A stretch of 64,000 bases of DNA. Origin: Aggregicoccus sp. 17bor-14. Its GTDB lineage: Bacteria; Myxococcota; Myxococcia; Myxococcales; Myxococcaceae. Under the pieces are notes generated by a model. It had not been told where the DNA came from and searched no databases. It was given only the letters and a program-made list of their open reading frames with translations. The position numbers were made by a program, and so were the translations under genes. Of the stretch, positions 1 to 64,000 are shown in pieces (the stretch's first letter is position 1; the number at the start of each line of letters is the position of its first letter). Where the stretch lies: assembly GCF_009659535.1 (NCBI RefSeq), contig NZ_VJZZ01000016.1:62001-126000 (forward strand), written 5' to 3'.

Positions 1-1737
1 GGCGTGCGACGCGGCGTGCTGCACCTGGACCTGCCCATCGCGGTGGGCATCCTGCTCGTGTACGCGACGAGCCTGTTGAAGGTGCGCGACGGACGCGGAG
101 ACCTCGCGTACTTCGACACGCTCAACACCTTCGTCACCCTGATGCTCGTGGGCCGCTGGCTGCAGCAGCGGGTCATCGAGCGCAACCGCCGCTTCCTCCT
201 CGAGGACGACGGCGCGGACGGCCTCGTGGTGCGCCGCGAGGAGGGGGCCGCGCTCGCCACCGTGCGTGCCCCGCAGGTGCGCGAGGGCGACGTGATGGTG
301 GTGGCGCCCGGAGACCTGGTCCCGGTGGACGCGGAGCTGCTCGAGGAGGCGGCCCGCTTCAGCACCGACTGGATTACGGGGGAGAGTGCGGCGAGGCAGC
401 TCTCGCAGGGTGAGCGCGTGCCGGCGGGGGCCTTCAATGGCTCGGGCTCCGCGGTGCGGGTGCGCGCGCTGAGTGACTTCGCGGACTCGCCGCTCGTGGC
501 CCTGCTGCGCCAGGCGCCCGAGGGCTCCGGCGGCGTGCCGCTGCACGCGCGCTTCTGGAATGCGCTCTCGCGCGGCTGGGCGGTGGCGGTGCTGGGGATT
601 GCCGCCGCGGGCCTCGCGCTGTGGTGGCCCTCGGGGCCGCAGCGCGCGCTGGAGGTGGCCGTCGCGCTGCTCGTGGTCACCTGCCCGTGTGCGCTCGGGC
701 TCGCGGTGCCGCTCGCGTACGAGCTCGCGCAGGCGCGGCTGCGGCGCATCGGGCTGTTCTCGCGGCGCGCGGACCTGCTCGACCGGCTTCCCCGCGTGCG
801 CAGCGTGCTCTTCGACAAGACGGGGACGCTCACGCTCGGGCGGCTGGAGTTGGTGGACCCGCGGTGCGTGGAGGCACTGTCACACGAGGCCCGTGACGCG
901 GCCTTCGACATGGTGAGCCGCAGCAACCATCCGGTGAGCCGGTGTCTGGCGGCGGCGCTGTCTCGGGTGGGGGCGCGGTACTCCGCGGGCGCGCGCGTGG
1001 TGGAGGTGGCCGGATGTGGACTGGAGATGGGGGCGTGGCGGCTGGGGAAGCGAGGCTGGTGCACGGCGCACATCCCTCACCCCGACCCTCTCCCAGGGGG
1101 AGAGGGGACAGTGCTCACCTTCAACGGCCAGGTCGTCGCGGTGTTCTCCCTTCGCGAGGCGGTGCGGGCGGACGCGCGGCGCGAGGTGGCCGCGCTGCAG
1201 AGTGAAGGCCTGGGCGTGTGGCTCATCTCCGGGGATGCCCCCGAGCGGGTGGGCGCGATGGCGCTCGCACTGGGCGTCCCGGCCGAGCATGCATTGGGCG
1301 GCCAGCGCCCCGAGGACAAGGCCGCGGCGGTGCGCCGCATCGACCGCCAGGACACGCTGTACCTGGGCGATGGCGTGAACGACAGCCTCGCCTTCGAGGC
1401 CGCCCTGTGCGCGGGCACCCCCGCCATCGACCGCCCCGTCATGCCGGGCAAGGCGGACTTCTTCCTCCTCGGCGAAGGACTTGCGCCGCTGCGCGAGGCT
1501 TTGGCCCTCTCGCGCAAATTACGCGCGGTGGTGCGGCGCACGCTGGCCCTCGCGCTCGCCTACAACGTGCTCGCCATCGCCACCTGCCTCGCGGGGCTGA
1601 TGACGCCGCTCCGAGCGGCGGTGGCCATGCCGCTCAGCTCGCTCAGCCTGCTGCTGCTCACCGCCTACAGCCTCGCACCCGAGCGCGCGCGCCCTACGCC
1701 CTCGCTGGCGCAGGGGCTGCAAGAGGCGCGGGCATGA
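1..1737 (+). CDS. ccoI: Copper P-type ATPase CcoI/FixI (5' truncated by window)
   Basis: Copper-translocating P1B-type ATPase that supplies copper during cbb3 oxidase assembly in the inner membrane. The gene enters from outside the window, so its N-terminal metal-binding part and first helices are missing. Visible in order (numbering from base 1): actuator motif TGES at 126-129, the CPC metal-pathway motif at 228-230 in a helix, the phosphorylation motif DKTGTLT from D272, and the hinge GDGVND at 456-461, then two C-terminal helices. It overlaps ccoS by ATGA. Residues about 358-371 are encoded by a copy of the dispersed palindromic repeat inserted in frame in the cytoplasmic catalytic region. 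The cco operon context argues for CcoI rather than a general copper exporter. Confidence 0.93.
   Translation, partial: GVRRGVLHLDLPIAVGILLVYATSLLKVRDGRGDLAYFDTLNTFVTLMLVGRWLQQRVIERNRRFLLEDDGADGLVVRREEGAALATVRAPQVREGDVMVVAPGDLVPVDAELLEEAARFSTDWITGESAARQLSQGERVPAGAFNGSGSAVRVRALSDFADSPLVALLRQAPEGSGGVPLHARFWNALSRGWAVAVLGIAAAGLALWWPSGPQRALEVAVALLVVTCPCALGLAVPLAYELAQARLRRIGLFSRRADLLDRLPRVRSVLFDKTGTLTLGRLELVDPRCVEALSHEARDAAFDMVSRSNHPVSRCLAAALSRVGARYSAGARVVEVAGCGLEMGAWRLGKRGWCTAHIPHPDPLPGGEGTVLTFNGQVVAVFSLREAVRADARREVAALQSEGLGVWLISGDAPERVGAMALALGVPAEHALGGQRPEDKAAAVRRIDRQDTLYLGDGVNDSLAFEAALCAGTPAIDRPVMPGKADFFLLGEGLAPLREALALSRKLRAVVRRTLALALAYNVLAIATCLAGLMTPLRAAVAMPLSSLSLLLLTAYSLAPERARPTPSLAQGLQEARA
1074..1112 (+). 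repeat. Dispersed palindromic repeat, copy 1, inside the ccoI reading frame
   Basis: Copy of the roughly 38-bp element whose core is CCCTCTCCCAGGGGGAGAGG, preceded by CCCTCACCC and followed by GGGACA. It lies wholly inside ccoI, keeps the frame open and encodes the peptide PHPDPLPGGEG. Confidence 0.9.
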
Positions 1738-1922
1738 GCGTCGTCATCCTGCAGGTCTTCGTCAGCCTGATGCTGGTCGGCAGCAGCGTGCTGCTCTTCC
1801 TCGTGAGCGTGCGCCAGCGCGACCACGAGCACGCGGACCGCCTCAGCCTCATCCCGCTCGAGGACGAGCACCCCGCCGCCTCTCCCGCTGCCCCCGCCGA
1901 ATCGAAGGAGCCCCTCTCGTGA
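1734..1922 (+). CDS. ccoS: cbb3 oxidase maturation protein CcoS
   Basis: A 62-residue protein with a single N-terminal membrane helix (about residues 3-23) followed by an acidic and proline/alanine-rich tail. This is the size and topology of CcoS, a small protein needed for cofactor insertion into cbb3 oxidase. The start is fixed by an ATGA overlap with ccoI, and its stop overlaps the GTG of the next gene. The sequence is too short for catalytic motifs, so the name rests on size, helix position and placement between ccoI and ccoN. Confidence 0.85.
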   Translation: MSVVILQVFVSLMLVGSSVLLFLVSVRQRDHEHADRLSLIPLEDEHPAASPAAPAESKEPLS

Positions 1923-4285
1923 GCCACGCAGCCTCCGCTCAGCAACAGCGCATCGTCTACGACGACGCCCCCACGCGCTGGTTCATCGCCGCCGCCATGC
2001 TCTTCGGCATCGTCGGCATGCTGGTGGGCCTGCTCTGCGCCGCGCAGCTCGCGTGGTGGAAGCTCAACTTCGGCACGCCCTGGCTGACCTTCAGCCGGCT
2101 GCGCCCGCTGCACACCAACGCGGTCATCTTCGCGTTCGTGGGCAACATGATGTTCGCCGGGGTCTACTACTCCACCCAGCGCCTGCTCAAAGCGCGCATG
2201 GCGAGCGACCTGCTCAGCCGCATCCACTTCTGGGGCTGGCAGGCCATCATCGTCGCGGCCGCCATCACGCTGCCCCTGGGCATCACCACCTCCAAGGAGT
2301 ACGCGGAGCTGGAGTGGCCCATCGACATCGCCATCACGCTCGTGTGGGTCGTCTTCGCGATCAACTTCTTCTGGACCCTGGCGAAGCGCAACGAGAAGAA
2401 CCTCTACGTCGCCATCTGGTTCTACATCGCGACCATCGTCACGGTGGCGGTGCTGCACATCGTGAACAGCCTCGCGCTGCCCCTGAGCCCCCTCAAGAGC
2501 TACTCGGTCTTCAGCGGGGTGCAGGACGCGCTGGTGCAGTGGTGGTACGGCCACAACGCCGTCGCCTTCTTCCTGACCACGCCCATCCTGGGCATCATGT
2601 ACTACTACCTGCCCAAGGCGGCGGAGCGGCCGGTGTACTCGTACCGGCTCTCCATCATCCACTTCTGGGCCCTGGTGTTCATGTACATCTGGGCGGGGCC
2701 GCACCACCTGCTCTACACGGCGCTGCCGGACTGGGCGCAGTCGCTCGGCATGGTGTTCAGCGTGGCGCTGTGGGCGCCGAGCTGGGGCGGCATGCTCAAC
2801 GGCGTGCTCACCCTGCGCGGCGCGTGGCACAAGCTGCGCGAGGACCCGGTCCTCAAGTTCTTCATCGCCGCGCTCACCTTCTACGGCATGGCGACCTTCG
2901 AGGGGCCGCTGCTCAGCATCAAGAGCGTGAGCAGCCTCGCGCACTACACCGACTGGATCATCGGCCACGTGCACGCGGGCGCGCTGGGGTGGAACGGGCT
3001 GATGGCCGCGGGCATGTTCTACTGGCTGATGCCCCGGCTCTACGGGACGAAGCTGTACAGCAAGCGCGCGGCGGACGCGCACTTCTGGATGGCCACCGTG
3101 GGCATCCTCCTCTACGTGGTCGCCATGTGGGTGAGCGGCGTGAACCAGGGCCTGCTCTGGCGCGCGACCAACCCCGACGGCACGCTGATGTACCCGAGCT
3201 TCGTGGAGACGCTGCTGGCCATCTGGCCCATGTACGTCCTGCGCGTGGTGGGCGGCGGGCTCTACCTCGTCGGCTTCTTCGTGATGACGTGGAACCTCTG
3301 GAAGACCGCGCGCTCGGGGCACCCCGTGAACGGCGAGGTGCTGGTGGTGGTGGAGGCGAAGGAGGAGGCGGCCGAGCCCGGCTGGGGCAGCATCCTCACC
3401 GGCTACCCGCTCGTCTTCGCGCTCGCCATCATCGCGGTGGCGGTGTTCCTCGGCTGGGCGAAGCCGGCGACCGCGGCGGTGCTGCTCGCGCTCATCCTCG
3501 CGCTGGGCACCGGCGCGGCCTTCTGGGCTCGCCGGGCCCGCGCGCGTGGCACGCCGAGCTGGTTCGCGCTCGTGGAGGGCCGCCCGCTCGCCTTCACCGC
3601 CTTCACCCTCATCGCGGTGCTGGTGGGTGGCGTCGCGGAGCTCCTGCCCACGGTGCTGGGCAAGCACGGGGCGAGCAACTCTCCCACCGCGCAGAAGCCC
3701 TACAGCGCGCTCGAGCTGCAGGGGCGTGACCTGTACGTGCGCGAGGGTTGCTACACCTGCCACTCGCAGATGATCCGCCCGATGCTCGCGGAGGTGCAGC
3801 GCTACGGCGAGGCGAGCCGCGCCGAGGAGAGCATCTACGACCACCCCTTCCAGTGGGGCAGCAAGCGCACGGGGCCGGACCTCGCGCGCGTGGGCGGCAA
3901 GTACCCGAACCTCTGGCACTACACGCACCTGATGGATCCGCGCGCGACGAGCCCCGGCTCCAACATGCCCAGCTTCGCGTGGCTCGCCGAGAACACGCTG
4001 GATGTGAAGCTCGCCCCGCAGAAGCTCGCGCTGATGCAGAAGCTGGGCGTCCCCTACACGAACGAGGACGTGGACTTCGCGCTGCAGGATCAGCAGGAGC
4101 AGGCGGAGGGCATCGCCGCGGACCTGGAGAAGCAGGGCGTGGAGGTGGCCTGGGACTCGGAGATGGTGGCCATCATCTCCTACCTGCAGCGCATCGGGCG
4201 CGGGCCGCAGTTCGTCCCCGAGGACCTGAAGCAGGACGCACCGGAGCAGCAGCCCAGCGCCTCGGTGAGCGGAGGGCAGCCCTGA
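1919..4285 (+). CDS. ccoNO: cbb3 cytochrome c oxidase, fused subunits I and II (CcoN-CcoO)
   Basis: Catalytic core of a high-affinity cbb3 oxidase that reduces oxygen to water. Residues about 1-480 are a twelve-helix CcoN: haem ligand H65, CuB ligand H212, the paired CuB ligands H262-H263, and H350/H352 for haems b3 and b. After a linker with two or three further helices comes a CcoO domain with one c-type haem site, C611-Y-T-C614-H615. In proteobacteria these are normally two proteins; here 788 residues form one chain. The GTG start overlaps the ccoS stop and the stop overlaps the ccoQ start (TGATG), so translation is coupled throughout the operon. Confidence 0.95.
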   Translation: MSHAASAQQQRIVYDDAPTRWFIAAAMLFGIVGMLVGLLCAAQLAWWKLNFGTPWLTFSRLRPLHTNAVIFAFVGNMMFAGVYYSTQRLLKARMASDLLSRIHFWGWQAIIVAAAITLPLGITTSKEYAELEWPIDIAITLVWVVFAINFFWTLAKRNEKNLYVAIWFYIATIVTVAVLHIVNSLALPLSPLKSYSVFSGVQDALVQWWYGHNAVAFFLTTPILGIMYYYLPKAAERPVYSYRLSIIHFWALVFMYIWAGPHHLLYTALPDWAQSLGMVFSVALWAPSWGGMLNGVLTLRGAWHKLREDPVLKFFIAALTFYGMATFEGPLLSIKSVSSLAHYTDWIIGHVHAGALGWNGLMAAGMFYWLMPRLYGTKLYSKRAADAHFWMATVGILLYVVAMWVSGVNQGLLWRATNPDGTLMYPSFVETLLAIWPMYVLRVVGGGLYLVGFFVMTWNLWKTARSGHPVNGEVLVVVEAKEEAAEPGWGSILTGYPLVFALAIIAVAVFLGWAKPATAAVLLALILALGTGAAFWARRARARGTPSWFALVEGRPLAFTAFTLIAVLVGGVAELLPTVLGKHGASNSPTAQKPYSALELQGRDLYVREGCYTCHSQMIRPMLAEVQRYGEASRAEESIYDHPFQWGSKRTGPDLARVGGKYPNLWHYTHLMDPRATSPGSNMPSFAWLAENTLDVKLAPQKLALMQKLGVPYTNEDVDFALQDQQEQAEGIAADLEKQGVEVAWDSEMVAIISYLQRIGRGPQFVPEDLKQDAPEQQPSASVSGGQP

Positions 4286-4479
4286 TGTGGAAGACCTTCT
4301 ACGCAGGCATGGAGCACGTGCACCTGCCGCTCTTCAGCCTGCTGCTCTTCCTCGCCGTCTTCTTCGGCGTGGTGGCGTGGGTGTACGGCCTGCGCCGCCC
4401 CAGTGACTTCGACGCGCTCGCGGCCCTGCCCCTGAGCGACACGCCCCCCTCTTCTGGAGCCTCCAGCCATGAGCAGTGA
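4285..4479 (+). CDS. ccoQ: Small cbb3 oxidase subunit, CcoQ-like
   Basis: A 64-residue protein with one central membrane helix (about residues 14-35) and a charged C-terminal tail, lying between the catalytic subunit gene and ccoP. This is the place and shape of CcoQ, which stabilises the cbb3 complex. The start overlaps the preceding stop by one base (TGATG) and its end overlaps the ccoP start. The sequence has no diagnostic motif, so the assignment rests on size and position. Confidence 0.78.
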   Translation: MWKTFYAGMEHVHLPLFSLLLFLAVFFGVVAWVYGLRRPSDFDALAALPLSDTPPSSGASSHEQ

Positions 4480-5038
4480 CGCGAAGCACGCGAGCAGCGA
4501 GAGCGGTGTCATCCACGTCTACGATGGCATCGAGGAGCAGGACAACCGGCTGCCCAACTGGTGGCTCGCCATCCTCTGGGGCACGCTCGTGTTCGGGCTG
4601 GGCTACTGGCTCTACTACGAGACCTTCGGTGCGGGCGTGTACCCGCGCGAGGCGCTGAAGGCGGACCTCGTGCAGCTCGCGAAGCTGCAGGCCGAGGCGG
4701 CGAAGGGCCCGCTCACCGATGACATGCTGGTGAAGCTCTCGCACGACGCGAAGGTGACGGCGGCGGGGCAGGCCGCGTTCCAGTCCACCTGCGCCGCCTG
4801 CCACGGCGCGAGCGGCGAGGGGCTCATCGGACCGAACCTCACGGACAAGTTCTGGCTGCACGGCGGCAAGCCGACGGACATCCACCACACCATCTCCGGC
4901 GGCGTGGTGGAGAAGGGCATGCCCGCATGGGAGCGCACCCTGGGCGCAGAGCGCGTGAAGCAGCTCGCCGCGTACGTGCTCACGCTCAAGGGCAAGGAGG
5001 TGGCCGGCAAGGCGCCGCAGGGTGAGCCCGAGTCGTGA
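4469..5038 (+). CDS. ccoP: cbb3 oxidase subunit III CcoP, mono-haem form
   Basis: Membrane-anchored c-type cytochrome that passes electrons to the cbb3 core. The 189-residue protein has an N-terminal region matching CcoP (GIEEQDNRLPNWW followed by one helix) and then a single cytochrome c domain with CAACH and a distal methionine in the EKGMPAW context. Typical CcoP has two haem-binding CxxCH motifs and about 300 residues; only one is present here, with no frameshift or gap visible, so this is a short mono-haem version. The start overlaps ccoQ, and the stop overlaps the ccoG GTG. Confidence 0.9.
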   Translation: MSSDAKHASSESGVIHVYDGIEEQDNRLPNWWLAILWGTLVFGLGYWLYYETFGAGVYPREALKADLVQLAKLQAEAAKGPLTDDMLVKLSHDAKVTAAGQAAFQSTCAACHGASGEGLIGPNLTDKFWLHGGKPTDIHHTISGGVVEKGMPAWERTLGAERVKQLAAYVLTLKGKEVAGKAPQGEPES

Positions 5039-6432
5039 CGCCTGCACCGAGCTCCGCCTCGCTGCGCACCGACGGGCGCCGCGAGGCCATCCATCCCTCG
5101 GACGTGAAGGGGCGCTTCCTCACCCGCAGGCGCGCGCTCTTCGCCGGGCTGATGGCCTTCTACCTGCTGCTGCCGCTCTTGCGCGTGGGCGGCCACCCCG
5201 CGGTGTACCTGGACGTGACGGCGCGCCGCTTCTACCTCTTCGGCGCCACGTTCAACGCGCAGGACTTCTGGCTCGTCCTCTTCCTCGCCACGACGGCAGG
5301 CTTCGCGCTGCTCTTCGCCACCGCGTGGCTGGGGCGCGTGTGGTGCGGGTGGGCGTGCCCGCAGACCGTGTTCCTCGAGGGGCTGTACCGCCCCATCGAG
5401 CGCTGGGTGGACGGACCGCGCGAGCGGCGGCTCAAGATGGCCAAGGCGCCGTGGACGGCAGTGCGCGTGGGGCGCGCGGGGGTGAAACACGCGGCGTATT
5501 TGTTCGTCTCGCTCGCCATCAGCCACGTGGCCTTGAGCTTCTTCCTCTCCGCCGAGCAGCTGCTCGCGATGGTGCGTGAGGGCCCCGCGGCGCACCCGGT
5601 GCCCTTCGCGTGGGCGGTCGCCGTGACGGGGCTGCTGCACTTCAACTACGTGTGGTTTCGCGAGCAGCTGTGCGTGGCCTTCTGTCCCTACGGGCGCCTG
5701 CAGTCGGCGATGCAGGACGACGACTCGCTCATCGTGGGCTACGACGTGCGCCGCGGCGAGCCGCGCGGGCACCTGCGCAGGCCCGGAGTGGGTGAGGCCG
5801 CGAAGGTCGCGCTGCCGGTGCTCGGCGACTGCGTGGACTGCAACAAGTGCGTGACCGCGTGCCCCACGGGCATCGACATCCGCAACGGGCTGCAGCTCGA
5901 GTGCGTGGCGTGCGCGCTGTGCGCGGACGCGTGCGACGCGGTGATGGACAAGGTGGGGCGGCCGCGCGGGCTCATCCGCTACGACTCGCTCAACGGGCTC
6001 GCGGGGAAGAGGCGGCGCGTGCTGCGGCCGCGGCTCGTGGTGTACGGGGCGCTGCTGCTCGCGTCGGCCAGCGCGCTGGGGATGGGGCTCCTGCGCCGCA
6101 GCCCCTTCGAGGCGAACCTGCTGCGCTTCCGCGGCGCGCCCTACGTCGTCACGGACGGCAGCGTGCGCAACCAGTACGAGCTGCACCTGGTGAACAAGCA
6201 CCCGGACGCGGCGACCTTCCGGGTGCGCGTGCACACGCCGGGCAAGACGCAGGTGTTGCTTCCCCAGGCGGAGGTGAAGCTTGCCTCGCTCGAGGGCTTC
6301 CGGCTGCCGCTCTTCGTGACGTCCGCGAAGGACGACTACGTGGGCCCCTTCGGCTTCACGCTCGAGGTCGAGGACGTGGAGGCGAAGGAGGTGCGCAGCA
6401 TCCAGGCGCGCTTCCTCGGGCCGTCGTACTAG
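5035..6432 (+). CDS. ccoG: cbb3 oxidase accessory ferredoxin protein CcoG/RdxA
   Basis: Inner-membrane iron-sulfur protein of the CcoG (FixG/RdxA) family, thought to reduce copper for cbb3 assembly. Features in order: N-terminal helices, the family motif WCGWACPQTVF in a cytoplasmic loop, two cysteine clusters of the 4Fe-4S ferredoxin type (CVDCNKCVTACP and CVACALCADACD), a further helix, and a C-terminal periplasmic Ig-like domain. At 465 residues it has the normal family length. It closes the operon; ccoH, often next to ccoG, is not seen downstream. Confidence 0.94.
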   Translation: MTPAPSSASLRTDGRREAIHPSDVKGRFLTRRRALFAGLMAFYLLLPLLRVGGHPAVYLDVTARRFYLFGATFNAQDFWLVLFLATTAGFALLFATAWLGRVWCGWACPQTVFLEGLYRPIERWVDGPRERRLKMAKAPWTAVRVGRAGVKHAAYLFVSLAISHVALSFFLSAEQLLAMVREGPAAHPVPFAWAVAVTGLLHFNYVWFREQLCVAFCPYGRLQSAMQDDDSLIVGYDVRRGEPRGHLRRPGVGEAAKVALPVLGDCVDCNKCVTACPTGIDIRNGLQLECVACALCADACDAVMDKVGRPRGLIRYDSLNGLAGKRRRVLRPRLVVYGALLLASASALGMGLLRRSPFEANLLRFRGAPYVVTDGSVRNQYELHLVNKHPDAATFRVRVHTPGKTQVLLPQAEVKLASLEGFRLPLFVTSAKDDYVGPFGFTLEVEDVEAKEVRSIQARFLGPSY

Positions 6433-6443
6433 CGAGGGCGGAG

Positions 6444-6472
6444 TGTCCCCTCTCCCATGGGGAGAGGCGACA
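6444..6472. repeat. Dispersed palindromic repeat, copy 2, between convergent genes
   Basis: Shortened copy with core CTCTCCCATGGGGAGAG in the 41-bp gap between the convergent stops of ccoG and the MgtC-like gene. As a near-perfect hairpin it could act as a bidirectional terminator, although no T-run follows. Confidence 0.8.
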
Positions 6473-6473
6473 C

Positions 6474-7154
6474 TCACGCGCTGCGCACGTGCACGGAGAC
6501 CACGCCGGAGGTGGTCTCCAGCCCCTCCACCAGCTTGTCCGGCGTGACGGAGGCCGGAATCTGCGCGTCCAGGTTCAGCGTGGTGTGGCGCTCGCCGGAG
6601 AAGTGGCGCTCGTACTCCACGTCCAGCACCCGCACGCCGAGCGCACGCAGCATCTCGGTCACCGCGTGGATGCCGGTGCCCGCGGTGAGCACCAGCGCCA
6701 CGCGCCGACGGATGAGCGCGTCGTTCTTGTCCTCGAAGCGGCGCAGGAAGGTGAGTGCGATGAGGCCGAGCAGGGTGACGAAGCAGGCCTCCGGGTACAT
6801 GCCCGCGCCCGAGGAGAGGCCGATCGCCGTCACCAGCCACAGGCCGGCCGCCGTGGTGAGCCCCTGCACCGTGGCCCCCGTGCGCAGGATGGCGCCGCCC
6901 GCGAGGAAGCCCACCGCGCTGACCACCGAGGCCGCGATGCGCGAGGCGTCCACCTCCACCAGGTGCTCCGTCCCGAAGCCCTGGAAGAAGGCGAACTGGG
7001 AGGAGATGACCATGAAGGTGGCCGAGGCCATCGAGACGAGCAGGTGCGTGCGCAGGCCGACGGGGCGGCGGTGCCGGTTGCGCTCGTAGCCGATCGCCGC
7101 GCCGAGCACGGCGCCGACCGAGATGCGCACCAGCATGTCCAGGTGGGAGAGCAT
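6474..7154 (-). CDS. MgtC/SapB family inner-membrane protein
   Basis: A 226-residue protein matching the MgtC/SapB family: four to five N-terminal helices containing the family signatures GAAIGYERNRHRRPVGLRTH and the glycine-rich AVGFLAGGAILRTG, then a C-terminal ACT-like soluble domain of about 80 residues. MgtC proteins modulate ATP synthase or magnesium/phosphate homeostasis under stress; the role here is not visible. It lies 37 bp downstream of the aquaporin gene on the same strand and is probably co-transcribed. Confidence 0.9.
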   Translation of the reverse strand: MLSHLDMLVRISVGAVLGAAIGYERNRHRRPVGLRTHLLVSMASATFMVISSQFAFFQGFGTEHLVEVDASRIAASVVSAVGFLAGGAILRTGATVQGLTTAAGLWLVTAIGLSSGAGMYPEACFVTLLGLIALTFLRRFEDKNDALIRRRVALVLTAGTGIHAVTEMLRALGVRVLDVEYERHFSGERHTTLNLDAQIPASVTPDKLVEGLETTSGVVSVHVRSA

Positions 7155-7191
7155 CGCGTAGCAGTACCGCCAAGCGCTCCCACTTGCACGC

Positions 7192-8232
7192 CTACACCGC
7201 CCGCACGCGCTCCAGCCCGAGGCCCCGCAGGAGCAGGCGCACCCGCACGCGCACTTCCTCGCGCACCTGCTGGGCCGCCTCGGGGGAGAGGCCCGTGAGC
7301 AGTGGCAGCTCCCAGTGCACGCGTTCGGCGTCCGTGAGCGCGCGCCACAGGTCCGCGGGGCCCAGCGTCACCAGAAGGTCCGCCTCCGCGAGCAGCGCCT
7401 CGTCCGGGAGCGGCTCTCCCTCGGCCGCCACCGCGCGCACGGCTGCCGCGTCCGCGAAGCGCTCCACCGCCTCCACCGCGAGCCGCGCGAGCGCGCCGCC
7501 CTCGGTGCAGGCGAAGACGAGCCGCGCCGGGCCCCGGCGCGGCTCCGCACCGCGCGCGGGCAGCAGCCAGCGGAACAGCAGTGCGCAGCAGGCCGCGCCC
7601 AGCAGCTGCGCGGAGAGGATGAGCGAGATGTCCGCCGGGTGGATGCTCGAGGAGGTGGCGGTGAGCCCCTTGGCCACCGTCACCGCGGGGTTCGCGAACG
7701 AGGTGGACTCGGTGAACCAGTAGAGCGCCGCGAGGTAGGCGCCCACCGCGAAGGAGGACACGCCCGCGCGCAGCCGCGCCCCGCCCGCCACGATGCACAG
7801 GAGGCCGAAGGTGGAGAGGAACTCCCCCGTCACCTCCGCCACCGTCGCGCGCGGCGGGTTGCTCCAGCTGAACACCGGGTGGCCGAAGATGAGCAGCGTG
7901 GCCCCCACGCCGAGGAAGGCGCCGGCCAGCTGCGCGAGCACCCGCAGCGCCGCCTCGCGCAGCGTGAGCCGCCCGCGCAGCAGCGCCCCGAAGGTGACGG
8001 CCGGGTTGAGCTGCGCGCTCGCCACGGGGGCGAACGCGAGCAGCAGCGCCACGGTGACCGACGCCGTGGCCAGGCTGTTGACGAGGAAGGTGAGCCCCAC
8101 CACGCCGCCCGAGAGCCGCTCGCCCATCACGCGCGAGCCCACCACCGTGGCGAGCACCAGCGCCTTGCCCAGCAGCTCCACCACGAGGCGGCGGGCGAGT
8201 GGGGTGGAGGGGTCTCGAGAAGGAGGTGTCAT
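7192..8232 (-). CDS. Aquaporin family channel fused to a degenerate arsenate-reductase-like domain
   Basis: Residues about 10-225 are a six-helix MIP channel with both pore motifs, LNPAVTFG and FANPAVTV. Residues about 240-346 resemble the low-molecular-weight phosphatase fold of thioredoxin-type arsenate reductase: a RLVFACT strand-loop start and ADLLVTLG followed by a VHWELP segment. Channel-ArsC fusions that reduce arsenate and release arsenite are known in actinobacteria. Here the catalytic CX5R loop reads CTEGGALAR, with Leu at the invariant Arg position, and the cysteines expected after VTLG are absent. The start at 8232 (MTPPSRDPS) was chosen because further upstream the frame runs through a palindromic repeat. 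Confidence 0.82.
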   Translation of the reverse strand: MTPPSRDPSTPLARRLVVELLGKALVLATVVGSRVMGERLSGGVVGLTFLVNSLATASVTVALLLAFAPVASAQLNPAVTFGALLRGRLTLREAALRVLAQLAGAFLGVGATLLIFGHPVFSWSNPPRATVAEVTGEFLSTFGLLCIVAGGARLRAGVSSFAVGAYLAALYWFTESTSFANPAVTVAKGLTATSSSIHPADISLILSAQLLGAACCALLFRWLLPARGAEPRRGPARLVFACTEGGALARLAVEAVERFADAAAVRAVAAEGEPLPDEALLAEADLLVTLGPADLWRALTDAERVHWELPLLTGLSPEAAQQVREEVRVRVRLLLRGLGLERVRAV

Positions 8233-8286
8233 GCGTGGCGTCACCCTTACGTCACGCGCGGGCTCGCGCGAAGGGGCTCGAGCGCT

Positions 8287-8312
8287 CTTCCCTCTCCCAG
8301 GGGGAGAGGAGA
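8287..8312. repeat. Dispersed palindromic repeat, copy 3
   Basis: Core CCTCTCCCAGGGGGAGAGG between the divergent aquaporin-fusion and trhA genes. The outer CCCTCACCC and GGGACA flanks are eroded, so only the hairpin is clear. Confidence 0.75.
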
Positions 8313-8362
8313 CCTTCACGCGACTGACCTCGCCATGACATGCGGGGCGCACGGTAGGGCGC

Positions 8363-9028
8363 ATGGGTACTGCCGCCGTCCCTGCTCCCGTTGCTGCTCC
8401 CGTCAAACCCCTGCTGCGCGGCGTGAGCCACCAGGCGGCCGCGTCGGTGGCGCTCGGCGCGGGCGCGGTGCTGGTCGCGCTCGCCCCCACGGCGCCCGCG
8501 CGGGCGGCAGCGCTCGTGTACGCGCTGAGCCTCGTGGCGATGTTCGCGGTGAGCGCGCTCTACCACCGCCCGACATGGAGCCCTCGCGCGAGGGCCCGGA
8601 TGCGGCGGCTGGACCACGCCACCATCTTCGTGCTCATCGCGGGCACCTTCACCCCCTTCGCGGTGCTGGGCCTCGGCGGCAGCGCGGCCACCACGCTGCT
8701 CGCGGTGGCGTGGGGCGGCGCGCTGCTCGGCCTGCTGCAGTCGCTGTTCTGGGTGCACGCGCCCAAGCCCGTCTCGGCGCTGCTCTACCTCGCGCTGGGC
8801 TGGGCCATCTCGCCCTACTTCGGCGCGCTGCGTGCGGCGGTGGGCACGCGCGCGCTCGGGCTGCTGCTCGCGGGTGGGGTGGCCTACAGCGTGGGCGCGC
8901 TCGTGTACGCGCTGCGCCGACCCAACCCCTTCCCGCGCGTCTTCGGCTACCACGAGGTGTTCCACGCGCTCGTCATCGTGGCGAGCGTGTGCCACTTCGC
9001 CGCGGTGCTCGGCCTGGTGGTGCGCTAG
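8363..9028 (+). CDS. trhA: TrhA/haemolysin III family (PAQR) membrane protein
   Basis: A 221-residue seven-helix membrane protein of the bacterial haemolysin-III branch of the PAQR superfamily. The family zinc-site motifs are visible: SALYHR near residue 72, RRLDHATIF near residue 89, and the C-terminal YHEVFHALV. Homologues affect membrane-energy or lipid homeostasis; the name haemolysin is historical. It ends overlapping the stop of the convergent SLC13 carrier gene by 4 bp. Confidence 0.9.
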   Translation: MGTAAVPAPVAAPVKPLLRGVSHQAAASVALGAGAVLVALAPTAPARAAALVYALSLVAMFAVSALYHRPTWSPRARARMRRLDHATIFVLIAGTFTPFAVLGLGGSAATTLLAVAWGGALLGLLQSLFWVHAPKPVSALLYLALGWAISPYFGALRAAVGTRALGLLLAGGVAYSVGALVYALRRPNPFPRVFGYHEVFHALVIVASVCHFAAVLGLVVR

Positions 9029-10344
9029 CCCAGCCCCAGCAGCCGCAGCACCGCGGGGCCGCTCAGCGCCACCACGACGATGCCCAGGAGCATCAGCGGC
9101 AGGCCCAGCCCCGCGAGGTCTCCCGCGCTCACGCCGCCCTCGCCGCTCACCATCGCGTTGGGCGGCGTGCTGATGGCGAAGGGCATGCCCAGCGAGGCAC
9201 CGATCGCCACGAGCACGGGCGCCACCGGGCTCGGGTCCAGCGCGGCCGCGAGCGGCAGCAGCAGCGCGGCGGTGCCGGTGTTGCTCATCAGCGCCGCCAT
9301 CAGCGCGCTGGTGCCCACCAGGGTGAGGCGCACCAGGGGCAGGGGCAGGTGCGCGGCGTCCAGGCGCGCGAGCGGCCCGGACACCAGCCCCGCGCTCTCC
9401 ACCACGTGCCCGAGCAGGATGCCGCCCGCGATGAGCAGCAGCGTGGCGCCGTCCACGCGCGCGAGGTCCTCGCGCGCGAGCAGCCCCAGCCCGAAGAGGG
9501 CCGCCACCGCGCCCAGCGCCACCACGGCGGAGGGCACGCGGTGCAGCGGCTCGCTCAGCCACAGCGCGACGCAGAGAAAGAACAGCGCCATCACCCGGTA
9601 GGCCCGCGGGCTCAGCGGCGCCGCGGGGCCGGAGGGGAGCGGCACCTGCCCGCGCACCCGGTAGCGCAGCGCGAGCAGCAGCAGGCCCGCGGCGAGCAGC
9701 CCCAGCGTGAGCGGCAGGGCGAACGCCATCCACCCCACGAAGGTGACGCTCCTGCGCCCCTCGAGCGCCGCGATGGCCAGCCCGTTGGGCCCCGTGCCGA
9801 TGGGGGTGGCCATGCCGCCCACGTTCGCCCCCAGCGCCACCGAGAGCAGCATCGCGCGGCGGAAGGGGTCGCGCGGGGCGCTGCCCGAGAGCAGGGGGCG
9901 CAGCGCGGCGATCATCATCGCCGCGGCGGCGATGTTGGACATCCACATGGAGAGCACCGCCGTGACCCCCGCCCCCAGCGCGAGCAGCGCCGCGCGCCGG
10001 CCGCGGGCGAGGCGCACCACCCGCTGCGCGAGGAAGGCGTCGATGCCGTGGCGGCTCGCCGCGACGCTGAGCGCGAAGCCGCCGAAGAAGAGCGCGAGCA
10101 CCGGGTCCGCCGCCTCGCGCAGCAGCGCGGGCAGCCGGTACTCCGGGCCGTAGCCCCCGAGCAGCAGCGGCGTCGCCACCAGCAGCAGCAGCGTGGGCAC
10201 GAAGGCGGGCACGCTCTCGCTGAGCCACAGCAGCAGCACGCACCCCACCACCAGCGCCGCTCGCGCCTGCTCGGGGTCGGCGAGGCCCCCCAGCGCCGCC
10301 AGGCCGATGACCAGCAGCCCGCCCAGCGTCAGCGCGCGCCGCAT
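9025..10344 (-). CDS. SLC13/DASS family sodium:anion symporter
   Basis: A 439-residue polytopic carrier of the SLC13 (divalent anion:sodium symporter) family, with about 11-12 helices. Paired signature regions are visible: MWMSNIAAAAMM with TPIGTGPNG in the first half, and LMSNTGTAALLLPLA with FAISTPPNAM in the second, which build the two sodium/substrate sites. Homologues take up di- or tricarboxylates or sulfate; substrate cannot be read from sequence. It is the last gene of a three-gene operon with two universal stress proteins, only 2 bp after the preceding stop. Confidence 0.88.
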   Translation of the reverse strand: MRRALTLGGLLVIGLAALGGLADPEQARAALVVGCVLLLWLSESVPAFVPTLLLLVATPLLLGGYGPEYRLPALLREAADPVLALFFGGFALSVAASRHGIDAFLAQRVVRLARGRRAALLALGAGVTAVLSMWMSNIAAAAMMIAALRPLLSGSAPRDPFRRAMLLSVALGANVGGMATPIGTGPNGLAIAALEGRRSVTFVGWMAFALPLTLGLLAAGLLLLALRYRVRGQVPLPSGPAAPLSPRAYRVMALFFLCVALWLSEPLHRVPSAVVALGAVAALFGLGLLAREDLARVDGATLLLIAGGILLGHVVESAGLVSGPLARLDAAHLPLPLVRLTLVGTSALMAALMSNTGTAALLLPLAAALDPSPVAPVLVAIGASLGMPFAISTPPNAMVSGEGGVSAGDLAGLGLPLMLLGIVVVALSGPAVLRLLGLG

Positions 10345-10346
10345 CG

Positions 10347-11633
10347 CTAGCGCGCCGCGGTGCGCAGCACGAGCACGGGCCTGCGGCTGAGGGCGAGCAC
10401 CTCCTGCGCCACCGAGCCGAGCACGGCGCGCGCGAGCGTGCCCCGCCCGCGCGAGCCGAGGCAGACGAGGTCTGCGTCCAGCCGCTCCGCCGCCTGGGTG
10501 AGCGCGAGCGCCGGGTCGTCTCCCCACAAGACTTCGACGAGCACCTCGCGCCCGTGCAGCCCCCAGGGCACGCGCTGGCGCAGCAGCCGCTCCGTGGCGC
10601 GGCGCTCGTCCACCGAGGGCTGCGCCCTCAGCACCGTCACCAGGTGCACCTGCGAGCCGGGCGGCGCGAGCGCCAGCGCGAGGGGCAGCGCCGCGTCGCC
10701 GGACTCGGTGAGGTCCGTGGCCACCAGCAGCCGCCGCACGGTGGGCAGGGGCAGCTCGCCGTGGGAGGCCGAGGCGCGCACCGGCACCGCCGCCACGGCC
10801 ATGGGCGCGAGCCGCAGCGCGTGGTGCCCCACGCTCCAGAGCTTGCTCAAGGCCTTGTGCGGGTGGTGGCCCACGACGAGCAGGTCCGCCTGCTCCTCGC
10901 GCGCGAGCGCCACCACGTCGTCCGCCACGCGCCCCAGCCCCGCGCGCAGCCGCAGCGGCACGGGCCCGCCGTCCGGGCGCGGGCCGGCGAGCGCGCCCAG
11001 CTCGCGCTCGAGCGCCCGCTGCAGCTCCGGGGTCACCTCGTCGAAGGTGCGCGGCTGCGGGAGCCCGAGCCGGCGGGCCTCGTCGTGCGCGTGGAAGACG
11101 TGGCCCGCCACCACCTCCAGGGGCCCTGCCTCCTGCAGCTCGGCGAGCCACGCGCGCGCTGCCTGCGTGCCGCGCGAGCGGTCCACCCCCAGCAGCACCC
11201 GCAGCGGCCGGCTCGCGGAGAGCCAGGCCTCGAAGGGCGCGGGGTCCTCCACCCGCAGCAGGGGCAGCGCCGTGGCCTGCGCGATGCGGTCCAGGCTCCC
11301 GCCCACGCCCTCGAAGGGGGCCCGGCGCGCGGCCGCCCCCACCACCACCAGGCGCGCCGTGCGCTGCGCAGCGAAGGGCGCGAGCACCTGCTCGGGCGCG
11401 CCCTCCAGCAGCGCGGTGTGCACGTCCGCGTGCAGGTGGCGCAGGCGCGTGGCCTCCTCGCGCAGCAGGGCCTGCAGCCCCTCGCGCACGGGCTCGGCGG
11501 CGGCCGCGAGCGCCTCGGGGCTCGCGCAGTGCACGAGCCACAGCGCGAGGCGGCGGCGCGCGGCGAGCAGCGCCGCCACGGTGGCCGCCCCGGAGGCGCC
11601 GCGGGAGAAGTCGGTTGCGCACAGGATGCTCAC
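10347..11633 (-). CDS. Universal stress protein with three tandem Usp domains
   Basis: A 428-residue protein made of three UspA-fold units, about 1-140, 141-290 and 300-428. Single or double domains are usual; three is less common. Only the third unit keeps the ATP-binding pattern G-x2-G-x9-G(S/T) (GSRGRGTLARAVLGS). The first two are degenerate there (GAAARRA and GHHPHKA), so nucleotide binding is probably confined to the C-terminal unit and the others may be structural. It lies 15 bp after a single-domain Usp gene and directly before the SLC13 gene. Confidence 0.88.
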   Translation of the reverse strand: MSILCATDFSRGASGAATVAALLAARRRLALWLVHCASPEALAAAAEPVREGLQALLREEATRLRHLHADVHTALLEGAPEQVLAPFAAQRTARLVVVGAAARRAPFEGVGGSLDRIAQATALPLLRVEDPAPFEAWLSASRPLRVLLGVDRSRGTQAARAWLAELQEAGPLEVVAGHVFHAHDEARRLGLPQPRTFDEVTPELQRALERELGALAGPRPDGGPVPLRLRAGLGRVADDVVALAREEQADLLVVGHHPHKALSKLWSVGHHALRLAPMAVAAVPVRASASHGELPLPTVRRLLVATDLTESGDAALPLALALAPPGSQVHLVTVLRAQPSVDERRATERLLRQRVPWGLHGREVLVEVLWGDDPALALTQAAERLDADLVCLGSRGRGTLARAVLGSVAQEVLALSRRPVLVLRTAAR

Positions 11634-11648
11634 GGCGCCGTGCCTCTC

Positions 11649-12089
11649 TCAGTGCACCACCAGCACCGGGCGCTTGCTCAGGCGCACGAGCCGGTCCGAC
11701 GTGCTGCCCAGCAGCATCCGCCGCAGTGCTCCCTTGCCGTTGCTGCCCACCGCCACCAGGTCGAAGCCGCCGCGCTCGGCGGACTCCGCCAGCTCGAGCG
11801 GCGGGTTGCCGGTGAGCAGCAGCGTCTCCACCGCCAGGCCCTTGCCGCGCAGCCGCTCGGCGGCCGCGGACGTGACCGCCTCGGCCACGCGCCGCTCCTG
11901 CTGCGCCACCGCGGCGGTGACCTCCGGGTCCACCAGCGCCGCGGGGTAGGCGTCCAGCGGGTAGGCGAGCGGGTTGATGACGTGCGCCACCGTCACCTGC
12001 GCCTTCACCGGCCCGGCGAGCTCCGCCGCCAGCTCCACGGCCCGGTCCGAGGGCTCGGAGCCATCCACCCCTACGAGGATCCGCTTCAT
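11649..12089 (-). CDS. Universal stress protein, single Usp domain
   Basis: A 146-residue UspA-fold protein beginning MKRILVGVDGSE, with the full ATP-binding pattern GSNGKGALRRMLLGS and the closing strand RPVLVVH. Start 12089 is set by an AAGGAGG ribosome site 8 bases upstream. It heads the operon with the triple-Usp protein and the SLC13 carrier. A sigma-54-like promoter at 12123-12138 and a palindrome pair at 12171-12215 lie directly upstream, which suggests control by the low-oxygen regulon described in this window. Confidence 0.93.
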   Translation of the reverse strand: MKRILVGVDGSEPSDRAVELAAELAGPVKAQVTVAHVINPLAYPLDAYPAALVDPEVTAAVAQQERRVAEAVTSAAAERLRGKGLAVETLLLTGNPPLELAESAERGGFDLVAVGSNGKGALRRMLLGSTSDRLVRLSKRPVLVVH

Positions 12090-12122
12090 GTGCCGCCTCC
12101 TTGCGCGTCCTCCCCCGCCCAT

Positions 12123-12138
12123 TGCATGCCGCGGGCCG
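12123..12138 (-). promoter_or_regulatory. Sigma-54-type promoter of the usp-usp-SLC13 operon
   Basis: Minus-strand CGGCCCGCGGCATGCA fits the GG-N10-GC spacing of -24/-12 promoters. It lies 32 bp from the upstream palindrome pair; predicted transcription start near 12112, leaving room for the strong AAGGAGG site. Confidence 0.65.
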
Positions 12139-12170
12139 GGTGTGACCCGGGCGCAGGTACACCCGGTCGC

Positions 12171-12215
12171 GCGCAGGATGTGCGCAGGCCGTGCCCTGCT
12201 GCGCAGCGCTTTCGC
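12171..12215. promoter_or_regulatory. Paired palindromic activator sites (usp operon)
   Basis: GCGCAGGATGTGCGC at 12171-12185 and GCGCAGCGCTTTCGC at 12201-12215, starts 30 bp apart, match the GCGCAR-N3-YTGCGC family found at nine other control regions in this window. Confidence 0.7.
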
Positions 12216-12222
12216 GGCGGCC

Positions 12223-12621
12223 CTAGCGCGGCGCGGCGGGCGTGGTCGCGGTCTCGGGCGGGCCCTTCTGCAGCTGCACGTCGCCGGTGCGCGGGTCCAC
12301 GCGCAGGTCCAGCTGGGGCGCGCCCTGGTGCGCCGCGTAGCTCAGCCACCAGGCACCCTCGCGCATCTTCGCCATCACCAGCTCCACCTGGTAGCCGCGC
12401 GTCGCGAGGTACGCCCCGCCCAGGCGCACCGCCGTGTCGTAGCCCATGTTCAGTTCGGTGGAGGAGGCAGGCGGTGGAGGCGTCGGGGAGACGGGGCGCA
12501 CGTCCTCGCCCTGGCTCGCGCAGCCGGCGGCGAGCAGTGCGGCGAGCAGGGTGGGGCGGGACAGCGCGGCGGGCGCTCCGGGAAAGGGGGCCCTGCACTT
12601 CGACGGCGGCGGGTACACCAT
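12223..12621 (-). CDS. Putative small lipoprotein of unknown function
   Basis: A 132-residue protein with a hydrophobic segment ending in a lipobox (LLAAGC, cysteine about residue 34), then a proline-rich linker and a compact domain with the sequence MGYDTAVRLGGAYLATRGY. I do not recognise the family. The N-terminal stretch before the hydrophobic core is longer than usual, so the true start may be further in. It is separated from the downstream usp operon by that operon's control region and is divergent from the phosphofructokinase gene. Confidence 0.6.
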   Translation of the reverse strand: MVYPPPSKCRAPFPGAPAALSRPTLLAALLAAGCASQGEDVRPVSPTPPPPASSTELNMGYDTAVRLGGAYLATRGYQVELVMAKMREGAWWLSYAAHQGAPQLDLRVDPRTGDVQLQKGPPETATTPAAPR

Positions 12622-12755
12622 GAGCCTGCTCCCCCACCCACCGGGCGCCCCGTGCTCGAGGACGAGGTGGCGCGCGCGCGGCGCTCGCGCAGGCGGGTGG
12701 TCAGGCTAAGAGTGCGCACTCACCTCTTTGGGAGCCATACGCCAGGAGTCATGCG

Positions 12756-14054
12756 GTGCTGACACAGGCAGAGCTGGACGTGACCACGCTGGGGGAGCGC
12801 ACGCTGCCCTCGCCCCTGCACCTCGCCTCGAGCCATCCGGGCTACCCGTACGTCCCCGACGGCGCCCGCGTGCGCCTGCGGGTGGAGCTGCCCGAGGGGC
12901 CCGAGGCGGCGCTCAGCCTGGAGCGCGCGGGGCCTCGCGAGCGCCTCTTCTTCCGCCCCGCCTCCACGCGCGCGGCCCTGCTCACCACCGGCGGCCTGTG
13001 CCCCGGGCTCAACAACGTGGTGCGCTCCGCGGTGCTGGAGCTCCACTACCGCTACGGCGTGCGCGACATCCTCGGGGTGCGCTTCGGCTTCGAGGGGCTC
13101 AACCCCGAGGTGGGCCTGCCGCTCCTCCCGCTCGGCCCCCACGAGGTGACGGACATCCACCGCATGGGCGGCAGCTTCCTCGGCGTCTCGCGCGGACGGC
13201 AGGACGTCGGCGTGATGGCGGACACGCTGGAGCGCGCGCGCATCGACCTGCTGCTCGTCATCGGCGGGGACGGAACGCTCAAGGGCGCGCACGCGCTCGC
13301 GGCCGAGCTGCAGCGGCGCCGGGCGCGCATCGCCGTGGTCGGGGTGCCCAAGACCATCGACGCGGACGTGGGCTTCGTGGACAAGACCTTCGGCTTCGAG
13401 ACCGCCGTGGAGCACGCGCGCATGGCGGTGGACGCGGTGCACGCCGAGGCCACCGGTGCGCGCAACGGCGTGGGGCTGGTGAAGCTGATGGGGCGCGACT
13501 CGGGCTTCGTCGCCGCCACCACGACGCTCGCCGCGGAGGACGTGAACTTCTGCCTCGTGCCCGAGGTGCCCTTCACCCTGGAGGGCGAGGGGGGCCTGCT
13601 CGCCGCGCTCGAGCGCCGCCTGCGCGCGCGCGGCCACGCCGTGGTGGTGGTGGCCGAGGGCTGCGGCGCGAGCCTCGCCGGCGCGGGCGCCGAGCGCGAT
13701 GCCTCGGGCAACCTGCGCTACGCCTCGGCGGACGCGGACATCGGGCCCTACCTGCGCGACGCCATCCGCGCGCACCTGGAGCGGGTGGGGCTCCCCTCCA
13801 CGGTGAAGTACATCGACCCGAGCTACATGATCCGCTCGGTGCGCGCGAGTGCCGCGGACGCCGTGTACGCGAGCGCGCTCGCCCGCCACGCCGTGCACGC
13901 GGCCATGGCCGGCTACACCGACCTGCTCATCGGCCGCATGCACCGCGTCTTCACCCACGTGCCGCTCGCGCTCGCCACCCGCGAGCGCAAGCGCATCGAC
14001 CCGAACGGCGAGCTGTGGCACGCCGTGCTCGAGGCAACCGGCCAGCCGGCCTGA
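12756..14054 (+). CDS. 6-phosphofructokinase, ATP-dependent type
   Basis: A 432-residue phosphofructokinase of the longer PfkA superfamily branch also found in protists and plants; phosphorylates fructose 6-phosphate in glycolysis. The nucleotide motif reads GGDGTLKGA (G rather than the D typical of PPi-dependent enzymes), followed by the catalytic loop PKTIDAD, where PKTIDND is commoner, and GGSFLGVSRG and MGRDSGF. Start GTG 12756 is supported by AGGAG eight bases upstream. The sequence AGGCTAAGAGTGCGC near 12705 recurs before the gene at 50953 and may be a housekeeping promoter element. Confidence 0.9.
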   Translation: MLTQAELDVTTLGERTLPSPLHLASSHPGYPYVPDGARVRLRVELPEGPEAALSLERAGPRERLFFRPASTRAALLTTGGLCPGLNNVVRSAVLELHYRYGVRDILGVRFGFEGLNPEVGLPLLPLGPHEVTDIHRMGGSFLGVSRGRQDVGVMADTLERARIDLLLVIGGDGTLKGAHALAAELQRRRARIAVVGVPKTIDADVGFVDKTFGFETAVEHARMAVDAVHAEATGARNGVGLVKLMGRDSGFVAATTTLAAEDVNFCLVPEVPFTLEGEGGLLAALERRLRARGHAVVVVAEGCGASLAGAGAERDASGNLRYASADADIGPYLRDAIRAHLERVGLPSTVKYIDPSYMIRSVRASAADAVYASALARHAVHAAMAGYTDLLIGRMHRVFTHVPLALATRERKRIDPNGELWHAVLEATGQPA

Positions 14055-14135
14055 CGCCCGGCCCCCGGCCCCCGCGCGCCGCATCGCCTGAAAGGGCGGG
14101 TTGGAGCCTCCCGCGCCGTGCGCAGCTTGCACGGC

Positions 14136-14660
14136 GTGATTGCCCCACGCATCCGAGCGCACCTCGAGCGGGCGCGCGTGCCCTTCCAGACCCACCGCCA
14201 CCCGCGCGCCGTGGGGGCGCAGCAGGTGGCGTCCGCGCTGCACGTGACCGGCTACCAGGTGGCCAAGGGGGTGCTCGTCCAGGTGGACGGGAGGCCATGG
14301 ATCGCCGCGCTGCGCGCGCCCGAGCGCGTGGATCCGGAGCGGCTCGCCCGGCTGCTCTCGGCGCGCAGCGTGCGCCTCCTGGAGGAGCGCGAGTTCGCCC
14401 CCCTCTTCCCCGACTGCGAGCCCGGCGCCGAGCCGCTGCTCGGCTCGCTCTACGGGCTGCGCCTCGCGCTCGACGCGGAGCTGCTGCGCGGCCCGCACCT
14501 GCTCTTCCACGCGGGCAGCCACGACGAGGTGGTGGAGCTGCGCGTCGAGGACCTGGTGGCGCTCGAGCACCCCCACGTGGGGCGCTTCGGCCGCGAGCCG
14601 CTCGACGCGGTTCCGCGCAGCACGCCGTACGAGGAGAGCGCGGGGGCGACCGGCGGCTGA
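14136..14660 (+). CDS. YbaK/aminoacyl-tRNA deacylase family protein
   Basis: A 174-residue protein of the YbaK/ProX family, which hydrolyses mischarged aminoacyl-tRNAs. It shows the family N-terminus IRAHLERARVPFQTHRHP, the conserved GYQVAKGVLVQVDGRPWIA strand with the catalytic lysine, and a C-terminal GSHDEVVELRVED. The GTG at 14136 is preferred over one at 14118 because it gives the usual family length. It follows phosphofructokinase by 81 bp. A short inverted repeat (CCGTGC ... GCACGG) covers the start region. Confidence 0.85.
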   Translation: MIAPRIRAHLERARVPFQTHRHPRAVGAQQVASALHVTGYQVAKGVLVQVDGRPWIAALRAPERVDPERLARLLSARSVRLLEEREFAPLFPDCEPGAEPLLGSLYGLRLALDAELLRGPHLLFHAGSHDEVVELRVEDLVALEHPHVGRFGREPLDAVPRSTPYEESAGATGG

Positions 14661-14681
14661 GCCTGAAGAAGGAGGCAGACC

Positions 14682-15137
14682 ATGGAACGCAGTGGCGAGC
14701 GCAGCAGCAGCGGCAACGGAGGAGCAGGTCAGGCCTGGATGGAGCAGCTGCAGGCCTCGCTCGGCGCGCAGCGCGTGTTCGGCGCGCCGGTGGAGCGCGA
14801 GGGCACCCTCATCCTGCCCGTGGCCAGCGTGCGCGGCGGGGGCGGGGGCGGCTCGGGGCCTGCGGCCGGGGGACAGGCGAGCAGCCAGGGCGCGGGCGGC
14901 GGCTTCGGGCTCTCGGCGAAGCCCGCCGGGGTGTTCGTCGTGCGCGAGGGGCGCGTGTCGTGGCGCCCCGCGGTGGATGCGAACCGCGTGCTGCTCGGCG
15001 TGCAGCTGCTGCTGGCGATGGGCTTCTGGGTGGGCGTGGCGCGGTGGCGGCGCAACGAGCGGGCCTCGCTGCGGCGCACGCTGCAGCGGCGGCTGATGGT
15101 GCGGGCGCTGCGGCGGCGCCTCGCGCGCGAGCGCTGA
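14682..15137 (+). CDS. GerW/YtfJ-like protein
   Basis: A 151-residue protein with the layout of the GerW (YtfJ) family: VFGAPVEREGTLILPVA, a long glycine-rich loop, GFGLSAKPAGVFVV and RVSWRPAVD, followed here by one membrane helix (about residues 105-122) and a very arginine-rich C-terminus. The family was first described in Bacillus spore germination but occurs in many non-sporeformers with unknown role. Strong GAAGGAGG ribosome site 22 bp after the ybaK-like stop indicates an operon. It ends immediately next to the convergent flavodoxin gene. Confidence 0.78.
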   Translation: MERSGERSSSGNGGAGQAWMEQLQASLGAQRVFGAPVEREGTLILPVASVRGGGGGGSGPAAGGQASSQGAGGGFGLSAKPAGVFVVREGRVSWRPAVDANRVLLGVQLLLAMGFWVGVARWRRNERASLRRTLQRRLMVRALRRRLARER

Positions 15138-15671
15138 TCAGGGCGTGCGCAGCTCGGAGGCGCCGAGCCAGCCCTGGGGTGCCGCGCGCGGCAGGGACAC
15201 CGCGATGGAGGCGGCCCAGCGCTGGATGAAGGCGGGGTTTCTCCAGTCCCCCGCGTGCTGCCTCGCCATGGCGTGCGCGATGGGGCCCTTCGCGTCCGGC
15301 AGCAGCCGTCCGCCGAAGGTGACGTGCCCGCGCGCCCCGATGCGCGCGAGCAGCTTCTGCACGCCGGGCACCGCCGGGAGCTGCTCGCCGCGGGTCGCCG
15401 AGTCGTCGAGCGGGCCGCTGGAGAAGAGCCACACCGGCAGGGCGCGCAGCGCGGCCTCGTGCCGCAGGACGAAGCGGCGCGCGTCCCGGTGCCAGCGCCC
15501 CATGTACAGCGCTCCGCCCAGCACCACCGCGCCGTAGCCCTCGAGCGCGTCCACCTCGCTCGCCGCTCGCACGTCCACCGCGAAGCCGGCCAGGCGCAGC
15601 ACCTCCGCCACCATCTGCGCGATGCCCTCCGTGCCTCCGCGCTCCGAGCCGTACGCGACCAGTATCCGCAT
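15138..15671 (-). CDS. Flavodoxin-domain protein (HemG/menaquinone-dependent oxidase-like)
   Basis: A 177-residue flavodoxin-fold protein: N-terminal FMN phosphate loop VAYGSERGGTEGIAQ, a second loop LGGALYMGRWH, and a third SSGPLDD. Such proteins include HemG-type protoporphyrinogen oxidases that work without oxygen, which would suit this island, but a separate hemY is present at 55478, so the role may be different. A sigma-54-type promoter and a palindrome of the regulon lie upstream, pointing to low-oxygen control. Confidence 0.8.
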   Translation of the reverse strand: MRILVAYGSERGGTEGIAQMVAEVLRLAGFAVDVRAASEVDALEGYGAVVLGGALYMGRWHRDARRFVLRHEAALRALPVWLFSSGPLDDSATRGEQLPAVPGVQKLLARIGARGHVTFGGRLLPDAKGPIAHAMARQHAGDWRNPAFIQRWAASIAVSLPRAAPQGWLGASELRTP

Positions 15672-15699
15672 GACGTCCTCCATCCTTCCGCGCTCGCAC

Positions 15700-15715
15700 T
15701 GCATCGCGCGGACCA
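15700..15715 (-). promoter_or_regulatory. Sigma-54-type promoter of the flavodoxin gene
   Basis: Minus-strand TGGTCCGCGCGATGCA, with GG and GC ten bases apart; predicted start near 15689, 18 bp before the ATG. The palindrome is 30 bp further upstream, the standard distance in this set. Confidence 0.65.
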
Positions 15716-15745
15716 GCGCGCGCGGCCTCGCGGCCGGGGTCGCGT

Positions 15746-15760
15746 GCGCAGATCTTGCGC
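15746..15760. promoter_or_regulatory. Palindromic activator site (flavodoxin gene)
   Basis: GCGCAGATCTTGCGC, a near-consensus member of the family. Unlike most loci no clear second copy 30 bp away is visible. It could also serve the divergent glycosyltransferase gene, for which no good promoter was found. Confidence 0.65.
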
Positions 15761-15818
15761 GGCACCGCGCGCGCCCAGGCCCTACCTTGAGAGGACCCAC
15801 TGCCAGGGAGGTGTCCGC

Positions 15819-17294
15819 ATGCTGCGCCCCACGGAGGTCCACGTCGGCGCGGACGCGCTCGAGCCCTTCGCCCACTACGTGAGCGAGGAGACGTGGAGCG
15901 CCTTCCAGCGCGTGCTCGCCGAGGCGCGCGCGCGCATGGTGGGGCGCACCTGGTGGAACGTGAGCTCCACCGCGCGCGGGGGCGGCGTGGCGGAGATGCT
16001 CGCCTCCCTGCTGCGCTACGGACGGGGCGCCGGCGTGGACGCCCGCTGGCTCGTCATCGAGGGCACCCCCGACTTCTTCCACGTCACCAAGCGGCTGCAC
16101 CACGCACTGCACGGCTCGTCCGGGGACGGCTCGCCGCTGGGCCCCGTGGAGCACGCGCTGTACGACGAGGTGCTGCGCGACAACCTGGAGGAGATGGTCG
16201 CGCTGGTGCGCCCCGGAGACGTGGTGCTGCTGCACGACCCGCAGACGGCGGGGCTCGCGCCGGCGCTCTCCGCGCTCGGGGCCCAGGTGGCCTGGCGCTG
16301 CCATATCGGCAGCGACCGGGCAGACGCGGAGGTGGCGCGCGGCTGGAGCTTCCTCCTGCCGCCGCTCGCCGCCGCGCGCGCCACCGTCTTCACCCGCCCC
16401 GCCTACGTGCCCGCGGCGCTCGCCGCGCGCAGCGTCATCATCCGCCCCTCCATCGACATCTTCTCGGTGAAGAACCAGGACCTCGAGCCGCGCGCCGCGC
16501 TCGCCATCCTCGCGCACACGGGGCTCTTGCAGGTGCCCGGGGACGTGGGGCCTCCCTGCTACCGCCGCCACGACGGCGTGCTCGCGCGGGTGGACCGCTG
16601 CGCGGACCTGGTGCGCAACGGCCCCGCCCCCACCCCGGAGGCGCCGCTGGTGGTGCAGGTGTCGCGCTGGGACCCGCTCAAGGACCCCGCCGGCGTGATG
16701 GAGGGCTTCGCGCACCTGCTGCGGATGGCGCCCGGGCTCGGCGCGGGCGCGCATCTCGTGCTCGCCGGGCCCAGCGTGACGGCGGTGGCGGACGACCCGG
16801 AGGCCGCGGCCACCTTCGCCGACGTCACGGCGCGCTGGCAGCAGCTGCCGCACGCGGTGCGCGCCCGCGTGCACCTCGCCTGCCTCCCCATGGCGGACCT
16901 CGAGGAGAACGCCGCCATCGTGAACGCGCTGCAGCGCCGCGCCACCGTCATCGTCCAGAAGAGCCTGGAGGAGGGCTTCGGCCTCACCGTCACCGAGGCC
17001 ATGTGGAAGGGGCGCCCCGTGGTGGCGAGCGCCGTGGGCGGCATCCAGGACCAGCTGGTGGACGGCGAGCACGGGCTGCTGCTGCAGGACCCGCGCGACC
17101 TGGAGGCCTTCGCGCGCGCCCTGCGCCGCCTCCTCGAGGACCCGCCCCTCGCCGAGCGCCTCGGCCAGGCTGCGCGCCGGCGCGTGCTCGACGAGTTCAC
17201 CGTGCTGCGCCACTTCATCGACTACGCGCAGCTCCTCGTCCGACTGGACGCCGCGCCGCGCGAGGCGCCGCTGCACGAGGCCGCCGCGCCCTGA
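15819..17294 (+). CDS. GT4-family glycosyltransferase, TreT (trehalose synthase)-like
   Basis: A 491-residue GT-B enzyme. The N-terminal half carries WWNVSSTARGGGVAEML, VVLLHDPQTAGL and WRCHIG, typical of TreT trehalose glycosyltransferring synthases that join NDP-glucose and glucose. The C-terminal half has QVSRWDPLKDPAGVMEGF and the GT4 donor-site glutamates in EEGFGLTVTEAMWKGRPVVAS. A GGGAGG ribosome site precedes the ATG. Trehalose is a known stress protectant in myxobacteria, but substrate specificity is inferred. Confidence 0.8.
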   Translation: MLRPTEVHVGADALEPFAHYVSEETWSAFQRVLAEARARMVGRTWWNVSSTARGGGVAEMLASLLRYGRGAGVDARWLVIEGTPDFFHVTKRLHHALHGSSGDGSPLGPVEHALYDEVLRDNLEEMVALVRPGDVVLLHDPQTAGLAPALSALGAQVAWRCHIGSDRADAEVARGWSFLLPPLAAARATVFTRPAYVPAALAARSVIIRPSIDIFSVKNQDLEPRAALAILAHTGLLQVPGDVGPPCYRRHDGVLARVDRCADLVRNGPAPTPEAPLVVQVSRWDPLKDPAGVMEGFAHLLRMAPGLGAGAHLVLAGPSVTAVADDPEAAATFADVTARWQQLPHAVRARVHLACLPMADLEENAAIVNALQRRATVIVQKSLEEGFGLTVTEAMWKGRPVVASAVGGIQDQLVDGEHGLLLQDPRDLEAFARALRRLLEDPPLAERLGQAARRRVLDEFTVLRHFIDYAQLLVRLDAAPREAPLHEAAAP

Positions 17295-17339
17295 GCCCCG
17301 TGTAGGCAGGGGTGGGCAGACGGCGGTCCGCCCGGCCGG

Positions 17340-17385
17340 CCGCAAACCCTGCGCCTTCGCGCAAGGCTGAGCGAAAGCGCTGCGC
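17340..17385. promoter_or_regulatory. Paired palindromic activator sites (DUF3108 operon)
   Basis: CCGCAAACCCTGCGC at 17340-17354 and GCGAAAGCGCTGCGC at 17371-17385, starts 31 bp apart. The second is the exact reverse complement of the usp-operon site at 12201-12215. Confidence 0.65.
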
Positions 17386-17416
17386 GTCGGGAATGCGCCG
17401 CGCTCGGGGAGTGCCG

Positions 17417-17432
17417 CGGCACGACAAATGAA
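17417..17432 (+). promoter_or_regulatory. Possible sigma-54-type promoter of the DUF3108-YceI-porin operon
   Basis: CGGCACGACAAATGAA has an excellent -24 half but GA instead of GC at -12. It lies 31 bp from the palindrome pair, the same gap as at better promoters, which is the main support. Predicted start near 17443. Confidence 0.45.
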
Positions 17433-17448
17433 GTGGGGGAGGGGCGTG

Positions 17449-18237
17449 ATGACGCTCCGCCCCGCCACCCTCCGCCGCGCCCTCCTCGCCGCCGCGATGG
17501 TGCTCGGCGCCCTGGCGCTCGCGGTGGCCCCGGTGGCGAGCGCGCAGCCCGCGGCGGCCGCGCGCCCCTTCGCCGCGGGCGAGGCGCTCCCCTACGACGT
17601 CTCGCTGGGCCGCTTCGGCAAGTGCGGCACCGGCTGGCTGCGCGTGGAGCGCGCGCCCGCGCTGCGCGGCGAGGCGGTGGAGTTGCTGCGCTTCGACTTC
17701 GAGGCGAAGGTGGGCCCCTTCCACGTGCAGCACCACTCGCGCTCGTGGCTGAGCCAGGGGCGCCTCGCCTCGCTGCGCTACTTCATCGACGAGCGCGCCC
17801 CCTTCCAGAAGCCCGTGCAGGACCTGGTGGAGCTGTACCCGGAGCAGCAGCGCTGGGAGGGCGCGCGCGCCCGCGGTGCGAGCACCACGCGCGAGCCGCT
17901 CGACGAGCTCTCCTTCCTCTACGCCGTGCGCACCCTCGCGCTCGAGCCCGGCGCGAGCCTGCGCCTCGACCGGCACTTCGACCCGCGCCGCAACCCCGTC
18001 AGCGTGCGCGTGCTCGGCCGCGAGCGGGTGCAGGTGCCCGCGGGCTCTTTCGATGCGCTCCTCGTGGAGCTCGAGGTGAAGGACCCCCAGCGCTACGGCG
18101 GCCGCGGCGTGCTGCGCATCCACCTCACCGACGACGCGCGCCGCCTGCCGGTGCGCATCGAGTCCGAGGTCCCCATCGCGGGCCACCTCGTGCTCGAGCT
18201 GCAGCGCCTTCCCGTCGCACCCGAAGAGGAGAGCTGA
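17449..18237 (+). CDS. DUF3108 secreted protein
   Basis: A protein of about 262 residues with a signal peptide (hydrophobic run ending near VASAQPAAA) and a DUF3108 domain: beginning LPYDVSLGRFGKCGTGW, with HHSRSWLSQGRLAS and a C-terminal HLTDDARRLPVRIES. The family is periplasmic or lipid-associated with unknown function. Two starts are possible; 17449 is chosen because GGGGGAGGGG precedes it, whereas the ATG at 17428 overlaps the putative -12 element. It is 3 bp before the yceI-like gene, so they form an operon. Confidence 0.82.
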   Translation: MTLRPATLRRALLAAAMVLGALALAVAPVASAQPAAAARPFAAGEALPYDVSLGRFGKCGTGWLRVERAPALRGEAVELLRFDFEAKVGPFHVQHHSRSWLSQGRLASLRYFIDERAPFQKPVQDLVELYPEQQRWEGARARGASTTREPLDELSFLYAVRTLALEPGASLRLDRHFDPRRNPVSVRVLGRERVQVPAGSFDALLVELEVKDPQRYGGRGVLRIHLTDDARRLPVRIESEVPIAGHLVLELQRLPVAPEEES

Positions 18238-18240
18238 CCC

Positions 18241-18834
18241 ATGCGCAAGCGCTTCATCCCCCTGATTCTCGGCACCCTCGCCTGGGCGGGCACCGCCGCC
18301 GCGCAGGACATTCGCGTGGCTCCCGGCGCCAGCCTCGCCGTGGACGGCGACTCCACCGTGCGCGCCTTCAGCTGCAAGGCGCAGAAGCTGGACGTGAAGC
18401 TGCAGCAGGCCGAGGGCGCGAGCCTCGCCCCGGACGCGCTCGCCAGCGCCCTCACCGGGCTCTCCTTCGAGCTGCCCTTGGCGCAACTGGATTGCGCCAA
18501 CGACACGATGAACGAGCACATGCGCAAGGCGATGCAGGCCGAGGCGCACCCCACCATCGGCTTCAAGATGAGCGGCTACACCGCCGGCGCGCCCCAGGCA
18601 GACGGCCGCCGCGTGCTGCGCATCCGCGGCGACCTCACGCTCGCCGGCAACACGCGGCCCGTGGAGCTCACCGGCATCGCCGCCTCCACCCCGCAGGGCC
18701 TGCGCGTGCAGGGCCGGCACGCGCTTCGCATGACGGAGTGGGGTGTGAAGCCGCCGAGCCTGATGCTCGGGACCATGAAGGTGCGCGAGGACGTGGTCAT
18801 CCGCTTCGACGTCGCGCTCGAGCAGCAGCACTAG
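18241..18834 (+). CDS. YceI family periplasmic protein
   Basis: A 197-residue lipocalin-like YceI protein with a signal peptide (cleavage likely after GTAAAQ). Family features: DGDSTVRAFSCKA near the N-terminus, NEHMRKAMQAEAHPTIGFK, and the C-terminal EWGVKPPSLMLGTMKVREDVVIRFDV-type strands. YceI proteins bind isoprenoid or other lipids in the periplasm. It sits between the DUF3108 gene and a porin gene in one operon that appears to share a regulated promoter. Confidence 0.9.
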   Translation: MRKRFIPLILGTLAWAGTAAAQDIRVAPGASLAVDGDSTVRAFSCKAQKLDVKLQQAEGASLAPDALASALTGLSFELPLAQLDCANDTMNEHMRKAMQAEAHPTIGFKMSGYTAGAPQADGRRVLRIRGDLTLAGNTRPVELTGIAASTPQGLRVQGRHALRMTEWGVKPPSLMLGTMKVREDVVIRFDVALEQQH

Positions 18835-18906
18835 TCCCCTCTCCCTCCTGACCTCCCCAACCCCTTTCCCCCGCAGCACCGCAGCAACGAAGAGAGGCAC
18901 ACCGCC

Positions 18907-20190
18907 ATGAAGCTCAAGAGCCTGTTCGCAGCAGCCGCAGTCCTCGCCGGAGTCCCGGGAGCGGCCCGCGCCGCCGAGGTGCTCAAGAACGACCACACCA
19001 CGCTGGACGTGGGTGGCCGGCTCCAGCTGCTCGGCTTCGGGCAGAAGGTGGACGACGCGTACCGCAACGACGCGCGCATGTACCTGTTCCTCAAGCAGGC
19101 GCGCCTGCAGATGCAGGGCAACGTGGACGACTGGCGCTTCAAGCTCAGCCTCGCCATGGGCGGCGAGGTGGAGGTGAAGGCGCCCAGCCCCGGCGTGGCG
19201 CTGAACCTGCTCGACCTCTACGTGGACATCCCCACCTTCGTCCCCAACACCTACGTGCGCGCGGGCCAGTTCAAGGTGCCCTACAGCCGCGAGCGCCTCA
19301 TCGACTCGGACAGCATCCTCTTCGCGGAGCGGTCGATCTCGAACCTCACCTTCCGCATGGGGCGTGACGTGGGCGCGGCCGCCTACACGAACCAGGGCCC
19401 CTTCGCCGCGGGCCTCGGCGTCTTCACCGCGGGCGGCGGCAGCGTGCCCCAGCGCTTCCTGCCGGAGAACCTCGGCATCCCGATGGTGGCGCTGCGCCTG
19501 GGCGTGGACAGCTCGGGGGTGGAGAACATCTTCGCGGAAGGGGTGCGCAGCGCGCAGGCGGAGAAGCCCGAGGGCGCCTTCTTCCTCAACGCCTTCTACG
19601 TGAAGGACTCGCAGGTGGGCCACTCGACCGTGTTCAACACGCGGCCGCAGGAGAAGAACCTGCTGCTCAACTCGAACTGGAACCCCTACCTCGCGCAGAG
19701 CCCCACGCAGCTGGGCCGGCTGTGGCAGGTGGGTGGCGACCTGAGCGGCCGCGCGCCGGCGGGCCCGGGCACCGTCTCGGGTGAGCTCGAGGGCAACTTC
19801 GCGGTGTACCAGAACACCTACGGCGACATCCGCGTGCCCGGCGCCCGCGCCCAGGTGGCCTACGCCTTCGAGGCCTTCCCGGTGACGGCGGCCCTGCGCT
19901 ACGCGGCCATCCGCCCGGACAAGGACTTCCGCGTGGGCGCCTCGCAGGTGACGGGCACCCAGCTGATGCAGGAGGTGACGCCGAGCCTCCAGTACGTGTT
20001 CAAGGGCGCGCACGTGCGGCTCGTCGGCGACCTGCCGGTGCAGGTGAACGTGCCGGTGGTCACGGAGGAGAACATCGGCGCGTACCTGCTCACCGAGCAG
20101 CCGGACCAGAGCGCGCTGCTCGCGAAGAACATGCCGGTGGCTCGCCAGAACGTGGTCGAGGCCCGGCTGATGCTCCAGGCCAGCTTCTAG
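18907..20190 (+). CDS. Phosphate-selective porin O/P family outer-membrane protein
   Basis: A 427-residue beta-barrel protein with signal peptide (cleavage after AARAAE region) and the OprO/OprP-family layout: DVGGRLQLLGFG, RMYLFLKQARLQMQGNV, DLYVDIPTF and GQFKVPYSRERL, ending in a C-terminal phenylalanine (ASF) as expected for BamA-dependent insertion. Substrate could be phosphate or another anion. It ends the operon and is followed by a strong hairpin terminator. Confidence 0.88.
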   Translation: MKLKSLFAAAAVLAGVPGAARAAEVLKNDHTTLDVGGRLQLLGFGQKVDDAYRNDARMYLFLKQARLQMQGNVDDWRFKLSLAMGGEVEVKAPSPGVALNLLDLYVDIPTFVPNTYVRAGQFKVPYSRERLIDSDSILFAERSISNLTFRMGRDVGAAAYTNQGPFAAGLGVFTAGGGSVPQRFLPENLGIPMVALRLGVDSSGVENIFAEGVRSAQAEKPEGAFFLNAFYVKDSQVGHSTVFNTRPQEKNLLLNSNWNPYLAQSPTQLGRLWQVGGDLSGRAPAGPGTVSGELEGNFAVYQNTYGDIRVPGARAQVAYAFEAFPVTAALRYAAIRPDKDFRVGASQVTGTQLMQEVTPSLQYVFKGAHVRLVGDLPVQVNVPVVTEENIGAYLLTEQPDQSALLAKNMPVARQNVVEARLMLQASF

Positions 20191-20221
20191 CGGGGTCTCG
20201 CTCCCACCCGTGGAAGCGCCC

Positions 20222-20257
20222 GCACGGCCTGCGCCCCCTCCCGGGCGCAGGCCGTGC
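20222..20257 (+). terminator. Strong intrinsic-type hairpin after the porin gene
   Basis: Perfect 15-bp inverted repeat, GCACGGCCTGCGCCC and its complement, with a 6-base loop, followed by GCCTTTGTG. Placed 31 bp after the porin stop. Confidence 0.85.
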
Positions 20258-20307
20258 GCCTTTGTGGGCGGTGCATGCGGGGTCCCTCCGTGCTTTGCTG
20301 CGCCGCC

Positions 20308-21066
20308 ATGCGCCGGGGGGACTCGTTCTATCGGAAGCTCGCACTGCTGCTCGGCCTGGGCGCCCCGCTGGGGTGGCTCGTGCTGCAGGCGCTGCGCGCG
20401 AGGCTGCCGGGCGGCAGCGTGGCGGCGGAGCTGCGAGGGGACTGGGTGCTGTACCTGTACCTGTGGGTGGGCAGCACGCTGACGCTGGGGGCGCTGGGCT
20501 GGTTCGCGGATGCGCTGGCCCGCGCGAACTCGCAGCTGCGCGGGCTCGCGGTGACGGACGCCACCACCGGGCTGAAGAACACGCGCTACTTCCATGATCG
20601 CCTGCGCCGCGAGCTGGTGCGCGCGGGCCGAGAGGGCAGGCCGCTGTGCCTGGTGGCGGCGGACCTGGACCACTTCAAGCGGGTGAACGACGTGTACGGG
20701 CACGCCACGGGAGACCTGGTGCTCGCGCGCGTGGCGCAGGTGATGGAGGCGTGCCTGCGCGCGAGCGACGTGGCCTGCCGCGTGGGCGGCGAGGAGTTCA
20801 GCCTCATCCTCCCCGGCGCGCTCGAGCAGGACGCGCTGCGGGTGGCCGAGCGCATCCGGCTCGCGGTTGCGGGCCTGCGCATCGCGACGCCCAAGGGGCT
20901 GCTGCAGCTGTCGCTCTCGCTGGGCGTGAGCTGCTGCGCACCCGGAGAGACGGGCGAGTCGCTCGCGATGCGCGCGGACGCGGCCCTGTACGCGGCGAAG
21001 CGCGGCGGGCGCAACCGCGTGGAGCTCGCCGCGCCGCCTTCCTCCGGGTTGCAGCAGCCGGGTTGA
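20308..21066 (+). CDS. Membrane diguanylate cyclase (GGDEF)
   Basis: A 252-residue protein with two N-terminal helices (about residues 7-25 and 46-65) and a complete GGDEF domain that makes cyclic di-GMP. The active-site loop reads GGEEF, and RASD sits five residues before it, forming the inhibitory I-site (RxxD). The substrate-binding DLDHFKRVND motif is intact, so it should be an active, product-inhibited cyclase. Start 20308 (MRRGDSFY) is preferred to 20254 because the upstream extension is cysteine-rich and not membrane-like. Confidence 0.9.
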   Translation: MRRGDSFYRKLALLLGLGAPLGWLVLQALRARLPGGSVAAELRGDWVLYLYLWVGSTLTLGALGWFADALARANSQLRGLAVTDATTGLKNTRYFHDRLRRELVRAGREGRPLCLVAADLDHFKRVNDVYGHATGDLVLARVAQVMEACLRASDVACRVGGEEFSLILPGALEQDALRVAERIRLAVAGLRIATPKGLLQLSLSLGVSCCAPGETGESLAMRADAALYAAKRGGRNRVELAAPPSSGLQQPG

Positions 21067-21070
21067 TGCG

Positions 21071-21107
21071 TGTCCCCTCTCCCCCTGGGAGAGGGTCAGG
21101 GTGAGGG
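21071..21107. repeat. Dispersed palindromic repeat, copy 4
   Basis: Full copy in reverse orientation starting just after the GGDEF stop (TGTCCCCTCTCC ... GTGAGGG). It also supplies the stop codon (21096-21098) of the convergent suppressor-of-fused gene. Confidence 0.9.
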
Positions 21108-21692
21108 AAGGGCGCTCCGATCCGCGAGCACGTCGACTCCCCTCTGCTCCCAGTACGCGTGCAGCGCTTCGAGCCCCCGCTCCTGCACGATGCGCCGCTC
21201 GGATTCCGGGATGGGCACGACGAAGAGCAGCTTCACGGGCTGCTCCGTCGTCTCGAAGGTGTCCCAGCCCTCGGAGCTGAAGCGCGGGTGCAGCAGCACC
21301 GAGCTGCAGTGAGGGAACGCAGGGATGCGTCCCGCGTTCTCCACCACCTGTCCCCAGTCGAGCGCGCGCAGGCTGCGCCACGGCTCTTGTGCGAGGCCCG
21401 CGAGGAAGCGGCACACGCGCTCGGTGGTCTCTGGGTCCACGCTACCGCGGACGCCGAGGTGCAGCTCCGCGCGCAGCGTGCTGCCGGGCATGGTGCGCTC
21501 GGACATCCCGGTCGTCATGAAGGTGGTGACGTCCACCTCGGCGTCTGCCGGCCACACGCGCACGAGCACGCTCTCGAGCGCGGTGAAGCCGTGCAAGGTG
21601 CTAGAGTCGAAGGTGAGCGCGTGCCCGGTGTCGCCGTAGCGCTCGGTCTGCTCACGGAAGACCTGCTTCACCAGGCGGGAGGGCGGGGACAT
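21096..21692 (-). CDS. Suppressor-of-fused-like domain protein
   Basis: A 198-residue protein of the bacterial suppressor-of-fused (SUFU) family, recognised from its N-terminal EQTERYGDTGHALTFD, the central FMTTGMSERTMPG and the C-terminal LLFVVPIPESERR region. Bacterial members often act as immunity proteins in polymorphic toxin systems, but no toxin gene is adjacent. The last codons (ALPSP) and stop come from a dispersed palindromic repeat, so the natural C-terminus may have been altered by its insertion. Start 21692 is the first plausible Met. Confidence 0.75.
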   Translation of the reverse strand: MSPPSRLVKQVFREQTERYGDTGHALTFDSSTLHGFTALESVLVRVWPADAEVDVTTFMTTGMSERTMPGSTLRAELHLGVRGSVDPETTERVCRFLAGLAQEPWRSLRALDWGQVVENAGRIPAFPHCSSVLLHPRFSSEGWDTFETTEQPVKLLFVVPIPESERRIVQERGLEALHAYWEQRGVDVLADRSALPSP

Positions 21693-21765
21693 GGGGCGAA
21701 GGTAGTCACGCCCTGCCGCGGCTTCCATCTCCCCGCGCGGGCGGGGCTCTCGAGAGGGACCTGCG

Positions 21766-22200
21766 CTATTCGAGAGTGTCTTCCCTCAGGGACGACGTGG
21801 AGCTCCCCTGCGCGTGCTCCACGGTCACGGTCAGATGCGGGCCGCGATGAGGCCACTGCGCGTACTCGGGGTCGAGCACGTGCGCAGGAATCGACGAGCG
21901 CCAGGGGGAAGCCGTGAGCACCGCCATCCAGCTCCCCAGCTCCAGGCGCACCTTGCGCGGCACGCTCGGACCGCGGGCGGAGATGACGAACGCGGGGGCA
22001 GCGTCCTTCGGGCTCGCCCAGCGCACGTCGGTGACGTCGAAGCCAAGGCTGCGTGCGTCCAGGGTGAAGCTCAGTGTGATCGGCACGTCCCGCTGGAAGT
22101 GAGGTGCGGCTGCGCGGGCGGGCGGAGGAGCCGAGGTCGGCACGGCGCGCGGTGCGCACGAGGCCAGGGTGAGCACGAGAAGCAGGTGGAACACAGCCAT
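21766..22200 (-). CDS. Putative lipoprotein of unknown function
   Basis: A 144-residue protein starting MAVFHLLLVLTLASCAP, a typical lipoprotein signal with lipobox LASC. The remainder is a proline/alanine linker and a beta-rich domain (PITLSFTLDARSLGFDVTDV). I do not recognise the family. A start further upstream (22236) is possible but would put charged sequence before the signal. It lies 73 bp upstream of the suppressor-of-fused gene on the same strand. Confidence 0.65.
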   Translation of the reverse strand: MAVFHLLLVLTLASCAPRAVPTSAPPPARAAAPHFQRDVPITLSFTLDARSLGFDVTDVRWASPKDAAPAFVISARGPSVPRKVRLELGSWMAVLTASPWRSSIPAHVLDPEYAQWPHRGPHLTVTVEHAQGSSTSSLREDTLE

Positions 22201-22273
22201 CTGCTTTCCACTGATGGAGACGTCGAAGCAGCGCATGCGCGGTCTCCTCTCGTTGCGCAGTGAAGGTGCTTCA

Positions 22274-22311
22274 TCCCTCACCCTTTCCCTCTCCCAGGGG
22301 GAGAGGGGACA
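22274..22311. repeat. Dispersed palindromic repeat, copy 5
   Basis: Full copy immediately after the stop of the minus-strand membrane transporter gene; core CCCTCTCCCAGGGGGAGAGG with CCCTCACCC and GGGACA flanks. Confidence 0.9.
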
Positions 22312-22314
22312 TGC

Positions 22315-23367
22315 TCACGGCTTCGGCATGGCGACCGCAGAGAGCTTCGCGCGCTCCCTCGCCGCGAGCACGCCGGGCACCGCGAGCACCACCACCGCCG
22401 CCGTGACCAGCATCGCGCCCACGAGGTCGCGCGCTCCCACGCCCGGCAGTCCCAGCCACAGCGAGAGCGCGAGCGTCGCGCCCACGCCGGACAGCACGCT
22501 GGAGGCGCGGTTCACCGGCACGGTGAAGGTGTTCTCGCGCGAGTCGAGCAGCACCAGCCCGCCGAAGATTCCGCCCGCCTGCGAGAGCAGCCCCACCGCG
22601 AGCTCCACCCCCAGCGTGGGCCGCGAGAACATCCCCACGAAGCCCTCGCGCAGTTGCTCCGACGCACTGCCGATCCCGAAGAAGGCCCACGCCGCGAGCA
22701 TCGCCACCAGCGTGGGCGTCGCCACCATCTGCTCCTCGGCGAAGTAGCGCTCGCGTGCCCCCGGAGCATCGCTCTTCGCGAGCCGGCTCATGAAGCGCAG
22801 CCGCACGAAGTAGCCCGCCAGGTACACCGCCACGTCCAGCGCGGCCGCGGCGCTGATGCGCAGCTCCGCGCCCGGCCCCGTGGCCGCCCCCAGCGCGAGC
22901 AGGCTCAGGCCCAGCGCCACACGCGAGGGCCAGGTCACGTGCCGCCCGCTCACCGCGTCCACCAGCGGCGCGAGCACCAGCACGCCGCCGCGCATCAGCA
23001 GCATCATGAAGACGATGGAGGTCCCGGAGAACGTGTACGCGAGCGTCGTGGTCGCGATGATGCCCGCGGTGCAGAGGCCGGAGAGGAAGGTCCACCGGCC
23101 CGGCCACGGGAGGCTCACCGGCCCCACGCGCAGCTGTCCTGCATCCCGGAAGCGCCCGCTCAGCAGCAGGTAGCCGTACATGCCCGCCAGCGTCGCGAGC
23201 GACGTCGAGGGCAGCAGCACGAAGCCGGGCACGCGCGCGAGCCCCGGCAGCGCGCCCAGGCTCAGCGCCTTGGTCAGGGCGCTGTAGGGCAGGTAGCTGG
23301 CGAAGTAGCCGAACGCGAGCCACCAGATGGAAGCGGCCGCACGCGGGGCACTCTGCGGGGCACTCAT
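22315..23367 (-). CDS. Polytopic membrane protein, EamA/DMT-transporter-like
   Basis: A 350-residue protein with about ten membrane helices and internal similarity between halves, as in drug/metabolite (EamA-type) transporters: FSGTSIVFMMLLMRGGVLVLAP resembles the inner half-repeat, and the C-terminal half ends VGAMLVTAAVVVLAVPG. Substrate unknown. Start 23367 (MSAPQSAP) was chosen as the first Met before the first helix. It is divergent from the D-lactate dehydrogenase gene. Confidence 0.65.
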   Translation of the reverse strand: MSAPQSAPRAAASIWWLAFGYFASYLPYSALTKALSLGALPGLARVPGFVLLPSTSLATLAGMYGYLLLSGRFRDAGQLRVGPVSLPWPGRWTFLSGLCTAGIIATTTLAYTFSGTSIVFMMLLMRGGVLVLAPLVDAVSGRHVTWPSRVALGLSLLALGAATGPGAELRISAAAALDVAVYLAGYFVRLRFMSRLAKSDAPGARERYFAEEQMVATPTLVAMLAAWAFFGIGSASEQLREGFVGMFSRPTLGVELAVGLLSQAGGIFGGLVLLDSRENTFTVPVNRASSVLSGVGATLALSLWLGLPGVGARDLVGAMLVTAAVVVLAVPGVLAARERAKLSAVAMPKP

Positions 23368-23504
23368 CGCTCGTCTCTCATGGAGCCCTCTGTATTTCAG
23401 GAACCGTGCCCGCTGTCCTCCCCACACGCGCGTAGGGCCATGTGCGCCCGCGGGGAAGCTTCCCTCCGGCCCCGCCCGTTCCCTCCGCAGAGGAGGCTGC
23501 TCCC

Positions 23505-24524
23505 ATGCGCATCGCGTTCTTCGACACGCACCGCTTCGACCGCGCCGCCTTCGAGGAGGCGAACGCCGCCTTCGGCCACGCGCTCACCTTCTTGGAGCCG
23601 CGCCTCACGCTGCAGACGGCGGGGCTCGCCGCGGGCTTTCCCGGGGTGTGCGCCTTCGTGAACGACACGCTGGACGCGCCCTGCCTGCAGGCGCTCGGGG
23701 CCGGTGGTACGCGGCTGGTGGCGTTGCGCTCGGCAGGCTTCAACCAGGTGGACCTGCCGGAGGCCGCGCGCCTGGGCCTCTCCGTGTGCCGCGTGCCCGA
23801 GTACTCGCCGGAGGCGGTGGCCGAGCACGCTGCCGCGCTGGTGCTCACGCTGAACCGCAAGGTGCACCGTGCCTATGCGCGGGTGCGCGAGTGGAACTTC
23901 TCCCTCGACGGGCTGGTGGGCTTCGACCTGCACGGAAAGACGGTGGCGCTCATCGGGCTCGGGCGCATCGGCCGCGCGGCGGCGCGCATCTTCCGCGGCT
24001 TCGGCTGCCGGCTGCTCGGCGTGGACCCGCAGCTCTCGGCGGAGGACGCGCGCGAGCTCGCGCTGGAGCGCGTGGAGCTGGACGCGGCGCTGCGCCAGGC
24101 GGACATCGTGTCCCTGCACGTGCCGCTCACTCCCGCCACGCGCCACCTCATCGACGCGGCGGCGCTCGCGAAGCTGAAGCCCGGGGCGATGCTCATCAAC
24201 ACGGGCCGCGGTGCGCTCATCGACAGCCGCGCGCTGCTCGAGTCGCTCAAGAGCGGGCACCTGGGCGCGGCGGGGCTCGACGTCTACGAGGAGGAGGAGG
24301 GGGTCTTCTTCCAGGACCTCTCCGGGCAGATGCTGCAGGATGACGTGCTCGCGCGCCTGCTCACCTTCCCGAACGTGCTCGTCACCGCGCACCAGGCCTT
24401 CCTCACCCGCGAGGCCCTGCACGCGATTGCCCAGACCACGCTCGCCAGCGTGCAGCGCTTCGAGCGCGGCGAGCCGCTGGGGCCTACGGAGGTGCGGGCC
24501 GAGCAGGTGCTGGGTCCCAAGTGA
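23505..24524 (+). CDS. ldhA: D-lactate dehydrogenase (2-hydroxyacid dehydrogenase family)
   Basis: A 339-residue NAD-dependent enzyme that reduces pyruvate to D-lactate during fermentation. It shows the D-LDH signatures RSAGFNQVDLP and VPEYSPEAVAEHA, the nucleotide motif GLGRIG, the catalytic Arg in NTGRGALID, and the catalytic His in TAHQAFLT; YEEEEGVFFQDLS marks the LdhA subgroup. The ATG at 23505 has AGAGGAGG upstream. No regulon palindromes were found in its promoter region, although the function fits the anaerobic theme. Confidence 0.9.
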   Translation: MRIAFFDTHRFDRAAFEEANAAFGHALTFLEPRLTLQTAGLAAGFPGVCAFVNDTLDAPCLQALGAGGTRLVALRSAGFNQVDLPEAARLGLSVCRVPEYSPEAVAEHAAALVLTLNRKVHRAYARVREWNFSLDGLVGFDLHGKTVALIGLGRIGRAAARIFRGFGCRLLGVDPQLSAEDARELALERVELDAALRQADIVSLHVPLTPATRHLIDAAALAKLKPGAMLINTGRGALIDSRALLESLKSGHLGAAGLDVYEEEEGVFFQDLSGQMLQDDVLARLLTFPNVLVTAHQAFLTREALHAIAQTTLASVQRFERGEPLGPTEVRAEQVLGPK

Positions 24525-24542
24525 CGCGCGCTCCGCCCCGCT

Positions 24543-24577
24543 CCCTCACCCCGACCCTCTCCCAGGGGGAGAGGGAG
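24543..24577. repeat. Dispersed palindromic repeat, copy 6
   Basis: Copy between the convergent stops of ldhA and the CoA-transferase gene; core CCCTCTCCCAGGGGGAGAGG. Confidence 0.9.
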
Positions 24578-26092
24578 CTATCCCGGGAAGCTGCGGCACG
24601 CGGCGTCGTACTCCTTCCACCAGCCCTCGAGCTTGGCGAGGTCCGTGGGGCGCGGCTCGTCTCCGGCGCCGGCCATCTTGAGGTAGCCGTGCAGCAGCGG
24701 CCGGAAGTGCGGGTGGGCGCAGCGGTCGATGATCTCCACCGCGCGCCGGCGCGCCGAGTGGATGCCCGGGTGCAGCGCGAAGCCCTGCTCGGTCACCACG
24801 CACTTGATGTCGTGCTCGGTGTGGTCGATGTGGCGCACGTACGGCATCACGCAGCTCACCGTGCGCCCGTCCTTCATGCGGCGCACGCTCGGCGTGTGCA
24901 CGATGCTCAGGTAGGCGTTGCGGAAGAAGTCCCCGCTGCCGCCGAGCCCGTTCACGATGCGGCTGCCGTCGATGTGCGTGCTGTTCACGTGCCCGTAGAT
25001 GTCCACCTCGATGGGGGTGTTCATCGCGATGACGAAGAGGCGGCTGATGAGCTCCGGGCTGTTGGACAGCCACATCGGGCGCAGCACGAGCTTGTCGCGG
25101 CAGCGCTCGAAGATCTCCCCGAAGCGCTGGCGCCCCTCTGCGCTGAAGGACACGGCGGTGGCGGACGCACACTCGAACTTCCGGTCGTCCATCACGTACT
25201 TGAGCATCCCGTCCTGGAACACCTCGGTCCAGAAGCGGATGCGCTCGACCGGGGAGTCGTAGAGCTCGCCGATGATGGCGTTGGCCACGTTGCCCACGCC
25301 GGACTGGATGGGCGGCAGGCGGCGGCTCCAGTCGAACTTGTCGCGGCAGTGCAGCAGCACGTCGATGACGTTGCGCGCGATGCCCCGGTCCATGTCCTCC
25401 ACCGGCTTGAAGGACACCGGGTGGTCCGGCGTGCGGCTCTCGATGACGGCGACCACCTTGCGCAGGTCCAGTTCGATGTACGGCGTGCCGATGCGGTCGC
25501 GCACGTTCACCAGCGGCAGCGGCCAGCCCACGTGCGGGTGCACGGGCGGCAGCACGATGTCGTGGAAGCCGGTGAAGTCCGGCACCGCCGTGTTCACCTC
25601 GAGGATGACCTTCTTCGCGCGCGCGAGCGCCTCGGCGCTGATGCCCACGGACGAGGTGAGGATGACGCTGCCGTTGGGGCGGATGCGGCTCACCTCCACC
25701 ACCGCCACGTCCACCTCGCCGTAGAAGCCGTACATCAGGTTCTTCGCGAAGGCGGACAGGTGCACGTCCGCGAAGTCCATGGTGCCCGCGTGGATGAGCT
25801 TGCGCGACGCGGACGAGGACATGTACGGCCCGCGCTTGGCGATGAAGGGCGCCATCGGCCCCTCCACGTCGTCCGAGAGCGAGGCGCCGGACAGCAGCGT
25901 GATGCGCGTCTGGGGCGCGGTCTCCGCCAGGTGCTTCGCGAGCGCGGGGAAAAAGGTCTTGGGCTCGCCGGACTTGGTGAAGCCGCTGATGGCGACCGTG
26001 GCTCCATCGGTCACGTGGCGCACCGCCTCCTCCACCGTCACCACCCTGTCCAGCAGCGCCTTGCACTCGATGCGGTCCTGCAGCGTCGTCAT
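24578..26092 (-). CDS. Acetyl-CoA hydrolase/succinyl-CoA:acetate CoA-transferase family
   Basis: A 504-residue class I CoA-transferase of the Ach1/Cat1 family, which exchanges CoA between acetate and succinate or hydrolyses acetyl-CoA, allowing acetate turnover. Signatures: TDGATVAISGFTKSGEPK near the N-terminus, QSGVGNVANAIIGEL, the glutamate-bearing WTEVFQDGML, and the C-terminal GHVNSTHIDGSRIVNGLGGS. A near-perfect sigma-54-type promoter lies 48 bp before the ATG, and the nirK control palindromes are further upstream, so it is likely induced together with denitrification genes. Confidence 0.92.
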   Translation of the reverse strand: MTTLQDRIECKALLDRVVTVEEAVRHVTDGATVAISGFTKSGEPKTFFPALAKHLAETAPQTRITLLSGASLSDDVEGPMAPFIAKRGPYMSSSASRKLIHAGTMDFADVHLSAFAKNLMYGFYGEVDVAVVEVSRIRPNGSVILTSSVGISAEALARAKKVILEVNTAVPDFTGFHDIVLPPVHPHVGWPLPLVNVRDRIGTPYIELDLRKVVAVIESRTPDHPVSFKPVEDMDRGIARNVIDVLLHCRDKFDWSRRLPPIQSGVGNVANAIIGELYDSPVERIRFWTEVFQDGMLKYVMDDRKFECASATAVSFSAEGRQRFGEIFERCRDKLVLRPMWLSNSPELISRLFVIAMNTPIEVDIYGHVNSTHIDGSRIVNGLGGSGDFFRNAYLSIVHTPSVRRMKDGRTVSCVMPYVRHIDHTEHDIKCVVTEQGFALHPGIHSARRRAVEIIDRCAHPHFRPLLHGYLKMAGAGDEPRPTDLAKLEGWWKEYDAACRSFPG

Positions 26093-26139
26093 CTCTCCGG
26101 GTCCCTTCGCGTGTGACGTGAGTAGTGGACCTGCTCCAG

Positions 26140-26155
26140 TGCAACAGCCCTGCCG
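26140..26155 (-). promoter_or_regulatory. Sigma-54-type promoter of the CoA-transferase gene
   Basis: Minus-strand CGGCAGGGCTGTTGCA is among the best -24/-12 matches in the window. Its distance to the nearest palindrome (about 98 bp) is longer than the usual 32 bp. Predicted start near 26129. Confidence 0.7.
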
Positions 26156-26253
26156 CGCTCCGTTCCTCCTCGGAGGCCGCGGCTGCCCGCCTGTCGGGGT
26201 GGGAGGCGCTGCGCAGAGGGAGGAGCGCGCTCCGGCGTGCTCCCGTGCGCCGC

Positions 26254-26307
26254 GCGCAAGCCTTGCGCGGGAGCGCCCGCGCGGGCTCGGGCGCGCAAGC
26301 CTTGCAC
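26254..26307. promoter_or_regulatory. Paired palindromic activator sites (CoA-transferase/nirK)
   Basis: GCGCAAGCCTTGCGC (26254-26268, perfect consensus) and GCGCAAGCCTTGCAC (26293-26307), starts 39 bp apart, the only pair with this wider spacing. They lie in the 327-bp gap between the divergent genes; the remainder of that gap holds the two promoters and no reading frame I support. Confidence 0.72.
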
Positions 26308-26339
26308 CTGCCGGGCGGGCAGGGGCGGGGAATGCCGCG

Positions 26340-26355
26340 TGGCATGTGCTTCGCA
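26340..26355 (+). promoter_or_regulatory. Sigma-54-type promoter of nirK
   Basis: TGGCATGTGCTTCGCA, GG-N10-GC, 32 bp after the second palindrome. Predicted start near 26367, giving a leader of about 53 bases to the nirK GTG. Confidence 0.65.
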
Positions 26356-26419
26356 CAAGGGACTGCGGAGAACGCGGGCGCCTGTGCCCGGTCCAGCCCT
26401 CCGCCGAGGAGTCCCCGCC

Positions 26420-27976
26420 GTGAACCTGCCCTCTTCCCGCTCCCTGCTGCTCACCGCCGCTGCCGCTGCGGCGCTCGCCGCTGGCTGCCTCTCTCCGCCC
26501 GACACCTCCTCCGAGGCGCCGGCCACGCCGCAGCGCACCCAGCGCCGCACGCCCAAGGCCGCGCCGCTGCCGGACACGGGGGGCTCGGCGCACGGTGACT
26601 TCGGCCAGCCCGTGGGCCCGCCCATCAAGGCGCTGCTCACGGATGCGCCGCAGGTGCCTCCGCCCATCCACCGCACCAAGCCCGCGAAGGTCATCGTCGA
26701 GCTCGAGGTCATCGAGAAGGTGATGAAGCTCGCGGACGGCGTCGACTACACCTTCTGGACCTTCGGCGGGAAGGTGCCCGGCAAGTTCATCCGCATCCGC
26801 CAGGGCGACACGGTGGAGTTCCACTTGAGCAACAACGCGAGCAGCAAGATGCCGCACAACATCGACCTGCACGCGGTGACGGGCCCGGGCGGCGGTGCGG
26901 CGAGCTCCTTCACCTCTCCCGGCAAGAGCAGCCAGTTCACCTTCAAGGCGCTCAACCAGGGCCTCTTCGTCTACCACTGCGCCACGGCGCCGGTGGGCCT
27001 GCACGTGGCCAACGGCATGTACGGCCTCATCCTGGTGGAGCCGCCCGAGGGTCTGCCGCCGGTGGACCGCGAGCTGTACGTGATGCAGGGCGACTTCTAC
27101 ACCACGGGCAAGCACGGCGAGCGCGGCCTGCAGCCCTTCGACATGGAGAAGGCCATCGACGAGAAGCCCACCTACGTCGTGTTCAACGGCTCGGAGGGGG
27201 CGCTCACCAATTCCGGCGCGCTGAAGGCGAAGGTGGGTGAGAAGGTGCGCATCTTCTTCGGCAACGGTGGCCCCAACCTCACCAGCGGCTTCCACCTCAT
27301 CGGCGAGGTCTTCGACCGCGTCTACACCGAGGGTGGCAGCCGCTATCAGGAGAACGTGCAGACCACCGTGGTGCCGCCGGGCGGCTCTGCCATCGTGGAG
27401 TTCGCCACCGAGGTGCCGGGCAACTACGTGCTCGTGGACCACGCGCTGTTCCGCGCCTTCAACAAGGGCGCGCTGGGCATCATGAGCATCGAGGGCCCGG
27501 ACGCGAAGGACGTGTACTCGGGCAAGCAGGGCGAGGGCGCCGCGCTCGCCAGCGCCGCTCCCGAGGAGCCCGCGGCGCGCCCGGTGGAGGCCGCCGCCAA
27601 GGGGCCGATGACCGCCGAGGCGCTCCGGGCGCAGGGCGAGAAGGTGTTCTCCACCACCTGCGTGAGCTGCCACCAGTCCACGGGCATGGGGCTCCCGGGC
27701 GTGTTCCCGCCGCTCGCCAAGAGCGACTTCCTCATGGCGAACAAGACGCGCTCGGTGGAGATCGTGACGCGCGGCCTCACGGGCGCCGTCACGGTGAACG
27801 GCACCCAGTACAACTCGGTGATGCCCGCGCAGACGCAGCTGAGCGACGAGGACGTGGCCGCGGTGCTCACCTTCGTGCGCAGCAGCTGGGGCAACAAGGG
27901 CGACGCGGTGAGCCCGGTCGAGGTGCAGAAGGTGCGCTCCGCCGGGAGCGCCACGGCCGCCGCCGGGGGGCGCTAG
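26420..27976 (+). CDS. nirK: Copper nitrite reductase NirK with C-terminal cytochrome c domain
   Basis: Reduces nitrite to nitric oxide outside the inner membrane. The 518-residue protein has a lipoprotein signal (AAGC, C23), two cupredoxin domains and a fused cytochrome c. Copper ligands visible: H146 and H151 with catalytic D149 in MPHNIDLHA, type-1 ligands H186? in YHCATAP (C187, H195, M200 completing the site), and type-2 H292 in GFHLIGE. The haem motif is C414-V-S-C417-H418. The GTG start follows CGAGGAG. Fusion to cytochrome c is known in some NirK groups and lets the enzyme take electrons directly. It heads an operon with nirV and sco. Confidence 0.93.
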
Positions 27977-27978
27977 CC

Positions 27979-28791
27979 ATGAAGCGCGGGTACGGCGGGA
28001 AGGCAGCAGCGTCCGTTCTCGGGGTGTTCCTCACGCTGGGCACCTCCACCCCCTTCGCGTCCGGCCTCCAGACGGACGCGGCCAAGGTGGGACCGGGGGT
28101 GCTGCGCCCGCTGTACCCGTCCTCTCCTGACGAGGCGGAGGTGGCCGTGCAGGCCTTCCTGCTCGACCGCACGCCCGTCACCAACGCGCAGTACCTGGCC
28201 TTCGTGCGCAGCAATCCCCGCTGGCAGAAGGGCCAGGTGCCGCGCCTCTTCGTGGACGAGAACTACCTGGCCCTGTGGGCCTCGCCCACGAAGCTCGGGC
28301 CCCGCGCGGCGCCCAACGCACCGGTGGTGCACGTGAGCTGGTTCGCGGCGAAGGCCTACTGCGAGGCCCGCGGCGCGCGCCTGCCCACGGAGAACGAGTG
28401 GGAGCTCGCGGCGGCCGCGAGCGAGACGCAGCCGGACGCGAGCCGCGACCCGGCCTTCCTCGCGCGCATCCTCGCCTGGTACAGCCGGCCCACGCCGGAG
28501 CGGCTGCCGGAGGTGGCGCAGGGCCGGGCGAACTACTGGGGCGTGCAGGACCTGCACGGGCTGGTGTGGGAGTGGGTGCTGGACTTCGGCAACGCGCTGG
28601 TGAGCGGCGACAGCCGCGAGAGCGGGGACCCGGACACGATGCGCTTCTGCGGCGCGGGCGCGCTGAGCGCGAAGGACCGCGAGGACTACGCGAGCTTCAT
28701 GCGGCTCGCGTTCCGCTCCTCGCTGCAGCCCGCCTACACGACGGCGAACCTGGGCTTCCGCTGCGCCCGCTCGCCCGGAGGTGTGCCGTGA
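27979..28791 (+). CDS. nirV: NirV-like SUMF1/FGE-domain protein
   Basis: A 270-residue protein with a signal peptide and a formylglycine-generating-enzyme (SUMF1) domain: FLLDRTPVTNAQYLAFV, VVHVSWFAAKAYCEARGARLPTE, GVQDLHGLVWEWVLD and the closing NLGFRCAR. Proteins of this kind, named NirV, are often encoded directly downstream of nirK, though their biochemical role is unsettled. Two bases separate it from nirK and its stop overlaps the sco GTG. Confidence 0.88.
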   Translation: MKRGYGGKAAASVLGVFLTLGTSTPFASGLQTDAAKVGPGVLRPLYPSSPDEAEVAVQAFLLDRTPVTNAQYLAFVRSNPRWQKGQVPRLFVDENYLALWASPTKLGPRAAPNAPVVHVSWFAAKAYCEARGARLPTENEWELAAAASETQPDASRDPAFLARILAWYSRPTPERLPEVAQGRANYWGVQDLHGLVWEWVLDFGNALVSGDSRESGDPDTMRFCGAGALSAKDREDYASFMRLAFRSSLQPAYTTANLGFRCARSPGGVP

Positions 28792-29405
28792 AGACTGCGC
28801 TGCTGGCCCTGCTGGTTTCCCTCTCTTCTCTGGCGAGCCCTCCCCCGGGCCCTTCGCACGAGACGCTGCCGGCCGCGGCGCCGGCGACGGAGAGCGGCTC
28901 GCTCTACCAGCTGCAGGCGCGGCTGGAGGGGAGTGACGGAAAGGTGCTCGCGCTGGACGCGTTTCGCGGTCAGCCGGTGCTGATCAGCCTCTTCTACGGG
29001 CGCTGCCCCGCGGCGTGCCCGATGCTCATCGCGCAGCTCAAGCGCATCGAGAAGGCCCTGAGCCCGGAGGCCCGCGCGCAGACGCACGTGGTGCTGGTGA
29101 GCCTGGACCCGCAGCAGGACACGCGGGAGATCCTCGCGGGCCTCACGAAGGCTCATCGCCTGGACGCGAGCCGCTGGCACCTGGTGCGCACGGACGAGGG
29201 CAAGGTGCAGGAGCTCGCGGCGGTGCTGGGCGTGCGCTACCGCAAGCTCGCGAGCGGGATGATCAACCACTCTACTGTGGTGACGCTGCTGGACCGCGGC
29301 GGGAATCCCGTGGCCCGCGTGGACGGGCTCAACCAGCCGCTCGAGGACATCGTCGCGGCGACCGAGGCCGTGGCGAAGCAGCCCGTGAAGTCCGCGCGCC
29401 GCTGA
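28788..29405 (+). CDS. SCO1/SenC family copper chaperone
   Basis: A 205-residue thioredoxin-fold protein with a signal peptide and the SCO copper site: C73-x3-C77 in GRCPAACP and the distal histidine in MINHST. SCO proteins deliver copper to CuA or, next to nirK, probably to the nitrite reductase. The GTG start overlaps the nirV stop. A split copy of the dispersed repeat and an insertion sequence begin right after its stop. Confidence 0.9.
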   Translation: MKTALLALLVSLSSLASPPPGPSHETLPAAAPATESGSLYQLQARLEGSDGKVLALDAFRGQPVLISLFYGRCPAACPMLIAQLKRIEKALSPEARAQTHVVLVSLDPQQDTREILAGLTKAHRLDASRWHLVRTDEGKVQELAAVLGVRYRKLASGMINHSTVVTLLDRGGNPVARVDGLNQPLEDIVAATEAVAKQPVKSARR

Positions 29406-29410
29406 GTCAG

Positions 29411-29429
29411 CGTCCCCTCTCCCTCTGGG
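29411..29429. repeat. Dispersed palindromic repeat, copy 7, left half (IS-interrupted)
   Basis: GTCCCCTCTCCCTCTGGG-like left part of a repeat, ending in CCCTCTGGG (29421-29429), which is duplicated at the far side of the insertion sequence. Confidence 0.9.
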
Positions 29430-30657
29430 CAGGGCAAACGCATCTCAGGTCGAGGGAAGTCCGCCCTTTAGCAGGTGCAGCAGGTAGGCGTCGTTGCGGG
29501 CCGCGTGCGCGCGTTTGAGGGCGACGCCGAGGCGCACGCTCTTGTCCTGCTTGAGCAGGACGAGGGCGAGGCGGGTGAGGAGGGCGAGGTTCTCAGCCGC
29601 CCGGGCCTCGCGCACGCGCCTGCGGTCCTCACCCATCTGCGCGTCGAGGCTCCAGTGCAGGCCATTCTCCACGCCCCAGTGCCGGCGGATGGCGTGGGCG
29701 AGGCGCTTGGCGTGAGGGGGCAGGCTGCTGACGTACGTGTGCCAGGCCACCTCCACGCGTCCGTCCTTCAGGTGCCGCTCGCGGCGCACCAGCACCAGCG
29801 TCCTGAGGCCGGGCCAGCTGCAGGGCCAGGCCCTGGGCGACAGCGCCCACGCCTCGCGCACCTCAAAGCGCCCGTGCCGCCAGCCCTCCTCGCGCCGCAT
29901 GCGGCGCACGCCCTGCTGCGGAAGCCCTCCCTGCCACGCGAGGAGAATGAAGAGGCCTGCGGCAAAGCGGCGCAAGGGGCCGCGGTTGCCCTTGAGGCAC
30001 AGCACGTAGTCGGCCCGCGCGCGAGTGCACGCGGCCGCGACGCCCTCGGTGCACCCGTTGGCATCCGCCGTCACCACTGCGCCCTCGAGGGCGAGCGCGT
30101 CGATGAGCTCCACGAGGCCCGCCACCTCCCCCGGCGCCCCTTCGACGCGTGCTTGCGCAAGCAGCAGGCGCTGCTCGGCGGCCCATGCGTGCACCAGGTA
30201 CAGCGGGCCTCCTGCCGGCTGCAACGCGCCGCGCACCGCCTTGCCGTCGAAGGCCACCACCTGGCCCCGCAGGGACTCGGAGAGCTGCTGGATGAAGAGG
30301 CGAAACGCGCGCTCGAAGCCCTGCGGACACAGCGCCGCGAAGACGCGCCGGAAGGTGTCGGCGCACGGGGTGCCCTCGCCGAAGTCCGCCCCCAGCCACT
30401 CCTCGAAGAGGGCGCGCCTGTCCGCGACGAAGAGGGCCATGGCCTTGAAGCCGTCGGCCCCCATCAGCACACTGCACAGCGCCATCGCCAGCACGTGCTG
30501 CAGGGCGTACTTGCGCGTGCGTGCACTGCGCGGGTCTCGCAGGCCCGCGAAGTGGCGGAGGATGAGGCGGACGACAAGCTGGCCGGTTGCTTCTTTTCCC
30601 ATCCCCGGCCAACAGCTAACCGCCTGTTATTGCCTCCCTCAAGATGCGTTTGCCCTG
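29430..30657. mobile_element. Complete ISAs1-family insertion sequence (1228 bp)
   Basis: Perfect 16-bp terminal inverted repeats, CAGGGCAAACGCATCT at 29430-29445 and its complement at 30642-30657, enclose one transposase gene. The 9-bp target CCCTCTGGG is duplicated at 29421-29429 and 30658-30666. The target is the loop/stem junction of a dispersed palindromic repeat. Perfect ends, duplication and an intact gene point to a recent insertion. Confidence 0.95.
29445..30602 (-). CDS. ISAs1-family DDE transposase
   Basis: A 385-residue transposase with an N-terminal DDE_Tnp_1-associated region (HFAGLRDPRSARTRKYAL) and a complete DDE core: first Asp in VAFDGKAVRGA, second in VVTADANGCTEG, and Glu in HWGVENGLHWSLDAQMGED. 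Reading frame intact, so the element may still be active. The stop codon touches the left terminal repeat. Confidence 0.95.
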   Translation of the reverse strand: MGKEATGQLVVRLILRHFAGLRDPRSARTRKYALQHVLAMALCSVLMGADGFKAMALFVADRRALFEEWLGADFGEGTPCADTFRRVFAALCPQGFERAFRLFIQQLSESLRGQVVAFDGKAVRGALQPAGGPLYLVHAWAAEQRLLLAQARVEGAPGEVAGLVELIDALALEGAVVTADANGCTEGVAAACTRARADYVLCLKGNRGPLRRFAAGLFILLAWQGGLPQQGVRRMRREEGWRHGRFEVREAWALSPRAWPCSWPGLRTLVLVRRERHLKDGRVEVAWHTYVSSLPPHAKRLAHAIRRHWGVENGLHWSLDAQMGEDRRRVREARAAENLALLTRLALVLLKQDKSVRLGVALKRAHAARNDAYLLHLLKGGLPST

Positions 30658-30680
30658 CCCTCTGGGAGAGGGTGAGGGAA
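30658..30680. repeat. Dispersed palindromic repeat, copy 7, right half
   Basis: Begins with the duplicated CCCTCTGGG and continues AGAGGGTGAGGG. Joining it to the left half after removing one duplicate restores a normal repeat in reverse orientation. Confidence 0.9.
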
Positions 30681-30720
30681 AAGGCCTTCTCGCCGTAGGC
30701 CCACGTGTCTCCGAGCCCGC

Positions 30721-31069
30721 TCAGTCGTCGTAGTCCTGTGCATGAGGTACGGTTTCAGCCTGTTGATGGCCTCCTCCCAGCTGGTCGCGCGTGGCACGCC
30801 CGCATGCCGCAGCAGTTTCTCCAGCCGACCTCTCAGCCCCTCCCAGGAGAATGAGCGCATCACGAGCGTGTGCGTGATGAAGCGCCCCTCGTCATCGGGA
30901 AGTGCCGAAGGAGCCGAACAGACGGTGAGCCGAATACCTCTGTGCCCTCGTGTCCCCGCTCGCCCAGAGCGACCTGCACGAAGAGTCTGTAGTTCTCGGG
31001 ATCGCTCGGCCTGTCCTCTGGCGGAGGACTCGAGTCCGGGCTCCAGAGGCTTCGAATCTCCAGCTCCAT
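30721..31069 (-). pseudogene. Imm8-type immunity protein, frameshifted
   Basis: The first 46 codons or so (MELEIRSLWSPDSSPPPEDR..., DPENYRLFVQVALGERG) and a second part in another frame (LTVCSAPSALPDDEGRFI, then SWEEAINRLKPYLM) together resemble an Imm8 immunity protein, which protects against a polymorphic toxin. The frame breaks near 30925, where one missing base would restore EVFRLTVCS. A second shift near 30742 is suggested because the third frame gives QDYDD and a stop at 30721, producing the normal family length of about 116 residues. No partner toxin is nearby. Confidence 0.6.
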
Positions 31070-31162
31070 GGGCTGCCATCATGCGCCTCTCGGCGGTCTT
31101 TCCGGCGCCACATTTGGACTCTGTCCGTGGCTGGCCTTGCCCCGATTCGGTCGACAGGGTGG

Positions 31163-31930
31163 TTACGGCTCTTCGGTCAGCCACACCTGCGTGCCGACAG
31201 GCACTTCGTGCTTCGTGAGGCCGAGCAACTGCAACTCGTGGCCGCGCACCTTGTCCGGCTGCCTCGGCACGGAGAAGACGTAGCTGGCAATGGCCTGGGC
31301 GGCGAGGCGCTGCCCATCTGGGCGCTGCAGTTCGACGACGATGCGTTGCGGTGCTGTCTGCGTACGCAGCTGTACTTCCGGCAGGATGGTGACGCCACCT
31401 GGACGCACGTCGAAGGCGCCCTCCACAGTTATCAGGAGCCGGCCGGGCTTCGTGGCGCCGCTCGCGCTGCCGCCTTGACCAATGTGGCCTTCGCCTCGAA
31501 CGCGGGCGGGCTGACGTAGCCCAGGCGCCGAGAACGCCTCCAAGCTGAGGTCGATTCGCAGGGCCGCGAGCTGTTCGAGCAGGTCGGAGCCGAACACGTC
31601 ACCGGCGCTGCCGGCGCAGGTCAGCGTCACGTAGTACTCGACCTTGCCACCTGCTCGCCTCACCGCTGCGAAGAAGCGCTGGTGCTTCTCGAGCCGGCGC
31701 ACGTCTCGGGAGAGCAACTGTGTCGGCGGCATTCCGGGAGGGTGGGGCCTCGGAAAGCAGCAGTACGTCTTCGCATACACGCCCGAGAGCGGGGTGCCCT
31801 TGGGCGTTCGCCGCTGCTCCCCGACCGACTGGGAGAACTCGGGCTTCAGACGAAGACGCGCCACGACGTCGCTCGCACTCATTCGCGGGTGCCAGACGCG
31901 AAGGCTGACGCTGTAGGCCGGTGGATACAC
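31163..31930 (-). CDS. DUF4279-domain protein with C-terminal beta-barrel-like extension
   Basis: About 255 residues. The first 145 match DUF4279 (YSVSLRVWHPRMSASDVVARL and, near its end, LLEQLAALRIDLSLEAF), a family often found among immunity proteins. The last 95 residues (LLITVEGAFDVRPGG, VELQRPDGQRL, LTKHEVPVGTQVW) look like an EF-Tu domain-2-type barrel also seen in stand-alone myxobacterial proteins. The two parts are in one uninterrupted frame. The start is uncertain: GTG 31930 is preferred, with TTG 31966 as alternative. Confidence 0.6.
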   Translation of the reverse strand: MYPPAYSVSLRVWHPRMSASDVVARLRLKPEFSQSVGEQRRTPKGTPLSGVYAKTYCCFPRPHPPGMPPTQLLSRDVRRLEKHQRFFAAVRRAGGKVEYYVTLTCAGSAGDVFGSDLLEQLAALRIDLSLEAFSAPGLRQPARVRGEGHIGQGGSASGATKPGRLLITVEGAFDVRPGGVTILPEVQLRTQTAPQRIVVELQRPDGQRLAAQAIASYVFSVPRQPDKVRGHELQLLGLTKHEVPVGTQVWLTEEP

Positions 31931-32012
31931 ACCTTGCGCTGTAGCCCGCGTGGGGCGTGCCCACAAGGTAGCCCCACACCATGCTCCGCGCTGCTGCTCA
32001 CGGATGGGTCCG

Positions 32013-32501
32013 CTACGGCAGCCCCGCCACCCAGCGCACGATGTCGCTGGTGGAGAGCACGCCGCGCAGCGCGCCCGAGCGCGAAACGACCGGGAGCCGG
32101 TGTACGCCAGCCTCCGCCATGCGGCGTGCGGCCTCGGAGAGGGGTGTCGCGGTGGAGATGGCGAGCACGTGCGGCGTCATCAGGTCGTCCACGGTGGTGC
32201 CGTTCAGTTCGTGCTGGCCGTAGGGCAGGGGGCTGATGGTCTCGGTGTCCACGCAGTTCTGAGCGCGCACCAGGTCGGTCTTGGAGACCATGCCCACCAG
32301 GTGGCCGGCCTCGTCCACCACGGGCAGCCCGGAGATGTGGTGCTCGAGCATCAGCGCAGCGAGCGTCTCCGCGGAGGTGTCCGGCCGCACGCTCACCACG
32401 TTGCGCGTCATCACCTCGTCCACGGTGCACAGGGCAGGGGCGGGCAGCAGGTCCTCCTCGCTCGCGGTGACGTCGGTGAAGGGGAAGGGCAGGACGTTCA
32501 T
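32013..32501 (-). CDS. Tandem CBS-domain protein
   Basis: A 162-residue stand-alone protein of two CBS domains (VDEVMTRNVVSVRPDTS with HHISGLPVVDEAGHLVGMVS, then VDDLMTPHVLAIS with GVHRLPVVSRSGALRGVLS). CBS pairs bind adenosine nucleotides and act as energy or redox sensors. It is one of four such genes in the window, all near respiratory or stress genes. A strong sigma-54-type promoter and palindrome pair lie upstream, shared with the divergent small membrane protein. Confidence 0.92.
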   Translation of the reverse strand: MNVLPFPFTDVTASEEDLLPAPALCTVDEVMTRNVVSVRPDTSAETLAALMLEHHISGLPVVDEAGHLVGMVSKTDLVRAQNCVDTETISPLPYGQHELNGTTVDDLMTPHVLAISTATPLSEAARRMAEAGVHRLPVVSRSGALRGVLSTSDIVRWVAGLP

Positions 32502-32542
32502 GGGGCTCTCCAGGTGAGTGACTGCGTGTCACTCCCGTACAA

Positions 32543-32558
32543 GGCATGAAGCGTGCCG
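32543..32558 (-). promoter_or_regulatory. Sigma-54-type promoter of the CBS gene
   Basis: Minus-strand CGGCACGCTTCATGCC with GG-N10-GC spacing; 30 bp from the palindrome pair. Predicted start near 32532, 31 bp before the ATG. Confidence 0.7.
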
Positions 32559-32588
32559 GAGCCCTCTCCCCGGAGCGTAGGAAGCCCG

Positions 32589-32633
32589 GCGAAAAGCCTG
32601 CGTCTCCAGCGGCTTTGCGCGCACGCGCTGCGG
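32589..32633. promoter_or_regulatory. Paired palindromic activator sites (CBS/small membrane protein)
   Basis: GCGAAAAGCCTGCGT (32589-32603) and GCGCACGCGCTGCGG (32619-32633), starts 30 bp apart, centred between two divergent sigma-54-type promoters with gaps of 30 bp on each side. Confidence 0.7.
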
Positions 32634-32663
32634 GCTGCGGGCGAGGTTCCAGGGGCACCGTGC

Positions 32664-32679
32664 TGGCAGGGCCTTTGCT
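32664..32679 (+). promoter_or_regulatory. Sigma-54-type promoter of the 37-residue protein gene
   Basis: TGGCAGGGCCTTTGCT, essentially consensus, 30 bp after the palindrome pair. Predicted start near 32690, leaving a leader of about 39 bases. Confidence 0.75.
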
Positions 32680-32728
32680 CCTGAAGAGTCCGCATGCACT
32701 CCCGCATGCCCGAGTGGAGACCCTGGTC

Positions 32729-32842
32729 ATGCATCAGATGCCGGAGAGCCTGTACGACAACGCCGTCCTCAACATGAGCCCCGTGGTGGCCGCCTACATG
32801 GTGGGCCTGCTCGCGCTGTTGCTCACGTACATGCAGGGCTAG
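32729..32842 (+). CDS. 37-residue single-helix membrane protein
   Basis: Encodes MHQMPESLYDNAVLNMSPV and then one hydrophobic helix (about residues 18-35, ending LLLTYMQG). It is too short for family assignment. Support for being real: a near-consensus sigma-54-type promoter at the right distance, a GGAGA ribosome site, an obvious membrane helix, and symmetrical placement opposite a CBS gene under shared activator sites. Size and topology recall small subunits of terminal oxidases or other small regulatory membrane peptides; no function is claimed. Confidence 0.6.
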   Translation: MHQMPESLYDNAVLNMSPVVAAYMVGLLALLLTYMQG

Positions 32843-32941
32843 CTGCGCGCCGGAGAAGCCCGTCGAAGTTCGGCAAGCAGCGCCAGTTCGTCAGCGGGGT
32901 CCCGCGCTGGCAGCTCGCGGGGCTCTGGTAAGTATCCGTGT

Positions 32942-33448
32942 GTGGAGCTCCGCGACTACAACGGGACAGGGCGATGGTCGCGCGACAGCATCATCGCCCG
33001 CTACCGGCAGTACTGCCGGGACCTCGGAGTGCCCGAGCAGACGGACATCACACCGCCGGAGCAATCGGAAGGCGACGTCCGATGGGTCTATCCGATGATG
33101 CACGAGGTGATCCGAGGCATCGAGGCCGGTGACCGCGCCTGCATCGCCCTGGGCCTCGACTTCATCGAGGAGGACCAGCACTTCCCCTTCGGAAGAACGA
33201 TCAAGTCCGACGTGGCACGCGCCCTGCGGCGCGCAGAGCTGGACGAGGGCCAGAAGGAGCGCGCGCGGAGACGCATCGTCTCCATGCTCATCCAGGGCAA
33301 GGTCCCTCACGAGTACAAGCAGTACGCGAAGCTGCTCCGGCGCGTCGGCGTGGGAGAGCACTGGCCCGAGGTGGAAGCCCGGGTCTCGCGTGAGAACCCC
33401 TACGTGATGCGCTGGTTCAGGTACTTCCGCCAGGCCTTCGGCAGGTAG
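32942..33448 (+). CDS. Conserved hypothetical protein
   Basis: A 168-residue soluble, charged protein without signal or helices; central motif DFIEEDQHFPFGRTIKSDVA followed by a basic helix-rich stretch (RRAELDEGQKERARRRI). I do not recognise a named family, though the central motif looks conserved. GTG start 32942 has no strong ribosome site. It lies next to the immunity-like genes on the other side of the CBS pair and ends 1 bp from the convergent VOC gene. Confidence 0.65.
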   Translation: MELRDYNGTGRWSRDSIIARYRQYCRDLGVPEQTDITPPEQSEGDVRWVYPMMHEVIRGIEAGDRACIALGLDFIEEDQHFPFGRTIKSDVARALRRAELDEGQKERARRRIVSMLIQGKVPHEYKQYAKLLRRVGVGEHWPEVEARVSRENPYVMRWFRYFRQAFGR

Positions 33449-33449
33449 C

Positions 33450-33872
33450 TCAGCTCGCCTCGCCGTCCGGACTGGCGATGACGACGACGTAGCCGTCCAG
33501 GTCCTCGAGCCACATCTCCCGGTGCTGGGGCGCCGGGTTGACGTGCGGCTCCTCGATTACCCGCGCGCCCAGGCGCCTCGCGCGCTCCACCGCCGCATCG
33601 AAGTCGTCGACCTCGAACCACAGGAGCACGCCGTGGCCGTGCGGCGCGCGATCCGCACCCACCAGGTTCGGATGGTCCTCGGCATCCCAGCGATGCAGCT
33701 GGAGCACGAGGCTCTCTCCACTCCAGAGCCGGTCGTAGAAGAGCCGGTGCGGGTGGTCCGCGTCACCGCCGTGCACCTGCAGCAGCGTCTGGTACCACGC
33801 GCTGCTGGCCTTCACGTCCTTTACCGCGATGAGCGGCTGCGGCCGTACCGTGGGTCGACTGGAGGAGAGCAT
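33450..33872 (-). CDS. VOC (glyoxalase/bleomycin-resistance) superfamily protein
   Basis: A 140-residue protein with the paired beta-alpha-beta-beta-beta units of the vicinal oxygen chelate fold: VKDVKASSAWYQTLL in the first half, and LWFEVDDFDAAVERARRLGARV with MWLEDLDGYVVVIASP in the second. Metal-ligand positions H and E are plausible but the substrate cannot be deduced. Adjacent to an SDR gene on the same strand, 63 bp apart. Confidence 0.85.
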   Translation of the reverse strand: MLSSSRPTVRPQPLIAVKDVKASSAWYQTLLQVHGGDADHPHRLFYDRLWSGESLVLQLHRWDAEDHPNLVGADRAPHGHGVLLWFEVDDFDAAVERARRLGARVIEEPHVNPAPQHREMWLEDLDGYVVVIASPDGEAS

Positions 33873-33935
33873 GGAGAGCTCGAGCCTAGCACCCGGACGG
33901 AGCTGCGATTCCAGGCCCCCAGCCCGCGGCGCTCC

Positions 33936-34655
33936 TCAGACCAGGCGGTGGCCGCCGTCCACCGAGAGCACCTCTCCGGTAGTGAACCCGTTGCTCAGCA
34001 GGAAGAGCGCCGCGTGGCCCAGGTCGGCCGTCGTCCCGATGCGGCGTGCGGGCAGGCGCTGGGCCTGCTGGGCGAAGCGCTCGTCGCGCGCTGCGGGTGT
34101 GGCGAGGCGGTCCCACAACGGCGTCTCCACCCAGCCGGGGGAGAGCGCATTGACGCGCACCGGTGCAAGCTCGAGCGCCAGCGCACGGGTCAGGGAGTGG
34201 AGCGCGCCGTTGGCCGCGGCCACCACCGCGCCGCTCGGCCCGGGCCGGTCGGAGGCCACCCCGGTGACGAAGAGCAGGGAGCCACCGGCCTGCAGCCGTG
34301 CATGCTTGGCCACCCGCAGCGCGACGCCCAGCTTCGAGTCGAGCACGCGCTGCGCCGCCGCCAGGTCGAGCTGGTGCACCCCTTGCGCCTCCACGTGCAC
34401 CGTCGTGGTGACCACGTGGTCCACGGGCCCCGCCGTCTCGAAGAGGCGGCGCACCGCCTCCTCGTGCGTCGCGTCCGCGGCGAAGGTGGCCACCCGGGCC
34501 GGTGCGTCCAGGTCCCGTGCGGCCGAGGCGAGCCGCTCCTCCGAGCGTCCGCAGAGTGTGACGCGAGCTCCCGCGCCGAGGGCTGCCCGGGCGATGCCCA
34601 GGCCGATGCCGGAGGAGCCACCGATGACGACGACGTGACGAGCGTTCAAGTTCAT
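33936..34655 (-). CDS. Short-chain dehydrogenase/reductase
   Basis: A 239-residue SDR enzyme: NAD(P)-binding GGSSGIGLGIA, and a C-terminal DGGHRLV typical of the family. The usual catalytic YxxxK is not clear: where Tyr is expected the sequence reads GAVVAAANGALHSL, so the Tyr and Lys appear replaced (as in some SDR-like proteins), and catalysis may be altered. Divergent from a LysR regulator, the usual arrangement for a regulated oxidoreductase. Confidence 0.82.
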   Translation of the reverse strand: MNLNARHVVVIGGSSGIGLGIARAALGAGARVTLCGRSEERLASAARDLDAPARVATFAADATHEEAVRRLFETAGPVDHVVTTTVHVEAQGVHQLDLAAAQRVLDSKLGVALRVAKHARLQAGGSLLFVTGVASDRPGPSGAVVAAANGALHSLTRALALELAPVRVNALSPGWVETPLWDRLATPAARDERFAQQAQRLPARRIGTTADLGHAALFLLSNGFTTGEVLSVDGGHRLV

Positions 34656-34773
34656 GGGGGAGGAGATACGCCTCGCGGCGCCTCCCGGCGACGGGACGAA
34701 ATGAGATGCACCATCCCATTGATGCAATGATGCCGCTCTCCGCAGGGCGTGCGGACGTGGCAGCCTCGCGGCC

Positions 34774-35658
34774 ATGACCGGACTTCCCCCGTCGGAGGAC
34801 CTGCAGCTGTTCGTCGCTGTCGCGCGCCACCTGAGCTTCGTGGAGGCGTCGCGCCGCACCGGCGTGCCCACGAGCTCGGTGAGCCGGCGCGTGGTGCGCC
34901 TGGAGGAGGCGCTCGGCGTCCGGCTGCTGCAGCGCACCTCGCGCCAGGTGGCGCTGACGCAGGAGGGCGCGCGGCTGCTCGAGCGCGCCGCGCCCCTGGT
35001 GGATGGCCTCGCCGTGGCGCTGCAGTCGACGGCCGAGCGCGAGGCAGAGCCGGCCGGACGCCTGCGTGTGACGGCGCCGGTGATGACGGGCGCACGCCGC
35101 GTGGCGCCTGCCCTCTTCGCCTTCGTCGCGCGCCATCCGCGCGTCACGCTGGAGCTCGACCTGAGCAACGCCGTCGTCCCCCTGGTGGAGGCGGGCGTCG
35201 ACCTCGCCTTCCGCGCGGGGCCCGTGCGGGACGCGGAGCTCGTCGCGCGTCACCTCTGGTCGGTCCCCTTCACGCTCGCTGCGGCCCCCGCCCTCGTGCG
35301 CGAGGCGCTCGGAGGCCGCACGCGCGTGTCGCGCGACGTCCTCGGCACACTGCCCGCCGTCTTCAGCCGGCCAGGTGGCTGGAGGTTGCGCCGCCGCGAC
35401 GGCTCGCTGGACGTGGTGCGGCCGCGCGAGCGGGTCACGGTCAACGACCCGCGCGTCGCGCTCGACGCGGCCCTGCGCGGGCTCGGGGTGGTATGCGCCC
35501 CACTCGAGGACGTGGAGGCGCAGGGCGGTGCGCTCCAGCAGCTGACGGTCCCGGGCCGCAGCGTGGAGTCGCGCGAGCTGTACGCCGTCTATCCCTCGCG
35601 GCGCCTGCTCCCTGCGCGCGTGCGCCTCGCGCTCGAGTGGGTGCGCACGCAGGCCTGA
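34774..35658 (+). CDS. LysR-family transcriptional regulator
   Basis: A 294-residue LysR-type regulator. The winged helix at residues 5-62 contains LQLFVAVARHLSFVEASRRTGVP and SVSRRVVRLEEALGVRLLQR; the remainder is the periplasmic-binding-like effector domain. It closely resembles the subgroup usually paired with a divergent oxidoreductase, here the SDR gene 118 bp away, which it probably controls. Confidence 0.92.
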   Translation: MTGLPPSEDLQLFVAVARHLSFVEASRRTGVPTSSVSRRVVRLEEALGVRLLQRTSRQVALTQEGARLLERAAPLVDGLAVALQSTAEREAEPAGRLRVTAPVMTGARRVAPALFAFVARHPRVTLELDLSNAVVPLVEAGVDLAFRAGPVRDAELVARHLWSVPFTLAAAPALVREALGGRTRVSRDVLGTLPAVFSRPGGWRLRRRDGSLDVVRPRERVTVNDPRVALDAALRGLGVVCAPLEDVEAQGGALQQLTVPGRSVESRELYAVYPSRRLLPARVRLALEWVRTQA

Positions 35659-35677
35659 GCTTCCAGAGCGCGCGGCG

Positions 35678-36505
35678 CTACCGCTGTTCGAGCGCGTACT
35701 CGAACGACTCCAGCCGCGCGCGCCAGTAGAGCTGCAGGCCCTCGGGCAGCTCCCAGCCGACCTCGGCCCCGCGCGGCACCTGCATCCCGTCGACGCGCTC
35801 GTAGCTCCAGAAGCGTCCCTTCCAGGGCGTGAGCACGGGCCTGCCATCCACGTCGCGGTAGCGCAGCGCGGAGACCTCGACGATCTCCCCCTGCGCGCCG
35901 AAGCGGAAGTCCGCCGATGCGGAGACGCCCGAGTCCTGCACCGTCACGCGCGCCGTGTGCGCATCGAGGGCTGACCAGGTGAGCCCCTCGCGCGGGAGCA
36001 GGGCGGTGGGAAGCCACACGGTCTCGGCGAGCCAGCGCTGCAGCGAGGCCTCCGCCATCTCGCGCGTGCCGTGCTGATCCACCACGGGCACCAGCGCCTC
36101 TACCTTGCCCAGCATCCGTCCCTCGCCGCGCAGGTAGCTGTCGCGCACGCGCACCGTGAGCAGTGGATTCATCCGGATGGAGGCGTCCCACACGAAGCCC
36201 GGCGTGCCCCCGGAGAAGTGCTGCTCGGCGCGCATGGGGCTCCAGGTGCCGGGGCGCAGGAGGAACTCGCCCCGCTGCACCTCGTGCGCGCCGCGGATGG
36301 GCGCCTGACCTGCGGGCAGCGCGAAGGCGAAGTAGCGGGCCACGGGCGCGGGGAGCTCCGCGGAAACGGTACGCCCCGCGGGCTCGAGGCGCTCCAGCTG
36401 GACGACCGCCCACGCCGTGTCCCGCCGCCAGCGCGCGTGCGCGAGTGCCACGGCGCCCACTGCACCGCCCACCACCAGCAGCCCGATACCCGACCACGGC
36501 CTCAT
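35678..36505 (-). CDS. DUF6920 (DUF6544-type) protein
   Basis: A 275-residue protein with one N-terminal hydrophobic helix and the conserved pattern of the DUF6920 family: LPAPVARYFAFALP, GTPGFVWDASIRM, VRDSYLRGEGRMLGK, ETVWLPTALLP and TPWKGRFWSYERVDGMQVP. The function of the family is unknown. It lies 51 bp downstream of the nnrS gene on the same strand and could be read through from it. Confidence 0.8.
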   Translation of the reverse strand: MRPWSGIGLLVVGGAVGAVALAHARWRRDTAWAVVQLERLEPAGRTVSAELPAPVARYFAFALPAGQAPIRGAHEVQRGEFLLRPGTWSPMRAEQHFSGGTPGFVWDASIRMNPLLTVRVRDSYLRGEGRMLGKVEALVPVVDQHGTREMAEASLQRWLAETVWLPTALLPREGLTWSALDAHTARVTVQDSGVSASADFRFGAQGEIVEVSALRYRDVDGRPVLTPWKGRFWSYERVDGMQVPRGAEVGWELPEGLQLYWRARLESFEYALEQR

Positions 36506-36556
36506 GGTGCGACCTCCTCCACGTCCTGCGCGGCCCTGCGCCGCGCGAGTCTCCGC

Positions 36557-37726
36557 TCAGCCAGCCTCCGCGCGCGGAGGCGCACTCCGCAGCCGAGGCA
36601 CCACCAGCGCGGCCCACAGCGCGAGCGCGCCGAGGAAGCACGCGGCCGCGCCCGCGAGCCACCCGCGGAAGTGCGCCGGGTCCAGCGACACGAGCCCGCG
36701 CAGCAGGAGCGCACTCAAGCTCAGCGCGCCGCAGCCCGCCACGTGCCACGGGCTCGCGCGCAGCAGGCCTCCATAGCCGCCGTGCGCGAGCACCACGTGC
36801 GTGCTGATGGACAGGGTGATCAGCGCGAGCCCTCCGATGAACACCACGTGCTCGCCCGCCACCCGGTGCGCGGGGAACAGCGCCACGAGCGCGTAGCCCA
36901 CGGGAAGGAGCCACGCGCTGAGCCACACGAAGCGCCGGTGCAGGCCGCGCTCGGTGGGCGCGCGCCACAGGCCCATGGGGCCCACGAGCAGGCCCGCGCA
37001 CACCGCCGCGCGCAGCGCGTAGCCCAGCTGCGTGGAGCGCGCCGCTTCCAGCCAGAAGCTCGCGATGAAGAGCAGCGCCGCGCCCAGGTGCAGCAGGCCC
37101 GTGACGCCGAGCAGGTGGTCTCCGGGATTCGCCGGCGGCCGCGCGTAGAGCAGCACGGGCAGCAGCAGCGTGCCCACGCCCAGCACCAGCCCGGTGAGCA
37201 TGCCTTGCGTGAGCAGCCCCTGGCCCATCAGGTGCCCCATCGGCAGCAGCTCGGCGGGCGCCGCGGTGAGCAGCGAGCCCACGAGCCCCATCACCAGCGA
37301 CACCGGCAGCCACGCGAAGCCGCCGGGCACCTGCTTCTGCGGCCGCAGCGCGCGCGCCCCCACGAAGCCCACCAGCATGAGCAACAGCAGCACCCACAGC
37401 GCCTGGCTCAGCGCGAGCTGTCCCATCCACGCGGCCCCCGTGAGGGCGACGGGCAGCAGCAGCGCGAGCCCCATCTGCCAGGCCGCGGGCGCGCGCGTGG
37501 CGGTGCGCCTCGGCACGAAGGTGAAGAGGAAGCCCAGCACGTAGGAGGCGAGGAAGCCCTGCACCAGCGCGAGCGCGTGGAAGACGGGGTCGTAGCGCAG
37601 GCTCGCGCCCAGCCCGAAGAGCAGCCAGGGGAGCACGCCCGCCACCCCCAGCAGCGCGCCGAGAGGGAAGAGGAGGCGGTAGGGCTCGCGCCGCCAGGTG
37701 GGGGCGGAGAGGAAGGTGGTCGTCAT
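36557..37726 (-). CDS. nnrS: NnrS family membrane protein
   Basis: A 389-residue protein with about twelve helices matching NnrS, a haem/copper membrane protein that protects against nitrosative stress: the N-terminal RREPYRLLFPLGALLGVAGVLPW, then FHALALVQGFLASYVLGFLFT with its conserved His, and PMGHLMGQGL. The start at 37726 (MTTTFLSAP) is preferred over 37744, which overlaps a putative promoter. It is divergent from hemN and shares that gene's activator sites. Confidence 0.9.
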   Translation of the reverse strand: MTTTFLSAPTWRREPYRLLFPLGALLGVAGVLPWLLFGLGASLRYDPVFHALALVQGFLASYVLGFLFTFVPRRTATRAPAAWQMGLALLLPVALTGAAWMGQLALSQALWVLLLLMLVGFVGARALRPQKQVPGGFAWLPVSLVMGLVGSLLTAAPAELLPMGHLMGQGLLTQGMLTGLVLGVGTLLLPVLLYARPPANPGDHLLGVTGLLHLGAALLFIASFWLEAARSTQLGYALRAAVCAGLLVGPMGLWRAPTERGLHRRFVWLSAWLLPVGYALVALFPAHRVAGEHVVFIGGLALITLSISTHVVLAHGGYGGLLRASPWHVAGCGALSLSALLLRGLVSLDPAHFRGWLAGAAACFLGALALWAALVVPRLRSAPPRAEAG

Positions 37727-37739
37727 GGGGTGGACCAGA

Positions 37740-37755
37740 TGCATGGGCTGCGCCC
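37740..37755 (-). promoter_or_regulatory. Candidate sigma-54-type promoter of nnrS
   Basis: Minus-strand GGGCGCAGCCCATGCA has GG-N10-GC spacing, but is 44 bp from the palindrome pair. An alternative, CGGGGTGAGGGAAGCG (37755-37770), lies at the usual 29 bp and partly inside a dispersed repeat. The choice is open. Confidence 0.45.
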
Positions 37756-37759
37756 GCTT

Positions 37760-37796
37760 CCCTCACCCCGTCCCTCTCCCAGGGGGAGAGGGGACA
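37760..37796. repeat. Dispersed palindromic repeat, copy 8, in the nnrS-hemN control region
   Basis: Full-length copy, forward orientation, between the nnrS promoter candidate and the activator sites; the only copy located inside a regulon control region. Confidence 0.9.
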
Positions 37797-37799
37797 GCT

Positions 37800-37845
37800 G
37801 CGCCCGTTTTGCGCTTCTAGAACCGGCGCCGCGCAAAGGTTGCGC
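37800..37845. promoter_or_regulatory. Paired palindromic activator sites (nnrS/hemN)
   Basis: GCGCCCGTTTTGCGC (37800-37814) and GCGCAAAGGTTGCGC (37831-37845, consensus), starts 31 bp apart between divergent nnrS and hemN. Confidence 0.72.
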
Positions 37846-37876
37846 GCCCGGGGGCGCCGCTGCCCCGCGTGAAGGC

Positions 37877-37892
37877 TGGCACGGGGATTGGA
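37877..37892 (+). promoter_or_regulatory. Sigma-54-type promoter of hemN
   Basis: TGGCACGGGGATTGGA: perfect -24 half, GG at the -12 position instead of GC; 31 bp after the palindromes. Predicted start near 37903, only about 3 bases before the ATG. Confidence 0.68.
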
Positions 37893-37905
37893 ATCACCCG
37901 GCCTC

Positions 37906-39279
37906 ATGAGCCTCACCTCCTTCGAAGTGCCCACGCCGTCCGAAGCGCTGATGCGCCGCTACGCGGTCGCGGGGCCCCGCTACACCAGCTATCCCACCGC
38001 GCCCGAGTGGCACGACTCCTTCGGGGCGGAGGCCTTCGGTGAGCGCCTGGACGCGGCGGCGCACATGGGCGAGGACGCGCCGCTCTCGCTCTACGTGCAC
38101 CTGCCCTTCTGCAAGAGCCTGTGCTGGTACTGCGGCTGCAACGTGGTCATCTCGAAGGAGCAGGGCGCGGCGGACCGCTACCTGGACCACCTGGAGCTCG
38201 AGCTCGCGATGGTGGCCGAGCGCCTGGGCGCGCGCCGCAGCCTCTCGCAGATCCACTGGGGCGGCGGCACGCCCACCTTCCTCTCCGAGGCGCAGATCGA
38301 GCGGCTGTGGGCGGCCATCACCCGCCACTTCCGCCCGCAGGCGGACGCCGAGGTGGCCATCGAGATCCACCCCGCGCTCACCACCCGCTCGCAGCTCGCG
38401 CTGCTGCGCCGGCTCGGCTTCAACCGCCTCTCCATGGGGCTGCAGGACTTCGACCCGCTGGTGCAGGAGGCGACGAACCGCCTGCAGACCCCCGAGCAGA
38501 CGCGCTCGCTGCTCGACTACGGGCGCAGCCTCGGCTTCGGCGGCGTGAACTTCGACCTCATCTACGGCCTGCCGCACCAGAACCCGGAGCGCTGGGCGCG
38601 CACGCTGGAGCTGGTGCGCGGCATGGCCCCGGACCGGCTCGCCGTCTACTCGTTCGCGTACATGCCGGACGTGCTCAAGCACCAGAAGCGCATGCCGGCG
38701 GAAGCCCTACCGGTGACGCGGGTGAAGCTGGACCTGTTCCGCTCCGCGTACCGCTCCTTCGTTGAGGCAGGCTACCGGCCCATCGGAATGGACCACTTCG
38801 CCCTGCCCACCGACGAGCTCGCGCGCGCGCAGGAGCGGCGCACGCTGGGGCGCAACTTCCAGGGCTACACGGTGAAGGCCGCGCCGGACGTGGTGGCGGT
38901 GGGCAGCACCGGCATCAGCGACGTGGGCGGCGCCTACGCCCAGAACGTGCGCGCGCTGCCCTACTACTACGAGCGCATCGCGGGCGGCCGCTTCGCCACC
39001 GAGCGCGGCCTGCGCCTGAGCGCGGACGACCAGCGCCGCCGCGCCCTCATCACCCAGGTGATGTGCAACTTCTGGGTGGACCTGGGCGAGGACGCGCCCG
39101 AGTACTTCGCCCCCGAGCTGGAGCGGCTGCGCGCCTTCGAGGAGGACGGGCTTCTGGTGCGCGACGGCACCCAGCTGCAGCTCACGGCACTCGGGCGGCT
39201 CTTCGTGCGCAACGTGGCGATGGTGTTCGACTCCTACCTCGCGCGCGCCGAGCGCCCGCGCTTCAGCCAGACGGTGTAG
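37906..39279 (+). CDS. hemN: Oxygen-independent coproporphyrinogen III oxidase
   Basis: Radical-SAM enzyme that makes protoporphyrinogen IX without oxygen, needed for haem synthesis under anoxia. The 457-residue protein has the family N-terminus VAGPRYTSYPTAPEW, the 4Fe-4S site C69-x3-C73-x2-C76 followed by G-C78, the glycine motif HWGGGTPTFLS, and the HemN trailing domain. The upstream -24/-12 promoter predicts an almost leaderless message from this ATG; a Met at residue 17 (MRRYAVAG) is an alternative. It is 2 bp before a hemerythrin gene, forming an operon. Confidence 0.95.
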   Translation: MSLTSFEVPTPSEALMRRYAVAGPRYTSYPTAPEWHDSFGAEAFGERLDAAAHMGEDAPLSLYVHLPFCKSLCWYCGCNVVISKEQGAADRYLDHLELELAMVAERLGARRSLSQIHWGGGTPTFLSEAQIERLWAAITRHFRPQADAEVAIEIHPALTTRSQLALLRRLGFNRLSMGLQDFDPLVQEATNRLQTPEQTRSLLDYGRSLGFGGVNFDLIYGLPHQNPERWARTLELVRGMAPDRLAVYSFAYMPDVLKHQKRMPAEALPVTRVKLDLFRSAYRSFVEAGYRPIGMDHFALPTDELARAQERRTLGRNFQGYTVKAAPDVVAVGSTGISDVGGAYAQNVRALPYYYERIAGGRFATERGLRLSADDQRRRALITQVMCNFWVDLGEDAPEYFAPELERLRAFEEDGLLVRDGTQLQLTALGRLFVRNVAMVFDSYLARAERPRFSQTV

Positions 39280-39281
39280 CC

Positions 39282-39824
39282 ATGCACGTGCTGCAGCTGC
39301 TGCAGGCGGAGCACGGAGACATCGAGCGGGCGCTCGGGCTGCTCGAGCGCGCGTGCGCCGCGGCGAGGGCCGGCCGCCCGTCGCCGCCCGAGGCCTTCGC
39401 GCAGCTCGCGCGCTTCTTCCTCGCGCACGCCGAGGGCAGCCATCACGAGAAGGAGAGCGCCCTCTTCGCGGTGATGGCGATGCAGGCACTGCCAGTCGGC
39501 GACGCGCTGCTGCCCCACCTGGGCTTCGCGCACGCGCTGGGCCACGCGCTCGCCGAGGACCTGGAGACCGCCGTGCAGGCGTGGACCGCGGGGGGCGAGC
39601 AGGAGCCGGTGCTCGAGGCCGCGGCGCGCTACGTGCGCCACCAGCGCGCGCACGCGGCGGACGAGGAGGGCAAGGTGTTCCCGCTCGTGCAGCGCCTGCT
39701 CCCGGCGCACCTGCTCGAGCCGGTGCGCCACCGCTTCGCGCGCACGGAGCTCGGGCACGGGCGGCTCTCGGATGCGCTGCAGCTGCTGCGGCGCGAGCTC
39801 GAGCGGCTCAGCGCGGAGGCCTGA
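39282..39824 (+). CDS. Hemerythrin-like domain protein
   Basis: A 180-residue four-helix protein with the diiron-ligand spacing of hemerythrin-like domains: H10 region (LQAEHGDIE), HAEGSHHEKESALF, then RHQRAHAADEEGKVFPLVQ. Such proteins bind oxygen or NO, or store iron. Co-transcribed with hemN (2-bp gap), so it should be made under the same low-oxygen conditions. The last 17 bp overlap the end of the convergent CBS gene. Confidence 0.85.
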   Translation: MHVLQLLQAEHGDIERALGLLERACAAARAGRPSPPEAFAQLARFFLAHAEGSHHEKESALFAVMAMQALPVGDALLPHLGFAHALGHALAEDLETAVQAWTAGGEQEPVLEAAARYVRHQRAHAADEEGKVFPLVQRLLPAHLLEPVRHRFARTELGHGRLSDALQLLRRELERLSAEA

Positions 39825-40242
39825 ACGCGAGGCAGCGCAGCACGTCCAGCGTGGAGACGATGCCCACCAGGCGCCCCGCCTCGTCCACCACCGGCACGCG
39901 GTGCACCGCGTAGCTGCCCATCAGCAGGGCTGCCTCGCCCACGCTCGCAGTCTCCGGCAGGGTGAGCGCGTGCCCGGTCATCACGTCGCGCACGCGCACC
40001 GGCTGGGCGCCCGCGCCCACCCGCAGCGTGTCCAGCTGCTCCTCCAGCACGTCTGCGCGCGAGAGCATCCCCACGGGCCGGTGCTCGGCGTCCACCACCG
40101 GCAGGCCGCTCACGGTGTTCTCCACGAGCAGCTGCAGCGCCTCGTCCACCGGTTGCTCGGGCCGCACGCTCACCACGGCGCGCGTCATCACGTCGCGCAG
40201 CGGCGTGGCGTCTCCGACTCCCGCGGGTGCCCCGGCCTTCAT
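39808..40242 (-). CDS. Tandem CBS-domain protein
   Basis: A 144-residue two-domain CBS protein (LRDVMTRAVVSVRPEQP with NTVSGLPVVDAEHRPVGMLS, then VRDVMTGHALTLPETAS with AVHRVPVVDEAGRLVGIVS). Its ATG overlaps the stop of the upstream 62-residue membrane protein gene (ATGA), so the two products are translationally coupled and probably act together. Convergent overlap of 17 bp with the hemerythrin gene. Confidence 0.9.
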   Translation of the reverse strand: MKAGAPAGVGDATPLRDVMTRAVVSVRPEQPVDEALQLLVENTVSGLPVVDAEHRPVGMLSRADVLEEQLDTLRVGAGAQPVRVRDVMTGHALTLPETASVGEAALLMGSYAVHRVPVVDEAGRLVGIVSTLDVLRCLAFRPPR

Positions 40243-40427
40243 GCGGCCGACCCGCGCGCGGTGACGGCCCCTGCGCGCTGCGGCGCCGAGGCCGAGGCCC
40301 GCGCCTCCACTGCGCCCAGCATCACCCCGAGCGCGAAGAGCGCCACCAGCGCCGCCACCATCAGGCGCCAGGCGCGCTCCGGCTCCACGCCCTCGATCCA
40401 ACCGGTCACCACGTCCGTCCGCTGCAT
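40239..40427 (-). CDS. 62-residue single-helix membrane protein coupled to a CBS gene
   Basis: A short protein starting MQRTDVVTGWIEGVEPERAW, then one helix (about residues 22-40, MVAALVALFALGVMLGAVEA) and an alanine-rich tail. GAAGGAG ribosome site 7 bases upstream; stop overlaps the CBS start. No family recognised. Palindromes of the regulon lie 30-75 bp upstream. A promoter candidate overlaps this start codon, so translation may instead begin at a GTG a few codons in. Confidence 0.65.
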   Translation of the reverse strand: MQRTDVVTGWIEGVEPERAWRLMVAALVALFALGVMLGAVEARASASAPQRAGAVTARGSAA

Positions 40428-40438
40428 TCCGTGCTCCT
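40423..40438 (-). promoter_or_regulatory. Weak sigma-54-type promoter candidate
   Basis: Minus-strand AGGAGCACGGAATGCA has GG-N10-GC but lies only 18 bp from the palindromes and overlaps the ATG of the small membrane protein gene; low confidence. Confidence 0.3.
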
Positions 40439-40456
40439 TCTCTTCACAGGGGGGGC

Positions 40457-40502
40457 GCGCAGCCACTGCGCACCCACAGCCCCGCTCACGCAAACTCTGC
40501 GC
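40457..40502. promoter_or_regulatory. Paired palindromic activator sites (small protein-CBS operon)
   Basis: GCGCAGCCACTGCGC (40457-40471) and ACGCAAACTCTGCGC (40488-40502), starts 31 bp apart, upstream of the coupled membrane-protein/CBS pair. Confidence 0.68.
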
Positions 40503-41772
40503 GCGGGGACGGGGGCTCCTGCCCCTCGGGAGGGGAGACTGCAACCGCCCTGCCACGCGCCCAGGGCAGCGCGAGCGCGAAGCCCGCGAGCACCACCCCG
40601 GCGCCACCGGCCGCCGCGAGCACCAGCCCCGCGCGCAGCAGCTGCGTGCCGAAGCCGAGCAGCCCCTGCATCCCTGCACCCGTGAGCGCGAGCCCCGCGG
40701 CCATCAGCGCGAGCCCCGCGTGGTGCAGGTGCAGCGCGCCGGGGCGCCGCCCCAGCTGCAGCAGCAGGGGGAGCAGGAGCCCGCCCGTCACCACGCCCAG
40801 CAGGAGCACGTGCAGGTAGAGGATGGCGGGGTGGTGCAGCCGCGTCGCCCACTCGGAGAGCCCCAGCGCGCCGGCCGCCTCCATGCCGCCCTCGAGCAGC
40901 GCCCACAGCGCGACCCAGCGCAGCAGCCCGCGCAGCGAGCCCTGCGTGGAGCGCGAGGCGCGCCAGAGGGTGCGCACCCAGAGGAAGCCCGGGTAGGCGA
41001 GCGCGAGCGCCGCCGCGCGCGCCGCCCACCCCAGCGCACCGCTGCTCCCGCCCGGCACGCCGAGCGGGAAGGTGAGCCAGGCGAGCAGCACCTTCCAGCG
41101 CAGCAAGCGGCGCAGCGGCGCCTCCTCGAAGCGCACGCCGAGCTCCGCGGCGTGCAGCACCAGCAGCCCCATCAGCCCGAGCACGAAGAAGCCCGCGAAG
41201 CAGTGCAGGAAGGCGAAGACGGCGAGCTGGCCCAGGTGCGCGTCCTTCACGTGCGCCGCGAGCAGCACCACGCGCCCGACGGCACCGAGCATCGCGAGCA
41301 CGAGGTAGGCGAGCGCGCCGCGCAGGAAGCCGTACGCCACGCCCGTGCGCCCGCGCAGCCGCAGCGCGAGGCGGGCCGCGGCGTAGAGCCACACGAAGAG
41401 CGAGCTCGCCGAGACGATGACGCCCGGCCGCCCGTACCCGGAGTGCAGGAAGGCGACGAAGGTCGCGAGCGAGACGAGGTGGATGAGGGTGAGGGCCGCG
41501 CGGTCCGCGCGCGCGAGCGGGGCGCCGGGCGCCCCGAGGCGCTCGAAGGCGAGCGCGAAGAGGGCGAGCCCCACCCAGCCGAAGTACAGCGTGTGCGAGT
41601 GCGCGTGCAGCGCGTTGCCGAAGGGCAGCCACGCGAGCAGGGGGCTCACGAAGGCGAGGCGCAGCAGGAGCCCCAGCGAGGTGGCGAGCAGGTAGTAGCC
41701 GAGCGCGAGGCGCAGGTAGCCGCGCGGCTCGGCGGGGCTGAAGAGGGAGCGGAGGAGCGCGCGCACGGCCAT
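40486..41772 (-). CDS. Polytopic membrane protein, NnrS/haem-copper-oxidase-like
   Basis: A 428-residue protein with about twelve helices. Histidines cluster in helices as in haem-binding membrane proteins: LHAHSHTLYFGWVGLALFA near the N-terminus, VFAFLHCFAGFF, MGLLVLHAAELG, and HHPAILYLHVLLLG late in the chain. The overall look is that of NnrS or a distant oxidase subunit I, but I cannot assign a family firmly. Its ATG overlaps the stop of a CBS gene, and the pair is divergent from nitric oxide reductase, suggesting a role in NO or oxygen handling. Confidence 0.65.
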   Translation of the reverse strand: MAVRALLRSLFSPAEPRGYLRLALGYYLLATSLGLLLRLAFVSPLLAWLPFGNALHAHSHTLYFGWVGLALFALAFERLGAPGAPLARADRAALTLIHLVSLATFVAFLHSGYGRPGVIVSASSLFVWLYAAARLALRLRGRTGVAYGFLRGALAYLVLAMLGAVGRVVLLAAHVKDAHLGQLAVFAFLHCFAGFFVLGLMGLLVLHAAELGVRFEEAPLRRLLRWKVLLAWLTFPLGVPGGSSGALGWAARAAALALAYPGFLWVRTLWRASRSTQGSLRGLLRWVALWALLEGGMEAAGALGLSEWATRLHHPAILYLHVLLLGVVTGGLLLPLLLQLGRRPGALHLHHAGLALMAAGLALTGAGMQGLLGFGTQLLRAGLVLAAAGGAGVVLAGFALALPWARGRAVAVSPPEGQEPPSPRAEFA

Positions 41773-42203
41773 CAGCACTCGTACTCCGCCGCCTCGCTGC
41801 GCCGGTCGAGCCCGACCACCAGCTCGCCGCAGAAGCGCACCAGGTCCGACTCGGTGACGATGCCCACCAGGCTCCCCGCGGCGTCGACGACGGGCAGGCA
41901 GCCGAACTTGTTCTTCAGCATCAGCTCGAGCGCCTCGCGCAGCGAGGTCTCCGGGCGCACGGTCCTCACGTCGCGGGTCATCGCGTCGATCGCCCACACG
42001 GCGGGCTCGGTCGCCGCGCCGCCTCCGCGCGCGAGCGCCGCGAGCAGGTCGCGGTGGGTGACCAGGCCCACCAGCCGCCCGCCGTCCACCACCGGCAGGT
42101 GGCGCACGCGGCCGCGGCGCAGCAGCGCCTCCACGCGGCGCAGGTTCTCCATCGGCCGCAGGGTGATGACATCGCGGGTCATGAGGTCTTGAACCTGCAG
42201 CAT
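41772..42203 (-). CDS. Tandem CBS-domain protein
   Basis: A 143-residue protein of two CBS domains (LMTRDVITLRPMENL with RVRHLPVVDGGRLVGLVT, then AMTRDVRTVRPETSL with KFGCLPVVDAAGSLVGIVT). It is the first gene of an operon with the NnrS-like membrane protein, coupled by a TGATG overlap. Its sigma-54-type promoter at 42241 and the activator pair are shared with the divergent qNor gene. Confidence 0.92.
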   Translation of the reverse strand: MLQVQDLMTRDVITLRPMENLRRVEALLRRGRVRHLPVVDGGRLVGLVTHRDLLAALARGGGAATEPAVWAIDAMTRDVRTVRPETSLREALELMLKNKFGCLPVVDAAGSLVGIVTESDLVRFCGELVVGLDRRSEAAEYEC

Positions 42204-42240
42204 GGTGCGCTCCCGGGTGAGGTGTTCCCCCCTGCGCTAA

Positions 42241-42256
42241 TGCATCCGCAGGGCCA
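42241..42256 (-). promoter_or_regulatory. Sigma-54-type promoter of the CBS/NnrS-like operon
   Basis: Minus-strand TGGCCCTGCGGATGCA, nearly the same sequence as the hpf promoter at 50499. It is 31 bp from the palindrome pair; predicted start near 42230. Confidence 0.7.
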
Positions 42257-42287
42257 GCGCATCGGCCGAGGCTCCAGGTCCCGTGGG

Positions 42288-42333
42288 GCGCAGCGGCTGC
42301 GCCCGGTGGCCGCAACGCGCGCAGGGATTGCGC
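42288..42333. promoter_or_regulatory. Paired palindromic activator sites (CBS operon/qNor)
   Basis: GCGCAGCGGCTGCGC (42288-42302) and GCGCAGGGATTGCGC (42319-42333), starts 31 bp apart, between divergent promoters with gaps of 31 and 32 bp. Confidence 0.75.
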
Positions 42334-42365
42334 GCCGCACCCCGTGCCGCACCCGTGGCGCGCTC

Positions 42366-42381
42366 CGGTACGCCCGATGCA
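42366..42381 (+). promoter_or_regulatory. Sigma-54-type promoter of the nitric oxide reductase gene
   Basis: CGGTACGCCCGATGCA, GG-N10-GC, 32 bp from the palindromes. Predicted start near 42392; the leader of about 108 bases to the GTG contains no other recognisable element. Confidence 0.65.
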
Positions 42382-42500
42382 CACGCAGGCTCCCCGGACA
42401 CTCCTGGGCTCGGGGCGGGAAGCGCTCGCGGGGCCGGGCTTCAGGCGCTCGGGCGCAGCACTGCGCCCCACGCGCGCCGTACCGACGAGAGGAGCAGAGC

Positions 42501-44765
42501 GTGAGAAAGCTGTGGATGGCCTTCGCGGCCGTGCTGTTGGCTTCGTTCTCCGTGCTGGGCTGGGTGGGCCTGCGCATCTACCAGCAGGCCCCACCGGTGC
42601 CCGAGCACGTGGTCACCACCGAGGGCCGCACGCTCTTCGGCCCTGGCGAGCTGCAGGCGGGCCAGAACGTGTGGCAGTCCCTGGGCGGCATGGAGGTGGG
42701 CAGCATCTGGGGCCACGGCAGCTACGTGGCGCCGGACTGGACGGCGGACTGGCTGCACCGCGAGTCGCTCTTCATCCTGCAGGCGTGGGCGCGCGAGGAC
42801 CACGGCGCGGACTACGACACGCTGCCCGCCCCGCAGCAGGCCGCGCTGCAGCGGCGGCTGCAGGAGCTGATGCGCAAGAACACCTATGACCCGGCCACCG
42901 GTACGCTGACGCTCGCGCCGGTGCGCGCGCGCGCCTTCGAGGCGAACCTCGCCTACTACAGCGACGTGTTCGGCCGCGGGCGCGACGCGTACGCGATGCC
43001 CGCGGGCACGCTGAGCGACCCCGCGCAGCTGCGCCTGCTCTCGGGCTTCTTCTTCTGGAGCAGCTGGGCCGCGTCCACCGAGCGCCCCGGCGACACCATC
43101 AGCTACACCAACAACTGGCCGCACGAGGCGCTGGTGGGCAACGTGCCCTCGGGCGACACGGTGGTGTGGACGGGCGTGAGCATCATCGTGCTGCTCGCGG
43201 GCCTGGGCGCCATGGCCTTCTATTACGCCACGCGGCCGAAGGAGGAGTTGCACGGCGACGTGCCCGCGCACGACCCGCTGCTCTCCGCGCGCGCCACGCC
43301 CTCGCAGCGCGCGGTGGTGAAGTACTTCTGGGTGGTGAGCGGGCTGCTGCTCCTGCAGATCATCCTGGGCGTGGTGACGGCGCACTACGGAGTGGAGGGC
43401 GGCGCCTTCTATGGCTTCCCGCTCGCCGAGTACCTGCCCTACGTGGTGACCCGCACCTGGCACACGCAGCTGGGCATCTTCTGGATTGCGACCGCGTGGC
43501 TCGCGGCGGGGCTCTACATCGGCCCGGCGGTGGGCGGCGAGGAGCCGCGCTACCAGCGCGCCGGCGTCAACGTGCTCTTCGGCGCGCTGCTGGTGGTGGT
43601 GCTCGGCAGCATGGCGGGCCAGTGGCTCAGCGTGATGCACAAGCTGGGCGTGGGCGACCTCTGGTTCTACTTCGGCCACAGCGGCTACGAGTACATCGAC
43701 CTGGGGCGCGCCTTCCAGATTGCCTTGCTGGTGGGGCTCTTCCTCTGGCTCTTCCTCGTGGCGCGCGCCATCTGGCCCGCGCTCAAGCGCAAGGACGAGC
43801 AGCGCACGGTGCTCACGCTCTTCCTCATCTCCTCCTTCGCCATCGCGGGCTTCTACGGCGCGGCGCTGGGGGCGGGGCGGCACACCAACCTCGCCGTCGC
43901 AGAGTACTGGCGCTGGTGGGTGGTGCACCTGTGGGTGGAGGGCTTCTTCGAGGTCTTCGCCACGGTGGTCATCGCCTTCCTCTTCGCGCGCCTCAAGCTG
44001 CTCTCCCTGCGCACGGCCGGCGAGGCCACGGTGCTCAGCGCCACCATCTTCCTCGCGGGCGGCGTCATCGGCACGCTGCACCACCTGTACTTCTCCGGCA
44101 CGCCCACGGTGGTGCTCGCGCTGGGCTCGGTGTTCAGCGCGCTCGAGGTCGTGCCGCTGCTCTTCGTGGGCTACGAGGCCTGGCACAACTACCAGCTCAG
44201 CCACGCGAAGCCCTGGGTGCGCAACTACAAGTGGCCCATCTACTTCTTCATCTCGGTGGCCTTCTGGAACCTGGTGGGCGCGGGGCTCTTCGGCTTCATG
44301 ATCAACCCGCCCATCGCGCTCTATTACATGCAGGGGCTCAACACGACGCCGGTACACGGCCACGCCGCGCTCTTCGGCGTGTACGGGATGCTGGGCATCG
44401 GGCTGATGCTCTTCTGCCTGCGCGCCATGGACCCGCGCCTGGTCTGGAAGGAGCGGCTGGTGCGCTTCGCCTTCTGGTCCATCAACGGCGGCCTGATGAT
44501 CATGGTGGTGGGCAGCCTGCTGCCGGTGGGCCTGCTGCAGACCTGGGCCTCGGTGGAGCACGGCTACTGGTACGCGCGCAGCGCCGAGTTCCTCCAGACG
44601 CCGCTGATGAACACGCTGCGCTGGCTGCGCGTGCCCGGTGACTCGCTCTTCGCGCTGGGCGCCATCGCGCTGGTGCTCTTCGTGCTGCAGCTGGGCCGCG
44701 CCCGTCCGGTGGCCCGCGCGGAGCAGCGCGAGGGCGTCGTGCCCGCGCCCAGCCTCGAGCCGTAG
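42501..44765 (+). CDS. norZ: Quinol-dependent nitric oxide reductase (qNor)
   Basis: Reduces nitric oxide to nitrous oxide using quinol. The 754-residue single chain has the qNor layout: an N-terminal helix, a periplasmic domain of about 200 residues (GPGELQAGQNVWQSLGGMEVGSIWGHGSYVAPDW, split here as seen in the family), then a twelve-helix haem-copper-type core with haem and iron ligands in TRTWHTQLGIFW, WWVVHLWVEGFFE, GTLHHLYFSG and TPVHGHAALFGVYGML. GTG start with GAGAGGAG upstream. No separate cytochrome c subunit gene is present. Together with nirK it gives nitrite to nitrous oxide. Confidence 0.95.
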   Translation: MRKLWMAFAAVLLASFSVLGWVGLRIYQQAPPVPEHVVTTEGRTLFGPGELQAGQNVWQSLGGMEVGSIWGHGSYVAPDWTADWLHRESLFILQAWAREDHGADYDTLPAPQQAALQRRLQELMRKNTYDPATGTLTLAPVRARAFEANLAYYSDVFGRGRDAYAMPAGTLSDPAQLRLLSGFFFWSSWAASTERPGDTISYTNNWPHEALVGNVPSGDTVVWTGVSIIVLLAGLGAMAFYYATRPKEELHGDVPAHDPLLSARATPSQRAVVKYFWVVSGLLLLQIILGVVTAHYGVEGGAFYGFPLAEYLPYVVTRTWHTQLGIFWIATAWLAAGLYIGPAVGGEEPRYQRAGVNVLFGALLVVVLGSMAGQWLSVMHKLGVGDLWFYFGHSGYEYIDLGRAFQIALLVGLFLWLFLVARAIWPALKRKDEQRTVLTLFLISSFAIAGFYGAALGAGRHTNLAVAEYWRWWVVHLWVEGFFEVFATVVIAFLFARLKLLSLRTAGEATVLSATIFLAGGVIGTLHHLYFSGTPTVVLALGSVFSALEVVPLLFVGYEAWHNYQLSHAKPWVRNYKWPIYFFISVAFWNLVGAGLFGFMINPPIALYYMQGLNTTPVHGHAALFGVYGMLGIGLMLFCLRAMDPRLVWKERLVRFAFWSINGGLMIMVVGSLLPVGLLQTWASVEHGYWYARSAEFLQTPLMNTLRWLRVPGDSLFALGAIALVLFVLQLGRARPVARAEQREGVVPAPSLEP

Positions 44766-44799
44766 CGCGCTGTACGCCGCTGGCTCGAGCCCCCGCCCC

Positions 44800-44836
44800 G
44801 TCCCCCCTCCCCCTGGGAGAGGGTCGGGGTGAGGGA
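44800..44836. repeat. Dispersed palindromic repeat, copy 9
   Basis: Reverse-orientation copy 35 bp after the qNor stop and before the convergent usp gene; slightly diverged (CCCCTCCCCCTGGGAGAGGG core). Confidence 0.88.
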
Positions 44837-44852
44837 TGACCAACCCGGCGCC

Positions 44853-45275
44853 TCAGTGCACGACGAGCACGGGGCGCCGGCACAGCTTCACGAGCTGGCT
44901 GGAGGTACTCCCCAGCAGCGCCCGTGCAAGCGCGCCTTGCCCGCGGCTGCCCACCGCGACCAGGTCGCAGTCCTGCGCCTCCGCGGCCCGGGCAAGCGCC
45001 TCGGCGGGCGCCTCGCCGCTGAGCACGGACCACACCGCGTCCGGCGCACCGAGCGCTTTCGCGCGCTCTGCCGCCCGCTGCGCGAGCACGCTCTCTGGCA
45101 GCTCGGGCGCAGGCTCCACCACCGCACCCACGTCGCCCTCCAGCGGGTGCACCGCCGGGGGCGCCACGTGCGTCACCGCCACCTGCGCGCCCTCGAGACG
45201 GGCCAGCTTCACCGCGAGCTCGAGCGCCCGTCCGGACGCCTCGGAGCCATCCACACACACCAGGATCCGCTTCAT
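44853..45275 (-). CDS. Universal stress protein, single Usp domain
   Basis: A 140-residue UspA-fold protein beginning MKRILVCVDGSE, with the ATP-binding pattern GSRGQGALARALLGS and final RPVLVVH. It is closely similar to the Usp at 11649. Start 45275 is chosen because GGAGGGC sits at good distance; an ATG two codons earlier is also possible. Divergent from a CBS gene; a sigma-54-type promoter is visible, but no palindrome pair. Confidence 0.92.
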   Translation of the reverse strand: MKRILVCVDGSEASGRALELAVKLARLEGAQVAVTHVAPPAVHPLEGDVGAVVEPAPELPESVLAQRAAERAKALGAPDAVWSVLSGEAPAEALARAAEAQDCDLVAVGSRGQGALARALLGSTSSQLVKLCRRPVLVVH

Positions 45276-45330
45276 CGTCATGCCCTCCGCCTGCAGCGCG
45301 CGGGAGGCGCGCCGCCCTGGCTCCTGGGAA

Positions 45331-45346
45331 TGCATGGCGCGCGCCC
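45331..45346 (-). promoter_or_regulatory. Candidate sigma-54-type promoter of the usp gene
   Basis: Minus-strand GGGCGCGCGCCATGCA, GG-N10-GC. Without the palindromic activator sites the support is weaker than elsewhere. Predicted start near 45320. Confidence 0.45.
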
Positions 45347-45359
45347 GGGCTGCGGGCGC

Positions 45360-45375
45360 TGGCCGGAACTTTGCT
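45360..45375 (+). promoter_or_regulatory. Sigma-54-type promoter of the CBS gene
   Basis: TGGCCGGAACTTTGCT, a strong match, only 13 bp from the divergent promoter on the other strand. No recognisable activator palindromes within about 100 bp. Confidence 0.6.
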
Positions 45376-45427
45376 CCTCACACGGGGTGAGGCCCGCACC
45401 CGGGCCCCGAGCCCGAGGAGGCCCGCC

Positions 45428-45871
45428 ATGACCGAGTCCATCCGTCACTTCATGACCCACCCGGTGCACGCCATCGGCGCGCAGCAGCCGCTCGCCGAGG
45501 CCCACCGCCTGATGAACGCGCACGGCGTGCGCCACCTCCCGGTGCGCAGCGGCGGCCAGCTGGTGGGGCTGGTCTCGCAGCGCGACCTGCACCTCATCGA
45601 GACCCTGCGCGACGTGGACCCCGAGGGCGTGGCCGTGGAGGAGGCGATGACCCAGGACCTGTTCAGCGTGGAGGCGGACGTGCCGCTGCAGCAGGTGGTG
45701 CACGAGATGGCCGCGCGCAAGCTGGGCAGCGCCCTGGTGCTGGAGGACGGCGAGCTGGTGGGCATCTTCACCACGGTGGACGCGCTGCACGCGCTGGAGC
45801 AGCTGTGCGCGCGCCCCGCTCCGGCGCGCCGCCGCAGCCCGAGGGCGAGCGCCACGCGGCGCGAGCGCTGA
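45428..45871 (+). CDS. Tandem CBS-domain protein
   Basis: A 147-residue two-domain CBS protein (IRHFMTHPVHAIGAQQP with GVRHLPVRSGGQLVGLVS, then VEEAMTQDLFSVEADVP with KLGSALVLEDGELVGIFT) and a basic C-terminal tail (RRRSPRASATRRER). Start 45428 has GAGGAGG upstream. Fourth CBS gene in the window, divergent from a universal stress protein gene and convergent with the decarboxylase gene. Confidence 0.92.
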   Translation: MTESIRHFMTHPVHAIGAQQPLAEAHRLMNAHGVRHLPVRSGGQLVGLVSQRDLHLIETLRDVDPEGVAVEEAMTQDLFSVEADVPLQQVVHEMAARKLGSALVLEDGELVGIFTTVDALHALEQLCARPAPARRRSPRASATRRER

Positions 45872-45877
45872 GACGGC

Positions 45878-47833
45878 TCAGCGCGCGGGCAGCTGCGCGT
45901 GCAGCGTGGCGCTGAGCGTCTGGGCGAAGGCCTGGATGAAGTCCACCCTGCCGCGGCGCTGCGCGAGGAAGGGGTCCATGATGGTGCAGCGCAGCACCGC
46001 GAGGCCGCCCGCGCGCTCGAAGTCCCGGGCGCCGAAGCCCAGCTCCAGGAGCAGCGGCTCCACCGCGCCGCCGTACTCCTCGGCCCGCAGCGTGGTGCGG
46101 GTGACGAAGAAGTCGAGCCGGCGCGCCGAGCGCCCGCCGCCCGCGCTCAGCGCGCCGTGCACGCGCGCCGTGAAGGCGTTCACGTCCTCGAGCGTGCGCA
46201 GCTGCGGGTGGGCGAGCGCGAAGCAGACGATGTTCAGGTCGCTCGCGGGCAGGGGCAGCACGCGGAAGGGCGCCCAGTCTCCCGTCGCGAGCCGCCGGTG
46301 CAGGGCGCGGGCACCGCGCGCGGTGTCGGTGACGAGCCGCCCGTAGCCCGAGGCGTCCAGCGGCAGCACCTGGTGGCTCATCCACACGGCGGCCGCCGCC
46401 GCGCCCGGCTTGCTGCCCTCCACGATGTAGCGCCCCAGGCCCGCGGCCTCGTCGCCCCTCGCGCCCGCGTCCACGCCGGCTGCGCCGTGGAAGACGTAGG
46501 GCGCCTCCACCGCGACGAGCTCGCGCACGCGCCGGTCGCGGAAGGAGACGGCGCCGGCGGGGTAGGGGATGAAGCCCAGCTTGTGCGGGTCGATGGTGAC
46601 GGAGTCGGTCTGCTCGAGCGCGACGAGCGCGCGGTACACGCCCTCGTCCGGCCAGGCCTCCGGCGCGGCGTCCGCGAGCGCGTCCTCGTGCGAGCGCCTC
46701 GCCCCCTGCGCATCGCGGGTGATGGCGGCCGCGTAGCCGCCCCACGCCGCGTCCGCGTGCAGCGCGAAGGCGAGCCCGAGCTCGCGCCCCACGCGCTCGC
46801 GCAGCTGCGCCACGCGGTCCAGCCGGTCCACCGCGCCCTCCTCGGTGGTGCCCACCACGCTGACGCAGGCGAGCACCGGCTGCTGCCTTGCGGCGAGCCT
46901 CCCCAGCGTGTCCTCGAGCGCGTCCAGCGACATGCGGAAGTGCCCGTCCACCGGCACCTTCACCAGCTGGCCGCTCCCGATGCCCAGCACCCGGCACACC
47001 TTCTCCCACGAGTAGTGCGCGGTGGAGGGCACGAGCACGACGGCGGGCGGCAGCGCGTCGCGGAACTGCTGCGCGAGCCGGCTGCCGAACTCCTGGTAGC
47101 CCAGGCCCCCGAGCGAGTGGCGCTGCAGCAGCGCCGCCGCCCGCGCCCCGTCGCCCACCGCGGCGCGAAACGCGTCCGCCAGGTCCAGCGCGTGCGCGGG
47201 CGCCACGTTGAGCAGCTCCCACAGGGAGAGCGCCTGCAGGGGCGCGCGCTGCCCGCGGGCCCCCACCACCTGCAGCTGCGCGAGCCCCGCCTCCTCGGCG
47301 GCCCAGCGCAGCGCCACCGGCAGGTAGCGCACGTTGCGCGCCACCCACAGGGCCTCGAGGTTCGCCACGCTGCCGCCCGAGGTGAGGTGGCCCCACTGCC
47401 GCTCGGGCGCGTAGCCCACCATGTGCGCGAGCTGCGCGGCCACCTGCAGCTCCAGCCGGGTGGTGACGGGGCTGGCCTCGGCGCTCACGTTGTTGGGGTT
47501 GTAGAGCAGCGCGGCGAAGTAGCCCACGAGGCTCGCCAGGGTGAGGTCCGAGCACATGTGGCCCACGTAGCGCGGGCTGAAGAAGGGCACGCCCTCCTTG
47601 AGCGCGCCGAGCAGCCCCATCAGCTCGGTCTGCAGCCGCGCCATCGCGCCCTCGTACGCGGGCGCGCGCCGCTCGGACTCCTGCACGAGGAAGCCGTCCT
47701 CGGGGTGGAAGTTGCGCCGCCAGAAGACGTGGTCGCGCAGCGCCTCGAGCAGCAGGCGCTCCAGCACGTCCGCGTTCTCTCCCTTGGGGCCGAGGAACAG
47801 CGAGGCCAGGTCCAGCCCGCCGCCGCCGCTCAC
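45878..47833 (-). CDS. PLP-dependent group II decarboxylase
   Basis: A 651-residue pyridoxal-phosphate decarboxylase of the glutamate/aromatic amino acid family, longer than the usual 450-550 residues. Visible: GHLTSGGSVANLEALWVARN (phosphate-binding region), ALHADAAWGGY with the PLP-stacking Asp, and DPHKLGF with the Schiff-base lysine. Substrate cannot be read. The GTG start overlaps the stop of a hemerythrin gene (GTGA), so the two are coupled and share the sigma-54-type promoter. Amino-acid decarboxylation consumes protons, which would suit fermentative or acid stress. Confidence 0.88.
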   Translation of the reverse strand: MSGGGGLDLASLFLGPKGENADVLERLLLEALRDHVFWRRNFHPEDGFLVQESERRAPAYEGAMARLQTELMGLLGALKEGVPFFSPRYVGHMCSDLTLASLVGYFAALLYNPNNVSAEASPVTTRLELQVAAQLAHMVGYAPERQWGHLTSGGSVANLEALWVARNVRYLPVALRWAAEEAGLAQLQVVGARGQRAPLQALSLWELLNVAPAHALDLADAFRAAVGDGARAAALLQRHSLGGLGYQEFGSRLAQQFRDALPPAVVLVPSTAHYSWEKVCRVLGIGSGQLVKVPVDGHFRMSLDALEDTLGRLAARQQPVLACVSVVGTTEEGAVDRLDRVAQLRERVGRELGLAFALHADAAWGGYAAAITRDAQGARRSHEDALADAAPEAWPDEGVYRALVALEQTDSVTIDPHKLGFIPYPAGAVSFRDRRVRELVAVEAPYVFHGAAGVDAGARGDEAAGLGRYIVEGSKPGAAAAAVWMSHQVLPLDASGYGRLVTDTARGARALHRRLATGDWAPFRVLPLPASDLNIVCFALAHPQLRTLEDVNAFTARVHGALSAGGGRSARRLDFFVTRTTLRAEEYGGAVEPLLLELGFGARDFERAGGLAVLRCTIMDPFLAQRRGRVDFIQAFAQTLSATLHAQLPAR

Positions 47834-48396
47834 GCGCCACCGGCCGGGGCCAGGGCGCGCCGCGCCTTCATCTCCTCCACCATCGGCGCCTGCTCGGCGA
47901 GCGGCACCTGCGCATCCAGCGCGGGGAGGATGACGCGCTCCTCCAGCTCCAGGTGCGCGAGCAGCGCCTCCTCCAGCCGCACCGAGGCCGCGAGCAGCGT
48001 GCGCGCGCGCGCCGCGAGCTGCGCGGGCTCGTGCTGCAGGGCGTCCCAGGCGTCCAAGAGCGCAGGCAGCGCCGCGTCGATGTCGCGGTGCTCGCGCTCC
48101 ATGCGCTCGAGCGCCTCGCGCACCTCGGGCCCCGCGTCGGCCGCCAGCAGCCGGGGCAGCACGGTGCCGTCCTCGTCCGCCACGTGCAGCGGCAGCGCGG
48201 TGGCGAAGTAGCGCTGCAGCTGGCGCGCGGCGTCCACCACCTCCGCGGGCTTCACGGCCGGGGCGGCGCCCGCCAGGCGCACCGCCATGGCGCAGAAGCG
48301 CCGGATGCGCTCGTGGCACTCGCGCAGGCGCGCCGCCACGGGGCCGCCGCCCGCGGCGGGAGAGGGGGAAGCGCCGAAGTGCAGGTTGATCAGCAT
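47830..48396 (-). CDS. Hemerythrin-like domain protein
   Basis: A 188-residue four-helix protein with hemerythrin-type metal ligands: LRECHERIRRF, LPLHVADEDGTVLPRL, MEREHRDID and LLAHLELEERVILPAL. Likely binds oxygen or NO, or serves iron handling. It is the first gene of an operon with the decarboxylase. The predicted transcription start lies about 3 bases before the ATG, so the message may be leaderless. Confidence 0.87.
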   Translation of the reverse strand: MLINLHFGASPSPAAGGGPVAARLRECHERIRRFCAMAVRLAGAAPAVKPAEVVDAARQLQRYFATALPLHVADEDGTVLPRLLAADAGPEVREALERMEREHRDIDAALPALLDAWDALQHEPAQLAARARTLLAASVRLEEALLAHLELEERVILPALDAQVPLAEQAPMVEEMKARRALAPAGGA

Positions 48397-48409
48397 GCGC
48401 CGCGGCCTT

Positions 48410-48425
48410 CGCAAGTGGCATGCCG
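48410..48425 (-). promoter_or_regulatory. Sigma-54-type promoter of the hemerythrin-decarboxylase operon
   Basis: Minus-strand CGGCATGCCACTTGCG, a good -24/-12 match, 32 bp from the palindrome pair. Predicted start near 48399. Confidence 0.7.
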
Positions 48426-48457
48426 CCCGGGCCCCTCCCGGGCAGCCCTGCCCCGAG

Positions 48458-48503
48458 GCGCAGCGCTTGCGCGGGCGCGGGCCGCGGCGCGCAGGGTTTG
48501 CGG
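48458..48503. promoter_or_regulatory. Paired palindromic activator sites (hemerythrin operon/TraR-like)
   Basis: GCGCAGCGCTTGCGC (48458-48472) and GCGCAGGGTTTGCGG (48489-48503), starts 31 bp apart, between divergent promoters with gaps of 32 and 31 bp. Confidence 0.75.
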
Positions 48504-48534
48504 CGGGGCTCCCCACGCACCGCCGCGCCCACCC

Positions 48535-48550
48535 GGGCACGCTTCGTGAA
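48535..48550 (+). promoter_or_regulatory. Possible sigma-54-type promoter of the TraR/DksA-like gene
   Basis: GGGCACGCTTCGTGAA: good -24 half, GA rather than GC at -12, as at 17417. Spacing from the palindromes is standard. Predicted start near 48561, about 3 bases before the ATG. Confidence 0.45.
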
Positions 48551-48563
48551 GAAGAGCGCGTCC

Positions 48564-48878
48564 ATGAGCCCCTTCCGGAGCCCCCTCCGGGCCCACGACC
48601 CGATGACGAGCCAGGCGCGCCAGATGCTGCAGCGCCGCCGCGACACCCTGCGCCTGCTGCTGCTGCACGCGCCCGCGCCGGGCGCCCTGCCGGTGCGCCA
48701 GGAGCGCGAGGAGCTGGACGAGGTGGAGGCGGCGCTCGCGCGCATCGAGGCGGGGCGCTTCGGCACCTGCGAGCACTGTGGCGGGGCGGTGGGCCGCCAG
48801 CGCCTGCGCGCGGTGCCCGAGGCGCGCCACTGCCTCGGCTGCGCCGCCGAGCGCCGCGCCGCGCTCTCCGTGCCCTGA
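48564..48878 (+). CDS. TraR/DksA-type zinc-finger protein
   Basis: A 104-residue protein with a helical region (DEVEAALARIEAGRFG) followed by a four-cysteine zinc finger, CEHCG with CLGCA 20-odd residues later. This is the TraR/DksA fold that binds the RNA polymerase secondary channel and tunes transcription in starvation. The coiled-coil is short compared with DksA. An alternative start is the Met at 48603. It lies 97 bp before the response regulator gene. Confidence 0.85.
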   Translation: MSPFRSPLRAHDPMTSQARQMLQRRRDTLRLLLLHAPAPGALPVRQEREELDEVEAALARIEAGRFGTCEHCGGAVGRQRLRAVPEARHCLGCAAERRAALSVP

Positions 48879-48975
48879 GCCCCCGCCCCGGGGGTGTGCG
48901 ACCAGGCGTGCATTTCACCAACCCGGCGCCCACATGCGCCCGCGGCCGCGGCGCGTCCTTTGCTAATCAGGGGGC

Positions 48976-50367
<1,392 letters not shown>

Positions 50368-50379
50368 GCCGCACCGGTG

Positions 50380-50423
50380 GCGCAAGGGTTACGCGCTTCC
50401 CACCGGGTGCGAAACGCCTGCGT
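50380..50423. promoter_or_regulatory. Paired palindromic activator sites (hpf)
   Basis: GCGCAAGGGTTACGC (50380-50394) and GCGAAACGCCTGCGT (50409-50423), starts 29 bp apart, beginning 13 bp after the response-regulator stop. Confidence 0.68.
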
Positions 50424-50498
50424 CACTCCCGCCCCTCCTGCGCCAGGTGGGCACCTGCCCACCCGCGCCCTTTCGCGGGGTTGCCCGCGCTGATCCGC

Positions 50499-50514
50499 TG
50501 GCCCTCGGGATGCA
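50499..50514 (+). promoter_or_regulatory. Sigma-54-type promoter of the hibernation-factor gene
   Basis: TGGCCCTCGGGATGCA, GG-N10-GC; 75 bp from the palindromes, further than at most loci. Predicted start near 50525. Confidence 0.6.
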
Positions 50515-50590
50515 TCTCTTCGGAGGTGCAACACCGGCCCCCGGGGCCGTCCGCGCCGCGGGGACCTCACACACAGGAGAGGGAAGCGCG

Positions 50591-50920
50591 ATGAACCAGC
50601 CGCTGCAGATCACCTTCCGTGGGATGGCGCCGAGCGAGGCCGTGAGGGAGCGCATCGAGGAGTACGCAGAGAAGCTGGAGCAGTTCTGCGACCGCATCCT
50701 GACCTGCAGGGTGGTCGTGGAGGAGCCGCACCGCAGCCATCAGCAGGGCAACCACTTCCACGTGCGCGTGGCCATGGCGGTGCCCGGCCGCAACATCGTG
50801 GTGGACCGCGCGCCGGCGGACGACGCGCTCTTCGAGGACCCGTACGCCACCCTGCACGAGGCCTTCGACGCCGCCCGCCGCAAGCTGCAGGAGTACACCC
50901 GCACCGCGCGCCGTCACTAG
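50591..50920 (+). CDS. hpf: HPF/RaiA-type ribosome-associated protein
   Basis: A 109-residue protein with the HPF/RaiA fold: LQITFRGMAPSEAVRERIEEYAEKLEQF, a central FHVRVAMAVPGRNIVVDR strand pair and DPYATLHEAFDAARRKLQEY helix. Such proteins inactivate or dimerise ribosomes in starvation. It is the short form, lacking the C-terminal domain of long HPF. The sequence is somewhat diverged, and a stand-alone role with USP and CBS proteins in dormancy is inferred from the shared promoter grammar. Confidence 0.85.
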   Translation: MNQPLQITFRGMAPSEAVRERIEEYAEKLEQFCDRILTCRVVVEEPHRSHQQGNHFHVRVAMAVPGRNIVVDRAPADDALFEDPYATLHEAFDAARRKLQEYTRTARRH

Positions 50921-50952
50921 CGCCGCGTGAAGTAGGCTAAGAGTGCGCTCCC

Positions 50953-51348
50953 ATGAACGCACTCTTCGCCGCACACTCGGGCCTGCGCTTCCTCGTGCTG
51001 CTCGCGGGCCTCGTCGCCGCCGTGTTCTTCGCCGTGGGCCTCGCCCGCAAGCAGCCCGCCACCCGCACCGTGCGGGTGATGGGCGCGGTGTTCAGCGGGC
51101 TCCTGGACCTGCAGGTGCTGCTCGGGCTCATCCTGGTGGCCATGGGCCGCTACTACCCGGCGCTCATCGGCCACATCGTGATGATGCTGCTCGCGGTGGC
51201 GGTGGTGCACATCCTGCTGGTGAAGAACCGCAAGCGCCCGCAGCCCGGCTACGCGCTGCCCTTGGTGGCGGTGGTGCTGGGGCTCGCGCTCATTGCCGGC
51301 GGCATCCTCGCCATCCGGCCCAGCCTCTTCTTCATGACGCACCTGTAG
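50953..51348 (+). CDS. Four-helix membrane protein of unknown function
   Basis: A 131-residue protein with four predicted helices (about 10-29, 42-63, 70-90, 100-120). Histidines in or near helices (H8, GHIVMM, VVHILL) are reminiscent of small b-type cytochromes, but that is only a resemblance. AGGCTAAGAGTGCGC just upstream recurs before the phosphofructokinase gene and may be a housekeeping promoter. Followed by a strong hairpin. Confidence 0.7.
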   Translation: MNALFAAHSGLRFLVLLAGLVAAVFFAVGLARKQPATRTVRVMGAVFSGLLDLQVLLGLILVAMGRYYPALIGHIVMMLLAVAVVHILLVKNRKRPQPGYALPLVAVVLGLALIAGGILAIRPSLFFMTHL

Positions 51349-51364
51349 GGCGCGCCGCAAACAC

Positions 51365-51406
51365 GGCGGGCCCGCACCTCCCCGCTGAGAGGAGGCGGGG
51401 CCCGCC
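51365..51406. terminator. Bidirectional hairpin between convergent genes
   Basis: Long inverted repeat (GGCGGGCCCGC with CCTCC ... GGAGG and GCGGGGCCCGCC, one bulge) between the stops of the genes at 50953 and 51438; likely terminates both. Confidence 0.75.
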
Positions 51407-51437
51407 TGGACTGCGAAGCCTGCGCGAGGCGTGTGGC

Positions 51438-52046
51438 CTAGAAGTAGCCGCCGACGATGGTCTGCACGCCGAGGTCCACGCCGCTGCCGTCGCCGAGGAA
51501 GAAGTCGATCTTCGGCCCGGCGCCCACGAAGAAGTGGTTCACCGGGTGGAAGAGCACGGGCGCCTCCACGCCGAGCAGGAAGGACGTGGTCTTGGGCGAG
51601 TTGATGGCGGAGCTGCTCGAGTAGACGATGCCCGCCTTCGCGCGGGGCCAGAGGCTCAGCGTCTCGGCGACGGGCATGTTGTAGCCGAGCCGCAGCTGGC
51701 CGCCGATCTGGGTCTCGTCGTCGCCGTCACCGATGGTGGTGCCCAGGTTCACGCTCGCGCCCACCGAGACGTTGTCCTTGATGAAGTAGTCCAGGCCCGG
51801 CGCCACGTTGATGTAGAACTTGTCGTCCGTCGTGCGGTAGCCGAGCCGCGCGTCGAAGGCGCCGTCGATGACCAGCTGGTTCATGCGGCCGAAGTTGCCG
51901 GCGTCCGCCGACGACTTCACCTGCTGGACCTTCTCCGAGGTCTTCTCGGGTACCTGATTGATGGCCGGCTCGTCCGACTGCGCCGCAGCGACCGACGCCG
52001 TCCCCAGCACCAGGGCCGCAGCGGCCCACTGCATCTTGCGAAGCAT
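51438..52046 (-). CDS. Small outer-membrane beta-barrel-like protein
   Basis: A 202-residue protein with a signal peptide (cleavage after SVAAAQ) and alternating hydrophobic strands with aromatic ends: GAFDARLGYR, FYINVAPGLDYF, VSVGASVNLGT, GGQLRLGYNM, ending VQTIVGGYF with the C-terminal aromatic typical of outer-membrane barrels. It probably has eight strands. Function unknown. Start 52046 has GAAGGAGAG upstream. Confidence 0.75.
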   Translation of the reverse strand: MLRKMQWAAAALVLGTASVAAAQSDEPAINQVPEKTSEKVQQVKSSADAGNFGRMNQLVIDGAFDARLGYRTTDDKFYINVAPGLDYFIKDNVSVGASVNLGTTIGDGDDETQIGGQLRLGYNMPVAETLSLWPRAKAGIVYSSSSAINSPKTTSFLLGVEAPVLFHPVNHFFVGAGPKIDFFLGDGSGVDLGVQTIVGGYF

Positions 52047-52455
52047 AACGCGCTCTCCTTCGACTTCGGATTGACCAACGGGTTGTGAAAACCTGTGCAC
52101 GCCGAGTCTGCGGTGCAGCCTCGATGCACTCTCCTTGCCTCATTTCGGGCCCGCACCCCTCGTGCACCCAGGGAGCAGGAAGGCGTGCACTTCTGTGCAT
52201 CCCTCGTTTGCGAGGTTTTGCACCGCGTGAAGACGGCGCAAGCGGGTTGCACGGCGCAGGGAGGGGCGTGCGAGGACTGCCCTGCCGGACGGCGGCCGAG
52301 CACGAAGGTCCACGGACTCCAGCCCCTTCGGTGCAGGGTCGCTCTCGGGCGCACGCAGGGCAGGCAGGCGGCCCGGCCCCTGTGCCCCACATGGGGGCGA
52401 TGGCCAAGCATGTCCCCTCGGCAGTGGGTCGTGGTCGGCGACGAGGGGTGGGGCC
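52047..52455. other. Intergenic region of 409 bp without a supported gene
   Basis: Lies between divergent genes. Contains two near-direct copies of TTGCAC(C/G)GCG near 52215 and 52248 and a partial GCGCAA half-site, but no complete palindrome of the regulon and no promoter of the -24/-12 type at the standard distance. Open frames here look like shadows of high G+C sequence. Confidence 0.5.
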
Positions 52456-53964
52456 GTGGGCGCAGAGGCAAAGAGGCGGGGGACGCAGCGCGCGAGCCGG
52501 ATGGCGGCGCTGCTGGTGGTGGGGCTGACGGCGCTCGCGGCCGCGGGCTGCGGCGACTCGGGGGAGGGCGGTGGCGGCGGCGCGCCCCAGCCCGCGCCCG
52601 GGCTCGACGGCGGCCTGCCGGACGCGGGGGCGCCGGACGCGGGCGCTCCGGATGCGGGCGCACCGGACGCCGGGGCGCCGGATGCGGGCGCTCCGGACGC
52701 GGGGCCTGCGAAGGTGGAGACGGGCGCGACCTTCGAGCGCCACCCCTTCTCGCAGGACGTGCTCGAGGTGGGTACGGACGCGGCCGGCCGCACGCACGTG
52801 CTCGTGCGCTACACCGGCACGCCCGACTTCCAGGGGCGCACGCTGCCCAACGACGGCACGGGCAGCCTGCAGCACGCGGTGGTGCTGCTGGATGCGCAGC
52901 TGCAGGCGACCGCGGTGCACGCGCTGCCCTCGGGCGGCAGCCGCGAGAGCGGAGACGAGGGGCCGCGCGGGCCCGAGTACCACCTGGCCGTGCTGCCCGA
53001 CGGCAGCGAGGCGCTGGGCGGCACCTTCCGCGATCCGCTGGTGACGCCCGTGGGCACGCTCACCGGCCGCCCCTTCCCGGACTCCAACGGCTTCGTCGCG
53101 CTGCTCTCGCCGGAGGGCACGTGGCGCTTCGCCCGCGCGCTCACCGCGGAGCGCTCGCTCGCGGTGCGCGACGTGGCCGCGTCCGCGACCTCCATCGCGC
53201 TCGCCGGCTCCTTCAGCGGTGCGAGCTCCGAGCTGGGCCTGGACGCGCCGCCCGCGGGCGTGGAGGCGCAGGGCCTGCTCTTGCGCGTGGACCTGGAGGG
53301 CGCGACGCGCACGGTGCACGCCTTCACGGGCAGCGTGCGCGGCTTCGGCTCGGGCGTGGCGCTGGGGCCCGCGGACGACAGCTTCGTCGCCGGGCACACG
53401 GTGGTCACCGCGTCCGACGGCAGCCCCATGGTCACGCCCTACCTCGCGCGGGTGAACGCGAACGGCGGCGTGGTGTGGGAGAAGCGCTTCGGCGAGTTCA
53501 GCGGGCAGCTGGACCGCATCGCGGTGGGGCCGGACGGCACGGTCGCGAGCGTGGGCCGCTTCAACACCGAGCGCGAGGTGCGCTGGGGCCGCTCGCTGCT
53601 CGCCACCGCGGCCGCGCGCACGGTGCTGCTGGTGGCGGCGTACGACGGCCCCGCGCAGTGGGGGCAGGAGCTGGGGCGCAGCATGCTGGGGGCGAACGTG
53701 GCGGTGGACGCGCGCGGGCTCGTCACCGTGGCGGGACGCGCGAGCGGCGTGCAGGACCTGGGCGGCGGCGCGCTGGGCACGGCCGGTGCGCCCAGCCTCT
53801 TCGTCGCGAGGCTCTCCGGCACGGGCGCGCACCAGTGGTCCATCGCGCTGCCGATCGAAGAGGTGAACCCGCCCTTCCCGGTGGACGTGGCGGTGCGCGC
53901 GGACGGGCAGGGGCGGGTGGCCGAGGGCGACGCGCTCTTCAGCTTCACGCCCACGCGGCCCTGA
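52456..53964 (+). CDS. Lipoprotein with PDAGA repeats and beta-propeller-like body
   Basis: A 502-residue protein: basic N-terminus, hydrophobic segment and lipobox (LAAAGC), then a linker of six PDAG(A/P) units, and about 420 residues with recurring GPDGTVASVGRF- and SPEGTWRFAR-like units, typical of myxobacterial delta-60-like or propeller repeat lipoproteins that report values along a path. Function unknown. A later start at 52501 would remove the positive charges before the hydrophobic core, so 52456 is preferred. Confidence 0.75.
   Translation: MGAEAKRRGTQRASRMAALLVVGLTALAAAGCGDSGEGGGGGAPQPAPGLDGGLPDAGAPDAGAPDAGAPDAGAPDAGAPDAGPAKVETGATFERHPFSQDVLEVGTDAAGRTHVLVRYTGTPDFQGRTLPNDGTGSLQHAVVLLDAQLQATAVHALPSGGSRESGDEGPRGPEYHLAVLPDGSEALGGTFRDPLVTPVGTLTGRPFPDSNGFVALLSPEGTWRFARALTAERSLAVRDVAASATSIALAGSFSGASSELGLDAPPAGVEAQGLLLRVDLEGATRTVHAFTGSVRGFGSGVALGPADDSFVAGHTVVTASDGSPMVTPYLARVNANGGVVWEKRFGEFSGQLDRIAVGPDGTVASVGRFNTEREVRWGRSLLATAAARTVLLVAAYDGPAQWGQELGRSMLGANVAVDARGLVTVAGRASGVQDLGGGALGTAGAPSLFVARLSGTGAHQWSIALPIEEVNPPFPVDVAVRADGQGRVAEGDALFSFTPTRP
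52618..52707 (+). repeat. Six tandem 15-bp units encoding PDAGA
   Basis: Ninety bases of CCGGACGCGGGCGCT-like units (third positions vary), giving five PDAGA and one PDAGP. Likely a length-variable linker. Confidence 0.9.
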
Positions 53965-53982
53965 GCGCGGCGCTGCGCGCGC

Positions 53983-54519
53983 CTACTTCTTCGCGAGCGA
54001 GCGAACGTAGGCGCGCAGGGCCGCGAGCTCGGGCCGCCCGCGCAGGTCCGGGCTGGGCGGCATCAGCACGCTCTTGCCCACGGCGAGGCCGCCGCCGGTG
54101 ATGACGCGCTCCAGGTGCTCGTCCGTCACCGTGCGCTGCCAGGCGGCGTCCTGCAGGTTGCGCGGCGCCGGCTCCAGCCCGCGCGCGGCCGGGCCGTCGC
54201 CCGCGCCCTGCGGGCCGTGACAGGTGGCGCAGCGGCTCTCGTACGTGGCGCGCGCCGCCTCGCGCTGCTCGGCGGTGAGCTGCACCGGGGCAGGGGCCGG
54301 CGCGGCGCTCGTGGGGGACGCAGCGCTCGACGGCGGTGGGTTGGACGGAGGCGCGCTGGGCGCAGGCGCGCTGGCCGGCGACGCGACGGCCTCCGGAGGC
54401 GGCGCACTGGACGGCGCTGCGGCGGGCGGCGGGGGCTGCGGCGCAGGAGCGCGCTCCTCACAACCGGTGGCGGCCACGGCGAGGAGGAGGGGCAGAAGGC
54501 GGAAGGGACGGCAGCGCAT
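53983..54519 (-). CDS. Lipoprotein mono-haem cytochrome c
   Basis: A 178-residue protein with a lipobox (AATGC, about residue 20), a proline/alanine/serine linker of roughly 60 residues, and a cytochrome c domain with haem motif CATCH (SRCATCHGPQGAGDG) and a methionine ligand in SVLMPPSPDL. It is a membrane-tethered electron carrier on the periplasmic side or at the outer membrane. Partner not evident from neighbours. Confidence 0.88.
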   Translation of the reverse strand: MRCRPFRLLPLLLAVAATGCEERAPAPQPPPPAAAPSSAPPPEAVASPASAPAPSAPPSNPPPSSAASPTSAAPAPAPVQLTAEQREAARATYESRCATCHGPQGAGDGPAARGLEPAPRNLQDAAWQRTVTDEHLERVITGGGLAVGKSVLMPPSPDLRGRPELAALRAYVRSLAKK

Positions 54520-54909
54520 GGGACGACCTTCTAGCGCGGGCCTCCGGGCGTCCCCAGCGCGTTGTGCCACCCGCGCACGGAGCGGTGGCTGGACGGCACT
54601 GCGCGTCGACCACGAGCGAGGGCCGACGGTGCAGGCACGCACGCCGCGTGCAGGAGAGCCGCCAGGCGCCAGCATGTCGTCCTGGCGGCCGGGCGAGCTC
54701 GCGCGCACCCCACACCTGCGCCCTGCGCCGAGCGACTGAGGGCTCGGCGCGCGAGCCGCAGCCCGCGGAGCTGCGCTCACGCAGCGTGCGTCGCCACAGC
54801 GCGGCATGAGGTCCGGGGTGCGCCCCGACCCAACTTCCGGCGCTCGGCGAGCGGACGCTACAGTTCGCGGGCCCGCGCAGCTGCAGCACCCCTCCCAGGA
54901 CACCTCCCC
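54520..54909. other. Intergenic region of 390 bp without a supported gene
   Basis: Between the divergent cytochrome and DUF2378 genes. No palindrome of the regulon, repeat copy or convincing reading frame was found; promoters for both genes presumably lie here. Confidence 0.5.
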
Positions 54910-55473
54910 GTGCCCCACTCCCCGCCGTCTCCGCTCCCTGCCGCAGCGGAGCCCCTCGTGCAGTCCCTGCTCTTCGAGTCGCTCTTCGTGCGCGGCCTGG
55001 AGGTGGACGCGGCGCTCGCCGCGGACCTGCGCGCCGCGGGCTTCGACGCCCAGCACGTGCAGGTGCGCTACCCCGCGCAGGTCTTCACCCGCTGCGTGGC
55101 CGTGGCGCAGCGGCGCCTCTACCCCGGGCTGAGCGAGGAGGCGGCCCAGCGCGAGCTGGGACACGCCTTCGTGCGCGGCTTCCTCAAGACGCTGGTGGGC
55201 CGGGTCATCGGCGCGATGCTGCCCCTGATGGGCCCGCAGCGGCTGCTGGGCCGCATGCCCGAGTACATGCGGCTGGGAGATGCGCCGCTGAGCGTGAAGC
55301 TGCGCGAGCTGGGCCCGCACGACTACGCGCTGGACTACACGCACGAGACCCAGGCGCTGCCCCACCTGCTGGCGGGCATCGTCGAGGAGGCGCTGGCCCT
55401 CACGCGCACCGTGGCCCAGGTGGAGACGCAGGTGCACGACGCGAAGCGCTTCACGCTGCGCGCGCGCTGGTAG
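54910..55473 (+). CDS. DUF2378 family protein (myxobacterial paralogous family)
   Basis: A 187-residue protein matching DUF2378 (TIGR02265), a family expanded in Myxococcus and relatives: LLFESLFVRGLEVD at the N-terminus, a central YPAQVFTRCVAVAQRRLYPGLS, GHAFVRGFLKTLVGR and a C-terminal beta-rich half. Function unknown; it is useful mainly as a taxonomic marker. GTG start 54910. Confidence 0.88.
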   Translation: MPHSPPSPLPAAAEPLVQSLLFESLFVRGLEVDAALAADLRAAGFDAQHVQVRYPAQVFTRCVAVAQRRLYPGLSEEAAQRELGHAFVRGFLKTLVGRVIGAMLPLMGPQRLLGRMPEYMRLGDAPLSVKLRELGPHDYALDYTHETQALPHLLAGIVEEALALTRTVAQVETQVHDAKRFTLRARW

Positions 55474-55477
55474 CGCC

Positions 55478-57664
<2,187 letters not shown>

Positions 57665-57725
57665 TCACGCTGCGGCCCCGCCCGGTTGGGTGACGCCGCC
57701 CACTGCCTGTATGGTCCCGCCCCCC

Positions 57726-59642
57726 ATGGCCTCCCGCACCCGTCTGCTTCCACTGCTGCTGCTCGCCCTCGCCGCCTGCTCCAACCCGGAGGACCCGGTC
57801 GAGCAGCCCCCGGTGGACGAGGTCCCCGCCCCGCCGGAGACGCGGGTGCTGGGCTCTCCGCAGGGCACGGTGGCGCGCGGCGATGCGCGCCTGCTCTTCG
57901 ACTCGGTGCCGAGCGGCGCGAGCTTCGAGTGCAGCCTGGACGGCGCGCAATTCACGGCGTGCAGCTCGCCGCAGGACTACGCAGGGCTCTCCGACGGCGC
58001 CCACACCTTCGCGGTGCGCGCGCGCGACGCGGCGCTCGGCGTGGACGAGAGCCCTGCCACGGCCACGTGGAGCGTCGACACGCAGCCGCCGGACACGCAG
58101 CTGGTGTCGGGGCCCACGGGCACGGTGGCCAGCGGCGACGCGAGCTTCTCCTTCACCGCCACCGAGCCCGGCTCCTTCGAGTGCAGCCTGGACGGCGCCG
58201 CGTTCGGCGCGTGCACCTCGCCGCAGGCGTACACGGGGCTGGCGCCGGGGGCGCACACCTTCGTGGTGCGCGCGCGAGACGCGCTGCAGAACGCCGACCC
58301 GAGCCCCGCCACCGCGAGCTGGACGGTGAGCGCTCCCTCCTCGCCCGCGCGCATCACCGCGGGGCCCAGCGGCGTCACCTCCTCCACGCAGGCCCACTTC
58401 ACCTTCGACGCGAGCGGCGAGGCGGGCACCTTCGAGTGCGCCCTGGACGACGCGGCCTTCGCGGCGTGCACCTCGCCGGTGGACCTCGCGGCGCTCGCGG
58501 ACGGCGTGCGCCGCTTCCAGGTGCGCTTCGTGGCCGCCTCGGGCGCCGAGCCGAGCGCGCCGGCCTCGCGGAGCTGGACGGTGGACACGCAGCCGCCCGA
58601 GACGAGCATCACCGCGGGCCCCGCCGAGGGCAGCACCCAGAGCAGCGGCACGGTGCGCTTCAGCTTCGAGTCCAGCGAGCCGGGCACCTTCGAGTGCGCG
58701 CTGGGCGCGGGCGCCTTCGTCTCGTGCACCTCGCCGCAGCAGTACTCGGACCTCGCGAGCGGCTCCTACACCTTCCGCGTCCGCGCGCGCGATGCGGCGC
58801 TCAACGTGGACCTGACCCCCGCCACGCGCAGCTGGAGCGTGAGCGTGCCCGCGTTCGCGTCGCTGCGCCTGATGGCCGCGAACATCACCAGCGGCAACCT
58901 GCAGAGCTACGACCCCGGCGAGGGCATCCGCATCTTCCAGGGCGTGAAGCCGGACGTGGTGATGATCCAGGAGTTCAACTACGGGGACAACTCGGCCACC
59001 GCCATCCGCGGCTTCGTGGATACCGCCTTCGGCACCGGCTTCTCGTACTTCCGCGAGGCGGGCGCGCAGATCCCCAACGGCGTCATCAGCCGCTGGCCCA
59101 TCCTCGCCTCGGGCGAGTGGGACGACACCGCCGTCACCAACCGTGACTTCGCCTGGGCGCGCATCGACGTGCCAGGCCCCAAGGACCTCTGGGTGGTGAG
59201 CGTGCACCTGCTCACGTCGAGCAGCGGCGTGCGCAACGGCGAGGCGCAGCAGCTCGCGGCCCTCATCGACGCGAACGTGCCTGCCGGCGACTTCCTCGTC
59301 ATCGGCGGCGACTTCAACACCGACTCGCGCTCGGAGGCCTGCCTCTCCACGCTCTCGTCGCTGGTGGTGACCGCCGCGCCCTATCCGGAAGACCGCGACC
59401 ACAACGTGAACACCAACGCGGGTCGCACCAAGCCCTACGATCACGTGCTGGTGGACGGGGACCTCAAGGCCTACCAGACGGCGACCATCATCGGCTCGAG
59501 CACCTTCTCGAGCGGCCTCGTCGCCGACACGCGCGTGTACTCGCCCATCAGTGAGATCTCCCCCGCGCTGGCGAGCGACAGCGGCGCCACCAACATGCAG
59601 CACATGGGCGTGGTGAAGGACTTCCGGATTCCGACGAACTAG
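57726..59642 (+). CDS. Lipoprotein with four Ig-like repeats and endonuclease/exonuclease/phosphatase domain
   Basis: A 638-residue protein: lipobox (LAAC near residue 18), four beta-sandwich repeats of about 90 residues each, recognised by FECSLDGA and HTFAVRARDA, and a C-terminal endonuclease/exonuclease/phosphatase domain of about 260 residues with MIQEFNY, GGDFNTDSR and PYDHVLV, the usual metal and phosphate residues. Probably an exposed nuclease or phosphodiesterase on the cell surface. Its stop overlaps the convergent DUF885 gene by 4 bp. Confidence 0.85.
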   Translation: MASRTRLLPLLLLALAACSNPEDPVEQPPVDEVPAPPETRVLGSPQGTVARGDARLLFDSVPSGASFECSLDGAQFTACSSPQDYAGLSDGAHTFAVRARDAALGVDESPATATWSVDTQPPDTQLVSGPTGTVASGDASFSFTATEPGSFECSLDGAAFGACTSPQAYTGLAPGAHTFVVRARDALQNADPSPATASWTVSAPSSPARITAGPSGVTSSTQAHFTFDASGEAGTFECALDDAAFAACTSPVDLAALADGVRRFQVRFVAASGAEPSAPASRSWTVDTQPPETSITAGPAEGSTQSSGTVRFSFESSEPGTFECALGAGAFVSCTSPQQYSDLASGSYTFRVRARDAALNVDLTPATRSWSVSVPAFASLRLMAANITSGNLQSYDPGEGIRIFQGVKPDVVMIQEFNYGDNSATAIRGFVDTAFGTGFSYFREAGAQIPNGVISRWPILASGEWDDTAVTNRDFAWARIDVPGPKDLWVVSVHLLTSSSGVRNGEAQQLAALIDANVPAGDFLVIGGDFNTDSRSEACLSTLSSLVVTAAPYPEDRDHNVNTNAGRTKPYDHVLVDGDLKAYQTATIIGSSTFSSGLVADTRVYSPISEISPALASDSGATNMQHMGVVKDFRIPTN

Positions 59643-60964
59643 CGCAGGTCCGCGGGCAGCAGCGGCGCGGAGAGCAGCTCGCCGAACACCTGCCAACGCC
59701 GCTCGGGGGCCTGCGCCGTGCCGCCCTGGCGCTCCACCCACGCGGCCACCAGGTCGCGGCCGAGGTTGTAGTTGATGATGTAGCTGCGCAGAGACTCGAT
59801 GCTGGTGAGCAGCTTCGCCGCGCGCTCGGGAGACGCGAGCCGGTAGCGCACCAGGTAGTCCTGCGCCTCGGCCCGCGTCATCCGCCCGTCGAGCAGGCCG
59901 CGCGCGGCCTCGTTCTCCGCGTAGCCCAGCTTGCTCAGCAGTGCCTCCACCCGCACGTAGGCCGCGGCCTTCGACGGGTCCAGCCCGGCGAGCGGGAAGA
60001 GCACGTCGCGCAGGTACGCCTCCTTGTCCGGGAAGGCCACGTCGATGCCGTAGTTCGCGCTGCCCTCGGCGATGAGCGACTGCGGGCAGTAGAGCGGGTA
60101 CACCGAGAACTCCACCCAGCCGCGCTCGCGCAGCAGGTGCTGCTCGAGCAGCACGTTGTACACGTGGTGACCCGGGTAGCTCTCGTGCGCGGCCACGTCC
60201 AGCACGCGCGAGGCGAAGATGGGCAGGTCGGTGTTCACCTGCACGAGGCTCTTCGCGTTGCCCTGGTACCAGTTGTAGCCGCCCCAGCTCTTGCCCTGCA
60301 CCAGCTCCAGGCGCACCGCCTCGCCCTCGGGCAGCTCCAGGTGCGCGCGCGTGCGGCGGCGCGCCTCGTCGATGGCCGCCTGGAACACCTGCTCCAGCTT
60401 GTCCTTCGGCACCACGAAGCCCTGCCGGAAGCGCTCGATGCGCACCGGGAGCGCGCCCTCGCCAGGCAGCAGCTGCTCCAGCTCGGCGTGCACGCGCAGG
60501 AACTCCGACTCCGGGTGCGCCGGGGCGCGCGCGCCGTAGAGCGCCTCGCTCTCCGCGTCGAAGGAGAGGTGCTCTCCCTGCAGCAGCCGCACCCGCGCCT
60601 CGATGGAGCGCACCTGCCCGAGGAGGAAGCGGCGGCGTTGGGCCACGAGCGGCTCGGTGGGCGGCGGCACCGCCTCCAGCACCTGCACGAGCTCGCGGGC
60701 GCGCTGCCCGAGCACCTCCAGCGGCACCTTCGCTGCCTTGGCCTCCTCGGCCCACGCCTTGGGCCCGTAGTACGCGTCCACGTAGTTCGCGTCGTGCTCG
60801 CCCACCGCGAGCACCAGCTTCACGTAGCGCTCGGCGCAGGTGTCCAGCGCGGAGGGCTCCGCCTTCGCGGTCGCGGCCTGCGCAGGTGCGGCCTCGCGGT
60901 GGGCGCACGCGGCGAGCAGCAGCAGAGGCGGGAGCAGCAGGGCAGGGCGGAGGGAAGCGCGCAT
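59639..60964 (-). CDS. DUF885-family zinc-peptidase-like lipoprotein
   Basis: A 441-residue protein with lipobox (LLAAC, about residue 19) and a DUF885-like domain whose HESYPGHHVYN motif resembles the HExxH zinc site, with a downstream glutamate in LIAEGSANYG. Family members are thought to be metallopeptidases. Start 60964 (MRASLRPALLL) gives a clean lipoprotein signal; upstream frame extension to 61015 is possible. Confidence 0.82.
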   Translation of the reverse strand: MRASLRPALLLPPLLLLAACAHREAAPAQAATAKAEPSALDTCAERYVKLVLAVGEHDANYVDAYYGPKAWAEEAKAAKVPLEVLGQRARELVQVLEAVPPPTEPLVAQRRRFLLGQVRSIEARVRLLQGEHLSFDAESEALYGARAPAHPESEFLRVHAELEQLLPGEGALPVRIERFRQGFVVPKDKLEQVFQAAIDEARRRTRAHLELPEGEAVRLELVQGKSWGGYNWYQGNAKSLVQVNTDLPIFASRVLDVAAHESYPGHHVYNVLLEQHLLRERGWVEFSVYPLYCPQSLIAEGSANYGIDVAFPDKEAYLRDVLFPLAGLDPSKAAAYVRVEALLSKLGYAENEAARGLLDGRMTRAEAQDYLVRYRLASPERAAKLLTSIESLRSYIINYNLGRDLVAAWVERQGGTAQAPERRWQVFGELLSAPLLPADLR

Positions 60965-61121
60965 GCGGCCCACGCTCGCGTGCCGCAGTGCCCGGGCGCA
61001 AGGCTGCGCGCGCACGAGCTCCCTCGCGCGGACGCTCTGGGCGCAGGGGCACGGCTTCGCCCAGCACCCTCACCCGGCCGACTTCTCGATGGCCGGCGTC
61101 CCGGGCCCTAGAGTGGCGCGC

Positions 61122-61790
61122 GTGACCCGACCCGTGCCGCTGCGCCCCGTGCTGCTCTACCTCGCGTGGGCCTACACCGCGTGGTCGCTGCGGGTGCTGC
61201 TGCTCGGCCCCTGGGAGCGCGCACACTTCAGCGGCGGCGCGATGGAGCTCTACTACCACCTGCTGCGCGAGGCGGTGTGGCTGCTGCCCATCCCGCTCGT
61301 GCTGCGCGCCTGGGGCGAGCGCGGCTGGGCGCGCGCGCTCGCGCTGGCGCCGCTGCCTCCCGTGCGCCGCCTCCTCGAGGGGCTCGCCTGGGCCGCGCTG
61401 TACCTGCTGCTCACCGACCTGCTGCAGCGCGCGCTCGCGGGACCGCCGAGCAGCCCGGACGCGCTCGCGCAGCTGGGGGTGGGCGGCGCGCTGCTCACGC
61501 TGCTGAGCGCGGCCGAGGAGGAGCTCGTCTTCCGCGGCTTCCTGCGCTTCGCCTTCGAGCAGCGCACCGGCCCCGTGCGCGCGGCGCTGCTCACCTCGCT
61601 GCTCTTCGCGCTCATCCACGTGCCGGGGCTGTGGCTGCAGCTGGGCGCCTCGCCCGCCATCGCGGTGCTGCTGGGGGCGCTCTTCGTGCTGGGGCTCGCG
61701 CTCTCGCTGGTGACGCGCCGCTCCGGCTCGCTGTGGCCCGCGGTGCTGCTGCACGCGCTCAACAACCTCTTCGCCGCGCTCTACGGCTAG
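61122..61790 (+). CDS. CPBP family intramembrane glutamic endopeptidase
   Basis: A 222-residue protein with about six helices and the CAAX/CPBP (Rce1-like) motifs: AEEELVFRGF (EExxxR), LIHVPG (the second-motif histidine) and a C-terminal LLHALNN. These cleave membrane-bound substrates or act in bacteriocin immunity. GTG start 61122. Its end overlaps the convergent gene by 4 bp. Confidence 0.88.
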   Translation: MTRPVPLRPVLLYLAWAYTAWSLRVLLLGPWERAHFSGGAMELYYHLLREAVWLLPIPLVLRAWGERGWARALALAPLPPVRRLLEGLAWAALYLLLTDLLQRALAGPPSSPDALAQLGVGGALLTLLSAAEEELVFRGFLRFAFEQRTGPVRAALLTSLLFALIHVPGLWLQLGASPAIAVLLGALFVLGLALSLVTRRSGSLWPAVLLHALNNLFAALYG

Positions 61791-63220
61791 AGGAAGCTCG
61801 CGAGCGGCAGCCCCACCGAGACGCCGTAGGTGCGCAGCGAGATGCGCCCACCGGGAGCGAGCGGCTCGCGCACCGAGATGTAGTTGAGCTCCACGAAGGT
61901 GCTGCCCACGCCCCAGCGCAGCCAGGCGTTGTAGTAGCTGCGCCCGCCGATGCCGGGGTACACCAGCGCCCCGCTCAGCAGCCGCCCGCCGCGCCGCAGC
62001 GCATCCACCCACGCCACCTCGGCGCCCTGCGGCAGGGCGAAGCGGCGCAGCGCCCCGTCCGCGTCGCGGAACACCGAGAGGTGGCCGCCCAGGAACACCG
62101 CCACGGCGAGCCGCCGGTCGAAGAGGGTGAAGCTCTCCGTGCGCAGGTACAGCCCGATGTCTCCGAAGGGGCGGCTGCTCGGGGTCACCGCCGCGAAGCT
62201 CACCACGCGCGCGCTGCGCGAGAGCGCGTAGGAGGCGTAGAGCGTGAGCACCGGCACGGGCACGTCCAGCAGCACTCCGGGCGCGCTGTAGTGGTAGAGG
62301 TACGGGCCCACGCCCAGCCCCAGGCTGGCGAGCCGCGGGTGCTCCGGCGCACGGTAATCCAGTTGCAACTGCTGGCCCTGCGCCTCGAGCGTCACGCTGC
62401 CGGTGCCCGGCGGGAGCCGCAGCGTCCACACCGGCGCCTCGCCCGCCGGCACCTCCACGCCGCCCACCTCCAGCACCGAGCCCACGTTGTCCCAGAGCAG
62501 CGTGAGCTCCAGGCTGCTGGTGCGCTCGCCCCGGCCCTCCAGCGCCACCAGCCGGCAGCCCACCGACACCCAGCTGTCCGCACGCAGCGGCCGCGCCCCC
62601 TGCCGGGCCATCGCCGGAGGCTGCTCGCTCGGGGACAGGTCGCCCGTCGCCGCCGCCTCCGGTGAGGCGGCGCTCACCTCCGCCTGCAGCCCGCGCAGCT
62701 GCAATTCGAAGGGCGAGCAGCTCGCGTCCACGGCGAGCCGCTCCTCGCCCAGGTGCGCGTCCGGCCGCAGCCGCAGCTCGAGCTGGCCGTGCAGCGTCTC
62801 GCCGCCGCGCCGCAGGTTGAGCGCGATGGCGTTCTGGGCGCCGGAGACGAGCGCCACCGGGATCGCCCCCTGCAGCCCGCCGCGCTGCTGCACCAGCGGG
62901 TGCAGCGCGCCGGCGTACAGCAGCGCGCCGCCGCTCGCGCCCTCCACCTGCACCAGCAGCCGGCCGCGCGGCACCACCAGCACCTCCGCGCTGCGCAGCC
63001 ACTGCAGCCGCCCCGGCTCCAGCGCCACGCGCACGCCGGGCAGGGGCTCGCCCACCCAGCGCACCTCGTAGTCCTCCGGCGCGAGCGCGAAGGGGGCGCG
63101 CGCGCCGGGGACGTTGCCGTCCACCACGTCGCGCAGGGGCGCGGCGAGCGCCGCGGGGGCAGCGCTCAGCAGCAACAGCAGGAGGCTCGGGAGCAGCACG
63201 GACGGACGGCAGCGGGGCAT
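61787..63220 (-). CDS. Secreted/outer-membrane protein of unknown function
   Basis: A 477-residue protein with a signal peptide (cleavage after AALAAP), an N-terminal all-beta part of about 280 residues with a long disordered stretch near 200-225, and a C-terminal half with alternating strands (LGLGVGPYLYHY, LTLYASYALSRS, LYLRTESFTLF, TFVELNYISVREP) that looks like an outer-membrane barrel, ending in phenylalanine-leucine. No named family recognised. Start 63220 gives the best signal peptide. Confidence 0.65.
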   Translation of the reverse strand: MPRCRPSVLLPSLLLLLLSAAPAALAAPLRDVVDGNVPGARAPFALAPEDYEVRWVGEPLPGVRVALEPGRLQWLRSAEVLVVPRGRLLVQVEGASGGALLYAGALHPLVQQRGGLQGAIPVALVSGAQNAIALNLRRGGETLHGQLELRLRPDAHLGEERLAVDASCSPFELQLRGLQAEVSAASPEAAATGDLSPSEQPPAMARQGARPLRADSWVSVGCRLVALEGRGERTSSLELTLLWDNVGSVLEVGGVEVPAGEAPVWTLRLPPGTGSVTLEAQGQQLQLDYRAPEHPRLASLGLGVGPYLYHYSAPGVLLDVPVPVLTLYASYALSRSARVVSFAAVTPSSRPFGDIGLYLRTESFTLFDRRLAVAVFLGGHLSVFRDADGALRRFALPQGAEVAWVDALRRGGRLLSGALVYPGIGGRSYYNAWLRWGVGSTFVELNYISVREPLAPGGRISLRTYGVSVGLPLASFL

Positions 63221-63454
63221 GGGAGCGGCGTCCACCTTAGCGGCTCCGGATGCCGCGTGCCTCCGGGGGGCCCCCATCGCTCAAGGCCCGCGGACCCGTG
63301 CGTGCTGCACCGCCCCTCCTGCAGGGCGTACACGCGAGCGAGCGCTCGCACGGGCGCGGCTCCGGGCGGCCCGCGGGACGTGCCGGCACTTGCCCGCCGC
63401 GCCGCCGATCGCCACCACGAGGAGCATCCCCCCACGCCCCCTCCCGGAGTCTCC

Positions 63455-64000
63455 GATGCGCGCCCTGCTCCTCGCCCTGCTCCTGCCCGCGAGCGCCCTC
63501 GCCCACGCGGGCCACGTGCGCACGCAGGTGCTCCAGCCCCAGGCCGTGCACCTCACGCTGCAGCAGCTGCCGCGGCCCAACGCCACCCGCAGCGCGGACA
63601 AGAGCCCGGACGTGGTGGCGCCGCCGAAGGACGCGGTGCTCAACGTGCCCGAGGGCTTCCAGGTGAACCTCTACGCCGAGGGCCTCGAGCGCCCGCGCTT
63701 CATGGTGCTCACCCCCGAGGGCGACGTGCTCGTCGCCGAGAGCCAGTCCAACCGCCTCACCCGCCTGCGCGACGCGGACGGCGACGGGGTGGCCGAGCTG
63801 CGCGAGCCCTTCGCGGACCAGGACAACGGGCTGACCCTCCCGTTCGGCATGGCCTTCACCCGGGATGCCTTCTACGTGGCGAACACCTCGGGCGTGCGGC
63901 GCTACCCGTACGCGAAGGGGCAGGGGCGGCTGAAGGGGCAGGGCACGCAGATCGCCTCCCTGCCGGGCCGGGGCTACAACCAGCACTGGACGCGCAACCT
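63455..64000 (+). CDS. PQQ-dependent sugar dehydrogenase-like secreted protein (3' truncated by window)
   Basis: The first 182 codons are inside the window. Signal peptide (cleavage about ASALAH), then the beginning of a six-bladed soluble glucose/sorbosone dehydrogenase-type propeller: VPEGFQVNLYAEGLERPRFM, GDVLVAESQSNRLTRLRDADGDG and LPFGMAF, matching the L-sorbosone dehydrogenase family N-terminus. The catalytic residues lie beyond the window, so substrate and activity cannot be judged. Confidence 0.78.

Follow-up and report, generated by a model that had tools for sequence, protein, structure and literature searches.

At positions 42241-42381 of the window (the whole stretch of DNA analysed: 64 kb at 73% GC, C16:62001-126000, from a genome of 6.9 Mb), two GCGCA-N5-TGCGC palindromes lie between the divergent genes for a CBS-domain protein and a quinol-dependent nitric oxide reductase (qNor), with a sigma-54 element on each side. 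The region reads as sigma-54 element (-), 31 bp, site, 16 bp, site, 32 bp, sigma-54 element (+), and its ends coincide exactly with the outer edges of the two sigma-54 elements; the coordinates confirm the initial annotation, in which paired palindromes 31 bp apart stand 31 and 32 bp from their promoters. The pair, 42288/42319, is the only mismatch-free one at 29-31 bp spacing in the genome. Its palindromes are predicted sites of NmpR, the regulator discussed below, and the unit consists of the following features:

41772-42203 (-): CBS-domain protein (by translation), divergent partner of qNor; CBS genes also neighbour pairs in other genomes
42256-42241 (-): sigma-54 -24/-12 element TGGCCCTGCGGATGCA, 12.8 bits, 31 bp from the pair, facing the CBS-domain gene
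42288-42302: predicted NmpR site GCGCAGCGGCTGCGC, perfect GCGCA-N5-TGCGC
42319-42333: predicted NmpR site GCGCAGGGATTGCGC, perfect GCGCA-N5-TGCGC, 31 bp from its partner site
42366-42381 (+): sigma-54 element CGGTACGCCCGATGCA, 12.0 bits, 32 bp from the pair, facing the qNor gene
42501-44765 (+): qNor, with a NorB cytochrome c-like domain and COX1

Nine pairs of such palindromes are present in the window, and together they face genes for a universal stress protein, a DUF3108 protein, NirK, CBS proteins, NnrS, HemN, qNor, a hemerythrin, DksA/TraR-NmpR, and a ribosome hibernation factor. The remaining eight, with two genes referred to below, are:

12171-12215: predicted NmpR pair (30 bp); sigma-54 element 12138-12123 (-), gap 32 bp; faces the universal stress protein gene 12089-11649
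17340-17385: predicted NmpR pair (31 bp); sigma-54 element 17417-17432 (+), gap 31 bp; before the DUF3108 gene at 17449
26254-26307: predicted NmpR pair (39 bp) between an acetyl-CoA hydrolase/transferase gene and nirK; sigma-54 elements 26340-26355 (+), gap 32 bp, and 26155-26140 (-), gap 98 bp
26420-27976 (+): nirK, copper nitrite reductase with a C-terminal cytochrome c domain (TIGR02376, 364 bits, cut-off 296)
32589-32633: predicted NmpR pair (30 bp), CBS gene to the left and 37-aa membrane peptide to the right; symmetric sigma-54 elements 32558-32543 (-) and 32664-32679 (+), both gap 30 bp
37800-37845: predicted NmpR pair (31 bp) between nnrS (-) and hemN (+); sigma-54 elements 37877-37892 (+), gap 31 bp, and 37755-37740 (-), gap 44 bp
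40457-40502: predicted NmpR pair (31 bp); no outward sigma-54 element at 30-32 bp
48458-48503: predicted NmpR pair (31 bp) between the hemerythrin and DksA/TraR-nmpR genes; sigma-54 element 48425-48410 (-) and a weaker one, 48535-48550 (+)
48976-50367 (+): NmpR orthologue, with receiver (Asp54), sigma-54 AAA+ (GAFTGA), and Fis-type HTH domains
50380-50423: weaker predicted NmpR pair (29 bp) upstream of the ribosome hibernation factor gene at 50591; sigma-54 element 50499-50514 (+), gap 75 bp

Start-to-start spacings, in window order, are 30, 31, 39, 30, 31, 31, 31, 31, and 29 bp, matching the list drawn up earlier, and correspond to inter-site gaps of 14-16 nt at eight pairs and 24 nt at nirK. 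When the window was scored outward from each pair, nine sigma-54 elements were recovered at a palindrome-to-promoter gap of 30-32 bp, as previously described, each of at least 8.4 bits by an approximate matrix, on which all sigma-54 scores depend; a tenth, weaker element (48535-48550, 6.8 bits) has a gap of 31 bp. Outward elements accompany eight of the nine pairs, seven at 30-32 bp and one at 75 bp, such that two pairs are without a promoter at 30-32 bp, namely 50380/50409 (the one at 75 bp) and 40457/40488, for which outward scoring found no element. The initial annotation had also placed the pair midway in five divergent regions. This holds in three, where promoters lie at 30-32 bp on both sides, but not at nirK or NnrS/hemN, where the left-hand element stands at 98 and 44 bp, respectively. 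The evidence supports its reading of two activator dimers on one DNA face that serve the flanking promoters, here of the sigma-54 type, to one side or to both.

Several further features of the cluster deserve mention. Pair 40457/40488 has on its far side the window's best match to the sigma-54 consensus (40555-40540, -), an arrangement that would place the enhancer within the transcribed leader. The -12 element TGAA in place of TGCA recurs in many NmpR-associated promoters, for example CGGCACGCATCCTGAA, and is seen at L151, L153, L155, L208, L216, L223, and window 17417-17432. The gene for the 37-aa membrane peptide (32729-32842, +) stands alone behind a strong predicted NmpR/sigma-54 promoter, and two short peptides resembling it are found at L111:2641 and L111:3289. 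A DDE transposase gene (PF01609/PF13808; 29445-30602, -) lies inside the cluster, and a gene for a DksA/TraR protein, faced by the 48458 pair, lies upstream of nmpR. Just upstream of the window, the ccoI-cbb3 operon is preceded, like its counterpart in Myxococcus xanthus, by a pair (L111:10871-10915; C16:60871) 1.1 kb before the window start, where the approximate matrix gave no convincing sigma-54 element; in M. xanthus, ccoI is NmpR-dependent (PMC11841059).

Given that the window is 73% GC, GCGC-rich DNA might be supposed to yield palindromes and regular spacings by chance, and a search of the own genome at up to three mismatches indeed returns 65 control matches beside 166 matches, a background too noisy for use, so that regulon members are listed at up to two mismatches only. 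At higher stringency, this explanation becomes scarcely credible. Five pairs in the window have at most one mismatch and a spacing of 29-31 bp, whereas 200 dinucleotide shuffles contain 0.005 on average and never more than one; at up to two mismatches, six are observed against 0.1 in such shuffles. Counting in shuffled sequence had been proposed in the initial annotation, and the clear excess refutes a composition artefact and vindicates its view that the regularity is hard to ascribe to base composition alone. Across the order, with the own genome left out, 61 of the 69 strict pairs examined (outer half-sites perfect, spacing 29-31 bp) are intergenic, which counts against chance composition as well. 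For the same reason, an artefact of coding sequence was considered and rejected, the eight intragenic pairs having no strong sigma-54 neighbour. Genome-wide, the matches listed at up to two mismatches comprise 15 places off the window's contig and five inside the window, a listing that misses window pair 48458/48489. Since all pairs with at most one mismatch but one lie inside the window, the latter represents a regulon cluster. The one such pair off the window's contig, C2:89984-90028 (L114), precedes an alternative-oxidase-like gene (PF01786) and has a strong sigma-54 element at a gap of 42 bp.

A system with these properties has been described in M. xanthus DK1622, where an oxygen-responsive phosphorelay, NmpRSTU, acts through the NtrC-like regulator NmpR (McAllister et al. 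2025, PMC11841059). NmpR was shown to bind GCGCA-N5-TGCGC, and the promoters bound by it carry two such sites, as a rule separated by 14-15 nt (29-30 bp between starts); exceptions are 24 nt at nmpU and 5 nt at pilR (PMC11841059). Expression of mxan_4236, which is induced by hypoxia in an NmpR-dependent manner, depends on both sites as well as on the sigma-54 element; the dependence on the two sites (S1/S2), sigma-54, and NmpR was established by EMSA and lacZ reporters, and the protoglobin kinase NmpU is the proposed oxygen sensor (PMC11841059).

The activator encoded at 48976-50367 is identified as NmpR because of the synteny of its orthologues. In two Corallococcus genomes (L024, L026), the orthologue, 88-89% identical, is directly followed by nmpU, nmpT, and nmpS, which encode a protoglobin kinase, a double receiver, and a receiver-kinase, respectively. 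In Pyxidicoccus (L027), its neighbours are a CBS gene with a 29-bp pair on one side and convergent nmpSTU on the other, as laid out for mxan_4236-4246 (PMC11841059). The HTH region is nearly invariant among four aligned NmpR proteins. The organism's own nmpU-T-S genes reside on another contig (C18:113,665-116,643; L110:8665-11644); the globin domain of its NmpU is closest to the solved globin of AfGcHK (5ohe, E 1.6e-61), and in its nmpU promoter, two perfect sites are spaced at 19 bp, with a sigma-54 element at a gap of 42 bp. The initial annotation had left the activator behind the paired palindromes unnamed; on these grounds, it is in all likelihood NmpR, encoded in the same window.

The association between pairs and NmpR was surveyed in 145 genomes of the order, 111 with an NmpR orthologue and 34 without, using the strict pattern and, as a control, its reverse. 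The 111 NmpR-positive genomes contain 134 strict pairs against 34 control matches, and the 34 NmpR-negative genomes 10 against 8 (Mann-Whitney p = 4e-5, the genomes not being independent). Pairs are thus in excess across the order only where NmpR is present. The relationship is also evident within genera: in genus g25, the pair counts are 4, 3, and 3 in three NmpR-positive genomes and zero in each of four NmpR-negative genomes, and in genus g24, the four NmpR-negative genomes have zero pairs. Two genomes negative by threshold, G064 and G005, are exceptions with three strict pairs each. In the Anaeromyxobacter-like family f5, the strict pattern finds only two pairs in 22 NmpR-positive genomes, and loss of the motif was considered and rejected, as imperfect pairs are found at the nmpR loci. 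In these clusters (L242-L248), imperfect pairs occur at 19, 28-30, and 40 bp, several of them upstream of nmpR or a DksA/TraR-like gene, and are missed by the strict pattern.

Dozens of sigma-54 activators are encoded in the genome, and one of them other than NmpR could bind the palindromes, with NmpR a bystander in the window; in this respect, one strict pair of G064 lies next to a gene whose product, an activator, shares 50% identity with NmpR. Such an arrangement is improbable, however, because the pairs track the presence of NmpR across and within genera, nmpR and nmpU themselves have pairs in several genera, and the HTH is identical over long stretches in the four aligned NmpR proteins, and the exact motif and spacing have been demonstrated by experiment for the M. 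xanthus orthologue (PMC11841059). Each pair is best regarded, with high confidence, as a predicted two-dimer enhancer for the NmpR encoded at 48976-50367.

Promoter distance is constrained order-wide as well. De-duplicated, the 69 strict pairs come to 47, for which outward scoring gives 38 sigma-54 elements at or above 10 bits. Of these, 18 lie at a gap of 29-34 bp, against 0.16 expected from the background rate, and the remaining strong elements cluster at gaps of 40-45, 51-53, and 58-66 bp. The farther promoter classes likely step out by about one helical turn; a phase test of the distant elements after de-duplication (n=17) lends modest support, with p = 0.02 and a best period of ~10 bp. 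Conservation in relatives, another check proposed in the initial annotation, was borne out, the pair and the promoter gap being kept, for example, at qNor orthologues of 61-63% identity in two other genera, where the gap is 32-33 bp in most and 43 bp in three. Inter-site spacing appears graded too: a scan of 40 genomes, which includes background and in which the value 42 may be partly coding, gives clusters near 19-21, 27-31, and 39-42 bp. Given these clusters, the spacing of 39 bp at nirK, correct as a value, fits the next spacing class and is not the odd exception it was first taken for. Order-wide, eight further pairs, some mutually orthologous, have promoters at 29-34 bp on both sides, from which we infer that one pair may serve both flanking promoters at once.

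With nirK and qNor among the genes faced, it could be argued that a CRP/FNR-type or other sigma-70 regulator of denitrification (DNR/NNR-like) uses the palindromes as its operators and that the sigma-54 matches are coincidental, as FNR-family regulators commonly control nirK and qNor in other bacteria. This is very unlikely, considering that the motif is not of the FNR TTGAT-N4-ATCAA type and that strong sigma-54 elements occur at one fixed gap in more than 100-fold excess. An FNR/DNR-type TTGAT-N4-ATCAA-like site at a sigma-70 promoter was not encountered, the sites being GCGCA-N5-TGCGC at sigma-54 elements. Returning to NmpR, the recurrent neighbours of pairs in other genera include nmpR, nmpU, hemN, and genes for universal stress, CBS, ribosome hibernation, NnrS, hemerythrin, and NirK-like proteins. 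Pairs are carried by qNor in several genera, but of 13 further nirK orthologues that were scored, a single one (in G101) has a clear pair with a promoter, and control of nirK by NmpR is thus not general. This difference between qNor and nirK suggests that denitrification came under such control by repeated recruitment and not through an ancestral rule. On balance, we consider it probable that in nirK/qNor-carrying myxobacteria, denitrification steps are switched on by the oxygen-sensing protoglobin phosphorelay NmpRSTU, and not by an FNR/DNR- or NorR-type regulator, through rigid, phased, symmetric two-way sigma-54 enhancers with classes one turn apart, order-wide.

The sites, their spacing, the promoter distance, the NmpR and NmpUTS orthologues, their co-occurrence, and their conservation can be read from the DNA itself, and they suggest the following model. 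With oxygen plentiful, the protoglobin kinase NmpU would keep the hybrid kinase NmpS off, and once oxygen falls, NmpS would phosphorylate NmpR, both steps being adopted from the M. xanthus model. Two NmpR dimers would then bind the two sites, which are separated by about three helical turns, oligomerise along the same face of the DNA, and make contact with the sigma-54 RNA polymerase at a -24/-12 element that starts 30-32 bp beyond the nearer site. Because the palindrome and the pair are symmetric, one pair could serve promoters on both sides. The predicted regulon would join micro-oxic respiration (ccoI-cbb3), oxygen-free haem synthesis (hemN), ribosome hibernation, stress proteins, and denitrification (nirK, qNor, nnrS). 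We infer that in this organism NmpR binds the sites, responds to oxygen, uses pairs bidirectionally, and induces the denitrification genes.

The regulator NmpR, its site, and its preferred spacing are already known from M. xanthus (PMC11841059). The present analysis adds a predicted extension to the reduction of nitrite and nitric oxide, a promoter distance that is fixed and probably graded by helical turns, and conservation throughout the order, together with symmetric pairs having promoters on both sides; searches of open-access papers on NmpR and on myxobacterial denitrification turned up none that connects the two. The 2025 paper leaves open which targets NmpR has outside M. xanthus (PMC11841059), and a first answer is given here, which includes degenerate pairs beside nmpR and nearby genes in the Anaeromyxobacter-like family. 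A regulator has been identified behind a strikingly regular promoter grammar, and the published oxygen regulon of an obligate aerobe is extended to genes of nitrite and nitric oxide reduction. Moreover, many aligned natural promoters are now usable to measure how strict activator-promoter phasing is at sigma-54 promoters.

Similar arrangements are found in other systems. NorR activates the nitric oxide reductase gene in an NO-responsive and sigma-54-dependent manner, sensing NO directly via a GAF domain and binding GT-N7-AC sites. The likeness lies in the sigma-54-dependent activation of a nitric oxide reductase gene; the activator of the window, in contrast, belongs to an oxygen phosphorelay, and domain analysis of 48976-50367 found a receiver domain and no GAF domain. 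At enteric glnA, two dyad sites for NtrC about three turns apart, at about -108 and -140, cooperate to activate sigma-54 transcription in response to a nitrogen signal. Paired dyad sites at this distance and sigma-54 activation are common to both cases, whereas the half-site differs, the glnA sites lie further upstream, and the signal is nitrogen rather than oxygen. The LuxO-qrr enhancers of Vibrio, whose distances cluster in similar steps of ~11 bp, likewise combine an NtrC-like activator, tandem sites, and sigma-54 promoters, but the regulator and motif differ from those of NmpR, and looping spans ~80-120 bp compared with ~62 bp here (pair centre to promoter centre, main class) (PMC4740811). 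The closest parallel is the M. xanthus NmpR regulon, which has in common with the window the site, the two-site spacing, sigma-54 promoters, and an orthologous regulator with NmpSTU, and shares as targets a CBS protein, a universal stress protein, ccoI-cbb3, nmpR, and nmpU (PMC11841059). The available text of that paper makes no mention of nitrogen oxides or of two-way use of a pair, and beyond the regulon it describes are nirK, the quinol NO reductase gene, nnrS, hemN, and the genes for hemerythrin and the ribosome hibernation factor (PMC11841059). It also sets only a broad limit (<500 bp) on the sigma-54 distance (PMC11841059), where the promoters described here keep a fixed short gap.
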